Shown here: in pieces, positions 1-64,000 of the stretch
Layout: each line of letters opens with the position of its first letter
How positions within the stretch are numbered: the first letter of the stretch is position 1
Assembly (NCBI GenBank): GCA_024508725.1
Contig: JANINS010000003.1
Span: 1,488,001 to 1,552,000, forward strand
Direction: 5' to 3'
DNA: 64,000 bases
From: Chitinophagaceae bacterium
Lineage (GTDB): Bacteria > Bacteroidota > Bacteroidia > Chitinophagales > Chitinophagaceae
Notes under the pieces: model-generated
Databases searched by the model: none
Seen by the model: only the letters and a program-made list of their open reading frames with translations
What the model was told of the DNA's origin: nothing
Translations under genes and position numbers: made by a program

Positions 1-443
1 ATTTTATTGAGTCTGCAAATACAGCATCTACTTACAAACTTGTGGCAACTCCTGCATTAGGCTTTGGTATTTTACTATTGCCTTTGATGGATACGCTGAG
101 AGTTTTTGGTATAAGGATCTTTCATGGAAGATCTCCGTTTAGCCCCGATAGAAATCACATTCATCATATTTTATTGGATCGTGGTTTAAATCACAGGCAG
201 GTAACGCTTACGCTTTCAACAGTTAGTATTGCTTTGGTGGTGCTTTCTTTTGTTCTCCAGCCTATAGGAACCACTTATCTTATATTGGGATTGATCGGTT
301 TGTTTTTCCTGGGAATACTTGCTTTATACCTTACCAAACCAAAACCTCACTTGCATGTGGTGAAGGATGAAGTGAAAAGAAACAAAGTTCGCCTTGTATC
401 GATTTACACAGAACCAGCTCCTGCTGCAGTAGATGAAGAATAG
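1..443 (+). CDS. MraY/WecA-family polyprenyl-phosphate sugar-1-phosphate transferase, C-terminal part
   Basis: The gene enters from the left edge; its frame is open from base 3, so only about the last 146 residues are present. A hydrophobic stretch is followed by DTLRVFGIRI and then by DRNHIHHILLDRG, the His-rich cytoplasmic loop typical of WecA/WbpL/TagO enzymes. Two further membrane helices and a short charged tail follow. Family members move a sugar-1-phosphate from a UDP-sugar to undecaprenyl phosphate at the inner membrane, starting surface polysaccharide synthesis. Which sugar is used cannot be told from this part. A strong terminator follows 21 bases after the stop, so this transcript probably ends here. 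An in-frame GTG at 42 is not the real start because homology continues upstream of it. Confidence 0.88.
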   Translation, partial: FIESANTASTYKLVATPALGFGILLLPLMDTLRVFGIRIFHGRSPFSPDRNHIHHILLDRGLNHRQVTLTLSTVSIALVVLSFVLQPIGTTYLILGLIGLFFLGILALYLTKPKPHLHVVKDEVKRNKVRLVSIYTEPAPAAVDEE

Positions 444-464
444 TTTGGTTGAATAATAGTTAGC

Positions 465-490
465 AAAGCACTCATGCGAGTGCTTTTTTT
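465..490 (+). terminator. Intrinsic terminator after the WecA-like gene
   Basis: Perfect stem AAAGCACTC (465-473) with GAGTGCTTT (478-486), loop ATGC, ending in a run of seven T. It separates the glycosyl carrier gene from frr. Confidence 0.85.
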
Positions 491-534
491 GTGCATGGAA
501 TTTTATACTGCTGATTCATTAGTTTTGCGGTCTC

Positions 535-542
535 TAAATTTG
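535..542 (+). promoter_or_regulatory. -7 box of frr, leaderless-type
   Basis: TAAATTTG matches the Bacteroidota -7 consensus TAnnTTTG. Only four bases separate it from the ATG at 547, so transcription would begin at or beside the start codon. No convincing -33 TTTG is visible at the usual distance. Confidence 0.55.
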
Positions 543-546
543 TTTT

Positions 547-1110
547 ATGGCAGAAGAATTGGAAATGATCGTTGATGATGCTCAATCTCACATGAATAAA
601 GCAATCAGTCACCTGGAAGTGGAGCTTACAAAGATCAGAGCTGGGAAAGCAAATCCTTCTATGTTGGATGGATTGAATGTAGATTATTACGGCTCTCCAA
701 CTCCCATAAACCAGGTTGCCAACGTTACAGTTTTAGATGCCAGGACCATCAGTATTCAGCCTTGGGAAAAGAATATGTTAGCACCAATCGAAAGATCGAT
801 CATGCAAGCTAATATTGGTATCACTCCTCAGAATGATGGCGTTTTGATCAGGCTGTTTATGCCGCCATTAACGGAAGAAAGAAGAAGAGAACTGGTAAAG
901 AAAGCAGCCGGTGAAGGTGAGCACTCCAAAGTTGCTATTCGCAATATTCGTCGTGATGCGATCGAAGGCGTGAAGAAACTCCAGAAAAATGGATTAAGCG
1001 AAGACGTTGCAAAAGATGGCGAGAAAAGAATACAGGAAATTACCGATCGTTTCATTGTTTTGATAGATAAACATCTTGCAGCAAAAGAAAAAGAGATCAT
1101 GGCTGTTTAA
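547..1110 (+). CDS. frr: Ribosome recycling factor
   Basis: This 187-residue protein matches the full length of ribosome recycling factor (about 185). It contains the family signature around KIRAGKANPSMLDGL (residues 30-45) and the conserved RRELVKKA and VAIRNIRRDA regions of the three-helix bundle. With EF-G it splits the post-termination ribosome into subunits in the cytoplasm. The usual neighbour pyrH is not upstream; a terminator and a WecA-like gene are there instead, so frr seems to be transcribed alone. The downstream EamA gene is convergent with its stop directly adjacent (1110/1111). The ATG start is supported by the promoter box ending four bases before it. Confidence 0.97.
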   Translation: MAEELEMIVDDAQSHMNKAISHLEVELTKIRAGKANPSMLDGLNVDYYGSPTPINQVANVTVLDARTISIQPWEKNMLAPIERSIMQANIGITPQNDGVLIRLFMPPLTEERRRELVKKAAGEGEHSKVAIRNIRRDAIEGVKKLQKNGLSEDVAKDGEKRIQEITDRFIVLIDKHLAAKEKEIMAV

Positions 1111-1977
1111 CTATCGGTTCGCCAGGTAAACACCGAATAAAATAATTCCTACACAGCCGATCTGGTAAAAGGTGATCGTTTCTCCATAAACAACACCCCA
1201 TAATATTGCTACAAACGGAATTCCATACGTTACAGTAGAAGCGAACAGTGCTCCTGCACGTTTCAGCAACATGTAAAATAGTATAGAGGCAACAGCAGTT
1301 CCCATAATTCCTAAGATCGAACTTGCCATTGTTGCCTGAACGATCTCTGGATTGCTGAGTGTCCGATCAAAATATCCGGCGAAGTATAATGTTATACCTG
1401 AAGGGATCATCAGGAATACAAATGCCAGTGCTGCAATATTGATCGAGTTCACCGTTCTTAAATGTGTACCTACCATATTTACATTGATGCCATATAACAC
1501 AGTAGCCAGCAAACAAAAAAGTGAATAAGAAAATTCCTTCAAAACAATTCCTTTACTCGATGCAAATGGCAATAACAGCAAACCAATAAATCCAACAACT
1601 ATTCCCAGCCATTTATTTCTTGAAGCCTTCAAATGAAAGAATGAAACACCGATCACTACTGTAAATAAAGGTGTGAATGCATTTAAAATACCAGCTAAAG
1701 AACTATCGATCCTTGTTTCTGCAATGCAAAAAAGATAAGCAGGAAAAAAGCTGCCCAATAAACCGGAAAGTATCGCATACCAAACCTTTTCTTTTGGAAT
1801 TGCTTTGATGGCTTTTACTGCATAAGGGATCAATACAACTCCTGCACTCAGCATTCGTAACGAAGCCACTTCATAAGCATTCAGCTTCTCAATGCCCAGC
1901 TTCATCAGTACGAAAGAGCTTCCCCAGATGAGGCAGAGCACAATAAATAACCCCCAGTTGATAAGTGCATTTCGCAT
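1111..1977 (-). CDS. EamA/DMT-family transporter
   Basis: A ten-helix inner-membrane protein of the drug/metabolite transporter superfamily, with two EamA repeats; the first starts at FIVLCLIWGSSFVLMKLGIE and the second after mid-protein. The frame is open to 2100 (329 aa), but the extra 41 residues are not hydrophobic and do not look like a family N-terminus, so I start at the ATG at 1977 (288 aa, the usual size). Substrate cannot be inferred; relatives export metabolites or amino acids. It is convergent with frr, stop to stop with no gap, and divergent from scpA. Confidence 0.88.
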   Translation of the reverse strand: MRNALINWGLFIVLCLIWGSSFVLMKLGIEKLNAYEVASLRMLSAGVVLIPYAVKAIKAIPKEKVWYAILSGLLGSFFPAYLFCIAETRIDSSLAGILNAFTPLFTVVIGVSFFHLKASRNKWLGIVVGFIGLLLLPFASSKGIVLKEFSYSLFCLLATVLYGINVNMVGTHLRTVNSINIAALAFVFLMIPSGITLYFAGYFDRTLSNPEIVQATMASSILGIMGTAVASILFYMLLKRAGALFASTVTYGIPFVAILWGVVYGETITFYQIGCVGIILFGVYLANR

Positions 1978-2140
1978 AGAAGTCGCAAATATTGAATAAT
2001 TGAGGCTTTTAAGGAATACTACTTTTATAAACAGCTCATTTTCAAAGTAAAGAACATAGCTTTCATCCAGTGTTTTAGTGGATAAATTAACTTCACCCAT
2101 AACACGAATCAGGCTTTATTTGCATCATAAGTAAAGTACC

Positions 2141-2962
2141 GTGAATACAGCTACCTACCAGATCAAATTGCCCCAGTTCGAAGGTCCGTTCGACCTGCTT
2201 TTATTCTTCATTGAAAGAGATGAGCTGGATATTTATAATATTCCCATCACCCGTATCATCCAGGATTTCCTGGCTTACATCCATACACAGGAAGAACATA
2301 ATATTGATCTGAGCAGTGAGTTCATTCTTTTTGTTTCTACGCTGATGCGTATCAAAGCAAAAATGTTGTTACCACGTAAAGAACTTGATGCACAGGGTAA
2401 TGAGATCGATCCAAGACAGGAACTGGTAGATAAAATTCTTGAATACAAGCGTTTCAAAGAAGCTGCTGTTCAAATGGCAGAAATGGAAGCGATGCGTATG
2501 CTGATGGTGAAAAGAGGTAACCTGCAAAAGGAGCTTTCATCTATCGGCGAAGAATCATCGGAAGGAACAGAGATACAAACCGTAACGATGTTCAAGCTGA
2601 TGAAGGCTTTCGAAAAAGTGATGCAGCGTTTGTACGATAAAAATAACAAACCTGTTCACACCGTTGTGAAGTATAACTACACAATGGAAGAAAGCCGGGA
2701 GAATATGCTTTCGCTTGTGAAAGAAGAGAAAACAGTGTCTTTCGAAAAGATCTTTGAGCAATGCCAGGATCGTATTCATGCCATATTTCTTTTTCTTTCT
2801 ATGCTGGAGCTGGTACAGCAAAAGTTCATGGCCATTCTTGTAGGTGAAGGAAGAAACAACTTCATTGTTGAGTGGAACGAGAACAGGGAAGAAGAAGGTC
2901 AGAGTTCGCTGGAAGAGGATGATAATAGCAACGAACCGGAAGTGGATCCTAATCTGCAATAG
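2141..2962 (+). CDS. scpA: Segregation and condensation protein A
   Basis: The N-terminus FEGPFDLLLFFIERDELDIYN (residues 14 on) is the hallmark of ScpA, the kleisin that bridges the Smc heads with ScpB during chromosome condensation and segregation. Length (273 aa) fits the family; the C-terminal winged helix is recognisable near residues 190-245, and an acidic tail follows. The start is a GTG at 2141; there is no earlier in-frame ATG with support. scpB is not adjacent. The last 14 bases overlap the end of the convergent hybrid kinase gene, so the two 3' ends are transcribed against each other. Confidence 0.94.
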   Translation: MNTATYQIKLPQFEGPFDLLLFFIERDELDIYNIPITRIIQDFLAYIHTQEEHNIDLSSEFILFVSTLMRIKAKMLLPRKELDAQGNEIDPRQELVDKILEYKRFKEAAVQMAEMEAMRMLMVKRGNLQKELSSIGEESSEGTEIQTVTMFKLMKAFEKVMQRLYDKNNKPVHTVVKYNYTMEESRENMLSLVKEEKTVSFEKIFEQCQDRIHAIFLFLSMLELVQQKFMAILVGEGRNNFIVEWNENREEEGQSSLEEDDNSNEPEVDPNLQ

Positions 2963-4709
2963 AAGAAACACTGGCAGCTAATCTTGATGCAGTCGCATTC
3001 TTTATTTTGAAGAGTAGTTCCTGCGGAATGAATGGCTTTAAAGCACAATCAACAAATCCCATTTTAATTAGGTTTTGCAGCATTTCGTTATCGAGTAATG
3101 CAGCAGTAAAAGCAATGGCAGGAATTTCAGGATATAATTTCCTGATCTCTTTTATCGCAGTATAACCATCTACTTCAGGCATTTCAAGATCAAGAAGAAT
3201 GATATCGAAGTTGCTGTCTGCTTTTAAAATATCAATAGCGATTGCACCATTTTCTGCAGTAACTACTTCTGCTTTCCAATCTTCCAGCATCTTTTTAGCG
3301 ATCATCATGTTGATGATATTATCTTCTGCGATCAGTATACGATAATCTCTCAGGTCATTGTATTCATCGTTCAGATCAGTGGCTTTCGCAGCATTCTTCG
3401 ACAAAGCAAAATCAATGGTAAAAGAAAACTCGGTTCCCACATTTTTTGTGCTGTTCACATTCAATCCGCTGTTCATTAATTGAAGCAAACGCTGGCTGAT
3501 AGTAAGACCTAATCCCGTTCCACCAAATCTTCTTGTACTATTGCTATGGGTTCCTGCCTGCCAGAAGCTATCAAATATTCTTTGCTGATCTTCAGGTGCA
3601 ATGCCAATACCAGTATCTTTTATCCTGAAATGTACAGTAACGGATTGCTGTGTTTTGTTAATGACAGAAGCTTTCAGTTCAACATATCCTTTCTCAGTAA
3701 ACTTCAACGCATTTGCAAGAATGTTATTGAGAATTTGCACCATTCTTAAGTCATCATGATGCACCACAACATTCAATGCACTGTCTACTGCTATTTTTAA
3801 CTGCAGATTCTTTTCTTCGAAATGATTGTAAAATGGAAGCGTAGATTTTTCCAGTAATGTTTTAAGATTGAAATCAGTCGGATGCAGGTTTAATTTCCCG
3901 GCTTCTATCTTATTAAAATCAAGGATGTCGTTCACCAGTCTTAACATGTGATCCGAGCAATACTTCAAAATGTTCAGGTATTCTTCCTGGTGTGGTAATG
4001 ATTGTTCTTTCTCTAACAAATTCGATACACCAATTATTCCATTCAGCGGTGTTCTCAACTCATGCCCCATGTTCGATAAAAACCTTGATCTTGCCTGTGC
4101 TGCCTCTTCTGTTTTTTTCTTCTGGCGAATGATGGTCTCAACATATCTTCTCTCCATAAAAAGGCCGAGTATGGCAAAAGATGCTGAGATCAGTATCACA
4201 CTCAGGCTGTTATTGAGAAACATTCTTGCATATATGTCTTCACTTATTTCCTGCCATATGCTCACTTCCGGACAATAAAAAATACAGGCACAAAAACATG
4301 CAATGGTAATGGCGAGATAGGCTGATAATTCTTCCAGATACCTTTCATGATTATCTATCAGGTAAGGCAATACCGTAAGTAAAGGGATAAAAAACAGGTA
4401 ACCACCAGAACGCAATCCTTCTGAAAAAGCAATTACCGTTAAAAAACTATTTATTGAAATAAGGGTAAACGCTTTGGCTGCTTTAAACCAGCCTTTAAAG
4501 TTCATGATCACAATAACGAAAAGGCAAACCAAAAGTCCGGCAACGAGAGCTGCAGAAAGAAGGTTCCCGTAGCTAATATTGGTGATGATGGATACGCCTG
4601 CAAAGATCATAGCGATATAGCCAAATCTTGCGGTACGTTTTACCGTCTCTCTAATATCATGGGCCGAATCTACTGAGTTGGCAGTAGTCTTAGTAATTTC
4701 CTCTCTCAC
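2949..4709 (-). CDS. Membrane hybrid histidine kinase with receiver domain
   Basis: 586 residues: about six predicted membrane helices (30-190), a short coiled linker, a HisKA domain with phospho-acceptor His216 in SNMGHELRTPLNG, a HATPase domain (N box near 330, DTGIGIAP at 365-372, GGTGLGL at 396-402) and a C-terminal receiver (455-575) with phospho-acceptor Asp507 in LLDLEMPEVDG and the conserved Lys in ALKPF. It has no obvious periplasmic sensor domain, so the signal may be sensed in the membrane. The start is GTG at 4709, only 18 bases after the stop of dxs on the same strand, so it may be cotranscribed with dxs. No DNA-binding partner is nearby. Its target is unknown. Confidence 0.93.
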   Translation of the reverse strand: MREEITKTTANSVDSAHDIRETVKRTARFGYIAMIFAGVSIITNISYGNLLSAALVAGLLVCLFVIVIMNFKGWFKAAKAFTLISINSFLTVIAFSEGLRSGGYLFFIPLLTVLPYLIDNHERYLEELSAYLAITIACFCACIFYCPEVSIWQEISEDIYARMFLNNSLSVILISASFAILGLFMERRYVETIIRQKKKTEEAAQARSRFLSNMGHELRTPLNGIIGVSNLLEKEQSLPHQEEYLNILKYCSDHMLRLVNDILDFNKIEAGKLNLHPTDFNLKTLLEKSTLPFYNHFEEKNLQLKIAVDSALNVVVHHDDLRMVQILNNILANALKFTEKGYVELKASVINKTQQSVTVHFRIKDTGIGIAPEDQQRIFDSFWQAGTHSNSTRRFGGTGLGLTISQRLLQLMNSGLNVNSTKNVGTEFSFTIDFALSKNAAKATDLNDEYNDLRDYRILIAEDNIINMMIAKKMLEDWKAEVVTAENGAIAIDILKADSNFDIILLDLEMPEVDGYTAIKEIRKLYPEIPAIAFTAALLDNEMLQNLIKMGFVDCALKPFIPQELLFKIKNATASRLAASVSSIAD

Positions 4710-4727
4710 GAATCGTAAAAATACGGT

Positions 4728-6656
4728 TTATCCCAACAAGCTGCTAACAGTAACTTGCTTTTGAAGCATAGTTCTTATAGTTTCTGCAATTGCCTGGGCA
4801 TCATACTTACATTCACGGTGAAGTTCTTTTGGTGAGCCATGTTCAACGATCCTGTCTGGAATACCAAGCATCTGCACCTCGGCTTTGTAGCCATGTTGGT
4901 TCATGAACTCGAGAATGGCAGAACCAAATCCGCCAACCACTGTTCCATCTTCGATCGTTACGATTTTATCATATTTAGCAAACACTTCGTGAAGCAGTTC
5001 TTCATCCAAAGGTTTAGCAAAACGCATATCGTAATGTGCAGGATCCATGCCTTCCGTTCTTAATTCACGAATGGCTGCCTGTGCAAAGTTTCCGGGATGG
5101 CCGAAGCTTAAAATGGCAACGTCTCTTCCATCTTTCAGCTTTCTTCCTTTACCGATCTCAATCTCTTCGAATGGCGTTCTCCATTCAGGCATCATTCCTT
5201 CACCTCTTGGATAACGGATCACAAAAGGATATTTGGTTGATTCCAATTGTGACGTATACATCAGGTTTCTCAGCTCCTTTTCATTCATAGGAGCACTGAT
5301 GATCATATTTGGAATACACCTGAAGTAAGGAATATCATAAGCTCCGTGGTGTGTTGGTCCGTCTTCACCTACCAGCCCGGCCCTGTCTAAACAAAGAACT
5401 ACCGGTAGCTTCTGGATAGCCACATCATGCACCACATTGTCGTAAGCTCTTTGCATAAATGATGAGTAGATGTTACAAAACACCCTCATTCCCTGTGTTG
5501 CCAAACCTGCACTTAATGTAACGGCATGTTGCTCACAAATGCCAACATCGAAAGCCCTGTCTGGCATTTTCTCCATCATAAATTTGAGCGAAGAACCACT
5601 TGGCATGGCAGGAGTGATTCCCATGATCTTATCATTCTTTTCAGCCAGTTCAATAATGGTATGACCAAACACATCCTGGTATTTCGGAGGTTGTGGTACT
5701 TCAAACTTCTTCTTGTATATCTCACCCGTCACTTTATCAAACAAACCCGGAGCATGCCACTTGGTCTGGTCTTTTTCAGCAAGACTGTAGCCTTTTCCTT
5801 TGGTGGTGATGATGTGCAGGATCTTTGGACCCGGAATTTTCTTCAGGTCCTGGAGTGTATCTACGAGTTTAGTGATGTTATGGCCATCAATCGGTCCGAA
5901 ATAACGGATCTTCAGGCTTTCGAAAAGATTAGAGCTGCTGCTCACCATGCTCTTCATACTATCGGCAATCTTATGAGCCATCGCCCTGGTAAATTCTTTA
6001 CCCGGCAATTTGCCTAAAGCCTTCCAAACATCTTCTTTAAACTTATTGTAAGTAGGAGAAAGCGAAATATCAGTAAGATATTCTTTCAAAGCACCAACAT
6101 TAGGGTCAATGCTCATGCAGTTATCGTTTAACACGATCAGCATGTCAGCATTGGCAACACCTGCATGGTTCATTGCTTCAAAAGCAAGTCCGGCAGTCAA
6201 GGCTCCGTCTCCAATAACAGCAACAGATTTCCTGTCTTCACCTTTGTATTTCGCAGCCATCGCCATTCCCAAAGCCGCAGAAATAGAAGTGGAAGAGTGA
6301 CCAACACCAAAGGTGTCGTATTCACTTTCGCTGCGTTTAGGAAAACCGCTTAAGCCTTTGTATTTACGATTGGTGATGAAGTTGTCTCTTCTCCCGGTAA
6401 GAATTTTATGTCCGTAAGCCTGGTGACCAACATCCCAAACCAGTTGATCATATGGCGTATTATAAATGTAATGCAGGGCAACACTCAATTCAACCACACC
6501 AAGGCTGGCACCAAAATGACCACCATGCACACTCACCACATCGATGATGTATTGCCTAAGCTCTTCGCAAACCTGGTGAAGTTGCTCTTTGCTCAATTTC
6601 TTCAGATCGGCTGGGCTGTTAATGTCTTTCAGAAGCGGACCAGGAATGATCTCCAT
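4728..6656 (-). CDS. dxs: 1-deoxy-D-xylulose-5-phosphate synthase
   Basis: Full-length (642 aa) thiamine-diphosphate enzyme that condenses pyruvate and glyceraldehyde-3-phosphate, the first step of the MEP isoprenoid pathway. Visible landmarks: DVGHQAYGHK (75-84), the ThDP motif GDGALTAGLAFEAMN (149-163) with NDN about 27 residues later, DGHN, and the transketolase-like second half with the conserved EQHAVT and RYPRGEG segments. It leads an apparent two-gene unit with the hybrid kinase 18 bases downstream. A TATTTTTA sequence about 20 bases upstream of the ATG is a weak -7 candidate. Confidence 0.97.
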   Translation of the reverse strand: MEIIPGPLLKDINSPADLKKLSKEQLHQVCEELRQYIIDVVSVHGGHFGASLGVVELSVALHYIYNTPYDQLVWDVGHQAYGHKILTGRRDNFITNRKYKGLSGFPKRSESEYDTFGVGHSSTSISAALGMAMAAKYKGEDRKSVAVIGDGALTAGLAFEAMNHAGVANADMLIVLNDNCMSIDPNVGALKEYLTDISLSPTYNKFKEDVWKALGKLPGKEFTRAMAHKIADSMKSMVSSSSNLFESLKIRYFGPIDGHNITKLVDTLQDLKKIPGPKILHIITTKGKGYSLAEKDQTKWHAPGLFDKVTGEIYKKKFEVPQPPKYQDVFGHTIIELAEKNDKIMGITPAMPSGSSLKFMMEKMPDRAFDVGICEQHAVTLSAGLATQGMRVFCNIYSSFMQRAYDNVVHDVAIQKLPVVLCLDRAGLVGEDGPTHHGAYDIPYFRCIPNMIISAPMNEKELRNLMYTSQLESTKYPFVIRYPRGEGMMPEWRTPFEEIEIGKGRKLKDGRDVAILSFGHPGNFAQAAIRELRTEGMDPAHYDMRFAKPLDEELLHEVFAKYDKIVTIEDGTVVGGFGSAILEFMNQHGYKAEVQMLGIPDRIVEHGSPKELHRECKYDAQAIAETIRTMLQKQVTVSSLLG

Positions 6657-6811
6657 TCGTCTCGGGATTTTTGTAAAAATAGTGTTTTTGACCTTGCTAC
6701 AAGGCTGACCCCGCTTAGTAGTATCAGCCTGTTAACGAAACATTGTATAAACGAAGTGACAGGTTAAATGGTTCAGCTTCAACAGAGATTTAAGAGAGAA
6801 GTTTTTGGAAG

Positions 6812-6859
6812 TCAGCTGAAGTGGTACTATTTGGCTTCCGTTGCGTCGCACTCTTGTAC
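6812..6859 (-). repeat. Interspersed repeat family RA, copy 1
   Basis: Read on the minus strand it runs GTACAAG, AGTGCGACGCAAC, GGAAGCCAAATAGTA, then CAGCTGA. This is a near-consensus copy of the family described in the findings (AGTGCGACGCAAC subtype). It lies between the converging-from-left dxs promoter and the 3' end of the ABC exporter gene. Confidence 0.75.
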
Positions 6860-6883
6860 TTTCAGTTTGCTATGCAGCAAAGG

Positions 6884-8716
6884 CTAAACAATAGCAGACT
6901 GCTTCTTTTCAAACTGCATTTCGTGCAGTTTCTTATAAAATCCGCCAAGTGCAAGCAACTCTTCATGTGTTCCCATCTCTTTGATCTCACCTTTATCCAG
7001 CACAATGATCTTGCTGGCTTTGCGAATCGTAGAAAGTCTGTGAGCAATCACGATAGAAGTTCTTCCTGCGATCAAAGTGTCGATAGCTTTCTGTATCAGC
7101 AGCTCACTTTCCGTATCGATAGAAGATGTGGCTTCATCCAGAATTAAGATAGAAGGATCATAGATCAAAGCCCTGATAAATGAGATCAGTTGTCTTTGTC
7201 CTAAACTGAGTGTGCTGCCTCTCTCCATCACATCGTAATGATAGCCACCCGGCAATTGCATAATAAAATCGTGTATGCCGATCATCTTTGCAGCATCTTC
7301 TACCTGCTGGTAAGTGATTGATGGATTGCGAAGCGTAATATTATCGAGTATCGATCCTGAGAAAAGAAACACATCCTGCAATACCACGCCAATGTGTTTT
7401 CTCAATTCATCCAATTGGTAATCGTCGATGTTAACGCCGTCAACTTTTATTTCTCCTTTCTGAATATGGTATAACCTGTTTAGCAAACTAATGATCGAGG
7501 TTTTCCCACTTCCGGTATGTCCTACCAAAGCAATGGTTTCTCCAGCCTTAGCAGAAAAGTTGATGTTCTTCAACACATAATTCTCTGCTTCATAAGCAAA
7601 CCAAACATCTTTGAACTCGATCTCACCTTTGACCAGGTTTGGCTTGTGTGTTCCTGCATTCTTTGTCACATCTTCGTTGTCCATCACCTTAAACACTCTT
7701 TCTGCAGCGATCACACCCATCTGCAAAACGTTGAACTTATCGGCGATAATTCTCAATGGCCTGAAGAGTAAATTCAGGAACATAATAAAAGCCGTCAGCT
7801 TTCCTGCCATGTCTTTATCCAGCGGATTGCCTGTTACCTGTCCGGCCAACCACCAAACAGCCAAACCGGTACTCACAGCCAGAACGATCTCGACTATCGG
7901 GAAGAAAACAGAATAAGCAAATATGGCTTTGATATTAGCGTTACGATGTTCCTTATTGATCTTTTTGAATTGGTCTAATTCTCTTTCTTCGGCAGCAAAA
8001 GCCTGCACCACCGGCATACCTGTTAAGTGTTCCTGTACAAAAGCATTCAGCTTGGCTACAGCATCTCTCACTTTGATAAAACTCTTGTTCACGCTTTCTT
8101 TAAAATAATAAGTAGCGATCAGCAGGAAAGGAAAAGGAATGAGTGAGATCAGCGTCAATCTCCAGTCCATGAAAAACATCGTACAAAGAATAACGATGAT
8201 CGTCAACAGGTCGGCAAGAATCGGGATCAGTCCTTCAGAAAAAATATCATTCACTGATTCGATGTCAGAGATCGTTCTTGTTGTAAGTGTTCCAATTGGT
8301 GTTCGGTCGAACTGTCTTAGATTTAAGCCAAGCACTTTTTCGTAAACCGTTGTTCTGATATCCTTCACCACATTTTGTCCTAACCATGAAGCAAGAAATG
8401 AAAAACCAAATCGTACAGCCGTTTCAATAAACAAAAAGATCACCTGGAAAATGCTCACCGCAATTATGAAACTTCCAACACTTCCCTTTTCAGCGTCGAA
8501 CAGAAAAGTATTCAGCCAGCCCGGAGAATGAATTCGGTTAAGCAATGCACTGTCTACTGTTAACTGTATCAAAAATGGCCTGATCGGTGCAAAAGCTGCC
8601 ATCAGGATTGCCATGAACAAACTAAAGTAAAATGCTTTGCGGTAAGGCTTAACGAATTGAAAAACCCTTCTCAGCACCGTGATATCGAAAACTTTCTTTT
8701 TTTCAGCTTTAGACAT
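6884..8716 (-). CDS. ABC exporter, permease-ATPase fusion (MsbA-like)
   Basis: About 610 residues: an N-terminal six-helix exporter domain (about 30-330) and an ATPase domain with Walker A GHTGSGKTS, a Q-loop at LQDVFLFSG, the signature in the slightly altered form LSLGQRQ, Walker B LILDEATSSID and the H-loop IAHRLS. Half-transporters of this type dimerise and flip lipids, lipid A or drugs across the inner membrane; the substrate is not decidable here. The frame extends to a TTG at 8725, but that TTG lies inside the -7 box TACTTTTG, so I use the ATG at 8716. The gene is divergent from relA/spoT. Confidence 0.92.
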   Translation of the reverse strand: MSKAEKKKVFDITVLRRVFQFVKPYRKAFYFSLFMAILMAAFAPIRPFLIQLTVDSALLNRIHSPGWLNTFLFDAEKGSVGSFIIAVSIFQVIFLFIETAVRFGFSFLASWLGQNVVKDIRTTVYEKVLGLNLRQFDRTPIGTLTTRTISDIESVNDIFSEGLIPILADLLTIIVILCTMFFMDWRLTLISLIPFPFLLIATYYFKESVNKSFIKVRDAVAKLNAFVQEHLTGMPVVQAFAAEERELDQFKKINKEHRNANIKAIFAYSVFFPIVEIVLAVSTGLAVWWLAGQVTGNPLDKDMAGKLTAFIMFLNLLFRPLRIIADKFNVLQMGVIAAERVFKVMDNEDVTKNAGTHKPNLVKGEIEFKDVWFAYEAENYVLKNINFSAKAGETIALVGHTGSGKTSIISLLNRLYHIQKGEIKVDGVNIDDYQLDELRKHIGVVLQDVFLFSGSILDNITLRNPSITYQQVEDAAKMIGIHDFIMQLPGGYHYDVMERGSTLSLGQRQLISFIRALIYDPSILILDEATSSIDTESELLIQKAIDTLIAGRTSIVIAHRLSTIRKASKIIVLDKGEIKEMGTHEELLALGGFYKKLHEMQFEKKQSAIV

Positions 8717-8722
8717 GGGCAG

Positions 8723-8730
8723 CAAAAGTA
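8723..8730 (-). promoter_or_regulatory. -7 box of the ABC exporter gene
   Basis: On the minus strand TACTTTTG, a TAnnTTTG match, ends six bases before the ATG at 8716. It overlaps the apparent upstream TTG start and argues against it. Confidence 0.55.
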
Positions 8731-8741
8731 TTGGTTAATCG

Positions 8742-8758
8742 GCTGATAACTTATCAGC
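8742..8758. promoter_or_regulatory. Operator-like dyad between the ABC gene and relA/spoT
   Basis: Perfect 8-base dyad GCTGATAA-C-TTATCAGC with a one-base centre. It lies 12-28 bases upstream of the ABC gene's -7 box, where an activator or repressor could bind. No T-run follows, so it is not a terminator. No regulator gene nearby identifies the binding protein. Confidence 0.35.
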
Positions 8759-8841
8759 TTTACCTGCTGTTAGAGATTTATTAACGTGAATTCTTAACGC
8801 CCTGTTCCATTTACACAACCAACGATTTAACCATTATCGGT

Positions 8842-8849
8842 TATATTCG
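8842..8849 (+). promoter_or_regulatory. Probable -7 box of relA/spoT
   Basis: TATATTCG, a one-base variant of TAnnTTTG, ends seven bases before the ATG at 8857. A short inverted repeat TAACC...GGTTA (8828-8843) touches it. Confidence 0.4.
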
Positions 8850-8856
8850 TAGTGTT

Positions 8857-11106
8857 ATGGCAGAGCAAGCAAATGTGATCGATAATCCATTACCGAAATA
8901 CAATCTTACCGAAGAACAGGAGCGGAAGGAAATTCTGCGTCAATACCGTTCACTACTCAGGAGTTTACGTCCGAAGCTGAAGAAAGGCGATAAAGAACTG
9001 GTTCGTCATGCTTTTGAAATGTCTGCAGAAGCACACAAAAGCATGCGGCGCAAAAGTGGTGAACCTTACATACTTCATCCTATTGCTGTGGCAGAAATTT
9101 GTATCAACGAGATCGGACTTGGTGTAAGAAGTACGATCTGCTGCTTGTTGCACGATACAGTTGAAGACACCGATATCACTTTAGAAGATGTACAACGGGA
9201 ATTTGGAAACGAGATCGCTAAGATCGTTGATGGTCTTACCAAGATATCCAATGTGCTTGATGCCAACTCCAGTAAACAGGCAGAGAATTTCAGGAAGATA
9301 TTGCTTACGCTTACTGATGATCCCCGTGTGATCCTCATCAAACTTGCCGATCGTTTGCACAATATGCGGACGCTGGATTATATGAAGCGGGAAAAGCAGT
9401 TGAAGATCGCCAGCGAAACAGTTTGGGTATATGCTCCCTTGGCTCATAGAATGGGTTTGTACAACATCAAGACCGAAATGGAAGATCTCTCGATGAAGTA
9501 CATGGAGCCTGAGCAGTACAAAGAGATCGCAAGAAAACTTGCCGAAACAAAACGGGAAAGAACTCGCTACATTAACGAGTTCATCCGTCCGATAAAAGAT
9601 AAGCTGATTGCCCAGGGTTTGGACTTCGAGATATATGGTCGTCCAAAAAGTATTCACTCGATATGGAACAAGATCAGGAAGAAAGGTGTTGCTTTTGAAG
9701 AAGTGTATGACCTGTTTGCCATTCGTGTGATATTGAATTCTCCGCAGGAAAAAGAAAAAGAAGATTGCTGGAAAGTGTATTCAATGATCACCGATCAGTA
9801 CACACCATCTCCTGAACGTTTGAGAGACTGGCTCAGCAATCCGAAAAGCAATGGTTACGAAGCCCTGCACACAACAGTAATGGGTCCACAGGGTAAATGG
9901 GTGGAAGTTCAGATCCGTTCAAAACGAATGAACGAGATCGCTGAGAAAGGTCTCGCTGCTCATTACAAGTACAAAGAAGGTGCAGGTGAAGAAGATCGAT
10001 TTGATAAATGGTTTGGACAAATTCGAGAAGTGCTGAGCCATAACGATACCGATAGTGTTGACTTTCTCCAGGATTTTAAAACCTCTTTCCTTGCTGAAGA
10101 GATTTATGTGTACACGCCAAAAGGTGATGTAAAGATGTTGCCGGTTGGAAGTACAGCACTGGATTTTGCTTTTTCCATTCACTCGGCCGTTGGTTCAAAA
10201 TGTATTGGTGCGAAAGTGCATCATAAACTGGTCCCGATCAGTTATAAACTCAGGAGTGGAGACCAGGTAGAGATCATCACCAGCAACAAACAAAAACCTA
10301 CAGAAGACTGGCTGAATATTGTTGTTACTGCGAAAGCGAAAAGCAAGATCAAAGATGCACTTCGTGAAGAGAAACGAAAGATCGCTGATGATGGAAAGTA
10401 CATCCTCCAGAAAAAACTGGAAGGTATGGGTGCTGCTTTTCACAGCAACAACATCGAGATACTGGAACATTTTTATAAACTCACTTCCCAGCTTGAACTA
10501 TTTTATCGCATTGCAACAAAAGCAATCGATCTGAAAGAACTGCAGGATTTCCAGGTTTTGGGCGATAAATTAGAACCGCCTAAGCCTGCAAAACCGGTAG
10601 AACCTGAACCGGAATACCAGAAAACGTACAGTAAAAAAGAATCCGAGCTCATCATCTTTGGCGAAAGCAGCGACAGGGTTGAATATCACCTGGCGAAATG
10701 TTGTACTCCTATTCCCGGTGATGACGTTTTTGGTTTTGTTACCACAGGTAAAGGACTGATGATCCACAGAACAAATTGCCCAAATGCTGCACGTTTGCTG
10801 GCAAATTATGGGCATCGTGTGGTAAAGACCAAATGGGCTAAAAATAAAGAGATATCATTCCTTACCGGTTTACGAATTATCGGGTTGGATGATGTTGGCG
10901 TTATTCATAAGATCACAAATATTATTAGCGGTGAATTGCGGTTGAATATTGCCGGGCTTTCCATCGAAAGCAAAGAAGGTGTTTTCGAAGGCAACATCAA
11001 GATCTTCGTTCATGATAAAGAGCAATTGCATCAACTCGTGGCAAGACTAAAAGCTTTGAACGGCATTCATTCTGTTGAAAGATTTGAGATGGAAGATGAG
11101 AAATGA
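8857..11106 (+). CDS. Bifunctional (p)ppGpp synthetase/hydrolase
   Basis: The 749-residue RelA/SpoT homologue (Rsh type) has an N-terminal HD hydrolase domain with ILHP (His74-75 region), LLHDTVEDTD (98-106) and LADRLHNMRT (about 165-175); all metal-binding residues appear present. The synthetase domain follows (YGRPKSIHSIWNK near 260, EVQIRSKRMNEIAEKGLAAH near 350), then a TGS domain (VYTPKGDVKMLPVGSTALDF, about 417), a zinc-finger-like CCTPIPGDD region and a C-terminal ACT domain. It makes and degrades the starvation alarmone (p)ppGpp. With both active sites intact it can be the main stringent-response enzyme. It is monocistronic: a repeat-rich 332-base gap follows. Confidence 0.96.
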   Translation: MAEQANVIDNPLPKYNLTEEQERKEILRQYRSLLRSLRPKLKKGDKELVRHAFEMSAEAHKSMRRKSGEPYILHPIAVAEICINEIGLGVRSTICCLLHDTVEDTDITLEDVQREFGNEIAKIVDGLTKISNVLDANSSKQAENFRKILLTLTDDPRVILIKLADRLHNMRTLDYMKREKQLKIASETVWVYAPLAHRMGLYNIKTEMEDLSMKYMEPEQYKEIARKLAETKRERTRYINEFIRPIKDKLIAQGLDFEIYGRPKSIHSIWNKIRKKGVAFEEVYDLFAIRVILNSPQEKEKEDCWKVYSMITDQYTPSPERLRDWLSNPKSNGYEALHTTVMGPQGKWVEVQIRSKRMNEIAEKGLAAHYKYKEGAGEEDRFDKWFGQIREVLSHNDTDSVDFLQDFKTSFLAEEIYVYTPKGDVKMLPVGSTALDFAFSIHSAVGSKCIGAKVHHKLVPISYKLRSGDQVEIITSNKQKPTEDWLNIVVTAKAKSKIKDALREEKRKIADDGKYILQKKLEGMGAAFHSNNIEILEHFYKLTSQLELFYRIATKAIDLKELQDFQVLGDKLEPPKPAKPVEPEPEYQKTYSKKESELIIFGESSDRVEYHLAKCCTPIPGDDVFGFVTTGKGLMIHRTNCPNAARLLANYGHRVVKTKWAKNKEISFLTGLRIIGLDDVGVIHKITNIISGELRLNIAGLSIESKEGVFEGNIKIFVHDKEQLHQLVARLKALNGIHSVERFEMEDEK

Positions 11107-11113
11107 TGATGAA

Positions 11114-11192
11114 GCCAGCTGGGTTGCTACTATTTATCTTTTGTTGCGCCTGTCCGACGTAGCTTTAGCGAAGGCGGATCGCATTCTTGAGC
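11114..11192 (-). repeat. RA repeat copy 2, split by a palindromic insertion
   Basis: On the minus strand the copy reads CTCAAGAATGCGA, then about 30 foreign bases (11149-11178), then CGCAACAAAAG, ATAAATAGTAG and CAGCTGG. The insert contains TTCGCTAAAGCTACG flanked by TCCG and CGGA, the style of a short palindromic element found in many bacterial genomes whose translation gives AFAKATSDRR-like peptides. Confidence 0.65.
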
Positions 11193-11193
11193 T

Positions 11194-11269
11194 TTTCACG
11201 CAAAGCAGCTGAGAAAGCCACGATCGCAAAGCCTTTGTCTCTTTGCCAACTTTGCGACTTTGCGTGAAA
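11194..11269. repeat. Inverted repeat built on ACGCAAAG words
   Basis: Outer arms TTTCACGCAAAG (11194-11205) and CTTTGCGTGAAA (11258-11269) are perfect 12-base complements. Between them are further CGCAAAG and CTTTGCC words. Similar words recur at 60934-61019. Non-coding; the function is unknown. Confidence 0.6.
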
Positions 11270-11290
11270 TCAACTGATGAATAATGTTCA

Positions 11291-11340
11291 GAACCCTGAA
11301 GTGAGTGACACAACCGGCGATGCCACGAAGTACAAAAGCC
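11291..11340 (+). repeat. RA repeat copy 3, degenerate
   Basis: Contains GAAGTGAGTGACACAAC, matching the second subtype of the RA core, followed by divergent sequence. It lies in the same gap as copy 2 but in the opposite orientation. Together these repeats fill most of the 332-base gap between relA/spoT and purA, where I see no gene. Confidence 0.5.
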
Positions 11341-11410
11341 GGTTACACAGTTTTCCCCATCGGCTTTAGAAATTAATATTGGCTTTTTCGTTTTGCTTGT
11401 AGCCAACCAG

Positions 11411-11418
11411 TACATTTG
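11411..11418 (+). promoter_or_regulatory. -7 box of purA
   Basis: TACATTTG, an exact TAnnTTTG match, 20 bases before the ATG at 11439, giving a leader of about 15 bases. Confidence 0.55.
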
Positions 11419-11438
11419 CCGCTGTTCAAACAAGTTAT

Positions 11439-12701
11439 ATGGTTGACGTTATTCTTGGCTTGCAATGGGGTGATGAAGGTAAAGGAAAGATCGTAGATTA
11501 TTTCGCTCCCAATTACGACATTATTGCCCGTTTCCAGGGTGGACCGAATGCTGGTCATACTTTGTACGTAGATGATAAGAAAGTAGTATTACACCAGATC
11601 CCGTCTGGAATTTTTCACCAGCATACGGTGAACCTGATCGGTAATGGTGTAGTGTTAGATCCTGTAACATTAAAAAGAGAGTGCGACATTGTTGCTGCTT
11701 TTGGAATTGACGTAAAGAAAAATCTTTTCATATCTGAAAGAACCAACATCATTGTTCCAACGCACAGGGCTTTGGATAAAGCATCTGAATCGCAGAAAGG
11801 TGATGGAAAGATCGGCTCTACTTTAAAAGGAATTGGTCCGGCTTATATGGATAAGACAGGCAGAAATGCGATCAGGGCCGGAGACCTGTTAGATAAAAGT
11901 TTCATCTCGAATTATATCAAGCTTCGTTTAAAGCACCAGAAGTTGATGGATAATTTCCATTTCAATGAAGATATTTCAACCTGGGAAGAAGAGTTTTTTG
12001 AAGCAGTAGAATTCCTGAAAAGCCTGAACATTGTAAATGGTGAATATTTCATCAACAACCAGATAAGTAAAGGTAAAAAAGTAATGGCCGAAGGTGCACA
12101 GGGAAGTATGCTGGATATCGATTTCGGAACCTTCCCTTTCGTAACATCTTCCAATACTATTTCGGCTGGTGTTTGTACCGGATTGGGTGTTTCGCCAAAA
12201 AAGATCAACGAAGTAATTGGTGTTACAAAAGCTTATTGTACAAGAGTAGGAAGCGGTCCTTTCCCAACTGAATTGCATGATGCGACAGGAGAAGAATTGA
12301 GAAAGCTGGGTAGTGAGTTTGGCGCAACAACCGGTCGTCCTAGAAGATGTGGCTGGCTCGATCTTGTGGCACTTCGTTTTGCCTGCATGATCAACGGAAC
12401 CACCCAGGTAGTAATGACCAAAGCTGATGTGCTGGATAATTTTGATGAACTGAATGTGTGTACGGCTTACCAGGTGAACGGAAACGATATTGATGAAGTT
12501 CCGTACCAGATGAACAAAATGAATATTGACCCCAAACTGCAATCATTTGCAGGATGGAAAACCAATACAACCAAAATAAAGGAAAGTGAAGCTTTGCCTG
12601 GCGTGATGAAAAACTATATCAACTTCATCAACAGCTATATTGAAACTCCGGTAACATATGTATCAAACGGGCCTGGAAGAGACCAGATCGTTAAAGTATA
12701 G
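11439..12701 (+). CDS. purA: Adenylosuccinate synthetase
   Basis: Full-length (420 aa) enzyme that joins IMP and aspartate with GTP hydrolysis, the first committed step to AMP. The P-loop QWGDEGKGK (9-17) with its catalytic Asp, the GGPNAGHT segment, KGIGPAYMDKTGR, TTGRPRRCGWLD and the C-terminal GPGRDQ guanine-site motif are all present. It starts a co-directional run with the acidic protein (82 bases on) and pabB, but a direct repeat and AT-rich stretch lie between purA and the acidic gene, so they may be separate transcripts. Confidence 0.97.
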   Translation: MVDVILGLQWGDEGKGKIVDYFAPNYDIIARFQGGPNAGHTLYVDDKKVVLHQIPSGIFHQHTVNLIGNGVVLDPVTLKRECDIVAAFGIDVKKNLFISERTNIIVPTHRALDKASESQKGDGKIGSTLKGIGPAYMDKTGRNAIRAGDLLDKSFISNYIKLRLKHQKLMDNFHFNEDISTWEEEFFEAVEFLKSLNIVNGEYFINNQISKGKKVMAEGAQGSMLDIDFGTFPFVTSSNTISAGVCTGLGVSPKKINEVIGVTKAYCTRVGSGPFPTELHDATGEELRKLGSEFGATTGRPRRCGWLDLVALRFACMINGTTQVVMTKADVLDNFDELNVCTAYQVNGNDIDEVPYQMNKMNIDPKLQSFAGWKTNTTKIKESEALPGVMKNYINFINSYIETPVTYVSNGPGRDQIVKV

Positions 12702-12745
12702 CAGCACCGGTTTGGGCTTAGAAAAAATTTTTTTGGTTGAAAACA

Positions 12746-12780
12746 AATCTCGTTGAAATTTTACGCTGACAATCTCGTTG
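12746..12780 (+). repeat. Direct repeat AATCTCGTTG x2 before the acidic protein gene
   Basis: AATCTCGTTG occurs at 12746-12755 and again at 12771-12780, 25 bases apart, with the second copy ending three bases before the ATG at 12784. The spacing of about two and a half helical turns could suit a regulator, or this may simply be a small duplication. Confidence 0.45.
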
Positions 12781-12783
12781 GAT

Positions 12784-13218
12784 ATGGCAAAATCAAGCAA
12801 GACTAACAAAGCAGGTTCTGAAAAGAATTTCCCTGCTGATGAGGAAACAAAGAAAGCATCGTCTAAATCTAAAAAGCAAATGGAAGATGATGAGGATGAT
12901 GATCTGGAAGATGATGATGACATGGATCTGAAGCCTGCAAAAAAAAGTGCGAAAGCTTCGTCTAAAAAATCTTCTGATGAGGATGATGAAGATGATGATG
13001 ATGCAGATGAAGCGGCTGATGATTGGGAAAAGGGTGAAGAAGAAGAGGATAGCTGGGATCCTGACTTCGACGAATTCGATATTCCTAAGAGCACCAAAAA
13101 AGCTGGTGGAAAGAAAGGTGGTGATGACGATGATGATTTTAAGATGGATGACGACATGAAAGAGTTTGGTCTCTTTGATGATGGTGATGAGTTCAACGAT
13201 GATGAAGACGATTTTTAA
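12784..13218 (+). CDS. Highly acidic low-complexity protein, unknown function
   Basis: 144 residues made largely of Asp/Glu runs alternating with short Lys/Ser/Ala stretches. The only ordered-looking parts are WDPDFDEFDIP (about 100-110) and the tail MKEFGLFDDGDEFNDDEDDF. No signal peptide or membrane segment, so it is probably cytoplasmic and disordered. The composition resembles histone-chaperone or RNA-polymerase-delta-like acidic tails, but I see no domain to support either. The frame reaches a TTG at 12778; the ATG at 12784 is preferred. It ends five bases before pabB and is likely cotranscribed with it. An antisense frame here is Ser-rich and is a mirror of the Asp codons, not a gene. 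Confidence 0.75.
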   Translation: MAKSSKTNKAGSEKNFPADEETKKASSKSKKQMEDDEDDDLEDDDDMDLKPAKKSAKASSKKSSDEDDEDDDDADEAADDWEKGEEEEDSWDPDFDEFDIPKSTKKAGGKKGGDDDDDFKMDDDMKEFGLFDDGDEFNDDEDDF

Positions 13219-13223
13219 TTCCT

Positions 13224-14504
13224 GTGAATAGAACCATTGCTACTTTCCAGGTAGACGATATAGCAGATTTTAAACAGAGAATGTTGAGCTGGGCAAACCG
13301 GTTCAACATTTTTCTTTTTCTGGATAGCTGTGGCTATAAAGAAAAATATGCTACAGAAGAGTGGATATTAGCTGTTGATGCGGTTGATCGGTTCTCATTG
13401 GAAGAAAGATCGTTGGATGAGCTTCAATCATGGCTTAATGATAAGCAGGATTGGATATTTGGAAATATCAATTACGATCTCAAGAATGAGATTGAACATT
13501 TAAAATCCTCTCATCCGGATCAAGTGAATTTTCCAGTATTATTTTTCTTTCAGCCTAAAATAATAATCAGGAAAAGGCTGGAAGAAATTGAAGTGATGGC
13601 TTTTGATCAGCAGCCATCGGAAATTGTTGGACAGATACTTCAAACGAAACACTCACCATCACAAGCAAAACGCCAGCTTGACATTCGTCCTAGAATTCAA
13701 CGATCAGAATATTTAAACATCATTGAACAACTCCGCCAGCATATTCTTCGTGGAGATTGTTACGAGATCAACTTTTGCCAGGAGTTTTTTGCGGAAAATG
13801 CAATGATCGATCCGTTGAGTGTGTATCAGGAACTCACGACCGTTTCACCAACACCTTTCGCAGGATTTTATAAGTTGAATGATAAGTATCTGCTGTGTGC
13901 AAGTCCGGAGCGGTTTTTAAAAAAGAGCGGCGGTAAGATCATCTCTCAACCCATTAAAGGAACAGTTAGAAGGGATTTGAATGATGCTATTGTTGATGAT
14001 CAGTTAAAACAACAGTTGAGCAATAGCCAGAAAGATCAAAGCGAAAATGTTATGGTGGTTGATCTCGTTCGCAATGACCTGAGCAGGATATGTAAAGAAG
14101 CTTCTGTTCATGTTGAAGAGCTTTATGGAATCTATAGTTTTCCGCAGGTGCACCAGCTGATCTCGACAGTTGTTGGACAGAATGATCCTGCCATATCATT
14201 TACTGATATCCTGAAAGCCACATTCCCGATGGGCTCTATGACAGGAGCTCCAAAGATCAGGGTGATGCAGCTAATCGAACAATATGAAAAATCTAAACGT
14301 GGCATTTACTCCGGTTCAATCGGATACATTACTCCTGAAGGTGATTTTGATTTCAACGTAGTTATCCGGAGCATTATGTACAATGCTGCCCAACAATATC
14401 TTTCTTACCAGGTTGGTGGTGGCATTACTTTTTACAGCGATCCCGAAAAAGAATACGAAGAATGTTTGCTAAAAGCTGCGGCAATAAAAAAGGTGCTGCA
14501 GTAA
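13224..14504 (+). CDS. pabB: Aminodeoxychorismate synthase component I
   Basis: 426 residues of the chorismate-binding superfamily. Motifs: PIKGTVRRD with the PIKGT signature of PabB, ENVMVVDLVRNDLSR, FPMGSMTGAPK and SGSIGYITPEGDFDFNVVIRS. With a PabA glutaminase it converts chorismate to aminodeoxychorismate for folate synthesis. A TrpE assignment is less likely because of the PIKGT motif and because no trp genes are near. The start is GTG at 13224, five bases after the acidic protein. Its stop codon sits in the loop of its own terminator hairpin. Confidence 0.9.
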   Translation: MNRTIATFQVDDIADFKQRMLSWANRFNIFLFLDSCGYKEKYATEEWILAVDAVDRFSLEERSLDELQSWLNDKQDWIFGNINYDLKNEIEHLKSSHPDQVNFPVLFFFQPKIIIRKRLEEIEVMAFDQQPSEIVGQILQTKHSPSQAKRQLDIRPRIQRSEYLNIIEQLRQHILRGDCYEINFCQEFFAENAMIDPLSVYQELTTVSPTPFAGFYKLNDKYLLCASPERFLKKSGGKIISQPIKGTVRRDLNDAIVDDQLKQQLSNSQKDQSENVMVVDLVRNDLSRICKEASVHVEELYGIYSFPQVHQLISTVVGQNDPAISFTDILKATFPMGSMTGAPKIRVMQLIEQYEKSKRGIYSGSIGYITPEGDFDFNVVIRSIMYNAAQQYLSYQVGGGITFYSDPEKEYEECLLKAAAIKKVLQ

Positions 14505-14516
14505 CAGCACCCTTTT
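14492..14516 (+). terminator. Terminator overlapping the pabB stop codon
   Basis: Stem GGTGCTG (14492-14498) with CAGCACC (14505-14511), loop CAGTAA carrying the stop codon TAA, then CTTTT. Terminating ribosomes would cover the hairpin, so termination may depend on translation state. Confidence 0.7.
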
Positions 14517-14540
14517 ATAGCAAGCGTAGATAATATCGTA

Positions 14541-15302
14541 TTAACCTTCCATGGTATCATTTACCTGTTCAGAGACTTTAATCTTGTCTCCTTCGAAAAT
14601 GTATTGCATGCTCAGGTATTTCTTAACGTGGTTTCTTGTTTCAAGCGGAAGATAAGCCTGGATGTCCCAGAAAGTTTTACCGGCTTTCTCTTCAAGAATT
14701 CTCGCTACTTTATTCGGGCCACAATTGTAAGAAGCAACAACTAATAACCAGTCACCAAATCTCTGGTACATTTGCTTCAGGTATTTTGCAGCAGCATGTG
14801 TGCTTTTTACCAGGTCTTTTCTTTCATCTACTTTACCGCCTACTTTCAGTCCGAAACTTCTTGCATCAGCAGGCATAAATTGCCACAAACCAGCGGCACC
14901 AACTCTTGAAACTGCATTCTTATTCAGATTGCTTTCGATCACACTTAAATATTTAAGCTCAACCGGCACTCCGTAAGAGGTTAGGATCTCATCATATTTA
15001 GTGAAGAAAGACTGTGCTTTTTCTTTCATGTTCTCATAATGCTTTCCTTCTTTTGCAACATAACTTTCTATGAAAGAAGCAGCTTCAGGGTAAGCTTCCA
15101 TCATTGAAACAGTTGTTACTGTTGCTTCAGAAGTATTTGCTTCAGTATTGTTGATGAGTGTCTTAAACTGAGCTTTTGCAGGAACAGGATTATCGTTCTT
15201 AGCCGATTTTTCGCTTTCCTTGAATGACATCAAGGAAAAACTGATCGCTATAAACACAAACCAGGCAGCTACAGCTTTTGCATAGGTCACAGAATTTTTC
15301 AT
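14541..15302 (-). CDS. Lytic transglycosylase, SLT (goose-lysozyme-like) domain
   Basis: About 253 residues with an N-terminal membrane/signal segment (AVAAWFVFIAISFSL) and an SLT domain: GVPVELKYLSVIESNLN with the catalytic Glu in ESNLN, GAAGLWQFMPADARSFGL and VVASYNCGPNKV. Such enzymes cleave peptidoglycan to 1,6-anhydro-muropeptides in the periplasm. No LysM repeats, so it is a short MltD/Slt relative. The frame starts at 15329, but the ATG at 15302 puts a Lys-rich signal start directly before the hydrophobic helix, so I prefer it. It is convergent with pabB and separated from it by the terminator. Confidence 0.88.
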   Translation of the reverse strand: MKNSVTYAKAVAAWFVFIAISFSLMSFKESEKSAKNDNPVPAKAQFKTLINNTEANTSEATVTTVSMMEAYPEAASFIESYVAKEGKHYENMKEKAQSFFTKYDEILTSYGVPVELKYLSVIESNLNKNAVSRVGAAGLWQFMPADARSFGLKVGGKVDERKDLVKSTHAAAKYLKQMYQRFGDWLLVVASYNCGPNKVARILEEKAGKTFWDIQAYLPLETRNHVKKYLSMQYIFEGDKIKVSEQVNDTMEG

Positions 15303-15419
15303 GTTGACACCAAATAATTGAATTGTCATCAGTACGTTCGTTTTTAGTGAAACAAATAGGATTTCCAGCCAGCAAATAGGTTCTTCTGTCGTTCTTGAAT
15401 CGTCGTTCGTTCGTAATGC

Positions 15420-16856
15420 TTATCTATCTCTTTTTTGGTGCAGTAAGTTTTGTGAAACGCAGAGCAAAGATACCTCGGAATCCCGGGAAGCAAGCAGCTG
15501 AAGGCTAAATGGCATGTTATTTTGATGGCGGAAAAGCGGCAGTGAAATAGCCGGTATTCCCACCAGATTTGCATACACTGTATATATGTCAGCCAGGAAC
15601 ATTTCTACAGGATCTTTATGTGCTCCAAAGCTAAAAGCGGTGGTAGGAGAAGTGGGGAGAATAATGAAATCGTAATTATTAAACAGTTGGTCGGTTTGAT
15701 TAATAAGCAATTGTCTTACTTGTTGAGCTTTAGTAAAATAAGCATCAAAATAACCGGCACTTAAAACGAAGTTGCCAAGCATGATGCGTCGCTTCACTTC
15801 TTTACCAAAAGCCTCGCTTCGGGTATTCGTGTACATGTCTGACAGATCGGCGGAATTAGCAGTATTCCGATACCCAAAACGTACTCCATCATACCTCGAA
15901 AGGTTGCTGCTTGCCTCTGCAGTTGTTAATACATAGTAAACAGGAACAATGAAGTCAAGCAATTCAAAATCAACGATTTCCACAGAGTGTTCTGCATCCG
16001 TTAAAGTCTTCATAAAGACCTCAATCTGGGTGCGAATTTCTACATCAAGTGAGGCATTTTCGAATGCCTGCCGGAAATAACAGAAGCGGTATTTTTTATC
16101 TTCGGTCTTTAACAATTCACTAAACTCAGGTACAGCATCAGTTGAAACAGTGCTATCGTATTCATCAGCACCGGCAATCACTTCAAGCGTTAGCGCCACA
16201 TCTTCTATATTATTTCCAAAAATGCCGATCTGGTCGAAAGATGAAGCGTAAGCGATCAATCCATAACGGGAAATTCTGCCGTAGCCAGGCTTCAATCCCA
16301 CTACACCACAAAAATCTGCAGGCTGACGAACAGAGCCTCCCGTGTCGCTTCCAAGGCTCACCATACACATATTTGCCTGCACAGCAACTGCAGAACCACC
16401 TGAAGAACCTCCGGGAACTTTGGTTTCGTCCGCAGCATTTTTCACGGCTCCGAAAGCAGAGTTTTCGTTGCTGCTGCCCATGGCAAACTCATCACAGTTA
16501 TTTCTTCCGATGATGATTGCTCCTTCGGCTAACAGTTTTTCTACTGCTGTTGCATTGTATATGGAAGTGAAATTATCGAGAATCCGGGAAGCTGCAGATA
16601 CCTTGTGCCCTTTATAGCAGATCACATCTTTTAAAGCCACAACAACGCCATGTAATTTTCCCTGGATTGAACCATTACGTTGATTATCTAAAGCTAGCGC
16701 TTGTGCTAAAGCCTCCTCTTCAAAAACCTCGAGGAAAGCATTAAGGTGTTGTTGATCCTTAATAGATTGGGTATAAAAACGAACGGCATCCACACAGGTT
16801 GTGGTGCCGTTCAGCAATGCATTATGATAGTCTTTGATTGTAGTAAAACGAAACAA
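15420..16856 (-). CDS. gatA: Asp-tRNA(Asn)/Glu-tRNA(Gln) amidotransferase subunit A
   Basis: 478-residue amidase-signature enzyme. The Ser-cisSer-Lys triad is visible as Lys76 (VVALKDV), Ser151 (PGGSSGGSA) and Ser175 (SDTGGSVRQPA), followed by GVVGLKPGYGRISRYG. It releases ammonia from glutamine for conversion of misacylated Glu-tRNA(Gln) or Asp-tRNA(Asn), together with GatB and GatC, which are not in this window. It begins 19 bases after the tatA stop on the same strand, so the two are probably cotranscribed. Confidence 0.94.
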   Translation of the reverse strand: MFRFTTIKDYHNALLNGTTTCVDAVRFYTQSIKDQQHLNAFLEVFEEEALAQALALDNQRNGSIQGKLHGVVVALKDVICYKGHKVSAASRILDNFTSIYNATAVEKLLAEGAIIIGRNNCDEFAMGSSNENSAFGAVKNAADETKVPGGSSGGSAVAVQANMCMVSLGSDTGGSVRQPADFCGVVGLKPGYGRISRYGLIAYASSFDQIGIFGNNIEDVALTLEVIAGADEYDSTVSTDAVPEFSELLKTEDKKYRFCYFRQAFENASLDVEIRTQIEVFMKTLTDAEHSVEIVDFELLDFIVPVYYVLTTAEASSNLSRYDGVRFGYRNTANSADLSDMYTNTRSEAFGKEVKRRIMLGNFVLSAGYFDAYFTKAQQVRQLLINQTDQLFNNYDFIILPTSPTTAFSFGAHKDPVEMFLADIYTVYANLVGIPAISLPLFRHQNNMPFSLQLLASRDSEVSLLCVSQNLLHQKRDR

Positions 16857-16875
16857 AGGCTATTTCTAATTGAGA

Positions 16876-17091
16876 TTAGTTATTAGTTGTAGTAGTGCTG
16901 GTAGAAGCAGGCTTATTGTCTTTCTCGTTAATTCCGTCTTCCAACTCTCTCCTCACATTGTTCTTTGCATCGTTAAATTCCCTGATGCCTTTACCCAAAC
17001 CTCTCATAAACTCAGGAATTTTTCTACCACCAAAGAGAACCAGGATTGCCAACACTATCAGCAATATCTCTTGAAAGCCTAAACTGCCCAT
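16876..17091 (-). CDS. tatA: Twin-arginine translocase subunit TatA/E
   Basis: 71 residues with one N-terminal membrane helix (QEILLIVLAILVLFGG), the conserved hinge FGGRKIPEF, and an amphipathic helix GLGKGIREFNDAKN followed by a Thr/Asn-rich polar tail. This is the pore-forming Tat subunit that exports folded proteins across the inner membrane. tatC is not in this window. It leads an apparent tatA-gatA unit. Confidence 0.93.
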   Translation of the reverse strand: MGSLGFQEILLIVLAILVLFGGRKIPEFMRGLGKGIREFNDAKNNVRRELEDGINEKDNKPASTSTTTTNN

Positions 17092-17110
17092 AAAATTGAT
17101 TTAGAAGTGT

Positions 17111-17118
17111 CAAAGGTA
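17111..17118 (-). promoter_or_regulatory. -7 box of tatA-gatA
   Basis: Minus-strand TACCTTTG, an exact TAnnTTTG match, about 20 bases before the tatA ATG. Confidence 0.5.
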
Positions 17119-17162
17119 AGGTAATTGACTAGCCTCGCCGTTATTAGTTTATTAAATGACAA

Positions 17163-17194
17163 TAAAAAAGCGGAAGCTTTGAAACTTCCGCTTT
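17163..17194 (-). terminator. Intrinsic terminator of rplS
   Basis: Stem AAAGCGGAAG (17167-17176) with CTTCCGCTTT (17185-17194), loop of eight. On the minus strand it is followed by a T-rich tail, ending the rplS transcript. Confidence 0.8.
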
Positions 17195-17211
17195 CAAATA
17201 ATCTATGAAGA

Positions 17212-17562
17212 TTACACTCTTTTTTCTTTGATCCTTGCGCTTTTACCACTTCTTTCTCTAAGGTAGTACAGCTTAGCACGACGTACTTTACCTACTTTGT
17301 TTAACACGATAGAATCGATGTTAGGAGAAAAGATAGGGAACAATCTTTCTACACCGATACCGTCAGATATCTTACGAACGGTGAAGGTTGCTGTTGCACC
17401 AGTTCCTTGTTTTTTGATCACATCTCCACGGAAGCTCTGGATACGCTCCTTACCACCTTCGATGATCTTATAGTTAACAGTGATATTGTCACCTGCTTTG
17501 AAAGCCGGAACTTCTTTTTTAGCTGTAAGCTGCTCTTGAACAAATTGAACTGCTGCGTTCAT
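17212..17562 (-). CDS. rplS: 50S ribosomal protein L19
   Basis: 116 residues matching L19 along its length: [49 protein letters not shown] and the basic [19 protein letters not shown] with a C-terminal Lys/Arg tail. L19 sits at the 30S-50S interface. It is monocistronic here, flanked by its own promoter box and terminator; trmD and rpsP are not adjacent. Confidence 0.97.
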
Positions 17563-17585
17563 GATTACAAATTTTAAACGGGAGG

Positions 17586-17593
17586 CAAAAGTA
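17586..17593 (-). promoter_or_regulatory. -7 box of rplS
   Basis: Minus-strand TACTTTTG 24 bases before the ATG at 17562. Confidence 0.5.
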
Positions 17594-17678
17594 GGGGCTT
17601 TACACCGAAAAGGGAAATAAAATCAAAAGTTTTTCCCTTTAACAAATGCAAATATTGATTTTTTATGATGTGAACAGC

Positions 17679-19226
17679 TTACCAAAGGCTGTTTTTTCGT
17701 CTTCTTGTCGTTCCGCCAAGCCCTAAAGCTCCTAAAAGACTACGGGTGATGACTGATGCTGCAGTTCTGCCAACCTGTTTCACCACAGGATTATCAAAAA
17801 AGCTTTCTTCTTTAGGTTGAGCTTTTCTTGTTTTTGATGATTCTTCTGATGGTTTTTCTGCTTCTTCTGCTTGGGAAGCTGCTTCCAGCTTTTGATTCAG
17901 GATCTCGTAAGCACTATGACTGTCAACCTCCTGGCTGTATTTTGCCGTTAGTTTACTTTGATTTACTATCTGCTGTATCTCAGCATCAGATAATATATCC
18001 ATCCTACTTTTTGGCGGAATGAGCATGGTATGAACCAAAGGTGTTGGAATCCCTTTTTCGTTCAAGAGGGTTACGAAAGCTTCTCCAATTCCCATTTGGG
18101 TGAGCAGTTCTGCTGTTTTATAGAATGCAGTTTCAGGAAAGTTCTCAGCAGCCTGCCTGATGGTTTTGCGATCCGCTGCAGTAAAAGCTCTTAACGCATG
18201 CTGAATCTTTAAACCCAACTGGCTGAGAATAGAAGCCGGAACATCCTGTGGGTTTTGCGTACAGAAGAAAATACCAATTCCTTTAGAACGGATCAGTTTG
18301 ATCACCGTTTCCATCTGATCTAATAACGCATCGGTGGCTTCTTCAAATACCAGGTGGGCTTCATCGATAAACAATACCAACTTGGGTTTATCCATATCGC
18401 CTTCTTCAGGAGAAACAGCATAAAGTTCTGCCAAAAGCTGCAGCATGAACGTTGAGAACAGTTTCGGACGATCCTGCATATCTGTAACACGAAGAATATT
18501 GATCATTCCTCTGCCATCGTCCGAGATCCGCATCAGGTCTTCTACTTCAAAACTTTTCTCACCGAAGAAAACATCTGCTCCCTGTTGTTGTAATTCTATC
18601 ACTTTTCTAAGGATCGTTCCGGTTGAGGTAGTCGATATCTTTCCGTAAACAGCTTCGATATCTTTCTTGCCTTCGTTGCCTACATATTGAAGCACTTTGA
18701 TGAAGTCTTTCAGATCCAGCAAAGGCAATTTATTATCGTCGCAATATTTAAAGATCATTGCTACCAAACCACTTTGGGTATCATTCAACCCAAGTATCTT
18801 ACTCAGCAGTATTGGACCGAATTCTGAAACCGTAGCTCTCAATTGAACACCGGCTCCTTTGTTTAAAGTAAACAGTTCAACCGGGTAAGCTGAAGGTTTG
18901 TAATCGATACCCAGCAGTTTTGCTCTTTCGCTGATCTTTTCATTAGCCGTACCTGCTGCAGCAATTCCGCTCAGGTCACCTTTAATGTCCATCAAAAGCA
19001 CAGGAACGCTGTTGTCGCTCAGCACTTCACTCAGCATTTGCAGCGTTTTGGTTTTACCTGTACCGGTTGCTCCTGCAATTAGTCCGTGGCGATTCATGGT
19101 TTTGAGTGGCAGAAACACATCTGCACCGGCAACAACATTTCCATCCTGCATGGCAACACCGATCTTAGCCTTCTCACCTTTGAATGAATAGCCTGCATTT
19201 ACTGCTTCAACAAAGTTTTGCGACAT
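17679..19226 (-). CDS. HerA-like/DUF853 ATPase (YjgR family)
   Basis: 515-residue P-loop ATPase with Walker A GATGTGKT (52-59), Walker B LVLFIDEAHLVFEEA, and the sensor region FFCTQNPQDVP. This matches the DUF853 (YjgR) branch of the HerA/FtsK superfamily. Members are hexameric; their role is not well defined. The acidic, Gln-rich linker near residue 450 ends in a basic GGTTRRRKNSLW tail. It starts 14 bases after the GroES-like gene on the same strand and is probably cotranscribed with it. Confidence 0.88.
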   Translation of the reverse strand: MSQNFVEAVNAGYSFKGEKAKIGVAMQDGNVVAGADVFLPLKTMNRHGLIAGATGTGKTKTLQMLSEVLSDNSVPVLLMDIKGDLSGIAAAGTANEKISERAKLLGIDYKPSAYPVELFTLNKGAGVQLRATVSEFGPILLSKILGLNDTQSGLVAMIFKYCDDNKLPLLDLKDFIKVLQYVGNEGKKDIEAVYGKISTTSTGTILRKVIELQQQGADVFFGEKSFEVEDLMRISDDGRGMINILRVTDMQDRPKLFSTFMLQLLAELYAVSPEEGDMDKPKLVLFIDEAHLVFEEATDALLDQMETVIKLIRSKGIGIFFCTQNPQDVPASILSQLGLKIQHALRAFTAADRKTIRQAAENFPETAFYKTAELLTQMGIGEAFVTLLNEKGIPTPLVHTMLIPPKSRMDILSDAEIQQIVNQSKLTAKYSQEVDSHSAYEILNQKLEAASQAEEAEKPSEESSKTRKAQPKEESFFDNPVVKQVGRTAASVITRSLLGALGLGGTTRRRKNSLW

Positions 19227-19240
19227 AACAAGAGTTGTGG

Positions 19241-19612
19241 TTAAAGTTCTTCATCTCTTTCGAGCATCAAAATAGCACTTTGCGGAACAATGAACAGTTT
19301 TTCGCCTTCATATATCACTTCTGTGGCGGCATTTAACAGGAATATCGCAAGGTCACCTTCTTTGGCTTGCAGCGGAATGTATTTCACCTGCTCTTCTTCA
19401 CTTTTCCACGGCTCGTTTTCTACAGGCAACGGAATGGCATAACCTGGTCCGGCTTTGATCACATAACCTTGCTGCACTCTCTCTTTTTCCTGGATGCCGG
19501 GTGGTAAATACAAACCGGAAGAAGTTCTTTCGTCAGGCTTTGAAGGACGAATCAAGAGCCTATCGCCAATGACGATGAGTTTTTTGAGTTTATTATCGGA
19601 GGTTAGAAGCAT
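19241..19612 (-). CDS. GroES-like co-chaperonin homologue
   Basis: About 124 residues with a Cpn10 fold: VIGDRLLIRPSKPDERTSSGLYLPPG at the N-terminus (mobile-loop region), then KAGPGYAIPLP, EGDLAIFLLNAATEVIYEGEKLFIVPQSAI. It is longer than canonical GroES (about 95) and lacks an adjacent groEL, so it is likely a divergent second copy. The frame runs to a TTG at 19690, but that TTG lies in a -7 box and the intervening DNA is an RA repeat copy; the ATG at 19612 starts right before the conserved region. Confidence 0.85.
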   Translation of the reverse strand: MLLTSDNKLKKLIVIGDRLLIRPSKPDERTSSGLYLPPGIQEKERVQQGYVIKAGPGYAIPLPVENEPWKSEEEQVKYIPLQAKEGDLAIFLLNAATEVIYEGEKLFIVPQSAILMLERDEEL

Positions 19613-19621
19613 TTGAATACC

Positions 19622-19663
19622 AGCTTTAGATCTTCGTAGCATCGTCCGTTGCGTCGCAAGCAC
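19622..19663 (-). repeat. RA repeat copy 4, in the 5' leader of the GroES-like gene
   Basis: Contains GCGACGCAACGGACGATGCTACGAAG on the minus strand in pieces matching copy 10 (CAACAGACGATGCTATGAAA). It lies between the -7 box at 19688-19695 and the chosen ATG, so it would be transcribed as untranslated leader. Confidence 0.55.
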
Positions 19664-19687
19664 TTTATCTTTCGAAACAACGGGCGG

Positions 19688-19695
19688 CAAAGATA
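19688..19695 (-). promoter_or_regulatory. -7 box of the GroES-like/HerA unit
   Basis: Minus-strand TATCTTTG. Its terminal TTG is the spurious upstream start of the open frame. The transcript would start near 19682, leaving a leader of about 70 bases. Confidence 0.5.
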
Positions 19696-19738
19696 AAGCT
19701 GTAGAAAACGTGATGAAACAGTGCTTTTGGTTGAAGTG

Positions 19739-19782
19739 ACCTGAGACAAACCTGAGATAAACCTGAGATAGACCTGAGACTG
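19739..19782 (+). repeat. Four tandem 11-base units ACCTGAGAYAA
   Basis: ACCTGAGACAA, ACCTGAGATAA, ACCTGAGATAG and ACCTGAGACTG follow one another without gaps. The flanking 357-base gap (19691-20047) holds no gene that I can see; besides this array it contains RA copy 5. Confidence 0.8.
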
Positions 19783-19890
19783 ATAGGCATGTGGGTTGAA
19801 TGGCTGTAACCTGACCGAAAGTAAACTATACCTAGCTACCGAAGTCTAATACCTTCTTACTATTTCGCATTGCTGAATAGCGATAAGAAA

Positions 19891-19950
19891 GTACAAGTGA
19901 GTGACACAACGGAAGCTAAATAGTAGCATTAAAGCCTGATCAATAAAATA
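19891..19950 (+). repeat. RA repeat copy 5
   Basis: GTACAAGTGAGTGACACAAC followed by GGAAGCTAAATAGTAGC, an intact example of the second subtype. Upstream TTCTTACTATT and AATAGCGATAAGAA can pair imperfectly. Confidence 0.75.
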
Positions 19951-20047
19951 ATGGCTTAAATGTTGTACAGCTGTTTTAACAAAATTTACGTTGTATCTCA
20001 TAGCTTTATAAATTCGTAGAACTTTATTTTATTCAAAACACTGAACC

Positions 20048-20746
20048 ATGGACGAAAAAAAGAAATACAGGATCCTGCTTTGTGAAGATGATCAGAATCT
20101 TGGAATGGTATTAAAGAATTACCTGGAACTGAATGATTATGATGTTACATTGGAAAGAGATGGTCGTTTGGGACTGGCTGCTTTTCAACGTGAGAAATTC
20201 GATATATGTCTTTTAGACGTGATGATGCCGAACATGGACGGATTTACCCTTGCTGAGGAAATTCGTGATGTGGATCCGGATATTCCATTGTTCTTTTTGA
20301 GTGCAAAAACGATGAAGGAAGATATTATCCAGGGATATAAACTTGGTGCAGACGATTATATTACCAAGCCTTTTGATAGTGAAGTGCTTCTGCTGAAGAT
20401 AAAAGCGATATTGAAGCGTAATGAAGAGCTTACCAAAGAATCGGAAAATATCGAGTTTGACCTGGGAAAATATCACTTCAATCCAAAGCTTCGCCAATTG
20501 ATCGTGGATGGCAGAACACAAACTTTATCTCCGAAAGAGAATGAGTTGCTGAAGATGCTGGCTGAGCATAAGAATGATCTGTTGCCAAGAGAAAGAGCAT
20601 TGAAAAAGATCTGGGGTAGCGATACTTACTTTAACGGTAGAAGTATGGATGTGTACATTGCCAAACTTCGTAAATACCTGAAAGAAGATACCAATATCGA
20701 GATCGTGAACATACATGGCAACGGTTTCAGGTTGGTAGCGCCTTAA
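20048..20746 (+). CDS. OmpR-family response regulator (RprY-like)
   Basis: 232 residues: an N-terminal receiver with acidic pocket ED-D (13-15), phospho-acceptor Asp57 (LLDVMMPNMDG) and conserved Lys in YITKPF, then an OmpR/PhoB winged helix (LSPKENELLKMLAEHKNDLLPRE, SMDVYIAKLRKYL). The sequence style, including LDVMMPNMDGF and the C-terminal HGNGFRL, resembles the Bacteroidota regulator RprY. No histidine kinase is adjacent, so it is an orphan here. It is followed by a strong terminator. Confidence 0.92.
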   Translation: MDEKKKYRILLCEDDQNLGMVLKNYLELNDYDVTLERDGRLGLAAFQREKFDICLLDVMMPNMDGFTLAEEIRDVDPDIPLFFLSAKTMKEDIIQGYKLGADDYITKPFDSEVLLLKIKAILKRNEELTKESENIEFDLGKYHFNPKLRQLIVDGRTQTLSPKENELLKMLAEHKNDLLPRERALKKIWGSDTYFNGRSMDVYIAKLRKYLKEDTNIEIVNIHGNGFRLVAP

Positions 20747-20777
20747 CCGGTGATTTCCGGGATTTGAATGATATGGA

Positions 20778-20803
20778 GCCTCGAGATATCGAGGCTTTTT
20801 TTT
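20778..20803 (+). terminator. Terminator after the response regulator
   Basis: Stem GCCTCGA (20778-20784) with TCGAGGC (20789-20795), loop GATA, followed by eight T. Confidence 0.88.
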
Positions 20804-20856
20804 GCACAGAGGTAACAGAGTAAGCTGAGTTTCTCTCTAGCTCCTTAGCTCTGTGC
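20804..20856. repeat. Inverted repeat GCACAGAG...CTCTGTGC
   Basis: Arms at 20804-20811 and 20849-20856. The same word forms the stem of the terminator at 61308-61337. Non-coding. Confidence 0.5.
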
Positions 20857-20911
20857 GATTTAACATAAACATTAGTACCGGTTGGATAATTTTATTCTTT
20901 CAACTATCAAC

Positions 20912-21184
20912 ATGCGAATTATCCAGAAATTGCTTTTTGCTGTAACAGGAATTTTAGGTGCTTCTTTCGGTGCATTGACGGTGATGCTGGCTAACTGGGC
21001 CTTTAATCTGGGCTTGACAGGAATGGAAGCTTTCTTTTATGGACTGGCCGGAGGTTTGATGCTTGGCTGGGTGATCGCTATTTATGTGTCGATGATCATT
21101 ATGAAATACATCAGGAAGAAGATGATGACGAAGTTAGGAGGAGTATTTTCGATTGCGGAAAATCTCTTTAGAAAAAGATATTGA
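20912..21184 (+). CDS. Small two-helix membrane protein, unknown function
   Basis: About 90 residues from the ATG at 20912 (the frame itself starts at a TTG at 20882). Two hydrophobic segments, LLFAVTGILGASFGALTVML and AFFYGLAGGLMLGWVIAIYV, then a basic KYIRKKMMTKLGG segment. Gly-rich helices suggest close packing or oligomerisation. No recognised domain. It is convergent with ruvB across a shared hairpin. Confidence 0.7.
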   Translation: MRIIQKLLFAVTGILGASFGALTVMLANWAFNLGLTGMEAFFYGLAGGLMLGWVIAIYVSMIIMKYIRKKMMTKLGGVFSIAENLFRKRY

Positions 21185-21188
21185 AAAA

Positions 21189-21213
21189 GTGAACCACTCT
21201 TGTAGAGTGGCTC
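21189..21213 (-). terminator. Hairpin between the small membrane protein gene and ruvB
   Basis: CCACTC (21194-21199) with GAGTGG (21205-21210), extended by TGA/TCA past one mismatch. The T-run lies on the minus-strand side, so it mainly terminates ruvB. Confidence 0.6.
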
Positions 21214-21215
21214 AT

Positions 21216-22244
21216 TCAAAATAATCCTTGCTGATTTCCTTTTTGTGGTGTTTTCCCAAGATGTTCGTAAGCCTTAGGTGTTACTTCTCTTCCTCTCGGC
21301 GTTCTTTGTAAAAAACCTTCCTGTATCAGGAATGGCTCATACACTTCTTCTAATGTTCCGGGTTCTTCACCAACTGCAGTAGCAATGGTTGTAATACCAA
21401 CTGGTCCGCCTTTGAATTTTTCGATGATGCAGGAGAGAATACGATTGTCCATTTCATCTAAGCCATGTTCATCAACATTCAATGCTTTAAGTGCATGTTG
21501 AGTAATGCCAAGATCAATGTTTCCATCGTTTAACACCTGTGCAAAATCACGAACTCTTCTAAGTAGTCCGTTAGCAATTCTCGGAGTACCACGACTACGT
21601 CTGGCAATTTCGTGAGATGCATCTGAAGTGATCGGTGTATCGAGAATTGCTGAACTTCTTTCAATAATCTTTTTTAAAACATCGGCTGTATAATACTCGA
21701 GTCTAGATTTGATACCGAATCTTGAAAGCAATGGTGCTGTAAGCAAGCCACTTCTTGTAGTTGCACCGATCAATGTGAATTGATTGAGTGAAAGCTGGAT
21801 GCTTCTTGCATTTGGACCGGAATCGATCATAATATCAATCCGGAAATCTTCCATGGCAGCATAAAGGTATTCTTCTACCACTGTACTTAAGCGATGGATC
21901 TCATCAATGAACAAAACATCATTTGGTTGAAGATTGGTGAGCAATCCTGCAAGATCTCCCGGCTTTTCGATAACCGGGCCTGATGTTTCTTTGATGTTTA
22001 CGCCCAGCTCGTTTGCTACAATTCGGCTTAAAGTTGTTTTACCTAAACCCGGAGGCCCGTGAAATAAAACATGATCTAATGCTTCGCCACGAATCTTGGC
22101 AGCTTTGATGAAGATGCGAAGGTTTTCGATGATCTGCGCCTGCCCCGAAAAATCTTCAATTTCTTTAGGGCGAATACTGTTCTCAAACTCCTTATCAGCA
22201 GCACTCAAACTTTCTTTTCCGGTATTCAGATTCGGATTGGACAT
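21216..22244 (-). CDS. ruvB: Holliday junction branch-migration ATPase RuvB
   Basis: Full-length (342 aa) AAA+ motor. Walker [11 protein letters not shown], Walker [10 protein letters not shown], sensor/arginine-finger segment [13 protein letters not shown], and the C-terminal winged helix with [13 protein letters not shown]. It drives branch migration of Holliday junctions with RuvA and RuvC, which are not here. Divergent from the SDR gene with only about 30 bases between starts. Confidence 0.97.
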
Positions 22245-22274
22245 GGCTGCAATTTAAGAACGTAATTTTATGTG

Positions 22275-22970
22275 ATGGAACAAAAGATCATATTAGTTAC
22301 CGGTGCCAACCGTGGAATTGGATTGGAGATTGTGAAAGAAGTTGCTGAGATGGGACATAAAGCAATTCTTACAGCAAGAGATGAGATGAAAGGAAAAGCT
22401 GCGGCTGAAGAAATACAACGGAAAGGATTGGATGTATATTTTATTCAATTGGATGCAGCAGATGAAAGTTTGGTGAATAAAGCTGCAAAGCAAGTTGCTG
22501 ATCAGTTTGGAAAACTAGATGTGCTGATCAACAATGCTGGGATATTCAACGATCGGGAAAATAGTTTATCTGTTTCGAAGAAAGCAATCCAGGAACACCT
22601 GGATGTAAACTTCCTCGGTCCATTGATGGTAAGCCAGGCTTTTATTCCGTTGTTGAAGAAAAGCGAAGAAGGAAGGATCATTAATTTCAGCAGCCAGATG
22701 GGAAGGCTGAATGGAATGGGCGGAGGTTCTGCAGCTTACCGATTTAGCAAAACTGCGATCAATAGTTTAACTGCTGTAATGGCTGCTGATCTTACATCAA
22801 CAAACATTAAGGTGAATAGCATGTGCCCTGGCTGGGTGAAGACAGACATGGGTGGTGTCGGTGCTCCGAAGAGTTTACAACAAGGTGCGGATACAGCAGT
22901 TTGGCTGGCTACAAGCGAAAAAATTCCTACAGGTAAATTTTTTGCCGACAGAAGAGAAACGGAATGGTGA
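22275..22970 (+). CDS. Short-chain dehydrogenase/reductase
   Basis: 231 residues of the classical SDR fold: TGANRGIG nucleotide motif near the N-terminus, LINNAGIF, catalytic Ser in INFSSQMGR and the YxxxK-like pair in AAYRFSKTAINS, then CPGWVKTDMGG. Carbonyl-reductase-like members of this type use NADPH. The substrate is unknown. An earlier GTG at 22272 is in frame; ATG at 22275 is preferred. A TAATTTTA box ends four bases before that ATG. Confidence 0.9.
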   Translation: MEQKIILVTGANRGIGLEIVKEVAEMGHKAILTARDEMKGKAAAEEIQRKGLDVYFIQLDAADESLVNKAAKQVADQFGKLDVLINNAGIFNDRENSLSVSKKAIQEHLDVNFLGPLMVSQAFIPLLKKSEEGRIINFSSQMGRLNGMGGGSAAYRFSKTAINSLTAVMAADLTSTNIKVNSMCPGWVKTDMGGVGAPKSLQQGADTAVWLATSEKIPTGKFFADRRETEW

Positions 22971-23013
22971 GGTGGTAAAATCGTGAATGGTCAGTGATGA
23001 AAATGGATAGATA

Positions 23014-23070
23014 GTACAAGTGAGTGACACAACGAAGTATCATAGTAGCAATGCAGCTGGCCAAATAAAA
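23014..23070 (+). repeat. RA repeat copy 6
   Basis: GTACAAGTGAGTGACACAAC, then GAAGTATCATAGTAGCAATG and CAGCTGGCCAAATAAAA. It gives a good view of the right end of the family (CAGCTGaCCAAATAAA). It sits between convergent SDR and deacetylase genes. Confidence 0.75.
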
Positions 23071-23071
23071 A

Positions 23072-23824
23072 TTATCTGCTCAACTCTTCTACTTTATAAA
23101 ACCTGAGTCCAAGTTGTTTTGCTCTTGAAAGAATATAGATCAGCCTGTTCTCAGAGATACAGAGATTGGGTGAAGAATTGATCTTGTGAGCCAGGAATAC
23201 CACAGCGTTGGAATGATCTTTTGCACTTTCCAGCATGCGGGTGATATTGTCTTTAGAAAGACCTGCTTCATCAATATTCAGCGAACGGAAACAGGTTTTC
23301 CCCTTGTCCCTGCAAACACTTTTACTATAATCGTTTGTTCCATTGAGCAAACGAATGCTTCTAAAAAGACTCAGCATGGCTCCATCGAGTACTTCGTTAT
23401 GCTGGCCAAACGGATAAGCAAAATTCTTAGGAAAAATACCGTCTTTTCGCATGCTGTCTAATCCTTCACGAACTTCTTTATGCATCACCTCCTGTAGTGT
23501 TTTGTTTTTAAGCATGTTCACGAGGTTAGCATGACGTGTGGTGTGAAAACCAATTTCATGACCATGCTGTTGAATGATCTTCAACCTGGTTTTTTGTTGT
23601 GGAGTGAGCATGGGATAATGTGATACATAGAAAGTAGCTTTTGCACCAAACGAGTCTAGTATTGGAAGATATTTATACCAATCATCTATGTAGTTGTCAT
23701 CGAATGTTAGCACAATACCACCTTGCAAATTGCCATTGCGAACATATTTTTTACAACTAAAACCAATGGTGGCGATCGTTACAAGTAATGCAAAGCTGGC
23801 AAGCTTTAATAAAGAGCGGCTCAT
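23072..23824 (-). CDS. Polysaccharide deacetylase (NodB domain) lipoprotein
   Basis: 250 residues. N-terminal hydrophobic segment ends at Cys24 (GFSC), a probable lipid anchor though the lipobox is loose. The NodB domain shows VLTFDDNY (first Asp and metal-binding Asp), HGHEIGFHTTRHAN (the HxxxH metal ligands) and FAYPFGQ. Such enzymes remove N- or O-acetyl groups from surface glycans. Neighbouring glycosyltransferases on the other strand suggest a role in the same surface polymer. The sequence ATAAGTAGTT is repeated 14 bases apart at its start (23823-23846). Confidence 0.88.
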   Translation of the reverse strand: MSRSLLKLASFALLVTIATIGFSCKKYVRNGNLQGGIVLTFDDNYIDDWYKYLPILDSFGAKATFYVSHYPMLTPQQKTRLKIIQQHGHEIGFHTTRHANLVNMLKNKTLQEVMHKEVREGLDSMRKDGIFPKNFAYPFGQHNEVLDGAMLSLFRSIRLLNGTNDYSKSVCRDKGKTCFRSLNIDEAGLSKDNITRMLESAKDHSNAVVFLAHKINSSPNLCISENRLIYILSRAKQLGLRFYKVEELSR

Positions 23825-24035
23825 AAGTAGTTACGGATAAGTAGTTCTAAGATAGAAGAGCACTATGCATCATTTTTCTTAGTCAGCTAGTTTTAAGCTA
23901 ATCTTCAGCGGATCAGTGTGTTTTATATGCAAATTGATAGAGGCTTTAATTGTTTTTTTATTGATTTTGTGTTATGTGATTGATCTCTTGACAGAAACAT
24001 TTGAAGAATAAACTGGTACATCTGTAGCACCATCT

Positions 24036-24043
24036 TACATTTG
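24036..24043 (+). promoter_or_regulatory. -7 box of the GT4 gene, leaderless-type
   Basis: TACATTTG ends four bases before the ATG at 24048. The preceding gap 23825-24035 holds no gene that I can see. Confidence 0.55.
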
Positions 24044-24047
24044 CCGC

Positions 24048-25028
24048 ATGCATGTTGCAATCGTAAATAACGCTGTTATTCCTGCTGTGAAGTATGGTGG
24101 AATTGAACGTGTGATCTGGTGGCTGGGAAAAGAACTGGTGAAGAAAGGACATAAAGTTACTTACCTGGTTGCTGCAGGCTCGAAATGTGATTTTGCTGAT
24201 GTGATCTTTCTTGATAAAAGACCTTATCACCAGCAACTTCCTGAAGCTATCGACCTGGTGCATTACCATGCCGATTGTGATTATGAAACAAAAAAGCCTT
24301 ACCTGTACACGTTGCATGGAAATGTGTATACGCAGCAATCAAAATTTTACATCAATACTGTAGCGCTTTCTGCCAATCATGCAGCACGAATGAATTCGGT
24401 TGCTTATGTGCACAACGGTTTGGATTTTGACGAGTACGGAAAACCAGATCTGGATCAGCGCAGAAATTTCTTTCACTTTTTGGGTGATGCAGCATGGAAA
24501 GTGAAGAACCTTAAGGGAGCGATCAAAATTGCAAAAGCTGCGCATGAAAAAATCGCCGTATTGGGAGGAAGCAGGATCAATACCAGCCAGGGAATCAAGA
24601 TCAACTTTGCGAAGAATGCAAAATTCTATGGAAAGGTGGGAGGTGATCAGAAGAACTATTTACTCAATCAATCAAAAGGATTGATCTTTCCTGTTCTGTG
24701 GCACGAGCCTTTTGGATTAGCTGTAATAGAGAGTTTGTATTTTGGATGTCCTGTATTTGCTACTCCGTTTGGAAGTCTGCCTGAATTAGTGACAAAAGAA
24801 GTAGGTGTTTTATCTGATAGTTATTCAGAACTTTCAACTGCTATTCAAAATGCAGGAGCTTTTGATAAAAAAAGATGTCATGAATATGTGAGGGAAAATT
24901 TTTCTTCAGGGAAAATGACTGAGGAATACCTGAAAGTATATGAGAAGTTGCTGAATGGAGAAACACTAAATCCCACAGAACCCATCATCAAAGAAGATTT
25001 TTCACAACTGCTACAAATGCGATCCTGA
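24048..25028 (+). CDS. Glycosyltransferase family 4
   Basis: 326 residues with a GT-B fold: GGIERVIWWLGKELVKKGHKVTYL at the N-terminus and the C-terminal nucleotide-sugar site HEPFGLAVIESLYFGCPVFATPFGSLPELV, with the conserved Glu of the EX7E motif. It transfers a sugar from a nucleotide donor; donor and acceptor cannot be inferred. It leads a co-directional run of three transferases (next genes at 25031 and 25918). Confidence 0.92.
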   Translation: MHVAIVNNAVIPAVKYGGIERVIWWLGKELVKKGHKVTYLVAAGSKCDFADVIFLDKRPYHQQLPEAIDLVHYHADCDYETKKPYLYTLHGNVYTQQSKFYINTVALSANHAARMNSVAYVHNGLDFDEYGKPDLDQRRNFFHFLGDAAWKVKNLKGAIKIAKAAHEKIAVLGGSRINTSQGIKINFAKNAKFYGKVGGDQKNYLLNQSKGLIFPVLWHEPFGLAVIESLYFGCPVFATPFGSLPELVTKEVGVLSDSYSELSTAIQNAGAFDKKRCHEYVRENFSSGKMTEEYLKVYEKLLNGETLNPTEPIIKEDFSQLLQMRS

Positions 25029-25030
25029 AA

Positions 25031-25906
25031 GTGAAGGTTACCGGTTTTACCATAATAAAGAATGCGATCAAGTTCGATTTTCCAATCAGGGAAGCGATAC
25101 TTTCTGTGTTGCCACTTTGCGATGATTTTGTTGTGGCTGTTGGCGATTCGGAAGATGATACTAGAGCGATGATACAATCTCTTGCTCCGGGTAAAATAAA
25201 GATCATCGATACTGTATGGGATAAAAATTTAAATCTGAACGGAGCCGTACTTGCTGCAGAAACAAACAAGGCATTCCAGGCAATCGGTTCAGATAGTGAC
25301 TGGTGTTTTTATATCCAGGGTGATGAGGTGTTGCACGAGAAATATTACGAGGTGATCCGGAACGGAATAATGCGTTGGAAAGATGATACACGTGTAGATG
25401 GTCTGCTGTTTAAATACCTTCATTTCTATGGGTCGTATGATTATGTGGGTGTTTCATCAAAATGGTATCGAAATGAAATCCGTATCATAAGAAATCATAA
25501 AAACATCTATTCTTATTTAGATGCGCAAGGCTTTCGAAAAGGTGATAATGAAAAGCTGAACGTGAAAGCCCTGGATGCTTACATCTATCATTATGGTTGG
25601 GTTCGTGAACCGGAAACGATGAACAACAAGTTAGAGAACACAAAGAATTTCTGGGGTGGTGTTACACTCGATCCTTCAGAAACAGTTTATACCGGTAGTT
25701 TCGATTATACATTGATCGATGCATTGGAAAAATTCAAAGGAACACATCCTGCTATCATGCACGAAAGGATCGAACGAATGAACTGGAAGTTCGATTATGA
25801 TCTTAGTTACAACAATTACAAGTTCAAAGACAAAGTGAAGAACCTGCTGGAAAAGATCACCGGTAAAAGATTGTTCGATTATAAAAATTATAAACTGCTT
25901 CGCTGA
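25031..25906 (+). CDS. GT2-like glycosyltransferase
   Basis: 291 residues starting at GTG 25031, two bases after the previous stop. VTGFTIIKNAIKFDFPIREAI and the acidic motif FYIQGDEVLHE in place of DxD mark a GT-A fold related to family 2. No membrane helices, so it is probably cytoplasmic. Very likely cotranscribed and working with the GT4 upstream. Confidence 0.82.
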   Translation: MKVTGFTIIKNAIKFDFPIREAILSVLPLCDDFVVAVGDSEDDTRAMIQSLAPGKIKIIDTVWDKNLNLNGAVLAAETNKAFQAIGSDSDWCFYIQGDEVLHEKYYEVIRNGIMRWKDDTRVDGLLFKYLHFYGSYDYVGVSSKWYRNEIRIIRNHKNIYSYLDAQGFRKGDNEKLNVKALDAYIYHYGWVREPETMNNKLENTKNFWGGVTLDPSETVYTGSFDYTLIDALEKFKGTHPAIMHERIERMNWKFDYDLSYNNYKFKDKVKNLLEKITGKRLFDYKNYKLLR

Positions 25907-25917
25907 AATATTAGTAC

Positions 25918-26811
25918 ATGTTTTTTTCTGTAGTCATACCAACATACAACAGGCTTGATCTTTTATTGAAAGTTGTTGATTCATTGCAGCATCAGCAAAA
26001 TGCACCGGAATTCGAGATCATTATAGTGGATGATGGCTCAGATGAAACAACTCGTTATGAGATAAAAAAGATCGAAGGTGTAACCAAAATATTTCAGCAA
26101 AATGCTGGTCCGGCTGCGGCAAGAAACAAAGGTGTTACAGTGGCCAAAGGAGATTATATTGTTTTCCTGGGTGATGACACTGTTCCGAATAATGATTTTT
26201 TATTCCAGCATTCTTTGTTTCATAACGAAGCAGGGTTAGATAAAAACTTTGCCTGTTTAGGATACACTAAATGGCCTGACGAATATGAAGTGAGTAAGTT
26301 CATGGATCACATTAATAATTATGGTGCGCAGTTTGGGTATAAGCTGATCAAACATGGAGATTTTGTTCCATTTAACTTCTTCTATACATCAAACATTTCA
26401 CTGAGCAGAGAGTTGCTATTGCAATATCCGTTTGACACTTCTTTTCCTGCAGCAGCATGGGAAGATATTGAACTGAGTTACCGATTAACGCAGCTTGGTT
26501 TAAAGATCCGTTACAATGCTAATGCTATTACAAGTCATTACCATAAGATGAACCTGGAGAGTTTTGGGCGAAGACAATATCTCGTTGGTAAATCGGCTGT
26601 TTATTTTCATAAAAAACATCCCGAGTTAAAAGATATGTTGGCTATAGATAGATTATCCAAATATTCACCTTTAAGTGGAATGAAACTCTCGATCATAAAG
26701 CTGCAGGTATGGCTTGCTGAGAAGTTATTCTTTTATAAAGGCAAATCTGCCTACAACAAATTGATCACTGATAGTTACCTGAAAGGATTGAAGGAAAGTT
26801 TCGATAAGTAA
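25918..26811 (+). CDS. Glycosyltransferase family 2
   Basis: 297 residues. GT-A fold: FFSVVIPTYNRLDLLLKVVDSL, IIIVDDGSDE, NAGPAAARNKGV, FLGDDTVPN (DxD-type metal site) and the later WEDIELSYRL acceptor motif. It probably adds a sugar to a surface glycan. It is the third gene of the run and ends two bases from the convergent GT2 gene. Confidence 0.93.
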   Translation: MFFSVVIPTYNRLDLLLKVVDSLQHQQNAPEFEIIIVDDGSDETTRYEIKKIEGVTKIFQQNAGPAAARNKGVTVAKGDYIVFLGDDTVPNNDFLFQHSLFHNEAGLDKNFACLGYTKWPDEYEVSKFMDHINNYGAQFGYKLIKHGDFVPFNFFYTSNISLSRELLLQYPFDTSFPAAAWEDIELSYRLTQLGLKIRYNANAITSHYHKMNLESFGRRQYLVGKSAVYFHKKHPELKDMLAIDRLSKYSPLSGMKLSIIKLQVWLAEKLFFYKGKSAYNKLITDSYLKGLKESFDK

Positions 26812-26813
26812 AA

Positions 26814-27722
26814 TCAAAAGTTTGGCTTGAAGAACATCTTCATACAATACAATACTTTTCTGTAGTAAGGCTTTTGTTTCGCTTCTAACAGGGCATTAAA
26901 ATTTTTAAAGAAGAAAGCGCTTCTTTTTACACTCCATTTTCTTTTGAAAAGACTGATCATCTCTTGCAAAACCTGTTTTGTTGTTGTATGAGTGATAGGA
27001 GCTGTAGCCATCGTTTCCAGCTCAGATTTCTTTTGTTCAAACTGGATCTGTGCAGAAGGTCTTTTCTTTTTATTGGCTGATAAAGCGGTTCCTACTGCAT
27101 TGCTGCTGTGTTGACGGTAATGCACCAGTACTTCATCAACATATTTAATTCCGTTGGACGCTGCTGCATTGAAAGCGATCCAGAGATCGAAATATAGATT
27201 GGAAGGAAATGGCTGGATCTTTTTCAGGAATTCTGCTTTGGCCAGCATCGCATGTCCGGCAACAGTATTCGAAAGAAGGAAAGGCATTCCTGAATAATAA
27301 CTTTTCAGGTGCATCATTGATGAAAAAAGTTTATTCAACGAATTGCCATTTTCATCAACCAGCAACGAATTGCCATAGATCGCATTATGATCGCCAATTT
27401 GATTCACCAGCGTTTCGATCTTATGTTTTACCCAAAGATCATCCTGGTCAGAAAAAGCGATAAAAGCTCCGTTGCTTTCTGTAACACCCTGATTGAATGT
27501 GAGAGTTACACCCAGATTTTTTTCGTTTTGAAAGAAGCGAATATTCGGATGCTGTTGTTGCAGTTTTTTGATGATGTTGATGGTATTGTCTTTTGATCCG
27601 TCGTCAACGATCACCAATTCAATATTGGGATATGTCTGGTTCAGGATCGAATTGATCTGTTCTTCAATAAATCTTTCACCATTATATGTAGCCATCGCAA
27701 CTGAAACCAAAGGCAGATCCAT
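26814..27722 (-). CDS. Glycosyltransferase family 2
   Basis: About 302 residues. LPLVSVAMATYNGERFIEEQI, IVDDGSKDNT, FSDQDDLWVKHKIE (the SDQDD variant of the metal site) and AGHAMLAKAEF are typical of rhamnosyl- or galactosyl-type GT2 enzymes. The frame reaches an ATG at 27743 whose A is the last base of a TACTTTTA -7-like box, so the ATG at 27722, right before the conserved strand, is preferred. Confidence 0.9.
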   Translation of the reverse strand: MDLPLVSVAMATYNGERFIEEQINSILNQTYPNIELVIVDDGSKDNTINIIKKLQQQHPNIRFFQNEKNLGVTLTFNQGVTESNGAFIAFSDQDDLWVKHKIETLVNQIGDHNAIYGNSLLVDENGNSLNKLFSSMMHLKSYYSGMPFLLSNTVAGHAMLAKAEFLKKIQPFPSNLYFDLWIAFNAAASNGIKYVDEVLVHYRQHSSNAVGTALSANKKKRPSAQIQFEQKKSELETMATAPITHTTTKQVLQEMISLFKRKWSVKRSAFFFKNFNALLEAKQKPYYRKVLYCMKMFFKPNF

Positions 27723-27857
27723 GTACTTTACCTGATTTGGCATAAAAGTAAGCTCATTGACTGTTTTGGTAAGAATTTCTGCATATAGAAATGCAACTTT
27801 GTCTGCTTTTAATGAACTTGTACGTTAATTGAGCAACAACTTCCCTCAATTCGAAAT

Positions 27858-29645
27858 ATGAAACTACTCCTTCAATATCTTAAACCTTATAAATGGCTGG
27901 TGGTGCTGGCTTTGGTGCTGGCATCGGTAAACCAGGTGTTTTCCCTTTTCGATCCTTTACTGATCGGTAAAGTGATCGACGAATTTGCCAATCATCCTAA
28001 AACATTTTCTGATGGAACGCCCAGAACCGAAACGCAATTCACCTGGGGCGTTTTAGGAATACTTGGATTGCTAGTCGGAACGGCAATGGTAAGCAGGATT
28101 GCCAAAGCTTTCCAGGATTATTTTGTAAATGTGATCATTCAAAAATTCGGCGCTAAAATATTTACGGATGGATTGCGTCACTCAATGAGGTTGCCTTACC
28201 AGGAATTCGAAGACCAGAGAAGTGGTGAAACATTATCGATTCTAACGAAAGTTCGTTCAGACACAGAAAAGTTCATCAGTTTATTCATCAACGTTGTTTT
28301 TGCCATTTTGATCAGTGTTGTTTTCGTTTCTGTATATGCTTCAAGATTGCATTGGGCGATAATGCCGGTTTATTTTGGTGGAATTCTCATTCTTGCTTTG
28401 GTGATGAATAGACTTAGCAAGAAAGTAAAAACCATCCAGCGGACCATAGTTAAAGAAACTACTGCACTGGCAGGAACTACTACAGAATCTTTACGAAACA
28501 TTGAACTCGTTAAAAGTTTGGGTTTAACTGAACAGGAAGTAAAACGCCTCAACACCAATACCTATAAGATCCTTGGGTTAGAATTGAGAAAAGTGAAAAG
28601 CATCAGGGCCTTAAGTTTTGTTCAGGGTACACTGGTAAATTTTCTCAGGCAGATCATCAGCTTTACTTTATTGCTATTGATATTTCGTGAATACCTTACA
28701 CCAGGTCAGTTTATCACGCTCCAGTTTTACGGTTTTTTCATCTTTGGTCCGATGCAGGAAATCGGTAACATCATTTTAAGTTATCGTGAAACAGAAGCTT
28801 CTATTACCAACTTTCATAATGTAATGCAAAAGCCGGTAGAGTCGAAACCGGTAAGCCCAACCAAAGTTGGTATGATCGAAGAACTCGAATTCCAGAACAT
28901 CACCTTCAAACACCAGACAGCTCAATACAAAGCACTCGATAATATCTCATTCGATGTAAAGAAAGGAGAAACAATCGCTTTTGTTGGTCCATCAGGAGCT
29001 GGTAAAAGTACATTGGTGAAGCTGCTGGTTGGTTTGTATCGTCCGCAGGAAGGTCATATCAAATACAATGGTATCGATAGCCACGATATGGACTTTGATG
29101 AGCTTCGTAACCAGATCGGTTTTGTTACACAGGATACGCAGCTTTTCGCCGGAACGATCAAAGAAAATCTCTTGTTCGTAAATCCTGCTGCAACGGATGA
29201 AGAACTGCAGGATGCGATGTACAAAGCCAGTTGTCAGAATCTTTTGTCAAGAGCAGAAAAAGGGATTGATACTGTTATTGGTGAAGGTGGTTTAAAATTA
29301 AGCGGTGGGGAAAAACAAAGACTTAGTATTGCAAGAGCTTTATTGCGTCATCCGCATCTGCTGATCTTTGATGAAGCCACATCTGCCCTCGACAGTATTA
29401 CAGAAGAGGAGATCACCAATACCATTCGTAAGATATCATCAGAAAAAGAACAGATCACTGTATTGATCGCTCACAGGTTAAGCACCATCATGCATGCCGA
29501 TAGAATTTATGTGTTAGAAAAAGGTGGCGTGGTAGAAACAGGAACCCACCTGGAACTTGTCAATGACAAAGGCTTGTATTATGCTATGTGGAGGCAACAG
29601 ATCGGTGAAAGAAAAGCAACTGCAGCCATCCCTAATCTGAATTAG
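27858..29645 (+). CDS. ABC transporter, permease-ATPase fusion
   Basis: 595 residues: six-helix exporter domain (about 15-320) and an ATPase domain with Walker A GPSGAGKST, TQDTQLFAGTI Q-loop, signature LSGGEKQRLSIARAL, Walker B LLIFDEATSALD and IAHRLSTI. A second, divergent relative of the exporter at 6884-8716. Its place beside glycosyltransferases suggests export of a glycolipid, but this is only inference. Its stop overlaps the stop of the convergent DUF2721 gene by a few bases. Confidence 0.92.
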   Translation: MKLLLQYLKPYKWLVVLALVLASVNQVFSLFDPLLIGKVIDEFANHPKTFSDGTPRTETQFTWGVLGILGLLVGTAMVSRIAKAFQDYFVNVIIQKFGAKIFTDGLRHSMRLPYQEFEDQRSGETLSILTKVRSDTEKFISLFINVVFAILISVVFVSVYASRLHWAIMPVYFGGILILALVMNRLSKKVKTIQRTIVKETTALAGTTTESLRNIELVKSLGLTEQEVKRLNTNTYKILGLELRKVKSIRALSFVQGTLVNFLRQIISFTLLLLIFREYLTPGQFITLQFYGFFIFGPMQEIGNIILSYRETEASITNFHNVMQKPVESKPVSPTKVGMIEELEFQNITFKHQTAQYKALDNISFDVKKGETIAFVGPSGAGKSTLVKLLVGLYRPQEGHIKYNGIDSHDMDFDELRNQIGFVTQDTQLFAGTIKENLLFVNPAATDEELQDAMYKASCQNLLSRAEKGIDTVIGEGGLKLSGGEKQRLSIARALLRHPHLLIFDEATSALDSITEEEITNTIRKISSEKEQITVLIAHRLSTIMHADRIYVLEKGGVVETGTHLELVNDKGLYYAMWRQQIGERKATAAIPNLN

Positions 29646-30082
29646 TCTTTATCGAATTTGCTTTTGATGTAATCTACTATTGAAGGGTCTTCCAATCCTT
29701 CAATATCACTCAACTCCAATTCTAAAGCTTTGGTACTTTTTTGTATTTCTAATAAAGACAAAAGCAGTGATAAAGAAAATGTGATGAGGCTTGCCGCAAA
29801 TACAATATGAGCTGCCTGCATCCATTCTGTATAAATAAAATACATGCAGATGATGCAACAGATAAAACTCAAAACGCCCAAAGCCTGCATCTGTCGAACC
29901 AACTTCAACCTGAAACGTAAATTCTTGATCTGTCCATGCAGTTTGGCGTCTTTGGTTCCTTTGTATCGATCATTGAGGTTACGTACCACATTGCTGAGTG
30001 CAAGAAAACGATTGGTGTAAGCCAGCATCACCAAACTAATTGCCGGGAAAAGTATTGCAGGGGTATTGATCGAAATGTCCAT
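29642..30082 (-). CDS. DUF2721 membrane protein
   Basis: About 146 residues with an N-terminal helix (PAILFPAISLVMLAYTNRFLALSNVVR) and two more helices after residue 75; this arrangement is the DUF2721 family, of unknown function. An earlier ATG at 30103 is in frame, but a TACCTTTG box lies between the two; the ATG at 30082 comes four bases after it. The acidic tail DIEGLEDPSIVDYIKSKFDKD is cytoplasmic-looking. Confidence 0.82.
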   Translation of the reverse strand: MDISINTPAILFPAISLVMLAYTNRFLALSNVVRNLNDRYKGTKDAKLHGQIKNLRFRLKLVRQMQALGVLSFICCIICMYFIYTEWMQAAHIVFAASLITFSLSLLLSLLEIQKSTKALELELSDIEGLEDPSIVDYIKSKFDKD

Positions 30083-30086
30083 AAAC

Positions 30087-30094
30087 CAAAGGTA
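30087..30094 (-). promoter_or_regulatory. -7 box of the DUF2721 gene, leaderless-type
   Basis: Minus-strand TACCTTTG ending four bases before the ATG at 30082. Confidence 0.5.
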
Positions 30095-30126
30095 AATGAA
30101 CAATCAATCATGTCTTTATAGAAGCG

Positions 30127-30660
30127 TTACAGAAGCTGCCTGTAAGTTAACTTGCCATCAACGATTCTTGCAGGTGATGTGTAAGGATGTGCTGTAGCCT
30201 TGCCTATATCCATAATATGCATCACCTGCCATCCTTTCGATTTTAGATAATCAGAGATCATTGATCGATGGCAGCTCCACCACAAAGCTTCAGAACACAT
30301 ATAAGTAGTTATAGACTCTGAAGCGATCTGTTCCAGGTGTTCAGCAGCTTTTTTAAACGCTTCTGTCTCCATATAATCGGCATAAGCCCTGAAAGCCGGA
30401 TGTTTCCACGAACTGTTGAGCGATTCTTTATTCAGTTTTCTTCTTCCTCCCAGCTCGATCATATGTATATATTGTATCTGGTTTTCTGGAAGCAACTGCT
30501 GCAGGTTCTCTTTGTTGAAATACGGATATTTCTTTGATCCGGGAAACTGCCTCACATCAACGAGTGTTTTAATATGAAATGATTGAAGAAGATCGAGAAA
30601 TACTTCTATGCTCCTGTTGGAATGCCCGATCGTAAATATGGTCTTTTTTTCTTCCTTCAT
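30127..30660 (-). CDS. DUF488 protein
   Basis: 177 residues. FTIGHSNRSIEVFLDLL, VDVRQFPGSKKYPYFN and the CSEALWWSCHR motif define DUF488. The paired Cys-His residues suggest a small redox or metal site, but no activity is established. Soluble. It stands alone between the DUF2721 gene and the ATP synthase operon on the opposite strand. Confidence 0.87.
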   Translation of the reverse strand: MKEEKKTIFTIGHSNRSIEVFLDLLQSFHIKTLVDVRQFPGSKKYPYFNKENLQQLLPENQIQYIHMIELGGRRKLNKESLNSSWKHPAFRAYADYMETEAFKKAAEHLEQIASESITTYMCSEALWWSCHRSMISDYLKSKGWQVMHIMDIGKATAHPYTSPARIVDGKLTYRQLL

Positions 30661-30747
30661 AATCAGTGGTTTCAGCTCAAAAATGGAGCCGTCTCCTACA
30701 GAAAAACAGGAATCTGGCTTTGTTGGAATTTGTAAGGCTCATACCCT

Positions 30748-30755
30748 TATCTTTG
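30748..30755 (+). promoter_or_regulatory. -7 box of the atp operon
   Basis: TATCTTTG, exact TAnnTTTG match, 22 bases before the atpB ATG. TTG words upstream (30723, 30730) are possible -33 elements. Confidence 0.5.
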
Positions 30756-30777
30756 CCGCAAATTTCAAAAGAACGGT

Positions 30778-31953
30778 ATGGGTTTAAGGAGCGTAAAACC
30801 TTTATTTATAACGGCTTTCAGCCTGTTTTGCATACTTTTTTCAAACATATCTTCAGCACAGGGACATGGTGATAATCATGACCCGATCGATGCTAACCCT
30901 AAAGAAACACCTGCTCATCCCGATGCAGGTCACGAAGATGAAGATCATAAAGAAAAAGGCTTCGACGCTTCTAAAGTGATCTTTGGTCACATCCTGGATG
31001 CTCATGAGTATCACATCACCAGCTGGAAAGCTGCTGATGGCCATGAGAAGCATTTGTCTTTGCGGCTCCCTATCATTTTATACTCTCCGCAAAGAGGTGT
31101 TGATGTGTTCATGTCGTCTAATTTTCATCACGGACATGAAGCATATAAAAATTACCGCCTGAACGAAAAGAATAAGATCGTTCCGGTAAAAGCTGATGGC
31201 GTAACCATCGATACGGACACTAAGGTATACGATCTTTCTATCACTCGTAATGTTTTCCAGATGATGATCGCTATGATCGTTCTGGTGTGGTTATTCTTAT
31301 CAATTGCGAAAGCATACAAAAAGGGACAAGGTGTTACTTCTGCACCAAAAGGAAAACAAAACCTGCTTGAGCCGGTAGTGACTTTTGTTCGTGATGAAGT
31401 AGCTAAACCTAACCTCGGCCACAAATACGAGAAATATTTGCCTTACCTGTTAACAGTGTTCTTTTTTATCCTTGTTCCAAACCTGTTTGGTTTAATTCCA
31501 GGTACAGCAAACGTTACAGGCAATATCACTTTTACTTTCGTAATGGGTATCATCTCATTCGTAGTAATCCTGGCAAGTTCTAACAGCCATTTCTGGGGTC
31601 ATATCTTCAATCCTCCGGGAGTGCCGGGTTTTGTAAAGCCAATCCTGGTGCTGGTAGAATTCCTGAGTGTATTCATCAAGCCTTTTGCTTTGATCATAAG
31701 GCTTTTTGCAAACATGGTGGCTGGTCACATCATCATCATCTGTTTGATCTCACTCATTTTCATCTTTGGTAACCTGAGTGCTGGTGCAGGTTGGGGTGCA
31801 ACTCCAATTTCGCTTGCCTTTACCATATTTATATATTTTATAGAGGTGCTGGTTGCTTTTCTGCAGGCTTTCATCTTCACAAACCTTACTGCGGTTTTCA
31901 TCGGTCAGGCATTTGAAGGTGGAGATCATCACGGAGAAGAAGTACACGTATAA
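30778..31953 (+). CDS. atpB: ATP synthase F0 subunit a, with His-rich secreted N-terminus
   Basis: 391 residues, longer than the usual 250-290. It begins with a signal-peptide-like segment ending near ISSAQ, then about 50 residues rich in His/Asp/Glu (GHGDNHD, HPDAGHEDEDHKEK), then a periplasmic stretch, then five membrane helices with the essential Arg in FALIIRLFANMVAGH. It forms the proton half-channels next to the c-ring. The extension is a feature of Bacteroidota AtpB proteins and could bind metal or be processed; this is inference. First gene of atpB-E-F-H-A. Confidence 0.95.
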   Translation: MGLRSVKPLFITAFSLFCILFSNISSAQGHGDNHDPIDANPKETPAHPDAGHEDEDHKEKGFDASKVIFGHILDAHEYHITSWKAADGHEKHLSLRLPIILYSPQRGVDVFMSSNFHHGHEAYKNYRLNEKNKIVPVKADGVTIDTDTKVYDLSITRNVFQMMIAMIVLVWLFLSIAKAYKKGQGVTSAPKGKQNLLEPVVTFVRDEVAKPNLGHKYEKYLPYLLTVFFFILVPNLFGLIPGTANVTGNITFTFVMGIISFVVILASSNSHFWGHIFNPPGVPGFVKPILVLVEFLSVFIKPFALIIRLFANMVAGHIIIICLISLIFIFGNLSAGAGWGATPISLAFTIFIYFIEVLVAFLQAFIFTNLTAVFIGQAFEGGDHHGEEVHV

Positions 31954-31979
31954 CAAAGTCTTTTTTAAACTGTAAATAA

Positions 31980-32264
<285 letters not shown>

Positions 32265-32280
32265 TCATTGCAAAAAAAAT

Positions 32281-32316
32281 TGCACCCAACGCAAAGGGCC
32301 GAGGGTGCATTTTTTA
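32281..32316 (+). terminator. Terminator inside the atp operon, between atpE and atpF
   Basis: Stem TGCACCC (32281-32287) with GGGTGCA (32303-32309), loop of 15 bases, followed by six T. A-rich sequence just before it makes it work on both strands. Part of the transcripts should end here, leaving extra atpB-atpE message. Confidence 0.75.
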
Positions 32317-32363
32317 GTTCTGCCTCTATCCTCTGAAGGGTAATAAAAGCAGAATTATTGTGA

Positions 32364-32413
32364 GACCAGCTGCTGATCATAAATTGAACTTCCGTTGCGT
32401 CGCACACTTGTAC
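32364..32413 (-). repeat. RA repeat copy 7, between atpE and atpF
   Basis: Minus-strand GTACAAGTGTGCGACGCAAC, GGAAGTTCAATTTATGATCA, CAGCTGGTC. A mixed core (T at position 5, otherwise the first subtype). Confidence 0.7.
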
Positions 32414-32446
32414 AGAAATAACATAACTCAACAATAAAGAAGTAAT

Positions 32447-32941
32447 ATGGATTTACTTACACCGGACCCGGGGTTGATATTTTGGACCTTGCTTGCGTTC
32501 TTAGTTGTATTCTTTATCCTTGCAAAATATGCATGGCCATCAATTTTAAGTGGCCTGAAAGCAAGAGAGCAGGGTATTGCTGATGCTATCACTTCTGCTG
32601 AAAAAGTAAAAGCTGAAATGGCTACACTGAAAAGTGAGAACGAAGCTTTGCTTACAAAAGCAAGAGAAGAAAGAGCTGCGATGATCAAAGAAGCAAAAGA
32701 AACTGCTGATAAAATGATCGCAGATGCAAAAGATAAAGCGAAAAGTGAGTACGACAGGATCGTTGCTGATGCCCAGGTTGCCATTAACCAGCAAAAAAAT
32801 GCTGCTTTAACTGATGTAAAGAACCAGGTAGGTAGCCTTGTGATCGAAGTTTCTGAAAAGATCCTGAGAAAAGAGCTGGCTGATAAATCTCAGCAGGAAA
32901 AGTACATTCAGCAGTTGGCTGGTGATATTAAATTAAACTAA
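32447..32941 (+). CDS. atpF: ATP synthase F0 subunit b
   Basis: 164 residues: N-terminal membrane helix (LIFWTLLAFLVVFFILAKYAWP) and a long charged coiled coil rich in Ala, Lys and Glu, ending in a delta-binding region. It forms the peripheral stalk. Separated from atpE by 182 bases containing the terminator and RA copy 7. Confidence 0.95.
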   Translation: MDLLTPDPGLIFWTLLAFLVVFFILAKYAWPSILSGLKAREQGIADAITSAEKVKAEMATLKSENEALLTKAREERAAMIKEAKETADKMIADAKDKAKSEYDRIVADAQVAINQQKNAALTDVKNQVGSLVIEVSEKILRKELADKSQQEKYIQQLAGDIKLN

Positions 32942-32948
32942 TGTGCAA

Positions 32949-32998
32949 ATGTGCAAATATTGCAAATGTGCTGAAGAGCGATTTGCAAATCTGCACAT
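32949..32998. repeat. Imperfect hairpin of TGCAAAT words between atpF and atpH
   Basis: Arms 32949-32968 (ATGTGCAAATATTGCAAATG) and 32980-32998 (GATTTGCAAATCTGCACAT) are nearly complementary, with an 11-base loop. Further GCAAAT words flank both sides up to 33017. Non-coding. Confidence 0.65.
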
Positions 32999-33020
32999 CG
33001 GCAAATTTGCAAATTGAATT

Positions 33021-33584
33021 ATGCAGAGTCCACGTTTAGCAGGTAGATATGCAAAAAGCTTGGTTGATCTTGCCCAGGAAAAAGGTCAGCTTGAAGTAGT
33101 ATACAAAGACATGCAGTACCTGCAACAGGTTGTTAAGCAGAGCAGGGACTTCGTGAACCTGATCAAGAGCCCTGTTATTAAAGGTGATAAGAAGAATGCA
33201 GTACTGGAAGCTGTAACGAAAGATAAAGTGAGCGAGATGACAAGTGGCTTTAACCGTTTGCTCGTTTCAAAAGGCAGAGAAGCTGCACTTCCTGAAATTG
33301 TAAATGCTTTTATTGATCAATACAACGCCATCAAAGGAATCCACAGGGTGAAACTCACTACTGCAGTGGAACCAAGTGAAGAGCTGAAGCGTTCGATCAA
33401 GCAAAAAGTAGCTGTAGAAGCTGGTCTTGGACAAGTTGAATTGGAAACAAAAGTAGATCCTTCAATCGTTGGTGGATTTATTCTTGAGTTCAACAACAAT
33501 AAAGTGGATGCAAGCATTCTGAGAGATCTGAAAGACATCAGGAAGCAGTTCATGGACAATCATTATGTTCAGAAGCTTAGATAA
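33021..33584 (+). CDS. atpH: ATP synthase F1 subunit delta
   Basis: 187 residues. LAGRYAKSLVDLAQEKGQLE (helical N-terminal domain that binds alpha) and the C-terminal VDPSIVGGFILEFNNNKVDASI signature of OSCP/delta. Links F1 to the b-subunit stalk. A long palindrome and an RA copy separate it from atpA. Confidence 0.95.
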   Translation: MQSPRLAGRYAKSLVDLAQEKGQLEVVYKDMQYLQQVVKQSRDFVNLIKSPVIKGDKKNAVLEAVTKDKVSEMTSGFNRLLVSKGREAALPEIVNAFIDQYNAIKGIHRVKLTTAVEPSEELKRSIKQKVAVEAGLGQVELETKVDPSIVGGFILEFNNNKVDASILRDLKDIRKQFMDNHYVQKLR

Positions 33585-33592
33585 GGTACATG

Positions 33593-33663
33593 GTCTGACC
33601 GTCTCGGTCTGACCATTGATGATATTTGAAATAAAAGTTGAAGTCAGACCGGGACGGTCAGAC
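33593..33663. repeat. Long palindrome of GGTCTGACC words between atpH and atpA
   Basis: Arms 33593-33613 and 33643-33663 are 21 bases each and complementary except for one position that would be a G-U pair in RNA; the loop is 29 bases. Each arm is itself made of two GGTCTGACC units, which are small palindromes. No T-run follows. Confidence 0.8.
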
Positions 33664-33684
33664 TTTGTTGCCAGGAGCACTTTA

Positions 33685-33740
33685 GTACAAGAGTGCGACG
33701 CAACCAAAGCTAAATAGAGTAAAAAAGTTGGGTTCATAAA
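33685..33740 (+). repeat. RA repeat copy 8, before atpA
   Basis: GTACAAGAGTGCGACGCAAC, then CAAAGCTAAATAGAGT. A first-subtype copy, 50 bases upstream of the atpA ATG. Confidence 0.7.
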
Positions 33741-33771
33741 ACCCTCAATCAAACAAGATAAAAACAATAAT

Positions 33772-35349
33772 ATGGCAGAGATTAAACCCGATGAAATATC
33801 AGCGATACTGAGACAGCAGCTGAGTAATTTCAATGCCGGTGCAGACCTCGAAGAAGTTGGTACTGTATTACAAGTGGGTGATGGTATTGCCCGTGTTTAC
33901 GGACTGAATAATGTTAGTGCCGGGGAACTGGTAGAGTTCGAGAACGGTACAAAAGCAATTGCCCTTAACCTGGAAGAAGATAATGTGGGTGTGGTTTTGC
34001 TTGGGGAAAGTGGTGATATTAAAGAAGGAGCTACCGTGAAAAGAACAGGACAGATCGCTTCTATTAAAGTAGGTGAAGGTCTTGTTGGACGTGTGATCAA
34101 TACATTAGGTGAGCCGATCGATGGTAAAGGCCCGATCGTTGGCGAATTGTATGAAATGCCACTTGAGCGTAAAGCGCCGGGTGTAATTTTCAGAGAACCT
34201 GTAAAAGAACCATTGCAAACTGGTATCAAAGCGATTGATGCAATGATCCCTGTTGGTCGTGGACAAAGAGAGTTGGTGATCGGTGACCGCCAGACTGGTA
34301 AAACGGCGATCTGTATCGATACCATCATCAATCAAAAAGAATTCTACGAAGCAGGTAAGCCTGTTTACTGTATATATGTTGCCATTGGTCAGAAGGCCTC
34401 TACGATTGCAGGTATCATGAAAACATTAGAAGATAATGGTGCAATGAAATACACCACTATCGTTGCCGCTTCTGCATCTGATCCTGCTCCTCAGCAGTTC
34501 TATGCTCCATTTGCTGGTGCTGCGATTGGTGAGTTCTTCCGTGATACCGGAAGACCAGCTTTGATCGTTTATGATGATCTTTCTAAACAAGCGGTGGCTT
34601 ACCGTGAGGTTTCTCTTTTGTTGAGAAGACCTCCAGGACGTGAAGCTTATCCTGGTGACGTATTCTATCTTCACTCTCGTTTGCTGGAAAGAGCTGCGAA
34701 AGTTATTGCGAATGATGACGTTGCTAAGAACATGAACGATCTTCCTGCGAGCATTAAGCACTTAGTAAAAGGTGGTGGTTCATTAACAGCACTTCCGATT
34801 ATCGAAACACAGGCTGGTGACGTATCTGCATACATTCCAACCAACGTTATCTCTATCACTGATGGTCAGATTTTCCTTGAGGGTAACTTGTTCAACGCTG
34901 GTATTCGTCCGGCAATTAACGTAGGTATCTCTGTAAGCCGTGTGGGTGGTAACGCTCAGATCAAATCAATGAAAAAAGTATCTGGTACATTGAAACTTGA
35001 CCAGGCACTTTATCGTGAACTTGAGGCTTTCTCTAAGTTCGGTGGAGACCTCGATGCTGCAACTAAGTCAGTAATTGACAAAGGTGCAAGAAACGTGGAG
35101 ATCCTGAAGCAACCTCAGTACACTCCATTCACTGTAGAAAAGCAGGTAGCAATCATCTATCTTGGAACACAAGGATTGTTGAGAGACGTACCGGTAAAAA
35201 GAGTAAGAGAATTCGAACAACATTTCTTAGCTGAAATGGAATCGAAATTGCCTGATGTTTTGGGTGAGTTCAAAAAAGGCAACTTACCAGAAGATGGACT
35301 TAACAGGATGGTTGAGTTAGCTAAAAACCTGATGCCAGCTTACAAATAA
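33772..35349 (+). CDS. atpA: ATP synthase F1 subunit alpha
   Basis: 525 residues: N-terminal beta barrel, nucleotide domain with P-loop GDRQTGKTA (near residue 170), [16 protein letters not shown] Walker B region and the catalytic-face arginine in VSRVGGNAQ. Non-catalytic nucleotide-binding subunit of F1. The next gene is a TonB receptor, not atpG, and a terminator closes the operon here. atpD, atpC and atpG must be elsewhere. Confidence 0.97.
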
Positions 35350-35371
35350 GATGTAAGAGGTAAGAAATAAG

Positions 35372-35402
35372 AAAACAGCTCTGAGAGATCAGGGCTGTTT
35401 TT
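35372..35402 (+). terminator. Terminator of the atp operon
   Basis: Stem AAAACAGCTCTGA (35372-35384) with TCAGGGCTGTTTT (35389-35401), one G-U pair, loop GAGA, followed by more T. Confidence 0.85.
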
Positions 35403-35411
35403 ATTTTTGTA

Positions 35412-35458
35412 CAAGCTGTTGATTTTCAAGTTGTCTTCGTTGTGTCACTCACTTGTGC
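35412..35458 (-). repeat. RA repeat copy 9
   Basis: Minus-strand GCACAAGTGAGTGACACAAC, then GAAGACAACTTGAAAATC and CAGCTTG. Second subtype, just downstream of the atp terminator. Confidence 0.65.
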
Positions 35459-35538
35459 TTTCTATTCATAAGGCAGCAAAAAAATCATATTCGAGTAGTG
35501 ACTCTAAAAATTAATTTGGTTTATATTATAAACTACTC

Positions 35539-35546
35539 TACGTTTG
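35539..35546 (+). promoter_or_regulatory. -7 box of the TonB receptor gene
   Basis: TACGTTTG, exact TAnnTTTG match, 13 bases before the ATG at 35560. Confidence 0.5.
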
Positions 35547-35559
35547 TGTTGTCAAGTTA

Positions 35560-37779
35560 ATGTTTATGAAACCACTACTACTAATTGCAACTATCTTATT
35601 CAGCCTGGCACTTTCGGCACAGGTTAGAATTACCGGAACCGTTAAAGACAATAAAGGCAGAGTGCTGGCCGGAGCAACCATCACTTTAAAAGGAACCTAT
35701 GATGGAACGGTTAGCGACTCTCTTGGAAACTTCTCATTCAGAACTTTTGAAAAAGGCGAAAAAATTCTTTCTGCTGCCATGGTGGGAAACAAAACCGTTG
35801 AGCAAAAGATCAATATTGCTAAAGAAAACATACAGGTTGATTTTGTTTTGAAAGAAGAGATCAACGAATTGAATGCAGTAACCATTACCGCCGGAGCTTT
35901 TGAAGCCGGCGATAAAAAGAAAGCAACGGTATTGTCAACATTGGATGTTTTAACTACAGGCGGCGCCAACGCTGATATTTCTGCTGCAGTAAAAACTTTA
36001 CCAGGTGCTCAGCAGGTTGGTGAGCAGGAAGGTTTGTTTGTTAGAGGTGGTGCTGGATATGAAACCAAACAATTCATTGATGGAACTCTTGTAAATAATC
36101 CTTTCTATTCATCCGTTCCGGATATAGCTTCAAGAGGCAGATTTTCTCCAACGCTTTTTAAAGGAACTGTGTTTAGTACGGGAGGATACTCTGCTTTATA
36201 CGGACAGGCTCTGTCTTCTGCTTTAATATTAGAGTCGATCGATCTGCCTGAACAATCACAGGCGTCTGCATCCATTTCTCCTTTATTTATTGGCGGAGGA
36301 TTTCAGCAATTATCTAAAAAGAAAAATGCATCATGGGGTGTGAATTATGGTTACACCAATTTGAAAGCGTATTTCGAAATAGTGAAACAAACACCTGATT
36401 ACTTCCGTGTTCCTGAACTGCATAGTGGCGATGCAAACTTTCGCATCAAAACAAAAAGAGGTATGATCAAATACTACACAACTTTTGGAACGATCAACAC
36501 CGGTTTAAGAAGACCAGATATCGATACACCGGGTATCAAAGATGCATTTGGAATCGATAACCTGAACTGGTACAACAATCTTAGCTGGAGAGAAAGTTTT
36601 GGCAAAGGCTGGAAGATGAACCTTGGCTTAGGTTACAGTTTAAACAGAGACGATCTGCAACAGCAACTACAAGATCAGCAAAACAACCCTAAATCTTTTA
36701 CTGAACCCTGGTTGGTGAATAAGAATTTTAATATTCACCAACGCCAGGATCTTTCACAGGCCAAACTGGTACTGGAAAAGAAACTTAGCGGCATCAGTGT
36801 ATTAAGGTTTGGCGGAGAGTACCAATACTTCTGGAACAAGAGCACTTACAATGGCTATACATCTTTATTAAAAGACAATTTCAAAGCCCTGTTCTCCGAA
36901 GCTGATCTCTACATCACAAATGATATCGCAGCTAAGATCGGTGTGAGAGCTGAACAATCATCCATCATCGATAAAGCCAACATTGCTCCACGTTTATCGT
37001 TGGCGTATAAAACAGGAAAGTCTGCACAGGTTTCACTGGCCTATGGTGAGTTCTATCAAAAACCGGAAGTGTTGCAGTTGGTACAAACAACGAATCTTGG
37101 TTATACAAGAGCTACACATTATATCGCTAACTACCAGCGAATGACTAAAGATTACACCCTGAGAGCTGAAGTGTTCTACAAGGAGTATAATGATCTTGTA
37201 AAAACAGTTCCAACCTATAATAACAATGGAACAGGTTATGCCCAGGGTTTTGAATTATTCTGGAGAGATAAGAAAACAGTAAAGAATCTTGATTACTGGA
37301 TCAGCTATTCTTACCTCGATACCAAAAGAGATTACCTCAACTATCCTGGTCAGCTCAATCCCAACTTTGCTGCAAAACATACCGTAAGTGTTGTTACAAA
37401 AAGATGGGTAACAAAATGGAAAACCGGTTTCAACTTTACGTATTCGTTTGCAACAGGAAGACCGTATTACAATCTTTCTATGAACGGTGTTTCCGGTAAA
37501 ATGGAAATAGCAGACCAGGGTACTACAAAACAATACCACAATCTTGGCTTCAGTTGCAATTATGTTCCAACACTTGGAAAGAGCACAAAGAACTTCATTG
37601 TTCTCGTAGCAAGTGTAACGAATGTGCTGGGTGCTGATCCGGTGTTTGGTTACAACTACTCTTATAATGGTGCAAGAAAAGAAGCGATTGGTTTACCTGC
37701 AAAAAGATTCTTCTTCATCGGTGCTTTCTTTAGCTGGGGAGTAGATAGAACACAGGATGCGATCAATAATAACTTGTAG
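35560..37779 (+). CDS. TonB-dependent outer-membrane receptor
   Basis: 739 residues: signal peptide (to about 20), carboxypeptidase-regulatory-like domain (22-105, ITGTVKDNKGRVLAGATITL), plug domain (LFVRGGAGYETKQFIDG, about 160-180) and a C-terminal beta barrel rich in aromatic residues. Such receptors import large or scarce substrates using TonB. No SusD partner follows, so it may be a siderophore, vitamin or metal receptor; substrate unknown. Two ATG codons are possible (35560 or 35566). Confidence 0.9.
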   Translation: MFMKPLLLIATILFSLALSAQVRITGTVKDNKGRVLAGATITLKGTYDGTVSDSLGNFSFRTFEKGEKILSAAMVGNKTVEQKINIAKENIQVDFVLKEEINELNAVTITAGAFEAGDKKKATVLSTLDVLTTGGANADISAAVKTLPGAQQVGEQEGLFVRGGAGYETKQFIDGTLVNNPFYSSVPDIASRGRFSPTLFKGTVFSTGGYSALYGQALSSALILESIDLPEQSQASASISPLFIGGGFQQLSKKKNASWGVNYGYTNLKAYFEIVKQTPDYFRVPELHSGDANFRIKTKRGMIKYYTTFGTINTGLRRPDIDTPGIKDAFGIDNLNWYNNLSWRESFGKGWKMNLGLGYSLNRDDLQQQLQDQQNNPKSFTEPWLVNKNFNIHQRQDLSQAKLVLEKKLSGISVLRFGGEYQYFWNKSTYNGYTSLLKDNFKALFSEADLYITNDIAAKIGVRAEQSSIIDKANIAPRLSLAYKTGKSAQVSLAYGEFYQKPEVLQLVQTTNLGYTRATHYIANYQRMTKDYTLRAEVFYKEYNDLVKTVPTYNNNGTGYAQGFELFWRDKKTVKNLDYWISYSYLDTKRDYLNYPGQLNPNFAAKHTVSVVTKRWVTKWKTGFNFTYSFATGRPYYNLSMNGVSGKMEIADQGTTKQYHNLGFSCNYVPTLGKSTKNFIVLVASVTNVLGADPVFGYNYSYNGARKEAIGLPAKRFFFIGAFFSWGVDRTQDAINNNL

Positions 37780-37853
37780 AACCAGGATTAAGAGGATTGG
37801 ATAGGATTGATTAGAAAACTTCAGAAACTACAAGACTGCATCCAATGCTTGTT

Positions 37854-37927
37854 GTACAAGCAACTACTGCAGCCGAAGAGTGCGACGCAACGGAAGTAGA
37901 ATAAAGAACTCAAAGCTGACCAAATAA
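37854..37927 (+). repeat. RA repeat copy 10, split
   Basis: GTACAAG at 37854-37860 is separated by about 18 bases from AGTGCGACGCAACGGAAG, followed by AAAGCTGACCAAATAAA. The right end is intact and stops 12 bases before the next ATG. Confidence 0.6.
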
Positions 37928-37939
37928 AAACCTTTCTAT

Positions 37940-38215
37940 ATGGATAATGAAAAAAGAGACGACCAACTCTGGCAAATGGCAAAACGTAGAGCAGGCTTTA
38001 AATGGAGCCTTGCCAGTTATATATTCGTCAATGCATTTCTCATTGGCATCTGGTACTTCACATCCGGAAATCTCAATCACTTCTGGCCTATCTGGCCAAT
38101 GTTAGGATGGGGTCTTGGACTGGCATTTCAATATTTCGGAGCTTATCATGGTGATAAAGGATTTACTGCCGAACAGGAATATGAAAAACTAAAAAAAGAA
38201 CAATCACAACTATAA
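37940..38215 (+). CDS. 2TM domain protein
   Basis: 91 residues with two membrane helices (SLASYIFVNAFLIGIWYFTS and WPMLGWGLGLAFQYFGAY) and polar ends; the AKRRAGFKWSLASYIFVN pattern is the 2TM domain of Bacteroidota. Function unknown. Starts a co-directional run of small secreted and membrane proteins (next gene ten bases on). Confidence 0.88.
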   Translation: MDNEKRDDQLWQMAKRRAGFKWSLASYIFVNAFLIGIWYFTSGNLNHFWPIWPMLGWGLGLAFQYFGAYHGDKGFTAEQEYEKLKKEQSQL

Positions 38216-38225
38216 AGCATACACA

Positions 38226-38864
38226 ATGAAAAAGATCATCTTCTTATTACTTGCTGCCTGCAGCTTACAACTTGCTGCTTTCTCTCAATCTGAGATGTAC
38301 CAAAAGAAAATGGGCGAAACACTTACACTGCTCGACTCCTCTAAGTCTATGCAAGACATGCAGGAAGTTGCTGCCCAGTTCGAAAGAATTGGCGATGCAG
38401 AAAAAACACAGTGGTTACCTTATTACTATGCTGCATTAACACATGTGAATCTTGGCTGGAGATTACAACCCGAAGAGAAAGACAAGAATCTTGAAAAGGC
38501 AAACACACTTCTTAAAAAAGCAGAGGCGATAGAAAAAAATGCTGAGTTGTATATCGTAGAATACATGATCGCTCTGCAGCAAATGACCGTTGACCCTGCC
38601 AACAGGTATATGAAAGCAAAACCTGTAATGGATGAGGCATTGGCCAATGCTAAAAAAGTTGATGCGAACAACCCACGTATTTATTACATGGAAGCAAACA
38701 ATGTATTCAATACACCTGCAGCATACGGTGGTGGTAAAGACAAAGCAAAACCCATCTTCGAGAAATCGGTGGAATTGTATAAGAGCTTTAAACCTGCATC
38801 AGCTTTGCATCCTAAATGGGGACAAAAAGATGCAGAAGCCATGTTAGCAAAATGTTCATCATAA
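38226..38864 (+). CDS. Secreted TPR-like protein, unknown function
   Basis: 212 residues with a signal peptide ending near AAFSQ. The rest is helical with TPR-like spacing (YYYAALTHVNLGW, NTLLKKAEAIEKNAELYIVEY, YMEANNVFNTPAAYGGGKDKA). Probably periplasmic. No function can be given. Its signal peptide closely resembles that of the LolA-like protein at 44714. Confidence 0.78.
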   Translation: MKKIIFLLLAACSLQLAAFSQSEMYQKKMGETLTLLDSSKSMQDMQEVAAQFERIGDAEKTQWLPYYYAALTHVNLGWRLQPEEKDKNLEKANTLLKKAEAIEKNAELYIVEYMIALQQMTVDPANRYMKAKPVMDEALANAKKVDANNPRIYYMEANNVFNTPAAYGGGKDKAKPIFEKSVELYKSFKPASALHPKWGQKDAEAMLAKCSS

Positions 38865-38883
38865 ACCTGTTCACTTGTACAAA

Positions 38884-38924
38884 GTTCACGAGTTTGCGAT
38901 TTGAAAAACTTGTGAGCCGTGAAC
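38884..38924. repeat. Inverted repeat GTTCACG...CGTGAAC
   Basis: Arms at 38884-38890 and 38918-38924 with additional GTTCACTTGT/ACTTGTGAG words around them. Non-coding spacer of 81 bases. Confidence 0.5.
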
Positions 38925-38945
38925 TTGTAAACTTTTAAACTGATA

Positions 38946-39524
38946 ATGGAAAAAGAATTATTGCCGCAAGAGAGTTTATCGATCATCCAGAACATGATAG
39001 ATAAAACAAAGCATTCCTTAAGTGATGGAAGCCACTATTTCCTGTTATGGGGTTATGCGGTTTTCCTTGGATGTATTATTCAGTATTCGCTTCTGGCAAT
39101 AGGATTCCATGAACATTACTATGCATGGAGCATTATCCTGGTTGCTATTGTAATTCATAACATTTTTATATTTCGTGATTCCAAAAAGCAAAAGGTAGTT
39201 ACGTTTATTGAAGAAGCAAATGGACAACTGTGGATGGGAATAGGTATTGCTTTTGGTGTAATGGCAATCATGTTCCTAAAAGTAGGCTACCAGTATTGCT
39301 TTCCTTTTTACATACTGTTTTATGGCTTAGGCTCTTTTATTTGCGGCAAACTAATAAAGTTTAAACCGCTTGTTATTGGTGGCATCGTTTGTTACACTTT
39401 AGCAGCCATCTCAGTGTTTGCTAATTATCCTACACAAATTCTGATCACTGCTTTCAGCATTCTCATCAGTTATATTATTCCCGGTCATTTATTAAGAGCT
39501 AAATACAAAACTTTAAACCGCTGA
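38946..39524 (+). CDS. Multi-helix membrane protein, paralogue 1
   Basis: 192 residues, about five membrane helices after a 35-residue soluble N-terminus containing the PQESLSIIQNMIDKTK motif. The end reads SYIIPGHLLRAKYKTLN. The next gene shares both end motifs, so the two are tandem paralogues. No recognised enzymatic residues. Probably part of the operon ending in the winged-helix regulator. Confidence 0.8.
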   Translation: MEKELLPQESLSIIQNMIDKTKHSLSDGSHYFLLWGYAVFLGCIIQYSLLAIGFHEHYYAWSIILVAIVIHNIFIFRDSKKQKVVTFIEEANGQLWMGIGIAFGVMAIMFLKVGYQYCFPFYILFYGLGSFICGKLIKFKPLVIGGIVCYTLAAISVFANYPTQILITAFSILISYIIPGHLLRAKYKTLNR

Positions 39525-39527
39525 TCC

Positions 39528-40160
39528 ATGAGTGAAGAGAAAGAACTTTCGCAGCAAGAGAGTTTATCAATCATACAAATGATGATCAACTCTGCCAAAG
39601 ACCAGCAGAAAGATGATGGTAAAGGCTGGATCATCTGGGGATGGTTATTGTTTGCAGCATCCGTATCAACGGTGTTGAATCTTCATTTCAAATGGTTCAA
39701 TACTTTTTTCTTCTGGAATTTATTCGGACTGACCGCAATCGTTTTGCTTGTGGTGGGGTTTATAAGAAAGATCTATCAGAGAAAACAACGTGGCGTAAAA
39801 ACATATACCAGCGAATTGTTCAGGCGACTCAATTCTGGTTTCTTCGTAAGCCTGTGGTTCATCATCCTGTTCATTAACGTAGCGTCAAGGCAGGTAACGG
39901 AATGGCATGTTATTACCAATGCCGGTTTTGCATTGCTCGTTAACCTTTATGCTTTCTGGATACTGGTGTACGGAGCAGCAATGAGTTTTAAACCATCCAT
40001 CATCGGTGCTTATATATCGTGGGGTATCGGATTCGGAATGTTGTTTGTTCATCAGTTCGAATACATCATGATACTGCATGGTATTGCAGTGCTCATCGGT
40101 TATATCATTCCCGGCCATATTGCGAATAACGAGTTCAATAAATTGCGTAGAAAAGGATAA
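39528..40160 (+). CDS. Multi-helix membrane protein, paralogue 2
   Basis: 210 residues with the same plan: SQQESLSIIQMMINSAKDQ at the N-terminus, about five helices and GYIIPGHIANNEFNKLRR at the end. It starts three bases after paralogue 1. Function unknown; the conserved end motifs suggest a shared partner or a heteromeric complex, which is inference. Confidence 0.8.
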   Translation: MSEEKELSQQESLSIIQMMINSAKDQQKDDGKGWIIWGWLLFAASVSTVLNLHFKWFNTFFFWNLFGLTAIVLLVVGFIRKIYQRKQRGVKTYTSELFRRLNSGFFVSLWFIILFINVASRQVTEWHVITNAGFALLVNLYAFWILVYGAAMSFKPSIIGAYISWGIGFGMLFVHQFEYIMILHGIAVLIGYIIPGHIANNEFNKLRRKG

Positions 40161-40171
40161 GTGTAGAAAGA

Positions 40172-40465
40172 ATGTTCAAAGATCTTGACCCGATATTACA
40201 TTCACAGTTGCGGCTTGCAGTAATGAGTTTGCTCATTGGTGTAAAGGAGGCTGAGTTCACCTTTATCAAAGAAAACACAAACTCCACTGCCGGCAATCTT
40301 TCTGTACAGGTACAGAAGCTGAAAGAAGCCGGTTACATTGAAGTGAACAAACAGTTCAAAGACAATTATCCCCTCACCACCTGTAAGATCACATCCAAAG
40401 GAGTACAGGCTTTCGAAGATTATGTAAAAGCCTTACAGCAGTATTTAGACGTAGGGAAGAAATAA
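40172..40465 (+). CDS. Winged-helix regulator (HTH_34-like)
   Basis: 97 residues: LHSQLRLAVMSLLIGVKEAEFTFIKENTNSTAGNLSVQVQKL is a MarR/ArsR-like recognition region, followed by a wing (KQFKDNYPLTTCKITSKG). PF13601-type. It lies 11 bases after paralogue 2 and likely controls the membrane-protein operon it ends. Confidence 0.88.
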   Translation: MFKDLDPILHSQLRLAVMSLLIGVKEAEFTFIKENTNSTAGNLSVQVQKLKEAGYIEVNKQFKDNYPLTTCKITSKGVQAFEDYVKALQQYLDVGKK

Positions 40466-40513
40466 GACGCTAATAGCTCTGGCCTTCAGTCCGGAGAAAA
40501 AATAAGAGATATT

Positions 40514-40565
40514 ATTTTACCAGCTTCAGTTTTCATAGCATCGTCTGTTGTGTCACTCACTTGTA
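40514..40565 (-). repeat. RA repeat copy 11
   Basis: Minus-strand CTACAAGTGAGTGACACAAC, AGACGATGCTATGAAAACTG, AAGCTGGTAAAATAA. Second subtype. Closely matches copy 4 in its middle part. Confidence 0.7.
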
Positions 40566-40652
40566 GGGTTTGAACTTTATTGAGCAGAAGCATACCTGAG
40601 CATGCGAATATCAATAGCCTTAATGTATGAGTTTACAAATAGTTTAGAGTCT

Positions 40653-41633
40653 TTAAAAAAGTGCTGCAATCAAATCATCTGTTCCAATGTTCCGAAAATG
40701 TTTTTCAATAGGCAGTTGAGATAGTGCTTTTCGTAATTCAGTTTCTTCGTGTTGCGTATTGCTCAATGCTTCTTCAACTTCCGTAATGCCTTTCTCAGAA
40801 AAGAAGTCGCCAAAAATCTTTGCTTGTTTAATAATGCCATCTTTCACTTCAAGATTCATTTCGAGTAAGCCACCTTTGGTTCGGATGGCTTTTTTAAAAT
40901 TGTATTGTGGTGATTTGCCAAAGTTCCATTCGTGTGTAGCATATTTTTCATCACGCAGCTGCTGAATTTTCTTTTTATCTTCTTCTGTAAACTTATACAA
41001 TCGTGCACCCGGATAAGTTGCCAAAACATGATCCATCAGCTTTTGTGTAAACTCTTCCAGCTTCACCGGTTGTTTCAAATGTTCTGAAATGTTTGTTACC
41101 CGTTTTGGAACTGATTTAATGGCTTTATCGGTATACTTTACAGGGTTAATGCGTAGTGCTTCACTTACATCACGTATCTCAGATGCAAACAGTAAGCATC
41201 CGTGATGCAGTATTTTATGTTTGTGAATATGAGCAGCATTGCCGGCGATCTTTTTGCCATCAATTGTTAGATCATTCTTTCCTTCAAAACGTGCATCTGC
41301 ACCAAGCGATTGTATCACTTCCACAATAGGCCGTGTAAACTTTTCAAAATCTGAAAGATTGGCATCCTTGCCTTGCTGTGTAAATGAAAAATTAAGGTTC
41401 CCCAGGTCATGATAAACAGCACCACCACCGGAAATACGCCTTACCACAGCAATCTGGTTTGCTTTTACATAATCGTAATTGATTTCTGCAAGTGTGTTTT
41501 GATATTGCCCCACAATAATGGCTTTATCGTTACGCCACAGCATAAAACAATCTTCATCCATGTACTTTAAGATATATTCATCTGTTGCTACATTGAAGTA
41601 AGGATCTGTAGATTCATGATAAATGCAAAGCAT
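40653..41633 (-). CDS. lplA: Lipoate-protein ligase
   Basis: 326 residues. RRISGGGAVYHDLGNLNFSF (near residue 65) and DGKKIAGNAAHIHKHKILHHG form the lipoate-adenylate site; the C-terminal accessory domain (TKGGLLEMNLEVKDGIIKQ) is present. It attaches free lipoate to E2 and GcvH proteins with ATP. Monocistronic and flanked by RA copies on both sides. Confidence 0.92.
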   Translation of the reverse strand: MLCIYHESTDPYFNVATDEYILKYMDEDCFMLWRNDKAIIVGQYQNTLAEINYDYVKANQIAVVRRISGGGAVYHDLGNLNFSFTQQGKDANLSDFEKFTRPIVEVIQSLGADARFEGKNDLTIDGKKIAGNAAHIHKHKILHHGCLLFASEIRDVSEALRINPVKYTDKAIKSVPKRVTNISEHLKQPVKLEEFTQKLMDHVLATYPGARLYKFTEEDKKKIQQLRDEKYATHEWNFGKSPQYNFKKAIRTKGGLLEMNLEVKDGIIKQAKIFGDFFSEKGITEVEEALSNTQHEETELRKALSQLPIEKHFRNIGTDDLIAALF

Positions 41634-41700
41634 ACAACTTCCTGTTTAATATATGATCTTCAAAATTATGTTAGCAGGACAAGTTTATAAAGATTTACTT

Positions 41701-41735
41701 TCTAATTGATCTTTCGTTGTGTCACTCACTTGTAC
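41701..41735 (-). repeat. RA repeat copy 12
   Basis: Minus-strand GTACAAGTGAGTGACACAAC then GAAAGATCAATTAGA. Second subtype, lacking the CAGCT end. Lies between divergent lplA and the M23 gene. Confidence 0.65.
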
Positions 41736-41767
41736 GTTCGGAACTTTGATGAACGTAACTTTAACTC

Positions 41768-42358
41768 ATGCGAATTTTTCTTTCTTGTTGCATTGTTTTC
41801 TTATTTGGTTGTCGTCCCACTCAGACTGACCGCTACATCTCTGATCTGAAAGGTGGAAGAATAGAACCTGATACCAGCTTTGTTTATGTTTTGCCTTACA
41901 GACAGGGAAAAAGTCACCTGTTGATCCAGGCTTATCATAGTAAGATGTCGCACAAAGGTGAATATGCACTTGATTTTAAAATGAAAACAGGTTCAGAAAT
42001 ATGTGCAGCAAGAGAAGGTGTGGTAGTCGCTGCAAGAGAAGATTCAGATAAAGGTGGACTGAAAGACGAGTATTTAACTGAAGGCAATCATATCATCATA
42101 CAACACAAAGATGGCAGCCAGGGAATGTACTGGCATTTGATGCATGATGGAGTTGTTGTAAACATCGGCGACACCGTTAAAGCCAGACAATTGATCGGCT
42201 ATAGTGGTAATACCGGTTACTCTGCTTTCCCGCATTTACACTTTGAAGTAAATGCAAACACAAAGAATGGCTTTACACAGGTGCCAACAAGATTCAGTAC
42301 AAAGAATGGTGTGATATATTTGAGACCGGGGAAGTATTATAAAGCCGTTAGTAATTGA
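41768..42358 (+). CDS. M23 peptidase lipoprotein
   Basis: 196 residues with lipobox LFGC (Cys15). The LytM/M23 domain has the Zn-binding HxxxxxxxD region SHKGEYALDF and the HLHFEV motif. The region between is GNTGYSAFPHLHF. Peptidoglycan endopeptidase or scaffold in the periplasm or at the outer membrane. A TAACTTTA -7-like box ends about four bases before the start. Ends directly against the convergent TfoX gene. Confidence 0.88.
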   Translation: MRIFLSCCIVFLFGCRPTQTDRYISDLKGGRIEPDTSFVYVLPYRQGKSHLLIQAYHSKMSHKGEYALDFKMKTGSEICAAREGVVVAAREDSDKGGLKDEYLTEGNHIIIQHKDGSQGMYWHLMHDGVVVNIGDTVKARQLIGYSGNTGYSAFPHLHFEVNANTKNGFTQVPTRFSTKNGVIYLRPGKYYKAVSN

Positions 42359-42691
42359 TCATTTCTTATTTTTCTTTTTCGATGCCTTTGCGATCTTATT
42401 GTAATCTAATGCAAGATCAACCCAGTATTTCAGGTTCTTTTTTGATTGGAGTACATCCATCTCTACAAACACATAGCCTTTCATTACCTTGCCGGTAAAA
42501 TCCATTGGATAGCAGCCGTCTTTCTCGAGCACTGATTCGTAAATGGCAGGGTCAAGCCTGATCATCAGCCGCTCTGACTCTACACCGATACACATCTTAT
42601 CATTCACCATAAAACACAAGCCACCAAACATGCGTTTCTCTTCAATATTGTCGTGTGTTTCCGCAATAAGTTCACGAACACGGTCGGCCAT
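42359..42691 (-). CDS. TfoX N-terminal domain protein
   Basis: 110 residues. VRELIAETHDNIEEKRMFGGLCFMVNDKMCIGV and the YVFVEMDVL end are typical of TfoX-N proteins. In E. coli TfoX (Sxy) regulates competence, but single-domain TfoX-N proteins are of unknown role. A Lys-rich tail (ASKKKNKK) is seen. It is convergent with the M23 gene with no gap. Confidence 0.85.
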   Translation of the reverse strand: MADRVRELIAETHDNIEEKRMFGGLCFMVNDKMCIGVESERLMIRLDPAIYESVLEKDGCYPMDFTGKVMKGYVFVEMDVLQSKKNLKYWVDLALDYNKIAKASKKKNKK

Positions 42692-42832
42692 TTTTCATTG
42701 AAAGACATGTGATTTTTGTAGTAAGATACAACTTTGTAAAAAGGTTACTTTAAGATAGGCGCAACTAAAGTTTAATCGATATTCTTCGGTCGCCTACCAT
42801 AAAGTATTACTTCCCTCAAACATTTCACCGCC

Positions 42833-42840
42833 TACCTTTG
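42833..42840 (+). promoter_or_regulatory. -7 box of the ABC-2 operon
   Basis: TACCTTTG 17 bases before the ATG at 42858. Confidence 0.5.
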
Positions 42841-42857
42841 TTTCATTAGCAGGTAAC

Positions 42858-43793
42858 ATGCATGATATAATCAGGGTAACAGGTCTTACGAAACGGTTTA
42901 ACGAGCTTACTGCGGTCAATGATCTTTCTTTTTCTGTAAAAGAAGGTGATGTGTATGGTTTTCTCGGGCAAAATGGAGCCGGTAAAAGCACAACGATACG
43001 AATGTTGCTTACACTAATCGCTCCTACTAGTGGAGAAATCGAATTATTTGGTAAGAAACTCTCTGGCAATAAAAATGAAATCCTTTCACAGATCGGTGCA
43101 GTGATCGAGAAACCCGATGTATATAAATACCTTTCTGCTTATGAGAATCTGAAACTGTTTGCAAAACTCAGCGACAAAAAGATCAGTCATCAGCAATTAA
43201 TGGATCAATTGGAAATGGTGGGTCTTGCTCATCGTGCAAAAGATAAAGTGAGGACTTTCTCACAGGGAATGAAACAACGTTTGGGAATTGCGATCGCTTT
43301 GGTGCATAAACCCAAACTTATCATATTGGATGAGCCTACAAATGGATTAGATCCACAAGGTATCGCTGATATCAGGAACCTGATCCTGCATCTTAGTCGG
43401 GAAAGAAATAAAACGATACTGGTTTCATCTCACCTGTTGAGTGAGATCGAACAGGTGGCAACACGCATGATCATTATTGATAAGGGACGAAAATTAGTAG
43501 AAGGTTCTGTTGCAGAATTATTCGACCCTGCACAAACATTGATTGAGCTGGATACATTCAATAATGTTGAAGCAAAGCAGAAGATCAGCAACAGTAATTG
43601 GGCAGCATCATTACAATCTTCAAGAAACGAGCTGGTGGTGATGAAGCTGGATAAAAAGGATATACCACAGCTGCATCGTTTCTTGATCGATAATAATATT
43701 GATGTATTGAGCCTGCAGCCAAGACATTCACTGGAAGACTATTTTTTACAGGTAACATCGGGAAATCAGCATGTGGAAGCTTTTACAAATTGA
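42858..43793 (+). CDS. ABC transporter ATPase
   Basis: 311 residues. Walker A GQNGAGKST, signature FSQGMKQRLGIA, Walker B LIILDEPTNGLDPQG and H-loop SSHLLSE. The C-terminal domain resembles those of bacitracin or gliding-type ABC-2 ATPases. It overlaps the permease gene by 23 bases, so the two are translationally coupled. Confidence 0.93.
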   Translation: MHDIIRVTGLTKRFNELTAVNDLSFSVKEGDVYGFLGQNGAGKSTTIRMLLTLIAPTSGEIELFGKKLSGNKNEILSQIGAVIEKPDVYKYLSAYENLKLFAKLSDKKISHQQLMDQLEMVGLAHRAKDKVRTFSQGMKQRLGIAIALVHKPKLIILDEPTNGLDPQGIADIRNLILHLSRERNKTILVSSHLLSEIEQVATRMIIIDKGRKLVEGSVAELFDPAQTLIELDTFNNVEAKQKISNSNWAASLQSSRNELVVMKLDKKDIPQLHRFLIDNNIDVLSLQPRHSLEDYFLQVTSGNQHVEAFTN

Positions 43794-44646
43794 GTTATTT
43801 AAAATATACCGGAGGCCAAGAACATATATTGCTTTTGGTGCCATCACTGCTATGATCGGTATTATTCAACTGGGATTGAAAGTGGATGGTAAAGAGTACA
43901 TGGAGTTTGTGATGGCAGACCTCAGCAGTAGTTTTCAATTCGAAGGCAATTTGTTGAATGGTTACTTCGTTTGTTTCGTGTTGCTGAATCTTTTATTGGT
44001 GCATGTTCCATTGCTTATATCGCTGATCGCTGCTGATATGATCTCCGGCGAAGCGAATATGGGAACATTGCGATTACTATTAACGAAGCCCATCAGCAGA
44101 ACAGAATTCATTCTTGCGAAATTCTTCGCTGCTGCGATCTATACATTAACATTACTGATCTGGCTGGCTGTACTTGCACTATTCGTAAGCATGGCAGTGT
44201 TTGGAACAGACGATATGTTTGTTATGAAGAATTATTATGCCGTGCAGATATCGGCTGATGATGTATTCTGGCGTTATGTAGGTGCTTTTGGATTTGCTGC
44301 TTTGGCAATGACCACCGTTGCTGCCCTGGGTTTCTTTTTATCACTCTTTGCGGAAAATTCTATCGGACCGATCGTTGCAACGATCAGTGTGATCATCGTT
44401 ACTACCGTTTTGAGTACGATGAGCGTGCCTATATTCAATGCAATCAAACCTTATCTCTTCACCACACATATGGTAACCTGGAAAGAGTTCTTTGATGAGA
44501 AAGTGGATGCAGAGAATAATGTGATCAAAGGCACAATCGAAAATCCGGACCGAATCATTACTTCTGTAATCGTGTTATCGATTCATATCGTGGTATTTGT
44601 AGGAGCCAGCATCTGGATCTTCAAAAAGAAGGATGTTCTGAGTTAG
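43771..44646 (+). CDS. ABC-2 type permease
   Basis: 291 residues with six predicted membrane helices and the ISGEANMGTLRLLLTKPISRTEF motif of ABC-2 exporters. Pairs with the ATPase upstream. The substrate is unknown; such pairs can export peptides, lipids or take part in stress resistance. A large periplasmic-looking loop lies near KEFFDEKVDAENNV. Confidence 0.9.
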   Translation: MWKLLQIELFKIYRRPRTYIAFGAITAMIGIIQLGLKVDGKEYMEFVMADLSSSFQFEGNLLNGYFVCFVLLNLLLVHVPLLISLIAADMISGEANMGTLRLLLTKPISRTEFILAKFFAAAIYTLTLLIWLAVLALFVSMAVFGTDDMFVMKNYYAVQISADDVFWRYVGAFGFAALAMTTVAALGFFLSLFAENSIGPIVATISVIIVTTVLSTMSVPIFNAIKPYLFTTHMVTWKEFFDEKVDAENNVIKGTIENPDRIITSVIVLSIHIVVFVGASIWIFKKKDVLS

Positions 44647-44713
44647 TGAAGTGTGAATTTGCAAATGGCAGCGGTTTACATGAATTAAATTGCGTCACTT
44701 TCAACTATTTAAG

Positions 44714-45415
44714 ATGAAGACATTGTTTAGATTATCGCTTATTATACTTACAGCTTGTAGCTTACACCTGAAGGCTTTTTCTCAAGATATGATGCCTTTG
44801 CTGAAAAAAGTAAAGGAAAAGCTCGACAAGGTGAATGATTATACTGCTTCCGGTACCATGAAGACTGATGTTGCTTTCATCAAAGCACCGATCGGTAAGG
44901 TTACAGTTTATTATAAAAAACCCAACAAATTCAAGCTGAAGAAAGATGGCGGTATCTCAGTGTTGCCTAAAGGTGGTGTTACTGTAACGATGAACAACAT
45001 CTTAAATGAAAAGGATTTTGTAGCAATCAGCGCAGGAAAGCAAATGGTAGGCAGTTTTATGACGACTGTGGTTAAACTCGTTCCAACTTCAGAAACAAGC
45101 GACGTAGTACTTTCTACTTTGTATATCGATGAAACAGACAATGTAATTCGCAAGGCACAAACAACTACCAAAGAGAATGGTACCTACGAGATCGAGATGA
45201 GCTATGGTAAGTATCTTTCTTATGGCTTACCTTCAAAAATGACCTTCAGCTTTAACACGAAAGATTATAAAATGCCAAAAGGTGTTACGCTTGAGTTTGG
45301 AGAAGACGATAAAGCAAAGAAAGAAGCAGCAAAAGCAAAGAAAGGCAAAGTAGAGATCACTTATACTTCTTATACGATCAATAAAGGTGTTGATGATTCG
45401 GTGTTTAGTAAATAA
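44714..45415 (+). CDS. LolA-like outer-membrane lipoprotein carrier family protein
   Basis: 233 residues from the ATG at 44714 (the frame extends to a TTG at 44690 with no support). Signal peptide ending at KAFSQ, then a beta-rich LolA-like domain (TASGTMKTDVAFIKAPIGKVTVYYKKPNKFKLKK) and a Lys-rich linker near 215-225. Periplasmic. It follows the ABC-2 permease by 67 bases and may be cotranscribed, but a lipoprotein-carrier function is inference from fold. Confidence 0.75.
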   Translation: MKTLFRLSLIILTACSLHLKAFSQDMMPLLKKVKEKLDKVNDYTASGTMKTDVAFIKAPIGKVTVYYKKPNKFKLKKDGGISVLPKGGVTVTMNNILNEKDFVAISAGKQMVGSFMTTVVKLVPTSETSDVVLSTLYIDETDNVIRKAQTTTKENGTYEIEMSYGKYLSYGLPSKMTFSFNTKDYKMPKGVTLEFGEDDKAKKEAAKAKKGKVEITYTSYTINKGVDDSVFSK

Positions 45416-45420
45416 TGGCA

Positions 45421-45513
45421 ATGGTGAATAGTCAATAAGCAGCTTTATTGAACTTCTGCAGCTTTAAAGATTTTAAAGTTTCTGTGAAGCTTTCACTATT
45501 CACTTTTCACCAT
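45421..45513. repeat. Inverted repeat of GTGAATAGT words
   Basis: ATGGTGAATAGT (45421-45432) with ACTATTCAC (45495-45503) and TTTTCACCAT (45504-45513). Non-coding, between convergent genes. Confidence 0.5.
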
Positions 45514-45521
45514 TCACTCCA

Positions 45522-46625
45522 CTAGCTTACTCCCTCGCTATCCTCGATCTTCTCATCTTCTACATTCGCCAGCATACGTTGGCTTACTTTCTTCAAAGGA
45601 TTTTGTCTTGCATCGGCATAGCCAAATCTTCTTCTCATGATATCTATCGCTTCGAATGTAGCAGTGATGAAAGATGTTGCATCAGCTTTGCCTTTCCCGG
45701 CAATATCGAAAGCAGTTCCATGATCAGGGCTTGTACGTACTGATGGAATGCCTGCTGTGTAGTTCACTCCTTCACCAGCAGCCAATGTTTTAAAAGGAAT
45801 GAGTCCCTGGTCGTGATACATGGCAAGCACCGCATCAAATCTTTCATACTGACCTCTTGCAAAAAATGCATCGGCACTATACGGACCAAACACCATCAGG
45901 TTGTTTTGCTTTGCTTCTTTTATGGCAGCAGTGATAACAGTTTGTTCTTCGTTGCCGATCAGTCCTTCATCACCTGCATGTGGATTCAATCCCAATACAG
46001 CGATCTTCGGTTTGTCTACTCCAAAATCTTTTTGCAAGCTACTGTTGATGATGCGGATCTTTGAAATGATCGCTTCTTTAGTGATCGATGCAGCAACATC
46101 TTTCAATGGCAGATGTTCTGTTACCAAACCAATTCGCATATTATCGGCAACCATCAGCATCACCACATCCTTTACACCAAACATGTCTTTCAGGTACGGC
46201 GTATGTCCGCTATAATTGAATTCAGTACTTTGAATATTCTTTTTATGAATAGGAGCAGTTACCAATGCATCAATACCACCCTCTTTTAATGATTGAACCG
46301 CCTGTTTCAAAGAAAGCAAAGCATATTTACCACCGATCTCGTTTAATTGTCCTGGTGTGATCACCACTTCTTCTTCCCAGCAATTGAAAATATTCACCTG
46401 TTTGGGATTGATCTTATTCAGTTCTTTAATACTGTTATAGCTGAAGTTGATCTCCGGCATCGACTTACGGTAAAAGTTGATGCTTTTATTACTTGCAAAT
46501 ACAACAGGCGTGCACATGTCGAGAATGCGACTGTCGTTCAGCGTTTTGATCACCAGTTCCAAACCAATTCCATTCAGATCGCCGGAAGTAAAACCAATCA
46601 CGGGTTTTTGAAGCTCAGTATTCAT
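45522..46625 (-). CDS. pdxA: 4-hydroxythreonine-4-phosphate dehydrogenase
   Basis: 367 residues. GFTSGDLNGIGLELVIK at the N-terminus, metal-ligand His in APIHKKNIQ, AMYHDQGLIPFK and GTAFDIAGKGKAD. Oxidises 4-phosphohydroxythreonine in vitamin B6 synthesis; pdxJ is not near. The frame runs to 46799, but those 58 residues are unlike PdxA and overlap the rsmA promoter; the ATG at 46625 is preceded by a TATCTTTA box. Divergent from rsmA. Confidence 0.95.
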   Translation of the reverse strand: MNTELQKPVIGFTSGDLNGIGLELVIKTLNDSRILDMCTPVVFASNKSINFYRKSMPEINFSYNSIKELNKINPKQVNIFNCWEEEVVITPGQLNEIGGKYALLSLKQAVQSLKEGGIDALVTAPIHKKNIQSTEFNYSGHTPYLKDMFGVKDVVMLMVADNMRIGLVTEHLPLKDVAASITKEAIISKIRIINSSLQKDFGVDKPKIAVLGLNPHAGDEGLIGNEEQTVITAAIKEAKQNNLMVFGPYSADAFFARGQYERFDAVLAMYHDQGLIPFKTLAAGEGVNYTAGIPSVRTSPDHGTAFDIAGKGKADATSFITATFEAIDIMRRRFGYADARQNPLKKVSQRMLANVEDEKIEDSEGVS

Positions 46626-46726
46626 GCAGTAAAGATAGGAACACTGATAACACGGATTAAACTGCTGTAGCAGGTTTATAAGTGTTAATCTGTTCAAATC
46701 AGCGTCATCAGCGTTCCCTTTACGAT

Positions 46727-46734
46727 TACATTTG
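46727..46734 (+). promoter_or_regulatory. -7 box of rsmA, leaderless-type
   Basis: TACATTTG ends six bases before GTG 46741. The in-frame TTG at 46732 is part of the box and is not the start. Confidence 0.55.
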
Positions 46735-46740
46735 CAGCCT

Positions 46741-47496
46741 GTGCAATACACGCTAAAAAAATCATTGGGCCAACATTTTTTGAAAGATGAGAACATCACT
46801 CAAAAGATCGTTGCTGCTTTAAAGGAACACCAGTTCAATAACCTGGTGGAAGTAGGACCAGGTGGTGGTGCTTTAACCAGGTATTTGTTAGAGCTGCCGG
46901 GCACCGATTTTAAAGCAGTGGAACTGGACGATGAAAAGGTGCTTTATTTAGAAGCAACTTATCCTGCGATCAAAGGAAAGATCATTCACAAAGATTTCCT
47001 TCATATTGTACCACCATTCGAAAACGAGTTTATTGTTATCGGCAACTTTCCTTACAATATTTCGTCGCAGATATTGTTCAAAGTGTTGGAGTGGAAAGCT
47101 CAGGTGCCGGTAATGATTGGTATGTTTCAGAAAGAAGTGGCACAAAGAATTGCAGCAAAACCAGGCAGCAAAACCTACGGCATATTAAGTGTGCTTGTCC
47201 AGGCATTTTATGAAGTGGAATATTTGTTTGATGTACCACAGGCTGCATTCAATCCGCCGCCAAAAGTGATGAGTGGTGTTATCAGGCTGAAACGAAAAGA
47301 CCAGATTGAAGAAATGCGGTCAGAGAAAGCATTATTTACTTTAGTAAAGATGGCTTTTAATCAACGAAGAAAAACACTTCGCAATGCAACAAGAAGTTTA
47401 TTCGATGAAACTGTGTTGCAGGATGAGATTTTTAATAAAAGAGCAGAACAACTTTCAATAGCAGATTTTGCGGCGCTAACCTTTAGAATGAGATAA
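46741..47496 (+). CDS. rsmA: 16S rRNA dimethyladenosine transferase
   Basis: 251 residues from GTG 46741. [12 protein letters not shown] at the very start, SAM-binding [27 protein letters not shown] (the NxPY catalytic motif) and the C-terminal helical domain. It dimethylates A1518/A1519 of 16S rRNA. The GTG start fits the family N-terminus and the promoter position. Followed by the dehydrogenase gene with a TAATG overlap. Confidence 0.96.
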
Positions 47497-48425
47497 TGAA
47501 AACGGCGATCATCACGGCTAAGGCACACGAATTTCTTTCAGAAAGTTTGCAGGATGCAGGCTGGGCTGTTATCAATGAGCCCAACATTAGCAGGTTTGAG
47601 TTAGACCAGTTGATCGGTGAAGTGGAAGGACTTATCGTGACAACAAGAGTTAAAGTTGATAGGGCACTTCTCGACAATGCTTCAAAACTTAAATGGATTG
47701 GAAGATTGGGAAGTGGATTAGAAGATATCGACCTTGATTATGCCGCATCAAAAGGTATCAAATGCTTCAGCTCACCCGAAGGAAACAGGAATGCCGTTGC
47801 AGAACATGCATTGGGATTACTGCTAAATCTTATGAATAAAATCAACACCAGCTTTGAAGAGATCAAACATGGAAAATGGTTGAGAGATGAAAATCGTGGC
47901 GATGAATTATCGGGCAAAACAGTAGGCATCATCGGTTATGGAAATACCGGTGCTGCTTTTGCAAAACTTCTTGCTTCCTTCGATGTAACAGTGCTTGCTC
48001 ATGATAAGTATAAAGATGGCTTTGCTCACGATCATGTTCATGAAGCTGATATAGAACAGATACACAAATATGCTGATGTGGTGAGCCTGCATCTTCCTTT
48101 AACAGAGGAGACTCATCATTATGCCAATGAACATTTTTTCGCATCCTTCAATTGCAATCCATACTTTTTAAATACTTCCAGGGGAAAAGTTGCCGATACA
48201 AATGCAGTGATCAATGCATTGAAATCAGGAAAGATAAAAGCTGCAGGCTTAGATGTACTTGAGAACGAAAAACTTGATTCTTATTCCGGTGAAGAGCACG
48301 ATCAGCTGAAATGGCTTTCGTCACAATCGAATGTGATCATCACTCCACATATTGCCGGGTACAGCAATGAAGCTTTACTTAAAATGGCACAGGTACTCTT
48401 TGCCAAATTAAAACCAATGCTCTAG
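47496..48425 (+). CDS. D-2-hydroxyacid dehydrogenase (SerA-like)
   Basis: 309 residues. NAD-binding [24 protein letters not shown], and the catalytic Arg-Glu-His positions: [19 protein letters not shown] and [12 protein letters not shown]. Catalyses reduction of a 2-keto acid or oxidation of phosphoglycerate; exact substrate unknown. No ACT domain. Its start shares a base with the rsmA stop, so they are cotranscribed. Confidence 0.88.
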
Positions 48426-48428
48426 CGT

Positions 48429-48458
48429 TTTGTTTACTGTATAGTTTTTGTATATTTG
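48429..48458 (+). promoter_or_regulatory. Promoter of greA (-33 and -7 elements)
   Basis: TTTG (48429-48432), 18-base spacer, then TATATTTG (48451-48458). This is the best match in the window to the full Bacteroidota promoter. Predicted transcription start is near 48463. Confidence 0.7.
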
Positions 48459-48462
48459 TTTA

Positions 48463-48505
48463 TATGCAACGCTGCAAACTCGTTTTGTGGCGTTGTATTT
48501 TTTTT
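48463..48505 (+). ncRNA. greA leader with intrinsic terminator; possible short RNA
   Basis: The predicted RNA folds as UGCAACGC (48465-48472) with GCGUUGUA (48490-48497), one G-U pair, and an inner helix CAAA/UUUG (48475-48478, 48484-48487), then eight T (48498-48505). It forms a full terminator 25 bases before the greA start. Many transcripts should stop here as an RNA of about 43 bases. Confidence 0.6.
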
Positions 48506-48529
48506 GTCTCACATAAAACCGATGCTCAT

Positions 48530-49003
48530 ATGAGTGAAGTAATGTATGTAACCAAAGAGACCCTTGAGAAAATGCGTGAAGAGTTGCAAAAGATGAAAAC
48601 TGTCTACCGTCCGGCAGCATCTAGAGCTATTGCAGAAGCAAGGGAAAAAGGCGATCTGAAAGAAAATGCAGAATATGATGCAGCCAAAGAGGCTCAAGGG
48701 CTTCTTGAAGCTAAGATCGCTCAGTTAGAAGGTCATCTGGCTCAGGCCAGGATCGTTGATACCAGTTCAATCGATACCAGTAAAGTTTCGATCTTAACAA
48801 AGGTCACCATCACCAATATGGCTACTAAGAAAACGGTAACCTATCAATTGGTGGGAGAGAAAGAAGCCGATCTTAAATCAGGAAAAATATCTGTTAACTC
48901 GCCCATTGGTAAAGGACTTCTCGGTAAAACAGTAGGCGAAGTGGCAGAAGTGCAGGCACCAACAGGTCTTATTAAGTTTAAGGTAGAAAATATCGCTATC
49001 TAA
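48530..49003 (+). CDS. greA: Transcription elongation factor GreA
   Basis: 157 residues. MYVTKETLEKMREELQKMK starts the N-terminal coiled coil with acidic tip (ARE..GDLKENAEYDAAKE), followed by the FKBP-like domain (SPIGKGLLGKTVGEVAEV). It reactivates backtracked RNA polymerase by stimulating transcript cleavage. Start at 48530 (or ATG 48542); an ATG at 48464 lies in the terminator hairpin of the leader and would add a Cys/Trp-rich peptide unlike GreA. Confidence 0.95.
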   Translation: MSEVMYVTKETLEKMREELQKMKTVYRPAASRAIAEAREKGDLKENAEYDAAKEAQGLLEAKIAQLEGHLAQARIVDTSSIDTSKVSILTKVTITNMATKKTVTYQLVGEKEADLKSGKISVNSPIGKGLLGKTVGEVAEVQAPTGLIKFKVENIAI

Positions 49004-49020
49004 GCTGCTTATTTTTTTGA

Positions 49021-49047
49021 AAGCATCGGCTTTGCCGGTGCTTTTTT
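49021..49047 (+). terminator. Terminator of greA
   Basis: Stem GCATCGGC (49023-49030) with GCCGGTGC (49034-49041), one G-U pair, triloop TTT, followed by six T. Confidence 0.85.
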
Positions 49048-49110
49048 GTTACTGAACGCAGCCATCTCTGCGATAAAACCAACACTTTTCAAGATTCTTT
49101 CGCTGGGGTT

Positions 49111-49896
49111 CTATTGTTCAGCCTCCTGATTCAGTACTAAACGTGGCTCGCTAAAAAGATATTTTTGTTTAGTGACAATTATTCGTTGCTTGGTTATTTT
49201 TTCTTTCTCGGTAACAGCTACCGTGACACCGGCAAGCTTCCATTTTTTTTCATGATATACAAAAACAGGCGAGCCTGAATATCCAGGTTCAGCAAGATTG
49301 GGAGTTTGTATATCATAATGTATTTTATCACCCGGACGATAATTAAAAAAGATTGAGCTTTCATAACCGTTAATTACAATTGCTTTAGGCAAAGCATTGT
49401 TCAGACTTTCCGTCATAAATCGCTTTCCGGCATATCCATAAATCATAGCGTCTGAATTTACTTTCACTTTTGCGATGAAATCTGTAACGATATATACAGG
49501 GAAGTTCAACAGTGAGTCTTCAATCGAAATAATAGCGATATCAGGATTTTTTTTCAGCGGAAGACAAGGCTGGGGAGAACGCAGTGATTTGATGTCGATA
49601 CTCAGCTTTTGCAATGTTTTCCCATTCAGGTCATGGATAAAAATGTGCATGTTTTCTGGGTAAAGCATGCTAGTATCTGAATAAGAGTAACATCCATTTA
49701 TCACATGTGCTGCCGTTATGAAAAGTAAAGCACTATCCACCCTGATGAAAAAACCTGTTCCATCTGCAATCACTCGATGGCCATTACTGTCTGTTGCATT
49801 TCCTGCAATTAAATAGCTGTATTTACGAAGAGAAGTGTCTTCTTGGGAAAAAGAACAGACCGGAAAAAAAACTAATAATAGAATGAGTAACTTCAT
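49111..49896 (-). CDS. Secreted trypsin-like serine protease
   Basis: 261 residues with signal peptide (ending near CSFSQ). The triad is visible as His in ITAAHVI, Asp in PDIAIISI and Ser in PGYSGSPVF. No PDZ domain, so it is smaller than DegP. Periplasmic or secreted; target unknown. A TATATTCG box lies about 18 bases before the start, similar to that of relA/spoT. Convergent with greA across its terminator. Confidence 0.86.
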   Translation of the reverse strand: MKLLILLLVFFPVCSFSQEDTSLRKYSYLIAGNATDSNGHRVIADGTGFFIRVDSALLFITAAHVINGCYSYSDTSMLYPENMHIFIHDLNGKTLQKLSIDIKSLRSPQPCLPLKKNPDIAIISIEDSLLNFPVYIVTDFIAKVKVNSDAMIYGYAGKRFMTESLNNALPKAIVINGYESSIFFNYRPGDKIHYDIQTPNLAEPGYSGSPVFVYHEKKWKLAGVTVAVTEKEKITKQRIIVTKQKYLFSEPRLVLNQEAEQ

Positions 49897-50010
49897 AATG
49901 AGAAGATGCTAAGCGAATATAAAACTCTTCTTTCACCTTATGATTTTCAGGTGAATCACAGTTTCCGGCGCTGTATAATCTTAATACATTTATACATCAC
50001 AGACCTTTAA

Positions 50011-50018
50011 TAGCTTTG
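50011..50018 (+). promoter_or_regulatory. -7 box of the HIT gene
   Basis: TAGCTTTG 14 bases before the ATG at 50033. Confidence 0.45.
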
Positions 50019-50032
50019 CTCAAAACATCTTT

Positions 50033-50428
50033 ATGACACTCTTTTCAAAGATCATCAACGGGGAAATTCCTGCTTACAAGATCGCTGAAAATGATAAGTT
50101 TTTCGCCTTCCTGGATATTTTTCCTTTTCAATATGGACACACTCTAATTGTACCCAAAATCGAGATCGATAAGATATTCGATGTTCCTGATGAATATCTT
50201 TCCGGCATCCTCGTATTTGCCAAACCTATTGCACAGGCAATTGAAAGAGCTTTTCCATGTAACCGGGTAAACATCATCACCGTAGGCTTAGAAGTGCCAC
50301 ATGCTCATATTCATCTCATTCCCACAACACATACGGCAGACGTAAGTCCAACAAAGTCAAAACTGCAGCTTTCGCCTGAGCAGTTAAAAGAAGTACAACA
50401 AAAAATATTGAAAGAGTTGAATGGGTAA
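50033..50428 (+). CDS. HIT-family nucleotide-binding protein (HinT-like)
   Basis: 131 residues. IPAYKIAEND, FPFQYGHTLIVPK and the histidine triad PHAHIHLIP. Hydrolyses AMP-linked nucleotides such as adenosine phosphoramidates. In many bacteria it lies near greA, as it does here one gene away. Soluble. Confidence 0.93.
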   Translation: MTLFSKIINGEIPAYKIAENDKFFAFLDIFPFQYGHTLIVPKIEIDKIFDVPDEYLSGILVFAKPIAQAIERAFPCNRVNIITVGLEVPHAHIHLIPTTHTADVSPTKSKLQLSPEQLKEVQQKILKELNG

Positions 50429-50444
50429 CCAGCAAAATGAACTC

Positions 50445-50525
50445 CGGTCGTTCTTTCGTTGCGTCGCACTCTTGTGCTGCCACAAGCACATCATCAGCTC
50501 AACGCTAAGTAGTAGTGCTCATTCT
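50445..50525 (-). repeat. RA repeat copy 13, rearranged
   Basis: Minus-strand GCACAAGAGTGCGACGCAAC then GAAAGAACGACC. On the plus-strand side, CAGCTCAACGCTAAGTAGTAG appears in the opposite sense, suggesting a rearranged or doubled copy. Confidence 0.5.
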
Positions 50526-50536
50526 CATCTGCAGAT

Positions 50537-50544
50537 TATATTTG
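50537..50544 (+). promoter_or_regulatory. -7 box of the flippase gene
   Basis: TATATTTG 22 bases before the TTG start at 50567. Confidence 0.45.
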
Positions 50545-50566
50545 TGCCACAACAACAGCAAAACAT

Positions 50567-52069
50567 TTGAGCGGTATCAAGAAACTGGCAGGACAAACAA
50601 TGTGGTATGGCTTAAGTTCCATCGCTGCCAGGTTCATCAACTATTTACTTACTCCCTATCTCACCTATACACTTACCAATAAGTCAGACTATGGTAAGAT
50701 CGGTTTGATCTATGCTGCCATTCCCTTGCTCAACATTATTTTCACTTACGGGTTTGAAACAGCTTATTTCCGTTTTTCATCTAAGAAAGAACACGACCAG
50801 AATATTTACAGTACAGCTTCTCTGTCACTATTGTTCAGTACAATATTGTTCACAGCTTTACTTTGGTTAAATCAAAGTTGGATCGGTAATGCCACAGGGC
50901 TGATCGATTATCCTTCGATCATTCAATTAAGCATTGGTGTTATTGCATTAGATGCATTAAGCACTGTTCCTTTTGCGAGATTAAGGCACGAGGGAAGACC
51001 AAGAAAATTTGCTTTTATCAAGGTTGCAGGTGTGCTCATCAATATATTATTCACCTGGTTTTTTATCAGTTATTGTCCTGCTAAGCTAAAGGAAGATTCA
51101 TCTAGTTGGGTAAGCAGTGTTTATGATCCCAATCAAAACCCGGTTCACTATGTTGTGTTGGCTAATCTCATTCAATCGGCGTTTACATTGCTTTTGCTTG
51201 CAAGAGAAATACTCGAGGTTCGCTTTAAGTTTGATGCAAAGCTCTGGAAGCAAATGATGATCTATTCACTTCCACTGGTTGTTGCAGGAATGGGTGGTAT
51301 GATCAACGAAACTTTCGACAGGTTAATGCTTCGTTGGTGGCTTCCCGGTTCTGCAGATTATAAAGACAGCCAGGTAGGAGTTTACAATGCCTGTTATAAA
51401 CTTTCCATATTAATAACATTGTTTATCCAGGCTTTTAGAATGGGTGCAGAACCATTTTTCTTTAAGCAGGCAGAAGGTAAGAATCCGCAATTCGTTTATG
51501 CAAGAGTGATGAAGTTTTTTGTGATAACCATCTGCATCATGTTTTTAGTGGTAAGCCTGTTCCTGCCGGTGTGGCAATTGTTCATCGGTCCAAAATACAG
51601 GGAAGGATTGGTGATCGTTCCAATTTTATTATTTGCCAATATTTTCCTTGGTATCTACTATAACTTAAGCATCTGGTATAAGCTCGGTAACAAAACCATG
51701 GCCGGAGCATACATTACCATTATTGGTGCGGTAATAACCATCATCATCAATTACTTATTCATTCCATCCTATAACTACCTTGCCTGTGCCTGGGCAACAT
51801 TTACCTGCTATGGATCGATGATGATCATAAGTTTCGTCTGGGGCCAAAAGGAATATCGCATTCCATATGCCTGGAAAAAACTGCTGGTGTACATGATACT
51901 GATAGCTCTTTTGTATTTCATTCATTCCTGGCTTATCAAATTTGTATTGGACCTTTATATGCAACTGGGTATTTCTATCTTGTTCACTTTAGCTTTTATA
52001 TTTTTTGTTGGAATGGTTGAAAAGAAAGAACTGCAGCGTCTTCCATTCTTCAAATCCCGGGCAGCTTAG
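50567..52069 (+). CDS. Polysaccharide flippase (Wzx/MATE-like)
   Basis: 500 residues, 12-14 membrane helices, TTG start (LSGIKKLAGQTMWYGLSSI reads as the Wzx-type N-terminus). It likely flips a lipid-linked oligosaccharide to the periplasm. It lies far from the sugar cluster at 23-30 kb, so the two need not share a pathway. A later ATG (12th codon) is the only other start. Confidence 0.88.
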   Translation: MSGIKKLAGQTMWYGLSSIAARFINYLLTPYLTYTLTNKSDYGKIGLIYAAIPLLNIIFTYGFETAYFRFSSKKEHDQNIYSTASLSLLFSTILFTALLWLNQSWIGNATGLIDYPSIIQLSIGVIALDALSTVPFARLRHEGRPRKFAFIKVAGVLINILFTWFFISYCPAKLKEDSSSWVSSVYDPNQNPVHYVVLANLIQSAFTLLLLAREILEVRFKFDAKLWKQMMIYSLPLVVAGMGGMINETFDRLMLRWWLPGSADYKDSQVGVYNACYKLSILITLFIQAFRMGAEPFFFKQAEGKNPQFVYARVMKFFVITICIMFLVVSLFLPVWQLFIGPKYREGLVIVPILLFANIFLGIYYNLSIWYKLGNKTMAGAYITIIGAVITIIINYLFIPSYNYLACAWATFTCYGSMMIISFVWGQKEYRIPYAWKKLLVYMILIALLYFIHSWLIKFVLDLYMQLGISILFTLAFIFFVGMVEKKELQRLPFFKSRAA

Positions 52070-52088
52070 CGGCAATATTTTCTATAGC

Positions 52089-52096
52089 TATTTTTG
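52089..52096 (+). promoter_or_regulatory. -7 box before the PAS kinase gene
   Basis: TATTTTTG, about 80 bases before the GTG start; it lies just after the flippase stop. Confidence 0.4.
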
Positions 52097-52176
52097 TATC
52101 TTGGTCAATCCTTGATATACTTCCCCATCAAGAAGAACGATTGGTGTATTAATTGCTGTACATAAACTAATTACAA

Positions 52177-55100
52177 GTGCAATCGGCGCAAAAACAAATG
52201 GCTGGAAAACTCCAACTCCGGTATTTGCCGGGTTTTGCTGAATTTATTAAAAATGAGAAGCTGGTAGATTATATCAAGGTTCAGCTTCGTTATTCCCATG
52301 AGTTGAAACTTCCGTTGCTTCGTTTTTTTGAAGCGATGAGTGAAGAAGAGATCATCGCTGTTTCGATACCTTCTCAAACAGAATTTTTGGATGCTATTAT
52401 TCATAACGAAGCGAAAGAATACATTGAAGAATCACAGCGTAAATGGATAGCCAATCAACTCGAGATCATCGATAAATATGATGTTGCTCCTGAAGATATC
52501 ACACTTGTAAGCTATGTTCGGAAAAAAGCACTGATCGCTTTTCTGCCTGAATACACAGCCATTCTCGCTGATGCACTTGCCATCATTAGTGAAATTGATA
52601 CACTGAATGCTGAATCGGACACTTACGCTACGGCAACTTACATGAAAATACTTCGTGAAAAGTTGAATGAGCGATCCCATTTTATAGAACGCATCACCGA
52701 AACTTCACCGGGCATCATTTACGTCTTTGATCTGCTTGATGAGAAAGAAGTGTATGCCAATAAGATGATGACCCAGTTATTAGGTTATGAACCTGATGAG
52801 TGGCAGCGTCTTGATACAAAGTTTGTTGCAGAATTGATCCATCCCGAAGATGTAGCAACGATAGAAGCCAATCAGAAAGCTTTTGCAACTGCAGCTGATG
52901 GTGAAGTAAGAAGCATACGATACCGGATCAAGAATAAATCTGGTGAATATCGTTGGATGCGAACCTATGAATCCATTTTTAAAAGAGCAGAAGATGGAAC
53001 ACCAATACAAGTGATCGGTATTGCATTGGATATCGAAACAGAAAAGCGTACAGCAGATCAATTACATAAAAGAGAGCAACAATTGCTAGAAGCACAGGCA
53101 CTGGCTAATATTGGAAGCTTTGTTTGGAATCCTGTATCAGGTGAGAGTGAGACGACCCCTCAACTGCTTAAGATCCTTGGAATTGAAAATAGCATGGCAC
53201 TGGATAGTTTTTTAACAAAAGTGCATCCTGCAGATAAACCCATGCTTAAAAATATTCTGAATGAACTTATGAATGATCGCAAACCTGTAGATATTGAATA
53301 CAGGTATAATGGAGACAATGATGATGAACAAAAGATACTCTGGCTAAAAGCAACTGCAACCGAAAATAAAAGCCAGCCCAATATTGTGAAAGGAACGTTG
53401 ATGGATGTAACTGACAGGCATCACATGGTACAGCGTTTACAACGAAGCGAAGAGATCAACAAAAAAGCACAAACACTTACACATCTTGGAAACTGGACCT
53501 GGGATCTGGTAAAAAATAAACTGGAATGGAGTGATGAACTATATCGCATATATGGATTCGAGCCAGGACTCGAAATAAGCCACGATCTTATTCGGTCATT
53601 CAATCATCCCGAAGATCGAAATAAAGTAGCGGAGGTCATTCAAAAGTCTTTACAAGATCACCAGCCGTATGATTTTTATTATCGCATCATAAGAAAAGAT
53701 GGCAGCATCAAAACACTTCATGCGATCGGAGAAATTTTAGAAGATGAAAACGGCAAAGCTTTTAAAATGCTCGGAACACTCCAGGATGTTACAGAAAGAG
53801 AAACGCTGATCGATCGTTTGCAAAGAAGTGAAACATTGTATAAGCAGGCTCAGTCCATTGCCCATTTGGGAAATTGGATATACGATGTGAAAGCTGACAA
53901 GCTATTCTGGACGGATGAACTCTATCGGATATTTGGACTGGAGCCTCAATCAGAAGAGTTGTCATGGGAAAGATTCCTGCAAATGGTGCATGAAGAAGAT
54001 AAAGAAGTCGTTATTGCTTTTGCCGGAGAAGCAATGAAAACGGGTAAGCCCTTTGAAATGTATCATCGCAACATAAGAAAAGATGGTTCAGTACGAACTG
54101 TTCACATCAGGGGTGAAGGCTTGTTAGATGATGATGGAAACGTTTACCAGATTTTTGGAACCTCACAGGATGTTACGGAACAACAAAAGATTGAACAGGA
54201 GCTAAGAGAAAATCAAAACTTCATCAAAAAAATTGCTGACGCTACTCCAGCGATCATTACAACATACAATATCAACACGGGTAAATATCATTTCATTAGT
54301 GAAGGGATACGATCACTACTTGGATATGAGCCGGAAGATGGATTGAAAGAAGGTGTCGAGTTTTTTGCACGTCTTATGCATCCCGATGATATCATGCCGA
54401 TCATGCAAAAGAATGCAAAGGCTTTGGAGATGGCCAATGCACCGGAAAATGAAGAGGCCGATGTTGTTGTCGATTTTCAGTATCGTATGAAACGGAAAGA
54501 TGGTGAGTATCGTTGGTTCCATACATTCGGAACAGTGTTCGACAGAAACGCTCAGGGCAAAGTTGAAAACGTACTCAATATTTCAATCGATATTACAGAC
54601 AGGATCAAAGCCGAAGAAACAATTGTTGAACAACAAAAATTTATTTCTCACATAGCTGAAGCTTCGCCAACAATTCTCTATTTGTTCGACCTGGAAGAGA
54701 ATCGTTTTTTATACCTGAATAAAGAGGTTACCGAGGTTCTTGGTTATACACCTGAAGAGATAATTTCATTAGGAGATAAAGTATTCCAGTATCTGCATCC
54801 TGAAGACACGATCAAATCAGATGATACTTATGTGAAATATAAACATGAGAATGCGGTAACGATGCACCAGTTCGAAGGTCGTGTAATGAGCAGGTCAGGT
54901 GAATGGAAATGGTTGTTGACCCGGGAAGTTGTTTTTAAAAGAAATGATGAAGGTAAAGCCACACAGGTTCTTGGTTCGGCATTAGACATTACTGACCGTA
55001 AGAACATGGAAGGGCATCTTTCAAAAAAGAACCTGGAACTGGAACAATCAAATACCAATCTCGAAGAGTTTGCGTATGTGGCAAGTCATGATCTGCAGGA

Positions 55101-55755
55101 GCCGCTTAGAAAGATTTCGATATTCGGTGACCGTTTACTTTCGGCACATGCTGATAAGCTAAATGATGATGGAAGAATTTTCCTGCAAAAGATCGTGGAT
55201 TCATCTCAGCGCATGCAGGCTATGATCAATGACCTGCTTTCCGTTTCACTTATTTCAGGAAACAAATCTTTTGAACGTTGTAGTTTAAAAGATGTTCTGG
55301 AAGATGTATTGCAAACATTGGAGTTTAAGATCGAAGCAAAAAATGCCAGAGTTGAAGTAGAGGAATTGCCAATGGCTAATGTAATTCCTTCGCAAATTCG
55401 CCAGCTCTTCCAAAACCTCATCAGTAATTCACTCAAGTTTGTTGCTACAGACAGAGTCCCTGTAATAAGAATCACAAGATCAGTTGTTACTCCTGCAGAC
55501 CTGCAAAAGTATAATCTTACTGCAGGGGTTAATTATCTACGTATCAATGTTCAGGATAATGGTATCGGGTTCGAAAATGATTATGCTTCTAAAATTTTCG
55601 TGATATTTCAACGCTTACACGGAAAAGCTGAATATGAAGGAACAGGTATAGGTTTGGCGATTTGCAAAAAGATCGTTGAGAATCACGAGGGCATCATCTT
55701 CGCTGAAGGTAAATCTGGTGTTGGTGCAACATTTTCTGTGATACTTCCGGTATAG
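52177..55755 (+). CDS. Six-PAS sensor histidine kinase
   Basis: 1192 residues, soluble, no membrane helices. An N-terminal helical domain (15-160, resembling RsbR-type N-domains) is followed by six PAS domains at about 169-290, 305-413, 429-538, 557-668, 682-808 and 822-941, then HisKA with His971 (SHDLQEPLRK) and HATPase (DNGIGFEN, GTGIGLAICKK). PAS 3 and 4 are very alike (HLGNW..D, DELYRI.G.EP), as are 1, 5 and 6, pointing to internal duplication. No response regulator is adjacent. Start is GTG 52177; ATG 52198 is possible. Confidence 0.92.
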   Translation: MQSAQKQMAGKLQLRYLPGFAEFIKNEKLVDYIKVQLRYSHELKLPLLRFFEAMSEEEIIAVSIPSQTEFLDAIIHNEAKEYIEESQRKWIANQLEIIDKYDVAPEDITLVSYVRKKALIAFLPEYTAILADALAIISEIDTLNAESDTYATATYMKILREKLNERSHFIERITETSPGIIYVFDLLDEKEVYANKMMTQLLGYEPDEWQRLDTKFVAELIHPEDVATIEANQKAFATAADGEVRSIRYRIKNKSGEYRWMRTYESIFKRAEDGTPIQVIGIALDIETEKRTADQLHKREQQLLEAQALANIGSFVWNPVSGESETTPQLLKILGIENSMALDSFLTKVHPADKPMLKNILNELMNDRKPVDIEYRYNGDNDDEQKILWLKATATENKSQPNIVKGTLMDVTDRHHMVQRLQRSEEINKKAQTLTHLGNWTWDLVKNKLEWSDELYRIYGFEPGLEISHDLIRSFNHPEDRNKVAEVIQKSLQDHQPYDFYYRIIRKDGSIKTLHAIGEILEDENGKAFKMLGTLQDVTERETLIDRLQRSETLYKQAQSIAHLGNWIYDVKADKLFWTDELYRIFGLEPQSEELSWERFLQMVHEEDKEVVIAFAGEAMKTGKPFEMYHRNIRKDGSVRTVHIRGEGLLDDDGNVYQIFGTSQDVTEQQKIEQELRENQNFIKKIADATPAIITTYNINTGKYHFISEGIRSLLGYEPEDGLKEGVEFFARLMHPDDIMPIMQKNAKALEMANAPENEEADVVVDFQYRMKRKDGEYRWFHTFGTVFDRNAQGKVENVLNISIDITDRIKAEETIVEQQKFISHIAEASPTILYLFDLEENRFLYLNKEVTEVLGYTPEEIISLGDKVFQYLHPEDTIKSDDTYVKYKHENAVTMHQFEGRVMSRSGEWKWLLTREVVFKRNDEGKATQVLGSALDITDRKNMEGHLSKKNLELEQSNTNLEEFAYVASHDLQEPLRKISIFGDRLLSAHADKLNDDGRIFLQKIVDSSQRMQAMINDLLSVSLISGNKSFERCSLKDVLEDVLQTLEFKIEAKNARVEVEELPMANVIPSQIRQLFQNLISNSLKFVATDRVPVIRITRSVVTPADLQKYNLTAGVNYLRINVQDNGIGFENDYASKIFVIFQRLHGKAEYEGTGIGLAICKKIVENHEGIIFAEGKSGVGATFSVILPV

Positions 55756-55793
55756 TTTTTTAAAACCTTGGATATTCATTAGATCGATTCCCT

Positions 55794-55801
55794 TATTTTT
55801 G
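55794..55801 (+). promoter_or_regulatory. -7 box of tRNA-Leu
   Basis: TATTTTTG, exact TAnnTTTG match, 10 bases before the tRNA 5' end. Confidence 0.45.
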
Positions 55802-55811
55802 CACCCCTCAA

Positions 55812-55893
55812 GCGGATGTGGCGAAATTGGCAGACGCACTAGACTTAGGATCTAGCGCCGCAAGGCATGTAGGTTCGACCCCTATCATCCGCA
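55812..55893 (+). tRNA. tRNA-Leu (anticodon UAG)
   Basis: 82 bases. Acceptor stem GCGGATG with CATCCGC, D-arm, anticodon stem CTAGA/TCTAG around the loop CTTAGGA with anticodon TAG, long class II variable arm, T-loop GGTTCGACCCC. The long variable arm fits leucine. CCA is not encoded. Confidence 0.96.
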
Positions 55894-55902
55894 CAAAAAT
55901 TT

Positions 55903-55925
55903 ATCCCGCAACAGCGGGATTTTTT
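55903..55925 (+). terminator. Terminator after tRNA-Leu
   Basis: Perfect stem ATCCCGC (55903-55909) with GCGGGAT (55914-55920), loop AACA, followed by five T. Confidence 0.88.
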
Positions 55926-56013
55926 ATTGCCGCTTAACACCATTTTAACGGTGAATTCTTATTTCTGAGCTGCCATCAAAGCATTCTGCCTCATTATTTC
56001 ACTTGCAAACGCC

Positions 56014-56021
56014 TACTTTTG
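56014..56021 (+). promoter_or_regulatory. -7 box of tig
   Basis: TACTTTTG, 21 bases before the tig ATG. Confidence 0.5.
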
Positions 56022-56042
56022 CAGCCCATTTAGAAATTTTAT

Positions 56043-57401
56043 ATGGCAACAGTTACAAGAGAAAATATCGGGCTGCTGAATGATAAACTCACAGTTAAGC
56101 TCACTAAAGAAGATTATTTCCCGGCTTTTGAAAAAAGCCTGAAGAACTATGCAAAGTCTGCCAACATTCCGGGTTTTAGAAAAGGAATGGTGCCTGCAGG
56201 TGTAGTTAAAAAAATGTATGGACAGAGTGTATTTACAGATGAAGTGCTTCGCACAGTTGAAAAAGAATTGAACAGTTATTTAGGTAAAGAACAGCTCGAC
56301 ATATTTGCTCAGCCACTTCCCATGGAGAATGATGCAAGAGGAATTGATATGAACAATCCCGCTGAGTATGAATTTGCTTTTGAAATTGGATTAAAGCCCG
56401 AAATCAATATCGATACTAACCAACTGAAGGTTACCAAATACAAAGTTCAGGTTACTGACGAGATGGTGAATGAAGAAGTGGAGCGTTTGCAAACACGCCA
56501 TGGAAAAATGACAGAACCTGAAACGGTAACAGGAGACGATAATGTTTTGAATGTAAACTTTGTTGAGGTTGATGCCACTGGAAATGAAGTGGAAGGCGGA
56601 ATAGTAAAAGACAATTCTCTATTGGTAAAATATTTCAACGAAGCAACTCGTCCGAAGTTAATGGGATTGAAGAAAGACGATTCAGTTACGATCAACCTTA
56701 ACGAATCTTTCGACGAGAAAGAAAGAAATACGATCGCTGCTGATCTTGGTATTACTGCAGAAGATGCGGCATCAAAATCTTTCAAACTGGTTGTTACGAA
56801 AGTTGGTCATGTAGAAAAAGCTGAGTTGAATGATGAGTTCTTTAAAGCTGTTTATCCAACCAACGAGATCAACTCAGAAGCCGATTTCAGGGCTGCTTTA
56901 AAAGCTGAGATCGAGAAGTATTACGATCAGCAGGCTCGTAACCAGGTTCACGACCAGATCTATCATATTCTGGTTGATCATACACACATCGAATTCCCGG
57001 AAAACTTCCTGAAAAAATGGTTGCAAACAGGTGCTGAGAAACCAAAAACTGCCGAAGAGGCAGAAAAAGAGTATCCATCTTTTGCAAATCAGTTAAAGTG
57101 GACACTCATTAGCAGTAAATTGATCGCTGATGATAAGATCGAAGTAACTCCTGAAGATATTAAGGCTTTTGCAAAAGCCCAGTTATTCGGTTATATGGGG
57201 ATGAATACTTTTGGCGATGATCAACCTTGGATAGAAGATTACATTAATAAAATGATGAAAGATCAGAAGTATGTAGAGGATAGTTATCATCGCATCAGCA
57301 CAGAAAAACTTTTCGAAGCTTTGGAAGCCAAAGCCCAGGCAACAGAAGAGCCGATAAGTGCAGAAGATTTTGCAGCGAAACTGCACCATCATCATCACTA
57401 A
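56043..57401 (+). CDS. tig: Trigger factor
   Basis: 452 residues. N-terminal ribosome-binding domain with the signature region NIPGFRKGMVP, a middle PPIase-like domain (about 150-245) and the C-terminal chaperone arms. It binds nascent chains at the ribosome exit. The Gly-Phe-Arg-Lys ribosome-docking motif is intact. The C-terminus is KLHHHHH, a natural run of five His. It stands upstream of clpP-clpX, but the Uma2 gene on the other strand separates them. Confidence 0.94.
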   Translation: MATVTRENIGLLNDKLTVKLTKEDYFPAFEKSLKNYAKSANIPGFRKGMVPAGVVKKMYGQSVFTDEVLRTVEKELNSYLGKEQLDIFAQPLPMENDARGIDMNNPAEYEFAFEIGLKPEINIDTNQLKVTKYKVQVTDEMVNEEVERLQTRHGKMTEPETVTGDDNVLNVNFVEVDATGNEVEGGIVKDNSLLVKYFNEATRPKLMGLKKDDSVTINLNESFDEKERNTIAADLGITAEDAASKSFKLVVTKVGHVEKAELNDEFFKAVYPTNEINSEADFRAALKAEIEKYYDQQARNQVHDQIYHILVDHTHIEFPENFLKKWLQTGAEKPKTAEEAEKEYPSFANQLKWTLISSKLIADDKIEVTPEDIKAFAKAQLFGYMGMNTFGDDQPWIEDYINKMMKDQKYVEDSYHRISTEKLFEALEAKAQATEEPISAEDFAAKLHHHHH

Positions 57402-57409
57402 AAAACTAA

Positions 57410-57434
57410 AGAGCCTTTCAAATCGAAAGGCTCT
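57410..57434. terminator. Bidirectional terminator between tig and the Uma2 gene
   Basis: Perfect ten-base stem AGAGCCTTTC (57410-57419) with GAAAGGCTCT (57425-57434), loop AAATC. The Uma2 stop codon abuts it. Confidence 0.82.
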
Positions 57435-58033
57435 TATTCTTTTGCGAGTTTTGTTCCTTTATAAATTTCGGCAAGAGATAATTCGAAATCTGCTGTTTTG
57501 ATGGTTATGTTTTCTTGCAGGGAATTGTATTCTTTCATTTCCCAAACTCCATTCTCAATACGTGTAAAGAACTCTACATTAATAACATCAGTGTCTATCA
57601 GGATGTACTCCTTCAATGTTGGAATAGCACGATACAACTTAAACTTCGTTCCTCTGTCGTATTCTTTAGTTGAAGGAGAAAGTATCTCTATCACTACGGA
57701 TGGATTTATAACAGTGTCTTCATCCAGTTCTGAGGTTTTAAGTTCCCCACAATAAATGGTGATGTCAGGATAAGTATAAAGCGTATTCTCAGGAATGTTC
57801 AACCTCATATCGCTGCCAAAAGGCTGACAGGGCTTACCCTCTAAACGAAACGCAAGTCGTCCATAAACATTTTTGAAAATAAAATTATGACGAGTATTGG
57901 CTCCACTCATAGCAAACATCTCACCCTGGTAATACTCATGCTTTTCATGCGAAGCTTTTTCAAACTTCAGGTACTCCTCTTCTGTGAGTTTTGTTTTACC
58001 ATAAGCTACAGCCGGCTCTCTAACATCATGCAT
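57434..58033 (-). CDS. Uma2/DUF820 endonuclease-fold protein
   Basis: 199 residues. [55 protein letters not shown] and KEYILIDTD are the restriction-endonuclease-like core of DUF820/Uma2. The function of these proteins is unknown. The frame starts at a TTG (58039) in the -7 box TAAATTTG; the ATG at 58033 is used. It interrupts the tig-clpP-clpX neighbourhood on the opposite strand, perhaps by insertion. Confidence 0.85.
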
Positions 58034-58036
58034 AAC

Positions 58037-58044
58037 CAAATTTA
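58037..58044 (-). promoter_or_regulatory. -7 box of the Uma2 gene, leaderless-type
   Basis: Minus-strand TAAATTTG ending three bases before the ATG at 58033. Confidence 0.5.
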
Positions 58045-58158
58045 CATTTTCTGGCAGCTTTGTAAGAAATTTTGTCTGCTTTGCCGCTTTGCACAGTATT
58101 TGAGTATCAATCCCTCATATATCTAAATCTCTTACCTTCAACGAGTAAAATCAACAAC

Positions 58159-58860
58159 ATGGATTTTGGAAAAGAGTTCGAAAAATATGCTGTAAAGCAC
58201 ATGGGCATTAGTAGTGCTACGGTTCAGAATGTAACAAGACACCAGGTAAGCAATCTCACTCCTTATATCATCGAAGAAAGACCACTGAACGTAGCCAGCA
58301 TGGACGTTTTCAGCCGTTTGATGATGGACAGGATCATATTTATGGGTGAAGCAGTGAACGATTATGTTGCAAACATCGTTACAGCCCAGATGCTGTTCCT
58401 GGAAAGTACTGATAGAACACGAGACATCCAGATGTACCTGAATAGTCCGGGTGGCAGTGTTTACGCAGGATTGGGTATTTATGATACCATGCAGTTCATT
58501 AATCCCGATGTTGCTACGATCTGTACAGGAATGGCTGCAAGTATGGGTGCCGTTTTACTTTGTGCAGGTGCTGCTAAAAAAAGAACCGCTTTAAAGCACA
58601 GTCGTATCATGATCCATCAGCCAAGTGGTGCTATTGGTGGACAGGCAAGTGATATTGCAATTACCGCAAGAGAGATCAGGAAATTAAAAGGAGAATTGTA
58701 CGAGATCATCTCTCATCATTCAGGCAAAACAGCTGAAGAAGTAGCTAAAGATTCTGATCGTGATTTCTGGATGAGTGCTGAAGCTGCAAAAGAATACGGA
58801 ATTGTAGATGAAGTACTGATCACCAATCCTAAAAAAGAGAAAAAATCAACATTGTTATAA
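58159..58860 (+). CDS. clpP: ATP-dependent Clp protease proteolytic subunit, first copy
   Basis: 233 residues from ATG 58159; the upstream open frame (from 58072) is not ClpP-like. Active-site Ser in GMAASMGAVLL, His in RIMIHQPSG and Asp in DRDFWM are all present. It forms a 14-mer peptidase with ClpX or ClpA. The second copy begins seven bases later, so the two are cotranscribed. Confidence 0.95.
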   Translation: MDFGKEFEKYAVKHMGISSATVQNVTRHQVSNLTPYIIEERPLNVASMDVFSRLMMDRIIFMGEAVNDYVANIVTAQMLFLESTDRTRDIQMYLNSPGGSVYAGLGIYDTMQFINPDVATICTGMAASMGAVLLCAGAAKKRTALKHSRIMIHQPSGAIGGQASDIAITAREIRKLKGELYEIISHHSGKTAEEVAKDSDRDFWMSAEAAKEYGIVDEVLITNPKKEKKSTLL

Positions 58861-58867
58861 GCGAAAA

Positions 58868-59524
58868 ATGATTGAAATGAACTTAATGTATAAAAACCCG
58901 TTTTTATCTGAAGAGGAAGGTGAAGAAGAACCTGACATGGATGAGGCCAAGCCACCGAAAGAAGAACATTCGCCTTACATCCTGAAAAAGATGGAACAGC
59001 TTTTCCTGAAAAGCCGTTCTGTTTATCTCTGGGGTGCTGTAGAAGATCGTTCTGCAAGAGAAGTAGTAAGTAAATTATTGCTTTTAGATGCTGATAAACC
59101 AGGTGAGGAGATCAAATTCTATATCAATAGTCCGGGTGGAGTTGTAACCAGCGGTATGGTGATCTATGATACCATCAAGATGATAAAAAGCCCGGTTTCC
59201 ACTATCTGTATGGGTTTAGCGGCAAGTATGGGCTCAATTTTATTGAGTGTAGGAGAAAAAGGAAGGAGATTTATTTATCCTCACGGTGAAGTAATGATTC
59301 ACCAGCCAAGTTTGGGTGGATATTTAAGAGCTACTTCGGCTGATATAGAGATCCAGGCTGAACAAATTGAAAAAACTAAGCTGTTGGGAGCTAAGATATT
59401 AGCTGAAAACTGCGGTAAAACTGTGGAGCAGATATTGAAAGACTTCGACCGTGACTATTGGATGGATGCTGAAACAGCTGTGAAGTATGGCATCGTTGAC
59501 GGTGTTATGGACAAACTATCGTGA
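58868..59524 (+). CDS. clpP: ATP-dependent Clp protease proteolytic subunit, second copy
   Basis: 218 residues with an acidic N-terminal extension (EEEGEEEPDMDEAKPPKEE) not seen in the first copy. Active-site Ser (GLAASMGSILL), His (EVMIHQPSLGG) and Asp (FDRDYWM) are intact. It may form mixed rings with the first copy. It lies directly before clpX. Confidence 0.94.
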   Translation: MIEMNLMYKNPFLSEEEGEEEPDMDEAKPPKEEHSPYILKKMEQLFLKSRSVYLWGAVEDRSAREVVSKLLLLDADKPGEEIKFYINSPGGVVTSGMVIYDTIKMIKSPVSTICMGLAASMGSILLSVGEKGRRFIYPHGEVMIHQPSLGGYLRATSADIEIQAEQIEKTKLLGAKILAENCGKTVEQILKDFDRDYWMDAETAVKYGIVDGVMDKLS

Positions 59525-59535
59525 AAACTGTAAGT

Positions 59536-59633
59536 TTCAGGGGTAAATCAGCGTTATTTAACCTGATTTAATGAGTATTGGTGCAACAGAATGTTAGCTT
59601 TGTTGCTCAATAGGTAGGAAAAACACCCCTGAA
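59536..59633 (+). promoter_or_regulatory. Long-range foldable leader between clpP2 and clpX
   Basis: Outer arms TTCAGGGGT (59536-59544) and ACCCCTGAA (59625-59633) are perfect complements 80 bases apart. Inside are AAATCAG (59545-59551) with CTGATTT (59563-59569) and GCAACA (59583-59588) with TGTTGC (59601-59606). The three helices could form a junction ending 12 bases before the clpX ATG. A TAGCTTTG -7 box lies within (59595-59602). Confidence 0.4.
59595..59602 (+). promoter_or_regulatory. Possible internal -7 box of clpX
   Basis: TAGCTTTG, 43 bases before the clpX ATG; would allow clpX to be expressed apart from the two clpP genes. Confidence 0.4.
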
Positions 59634-59645
59634 TAATCAAGATAA

Positions 59646-60878
59646 ATGGCGAAACAAACACATCTACACTGTTCTTTTTGTGGAAGAAGCCGTGATGAGG
59701 TTAAGATCCTTATTGCCGGACAGGAAGGTCATATCTGCGAGAACTGTGTAGAACATGCCCAGGAAATCATTTCACAGGAACTGCAGGTGAAGCATGAAAG
59801 CTCATCAAGCCAGTTCAAATTCACGATAAAGAAACCGGTTGAGATCAAGAACTTTTTGGATGAATATGTGATCGGACAGGAAGATGCAAAAAAGGTTCTT
59901 TCTGTTGCGGTCTACAATCATTATAAAAGGATCACTCACAAACAACAGCCGGAGGATATTGAGATCGAGAAGAGCAATATCATCATGGTGGGTGAAACCG
60001 GTACCGGTAAAACGCTTTTGGCAAAAACCATTGCACGTTTGCTCAATGTTCCTTTTGCAATTGTTGATGCTACTGTTTTCACTGAAGCAGGTTATGTAGG
60101 TGAAGATGTTGAAAGCATGCTCACTCGTTTGTTACAGAATTGTAATTACGATGTGGCGGCAGCAGAACGAGGCATCGTTTACATTGATGAGATAGATAAA
60201 ATTGCCCGTAAAGGTGATAATCCATCCATCACTCGAGATGTAAGTGGTGAAGGTGTGCAACAGGGATTGCTGAAAATGCTCGAAGGAACAGAAGTTTTGG
60301 TTCCGCCACAAGGTGGAAGAAAACATCCTGAGCAGAAGATGATCAAGATCGACACAAAGAACATTCTCTTCATTTGTGGGGGAGCTTTCGATGGAGTGGA
60401 TAAGATCATCAGCAGAAGGATCAACACCAATGCAATCGGATTTACCAATAAAGAAAGACAGGAAGCTCAGCGTAAGCATTTACTTGAGTTTATCAATGCA
60501 CAGGATCTGAAATCTTTTGGATTGATACCAGAATTACTGGGCCGTTTACCTGTAGTTACTCACTTGAATCCTTTGGATGCAGAAACATTGAGAAACATTC
60601 TTACAGAGCCAAAAAATTCTTTACTCAAGCAGTACACCAAGCTATTTGAACTGGAAGGAATTGAACTTACGATAGATGGTGATGTGCTTGACTTTATGAC
60701 GGCGAAAGCTTTGGAATATAAACTCGGTGCCAGAGGATTAAGAAGCATCTGCGAAAGCATTTTGACTGATGCCATGTTCGAATTGCCTGGAACCAGCCAG
60801 AAGAGTTTACATGTGACAATGGATTATGCAGAAAGAATGTTCGACAAGAGTAAGTTGAGTCATTTGAAAGTAGCTTAG
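59646..60878 (+). CDS. clpX: ATP-dependent Clp protease ATPase ClpX
   Basis: 410 residues. N-terminal C4 zinc finger ([10 protein letters not shown] and CENC), Walker A GETGTGKT, Walker [11 protein letters not shown], the IGF-type ClpP-docking loop near NAIGFTNKE, and sensor 2 GARGLRSI. Unfolds tagged proteins and feeds them to ClpP. Ends in a terminator. Confidence 0.97.
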
Positions 60879-60898
60879 AAAACGAACTTAATAATTTG

Positions 60899-60927
60899 AA
60901 AAAGCGATCATCATTGGTCGCTTTTTT
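60899..60927 (+). terminator. Terminator of clpX
   Basis: Stem AAAGCGATC (60901-60909) with GGTCGCTTT (60916-60924), one G-T pair, loop ATCATT, followed by T-rich tail. Confidence 0.8.
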
Positions 60928-60933
60928 GTTGCA

Positions 60934-61019
60934 AGTATCGCAAAGTTTGCTGAGCTGTATGCAAAGAAGGCTGAGTGCTTTGCGATCTTTGCGGATTTCT
61001 TAGTGCTCTTTGCGATACT
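60934..61019. repeat. Inverted repeat of ATCGCAAAG words
   Basis: Arms AGTATCGCAAAG (60934-60945) and CTTTGCGATACT (61008-61019) are perfect 12-base complements. More TTTGCG words lie between. Similar in style to 11194-11269. Confidence 0.6.
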
Positions 61020-61044
61020 CTATTGCTAAAGTAAAGATCTGAAT

Positions 61045-61129
61045 GTACAAGTGTCACGCTAAAGACGTGATAAATGCGACGCAACAAAAGCTAAATAGTA
61101 GTTTTGCAGCCGACCTAATAAAGTCTATA
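61045..61129 (+). repeat. RA repeat copy 14, split by a small hairpin
   Basis: GTACAAGTG, then TCACGCTAAAGACGTGATAAA (61054-61074, shown here as one inserted stem-loop TCACG/CGTGA), then TGCGACGCAAC, AAAAGCTAAATAGTAG and CAGCCGACCTAATAAA. Confidence 0.65.
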
Positions 61130-61146
61130 ACCACAAAACATACAAC

Positions 61147-61302
61147 ATGCAGGAATTAATTGATCGTGTATCACAGGAAGCCGGAGTAACGCCTGAGCAG
61201 GCAAAAAAATCGATTGAAGCTGTAGCCAATTTTGTAAAAGAGAAATTTCCGATGATGGCCGGAGCAGTTGATCAACTGTTTGGGGCCGGCGGTAACAACT
61301 AA
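61147..61302 (+). CDS. Small conserved-looking protein, 51 residues
   Basis: MQELIDRVSQEAGVTPEQAK at the start, then a helical segment with FVKEKFPMMAGAVDQLFG. The short, amphipathic, Glu/Lys-rich helices resemble small DUF2267-like helical proteins, but this is weak. An ATG start, stop TAA, plain codon use and a strong terminator right after support a real gene. Located between an RA copy and the terminator. Confidence 0.7.
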   Translation: MQELIDRVSQEAGVTPEQAKKSIEAVANFVKEKFPMMAGAVDQLFGAGGNN

Positions 61303-61307
61303 AAAGT

Positions 61308-61337
61308 ATATCGCACAGAGCTGACTCTGTGCGATAT
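61308..61337. terminator. Terminator between the small gene and acyl-CoA dehydrogenase
   Basis: Perfect 13-base stem ATATCGCACAGAG (61308-61320) with CTCTGTGCGATAT (61325-61337), loop CTGA. The T-run is on the minus-strand side (TTTTT after two bases), so it terminates the dehydrogenase and may also act on the small gene. Confidence 0.8.
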
Positions 61338-61347
61338 TTAAGCTTGC

Positions 61348-62487
61348 TTATTGTAAAACGTCTCGTGCAATAACGAGCTTCTGAATTTCTGAAGTTCCTT
61401 CACCAATGGTGCAGAGTTTTGCATCACGGTAATGTTTCTCTACCGGAAAATCTTTCGTGTAACCATATCCACCAAATATCTGCACTGCATCGTTGGCAAC
61501 TTTCACAGCTACTTCTGATGCGTAATATTTAGCCATTGCAGACTCTTTGGTCATCTTCATGCCTTTTATCTTCATATCGCAGGCTTGCCAGATCAGCAGG
61601 TCAGAAGCCATGATCTCTGTAGCCATATCTGCCAGTTTAAAACTGATTGCCTGGAAGTTTGAGATTGGTTGATCGAACTGGTGACGCTCTTTTGAATATT
61701 GCACTGCAGCTTCATAAGCACCTTTGGCAATACCTGCAGAAAGTGCAGCAATGGAAATTCTTCCACCATCTAAAACTTTCAATGCCTGGCGAAAACCATC
61801 ACCTACTTCTCCCAAACGATTGGCATCAGGTATACGGCAGTTCTCAAATATCATCTCAGCCGTTTCACTGGCTCTCATTCCCAGTTTGTTTTCTTTTTTA
61901 CCACCGCTAAAACCTGGAGTTCCTCTTTCAACGATAAACGCAGTTGAATTACCGCTTGTTCTTGGTTCACCGGTACGACAGATCACTACGGCAACATCTC
62001 CGCTTTTACCATGAGTGATCCAGCTCTTTGTTCCATTCAACACCCACTCGTCACCATCTTTTACAGCAACTGTTTTCATGTTACCAGCATCGCTACCTGT
62101 GTTGGGTTCTGTTAAACCCCAGGCACCAATAAATTCAGCGGTGGCAAGTTTTGGAAGATATTTTTTCTTTTGTTCTTCGGTACCGAAAGCGAGAATGTGT
62201 CCTGTACAAAGAGAATTATGTGCTGCAAGGCTAAGTCCGATAGAGCCACACACTTTTGATATCTCCTGGATCACTGCATTGTATTCGAAATAGGAAAGAC
62301 CTGAACCACCATATTCCTCAGGAACCAATACACCCATCAATCCAAGTTTCCCCATTTCTTTGAATATTTCTACGGGGAATTCCTGGCTCTCATCCCATTC
62401 CATAACTCTTGGTTTGATATGCTGATTGGCAAAGTTCCTGGCTGTTTGTGTTACTTGTTGTGTTAGTTCTGTAGGCTGGAAATTCAT
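61348..62487 (-). CDS. Acyl-CoA dehydrogenase
   Basis: 379 residues. FAD-binding AWGLTEPNTGSDAGNMKT, FGGYGYTKDFPVEKHYRDAK and the catalytic Glu in IGEGTSEIQ. Oxidises a short- or branched-chain acyl-CoA in fatty-acid or amino-acid breakdown; chain length is not decidable. No ETF genes nearby. A TACATTTG box lies 25 bases before the ATG. Confidence 0.94.
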   Translation of the reverse strand: MNFQPTELTQQVTQTARNFANQHIKPRVMEWDESQEFPVEIFKEMGKLGLMGVLVPEEYGGSGLSYFEYNAVIQEISKVCGSIGLSLAAHNSLCTGHILAFGTEEQKKKYLPKLATAEFIGAWGLTEPNTGSDAGNMKTVAVKDGDEWVLNGTKSWITHGKSGDVAVVICRTGEPRTSGNSTAFIVERGTPGFSGGKKENKLGMRASETAEMIFENCRIPDANRLGEVGDGFRQALKVLDGGRISIAALSAGIAKGAYEAAVQYSKERHQFDQPISNFQAISFKLADMATEIMASDLLIWQACDMKIKGMKMTKESAMAKYYASEVAVKVANDAVQIFGGYGYTKDFPVEKHYRDAKLCTIGEGTSEIQKLVIARDVLQ

Positions 62488-62511
62488 AAAAGCGAACGAT
62501 TGTTAGTTTTG

Positions 62512-62519
62512 CAAATGTA
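62512..62519 (-). promoter_or_regulatory. -7 box of the acyl-CoA dehydrogenase gene
   Basis: Minus-strand TACATTTG, about 25 bases before the ATG at 62487. Confidence 0.45.
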
Positions 62520-62554
62520 GGGGAGCAATACTACAATCGATCATCTTTTTTTCA

Positions 62555-63460
62555 TCAGTTTACTTTAACGCATGGAGCGATCTTTTGAAACATCTCTTCA
62601 TTAATAAAAACAATTTTTTTCAGTTCGTCAACAGATTGGAAATTGCCATTCTTTTTCCGGTAGATAATTATGGCCTGAGCAATATCTTTCGAAATGCCAG
62701 CGCATTCCATCAATTCATTTTCAAGAGCTGTATTTATGTTGATCTTGTTTACTGCTGGAGCAGAAAGCTTGAGATATGGCTTAATTAACTGAAAAGTAGA
62801 ATCTTTCAATCCATAAGTTTTTGCAACCTGTTCGATCGATGCAAAACCTCCGATCTTGTCCCTGAATTTTATGATACGATTACTAAGTACTTCGCCAATG
62901 CCAGGTAATGCTTTCCAATCTTCTACCGTAGCGGTGTTAATATCGATGATATTGATTTGTTTAGATGGATATTCCGGCTTTGAGTAAGGTGTATAATTGT
63001 TTGTATAAGTCGTTCCGCCGGTTTCGATTTTTGCATAAGGAATGATCCTGTCTGCATCTTCTTTCTTTAAGCTGTATATCTTTCTGAGATCTTCCGGCTT
63101 CCTGAATTTTCCACCTTTGTTTCGATAGTTGATGATCGTTCTGGCTGTACGTTCAGGCAATCCTAAGGTGATAAAGCCTTCTTCGTTCAATGTATTCGGA
63201 TCGAAAACGAAAAGCTTCACCTGCTTTTTTTCTGCCGCAGCAAAAGGAGTTTGCCAACCATGATCATCATCTTCCTGTGGTCTGGAAGTTGGTTTTGTTT
63301 GTGCCAGTTCTTTCTTCAGCTCATCTGAGATAACTTCTGGAGCTTTTTTCGCTGAAAAGAGATTAGGAAGGAGGATAAATCCGCCAAGCAGCATAATAAC
63401 TATAACGATCGCATTGCGTTCTCTTTTTGAAAAAGAGAAATAGTCTTTTATCCAACTCAT
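62555..63460 (-). CDS. Helix-hairpin-helix protein, ComEA-like
   Basis: 301 residues with an N-terminal membrane anchor (NAIVIVIMLLGGFILLPN) and three helix-hairpin-helix repeats (LGLPERTARTIINYRNKGGKF near 100, LPGIGEVLSNRIIKFRDKIGGF near 190, CAGISKDIAQAIIIYRKKNGNF near 262). ComEA-type proteins bind DNA in the periplasm during uptake, but many Bacteroidota carry such proteins with no known competence. It follows the metallo-hydrolase gene by 11 bases and is probably cotranscribed. Confidence 0.85.
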   Translation of the reverse strand: MSWIKDYFSFSKRERNAIVIVIMLLGGFILLPNLFSAKKAPEVISDELKKELAQTKPTSRPQEDDDHGWQTPFAAAEKKQVKLFVFDPNTLNEEGFITLGLPERTARTIINYRNKGGKFRKPEDLRKIYSLKKEDADRIIPYAKIETGGTTYTNNYTPYSKPEYPSKQINIIDINTATVEDWKALPGIGEVLSNRIIKFRDKIGGFASIEQVAKTYGLKDSTFQLIKPYLKLSAPAVNKININTALENELMECAGISKDIAQAIIIYRKKNGNFQSVDELKKIVFINEEMFQKIAPCVKVN

Positions 63461-63471
63461 ACAACAACATT

Positions 63472-63999
63472 TTACAGCTTACAGGTCAGGCCATCGTAAG
63501 CAAGGTTAATGTGCTGTGGTAAAGCAGCACTAATGTGTTGGTGAAATCCTAGTTGGTGACTAATATGAGTAAAATATGCTTCAGGAATGTTGAGTTGTTC
63601 TACCAATGCTACTGCTTCGTCGAGCGTGAAATGAGAAATGTGTTTTTCTTTTCTCAAAGCATTTACAACCAGTATGTGTGAGCCTTTGATCTTTTCCTTT
63701 TCGTCTTCTTCAATCCTGTTAGCATCTGTAATATAGGTAAAATTTCCAAAACGAAAACCATACACCGGCATTTTATGATGCCAGGCGAGTATGGGTGTTA
63801 CGGGAATGTCTCCGATAATAAATGGCGTTTCATCGATCGTGACAAGTTCTATCTCAGGAACGCCGGGATATTTTTTTTCGGCAAAAGCGTAGTAAAAATC
63901 CCTTCTTAAAGCTTCTTCGGTTAGAGTGTTTGCAAATACCTGCATGGGTTTTTGCATGAAGAAGTTGAAAGCCCTGACATCATCCAGTCCTGCGATATG
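63472..63999 (-). CDS. Metallo-beta-lactamase-fold hydrolase (PhnP-like), N-terminus cut off
   Basis: The frame runs off the right edge. The part at the edge reads HIAGLDDVRAFNFF, the end of the HxHxDH region seen in PhnP and related cyclic-phosphate hydrolases. Later it has VYGFRFGNFTYITDAN and the ligand His in TLDEAVALVEQLNIPEAYFTHISHQLG. The substrate is unknown. An ATG inside (63957) is not the start because the metal motif precedes it. Confidence 0.85.
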   Translation of the reverse strand, partial: HIAGLDDVRAFNFFMQKPMQVFANTLTEEALRRDFYYAFAEKKYPGVPEIELVTIDETPFIIGDIPVTPILAWHHKMPVYGFRFGNFTYITDANRIEEDEKEKIKGSHILVVNALRKEKHISHFTLDEAVALVEQLNIPEAYFTHISHQLGFHQHISAALPQHINLAYDGLTCKL

Positions 64000-64000
64000 A

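Follow-up and report, generated by a model that had tools for sequence, protein, structure and literature searches.

The gene of the ATP synthase ring subunit c (atpE) is followed in many Chitinophagaceae by a small RNA hairpin which, judged by its conservation, is an element tied to this gene and acts in cis where the subunit c cistron ends. As best explanation we propose that transcription is partially terminated at the hairpin and that its loop is read by a putative trans-acting factor, a scheme to which we give about an even chance.

The window (the whole stretch of 64,000 nucleotides that was analysed) contains on its + strand, according to its list of open reading frames, the genes atpB (30778-31953), atpE, atpF, atpH (33021-33584) and atpA (33772-35349) in this order. 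atpE was named by its match to PF00137, the four others by the initial annotation and by general likeness, and among the matches listed the nearest named relatives of atpB are labelled Chitinophagaceae or wider Bacteroidetes groups. The TAA stop codon of atpE ends at 32264, and direct reading places the start of the outer stem of the hairpin 16 nt beyond it (Table 1). The initial annotation had described a stem followed by six T between atpE and atpF, and both are located and fold as it claimed; a G-C-rich stem directly before a T tract is what characterizes an intrinsic terminator. It had overlooked the inner helix with its conserved loop, as well as a second hairpin which follows at about 32315-32357 and which was not seen by eye in the other gaps.

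Table 1. Features of the atpE-atpF region, in window coordinates
Feature	Position	Strand	Basis
atpE, ATP synthase subunit c, 92 aa	31986-32264	+	PF00137 match at 32064-32249
Conserved 39-nt RNA hairpin element (model R1)	32276-32314	+	R1 match (E 5.6e-14), folding
Outer stem, 5′ arm TGCACCC	32281-32287	+	Direct reading; covaries in 83 aligned copies
Internal loop, 5′ side AAC	32288-32290	+	Direct reading, alignment
Apical element GC-AAAGG-GC, two pairs and conserved pentaloop (GC 32291-32292, AAAGG 32293-32297, GC 32298-32299)	32291-32299	+	Core pattern in relatives
Internal loop, 3′ side CGA	32300-32302	+	Direct reading, alignment
Outer stem, 3′ arm GGGTGCA	32303-32309	+	Direct reading; covaries in 83 aligned copies
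T6 tract 3′ of the stem	32310-32315	+	Direct reading; T-rich at the same place in relatives
Second hairpin, UAGUUCUGC / GCAGAAUUA	32315-32357	+	Folding
Degenerate RA repeat copy, core GTTGCGTCGCAC at 32394-32405	32355-32433 (extent approximate)	+	Repeat comparison
atpF, ATP synthase subunit b, 164 aa; first gene 3′ of the element	32447-32941	+	Open reading frame, relatives

Taken from the window sequence alone, the folding of the hairpin is only modestly unusual (z -1.9, equalled by 9 of 200 shuffles), and that of the 39-nt core is somewhat more so (z -2.7, 5 of 200). An automated terminator scan of the same strand did not list the hairpin, presumably because its outer loop of 15 nt exceeds the limit of 8 set in the scan. 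Because the support from a single sequence was modest, the hairpin was compared with its counterparts in relatives.

The family set was assembled from 80 named loci, kept out of 112 found via atpB, and from 30 loci found via a search with atpF, which gave a match in 57 genomes including that of the window. It provided 108 atpE-atpF gap entries, 100 of them distinct; one place is entered twice, as L009 and as the window, and no gap was obtained from three loci (L045, L091 and L098). In 104 of the 108 entries and 96 of the 100 distinct gaps, the apical core GC-A[CA]AGG-GC, or a sequence close to it, is present, while the pattern used to count it, G[CT]A[ACG]AGG[GA]C, which was drawn up after the gaps had been inspected, occurs in shuffled gaps with a mean of 0.68 and a maximum of 3 per 100. 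The pattern is missing from L010, L024, L025 and L037: L024 and L025 carry near variants of the core, and L037 has a CGATTGG loop in the same kind of stem. As for L010 (genome G008), a hairpin and a run of seven T are kept 3′ of atpE and the conserved loop is lost, a natural loop-less variant within the family.

The stem was analyzed in an alignment (A1) of 83 of the 87 distinct hairpins, four (L017, L030, L057 and L063) being omitted for their odd loop lengths. All 87 had been chosen by the core pattern, and the six invariant positions of A1 are invariant by this selection; the invariance of the core in A1 is therefore not separate evidence, the unselected figure being the count among the 108 entries. 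Thirteen of the 14 stem pairs show changes on both sides, 92.7% of the cells are paired against 80.0% in shuffles, and the covariation score of 0.389 (0.158 in shuffles) was reached by none of 500 shuffles. The innermost helix takes part in these changes, with a C-G pair replaced by U-A in 7 of the 83 rows (the GTACAGGAC variant). G-U cells outnumber A-C cells by 34 to 5, which argues that it is as mRNA-strand RNA that the structure is maintained. The conservation in relatives that the initial annotation had named as a check on its proposal is thus found both in the core and in the covarying stem, and on this comparative evidence the hairpin is selected as an mRNA-strand RNA a short distance 3′ of the atpE stop. 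From the stop codon to a point 12 nt before the core, the distance has a median of 19 nt and quartiles of 15 and 22 nt, so that this point would lie just outside a terminating ribosome. A covarying stem which carries a conserved unpaired loop is the combination found in protein-binding cis-regulatory RNAs, and the conservation of the loop suggests a bound factor.

Model R1 gave one confident match in the genome of the window, the second best having an E-value of 3.57. At E ≤ 0.01, it matched in 53 of 99 genomes: 52 of the 60 from the family, many of which had supplied rows of A1, and 1 of the 39 from other families in the order. Among the family genomes outside the atpF-search set, 21 of 24 have a match. 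The exception from another family (G096, E 7.6e-4) is intergenic, with no atpE match nearby. Eight family genomes have no R1 match (G001, G008, G021, G024, G029, G062, G070 and G078); G001 is one without an atpF match, and G008, G021, G024 and G029 carry variant hairpins. Two family genomes have a second match, in G007 on the opposite strand at the same place and in G016 a partial one within coding sequence. When 295 genomes of the class were searched, eight had a match and seven of these belong to the family. Three R1 matches away from atpE were located, two in coding sequence (L349 and L350) and one intergenic with a poor stem (L348). By these searches the element is tied to atpE and usually present in one confident copy per genome.

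The gap also contains, before atpF, a copy of the RA repeat reported by the initial annotation, and its core was indeed found (Table 1). RA is degenerate and about 80 nt long, and its core reads CTTCC-GTTGCGTCGCAC-TCTTGTAC; comparison of 33 distinct copies revealed an AGCTG-like box about 25 nt upstream and a TTCAGCA-like box downstream. The window holds five exact cores (6840-6851, 32394-32405, 33693-33704, 37880-37891 and 50458-50469) and two with one mismatch, and the genome 184 exact ones, 82 forward and 102 reverse. That the hairpin is a part of this repeat was ruled out, since R1 has a single confident match in a genome with 184 RA cores; in addition, the 9-base loop core lies within 200 nt of RA only at the window copy and in L007 among the 33 distinct copies. 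Besides the place of the window (L009), the RA core occurs in only four of the 108 gap entries (L046, L047, L084 and L088), and 102 entries are without it. Being one of 184 copies and so rarely found in this gap, RA is no sign of a separation of the operon into two halves, as had been assumed.

Other palindromes were observed along the operon. The atpF-atpH gap (32942-33018) has inverted TGTGCAAATG-like units with the potential to form a long hairpin; matches to microRNA models in this gap were below the cut-off and reflect the palindrome. The atpH-atpA gap contains at 33592-33666 a long inverted repeat, GGTCTGACCGTCTCGGTCTGACC and its reverse, which adjoins a reversed RA copy. Finally, a strong terminator-like hairpin with 14 pairs and a T-rich tail is located 3′ of atpA (35371-35402), and the next long open reading frame past it encodes a protein of 739 aa which, by eye, is not atpG.

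Outside the family, in gaps from the class, which we take to be the Bacteroidia, and from the order, a hairpin whose pentaloop is different is frequent at the same place, the loop being above all C-GGUUG-G, and also GAUUG, GNAUG or G-GGUUG-C. A strict pentaloop rule, formulated after such sequences had been inspected, was satisfied in the class sample by 60 of 108 (mean of 0.35 and at most 2 in shuffles), by 11 of 17 from other families of the order (shuffle mean 0.07) and by none of 18 from other classes (shuffle mean 0.16). The 17 came from 19 loci, L159 having no atpE match and L157, in which a CGGTTGG hairpin is present by eye, being dropped from the pooled search. Among the 48 class sequences that fail the rule, some have bulged stems and others no such hairpin. 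The apical pentaloop is thus, as far as these sequences tell, lineage-dependent, mostly GGUUG in the class sample and A[CA]AGG in the family. Three intermediates connect the two forms: L037, from the family itself, keeps the outer stem and has a GAUUG loop, L156, from the order, has a 3x3 internal loop with GC-GGAUG-GC, and L302, from the class, a 2x2 internal loop with GC-GGUUG-GC. Because of these intermediates we would read the family hairpin as that of the class with its loop rewritten; going by their anatomy, the two would be one element.

A second model (R2) was built from 60 sequences with such a hairpin (alignment A2). Only sequences that showed the loop pattern and formed 9 or more of 12 pairs were admitted to A2; an evaluation of this alignment is biased by the selection and carries no weight here. 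In 119 class genomes, many of which had supplied A2 rows, R2 gave 35 matches at E ≤ 1e-3, 33 of them directly 3′ of atpE; one of the two that lie elsewhere is strong (G186:C9, E 3.0e-6). The out-of-sample test used 128 genomes of another order whose families had given A2 no row: 46 of the 47 matches at E ≤ 1e-3 are directly after atpE and one is elsewhere, and among weaker matches (E 0.001 to 0.1) 6 of 13 are after atpE. At E ≤ 1e-3, 74 of the 120 out-of-sample genomes with an atpE match have no R2 match; the element is therefore common and not universal, or else too diverged for the model and the strict filters. A scan of the phylum covered 118 genomes, 89 of them from other classes, of which two matched weakly (E 0.001-0.005), neither on a contig shared with atpE. 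The idea that R2 describes a loop common to terminators in general was for the most part rejected after seven R2 matches away from atpE had been opened, as four are in coding sequence (L342, L344, L345 and L346) and three are intergenic at other palindromes (L341, L343 and L347). L347, which is the G186:C9 match, is antisense to its flanking genes, and the atpE gap of the same genome (L187) has no such hairpin. L343 has at 1480-1507 on the match strand a GGTTG-loop hairpin with a T tail after an open reading frame of 123 aa, and it resembles an ordinary terminator.

With these data in hand, we give virtually no credence to the idea of a chance or mobile palindrome without function: the modest fold of the window sequence and the many-copy repeat in the same gap might have suggested it, but it is contradicted by the covariation, the strand polarity, the position and the out-of-sample test.

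What follows the stem bears on the mechanism. At positions +14 to +18, T makes up 54-73% of the bases in family-set copies and 52-77% in those of the class, against about 30% further on. Of the 96 family-set gaps, 84 have at least four T within the 8 bases past the last G-C pair (19.5% of control windows) and 42 a run of at least four T (8.7%); among the 75 class sequences, the respective numbers are 60 (21.7% of control windows) and 39 (3.4%). On the other hand, 54 of the 96 family-set copies have no run of four T and some of the counted T can pair with an upstream A, so that many copies would be weak terminators at best. Because T follow the stem, partial termination would be the leading mechanism. 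RNA polymerase would terminate at the hairpin in a fraction of the transcripts, as the G-C stem and the short T-rich tract behind atpE lead us to infer; abundant messages would end past atpE and fewer would continue into atpF-atpH-atpA, and the putative trans-acting factor, by reading the loop, would set the fraction of termination or protect the 3′ end. Of the terminator claimed by the initial annotation, what stands is a selected hairpin, on the mRNA strand and with T behind it in relatives, but a plain terminator leaves the gene-tied conserved loop unexplained. That such a strong intrinsic terminator ends the transcript and atpF is expressed from its own promoter agrees with the stem and T6 of the window; we nevertheless consider it improbable, since a terminator alone needs no conserved loop and since the gap from the hairpin to atpF has a median of only 43 nt, in which the promoter-like element TAnnTTTG is not enriched (2 of 96 gaps, shuffle mean 2.9). 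An internal promoter for atpF as a conserved feature was rejected on the same count.

The hairpin could instead act on RNA decay: polymerase would read through, an endonuclease would cut downstream, and 3′-to-5′ exonucleases would be stopped by the hairpin, the atpB-atpE segment outliving the rest. A stable hairpin at a segment boundary is what the malE kind of protection uses, passages of PMC5927463 describe this for hairpin-bounded operon segments in E. coli, the role proposed for BFA2 on the chloroplast atpH/F transcript offers a precedent (PMC6474325), and a guarding protein might bind at the conserved loop. However, protective hairpins of this kind in E. coli are without a U tract in the same passages of PMC5927463, whereas T is enriched here, and this enrichment, about five positions past the stem, speaks for termination and against a purely protective hairpin; we consider protection rather unlikely. 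A regulated switch, in which readthrough into atpF is toggled by a putative loop-binding protein, possibly an ATP synthase subunit that is not assembled, is a possibility that we entertain tentatively. It would agree with a conserved loop tied to one gene, usually in one confident copy per genome, and with a loop that varies as a unit between lineages while the architecture of the stem stays, but no alternative pairing was found for it. Pairing of the loop with nearby RNA was considered: of 99 contexts, 82 have a 5-base complement upstream and 11 a reversed word, a control that is unfair in coding sequence. The complements are mostly GCCCT, which looks like Ala-Leu codons of atpE and shifts its place, and among the rows listed the upstream sequence does not follow the GTACAGGAC loop variant; they were not counted as a pseudoknot, although one is possible.

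Whichever way the hairpin acts, the stoichiometry argument of the initial annotation, that partial termination balances a ring of about ten subunits c against one or two subunits b, is weak or at least incomplete. Subunit a is present in one copy per enzyme and alpha in three; atpB, being upstream, would rise with atpE, and atpA, being downstream, would fall, and therefore a part of the balance must be achieved by translation or RNA processing. Under partial termination, differences in translation would still be needed to separate subunits a and c. Translation signals are the usual explanation of how one operon yields some ten ring subunits for each enzyme. Bacteroidota are largely without Shine-Dalgarno starts, which would make an RNA element past the ring gene a natural alternative. 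Extended to the class, a control of ATP synthase in which the pentaloop is bound by a dedicated factor that decides how many transcripts continue past the ring gene, the factor being perhaps a subunit of ATP synthase or an RNA-binding protein of Bacteroidia not yet described, is a speculative reading that we would put forward with caution; the loop would presumably have been rewritten in Chitinophagaceae together with its putative binder. Since the conserved loop stays with one gene in much of a class, the search for a binding partner is straightforward, and the loop could mean an RNA control point on ATP synthase for a phylum of gut, soil and aquatic bacteria.

Among known RNA families, only a tRNA reached the Rfam gathering score in the whole window, and a search by E-value of the window region 31900-33800 and 20 loci listed only matches below the gathering scores of their families; at a hairpin the highest was that of tsr31 in L237 (35.8 bits for a cut-off of 50). 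In the literature, no title or abstract opening among the matches listed names such an atpE element, and an earlier listing under a motif number is possible; a survey of 2017 is said to have reported 224 motifs. The passages on ATP synthase or Bacteroidetes in PMC2864571 and PMC8040213 do not mention an atpE hairpin. As a control element, it is apparently previously undescribed.

Several systems invite comparison. The intercistronic hairpins of the puf operon of Rhodobacter set the ratio of the subunits of a membrane complex, likewise between cistrons; they concern phototroph genes, and we know of no relation between them and the atpE hairpin. In chloroplasts, subunit c is encoded by atpH. The PPR protein BFA2 is proposed in PMC6474325 to shield the chloroplast atpH/F transcript from exonucleases; a specific RNA-binding factor would there hold a boundary that lies among the ATP synthase genes and past the one for subunit c, as we suppose here; unlike our case, this concerns a PPR protein of the plant chloroplast and the atpF-atpA gap, one gene further on. 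The L17 downstream element is likewise a structured RNA recognized by the one gene that it follows, but, according to passages of PMC2864571, this is a ribosomal protein gene in Lactobacillales and Listeria and the loops are GNRA. For ABC importers in Clostridia, the abstract of PMC9045158 reports internal intrinsic terminators past the genes of substrate-binding proteins, which lower the expression of the downstream genes. These are also stem-loops between the genes of one complex with a lower U content in the tail; the genes are different, and the abstract speaks neither of a conserved loop nor of a single class-wide family. Finally, passages of PMC5927463 describe E. coli hairpins at the 3′ boundary of stabilized, more abundant operon segments, including one for the ring protein TatA (about 25 copies). 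The likeness lies in a hairpin which bounds the more abundant segment of an operon; the E. coli structures have no U tract and 17 of the 26 are located within the coding sequence that follows (PMC5927463, same passages), whereas the atpE hairpin is intergenic, is followed by T past its stem and carries a conserved loop.
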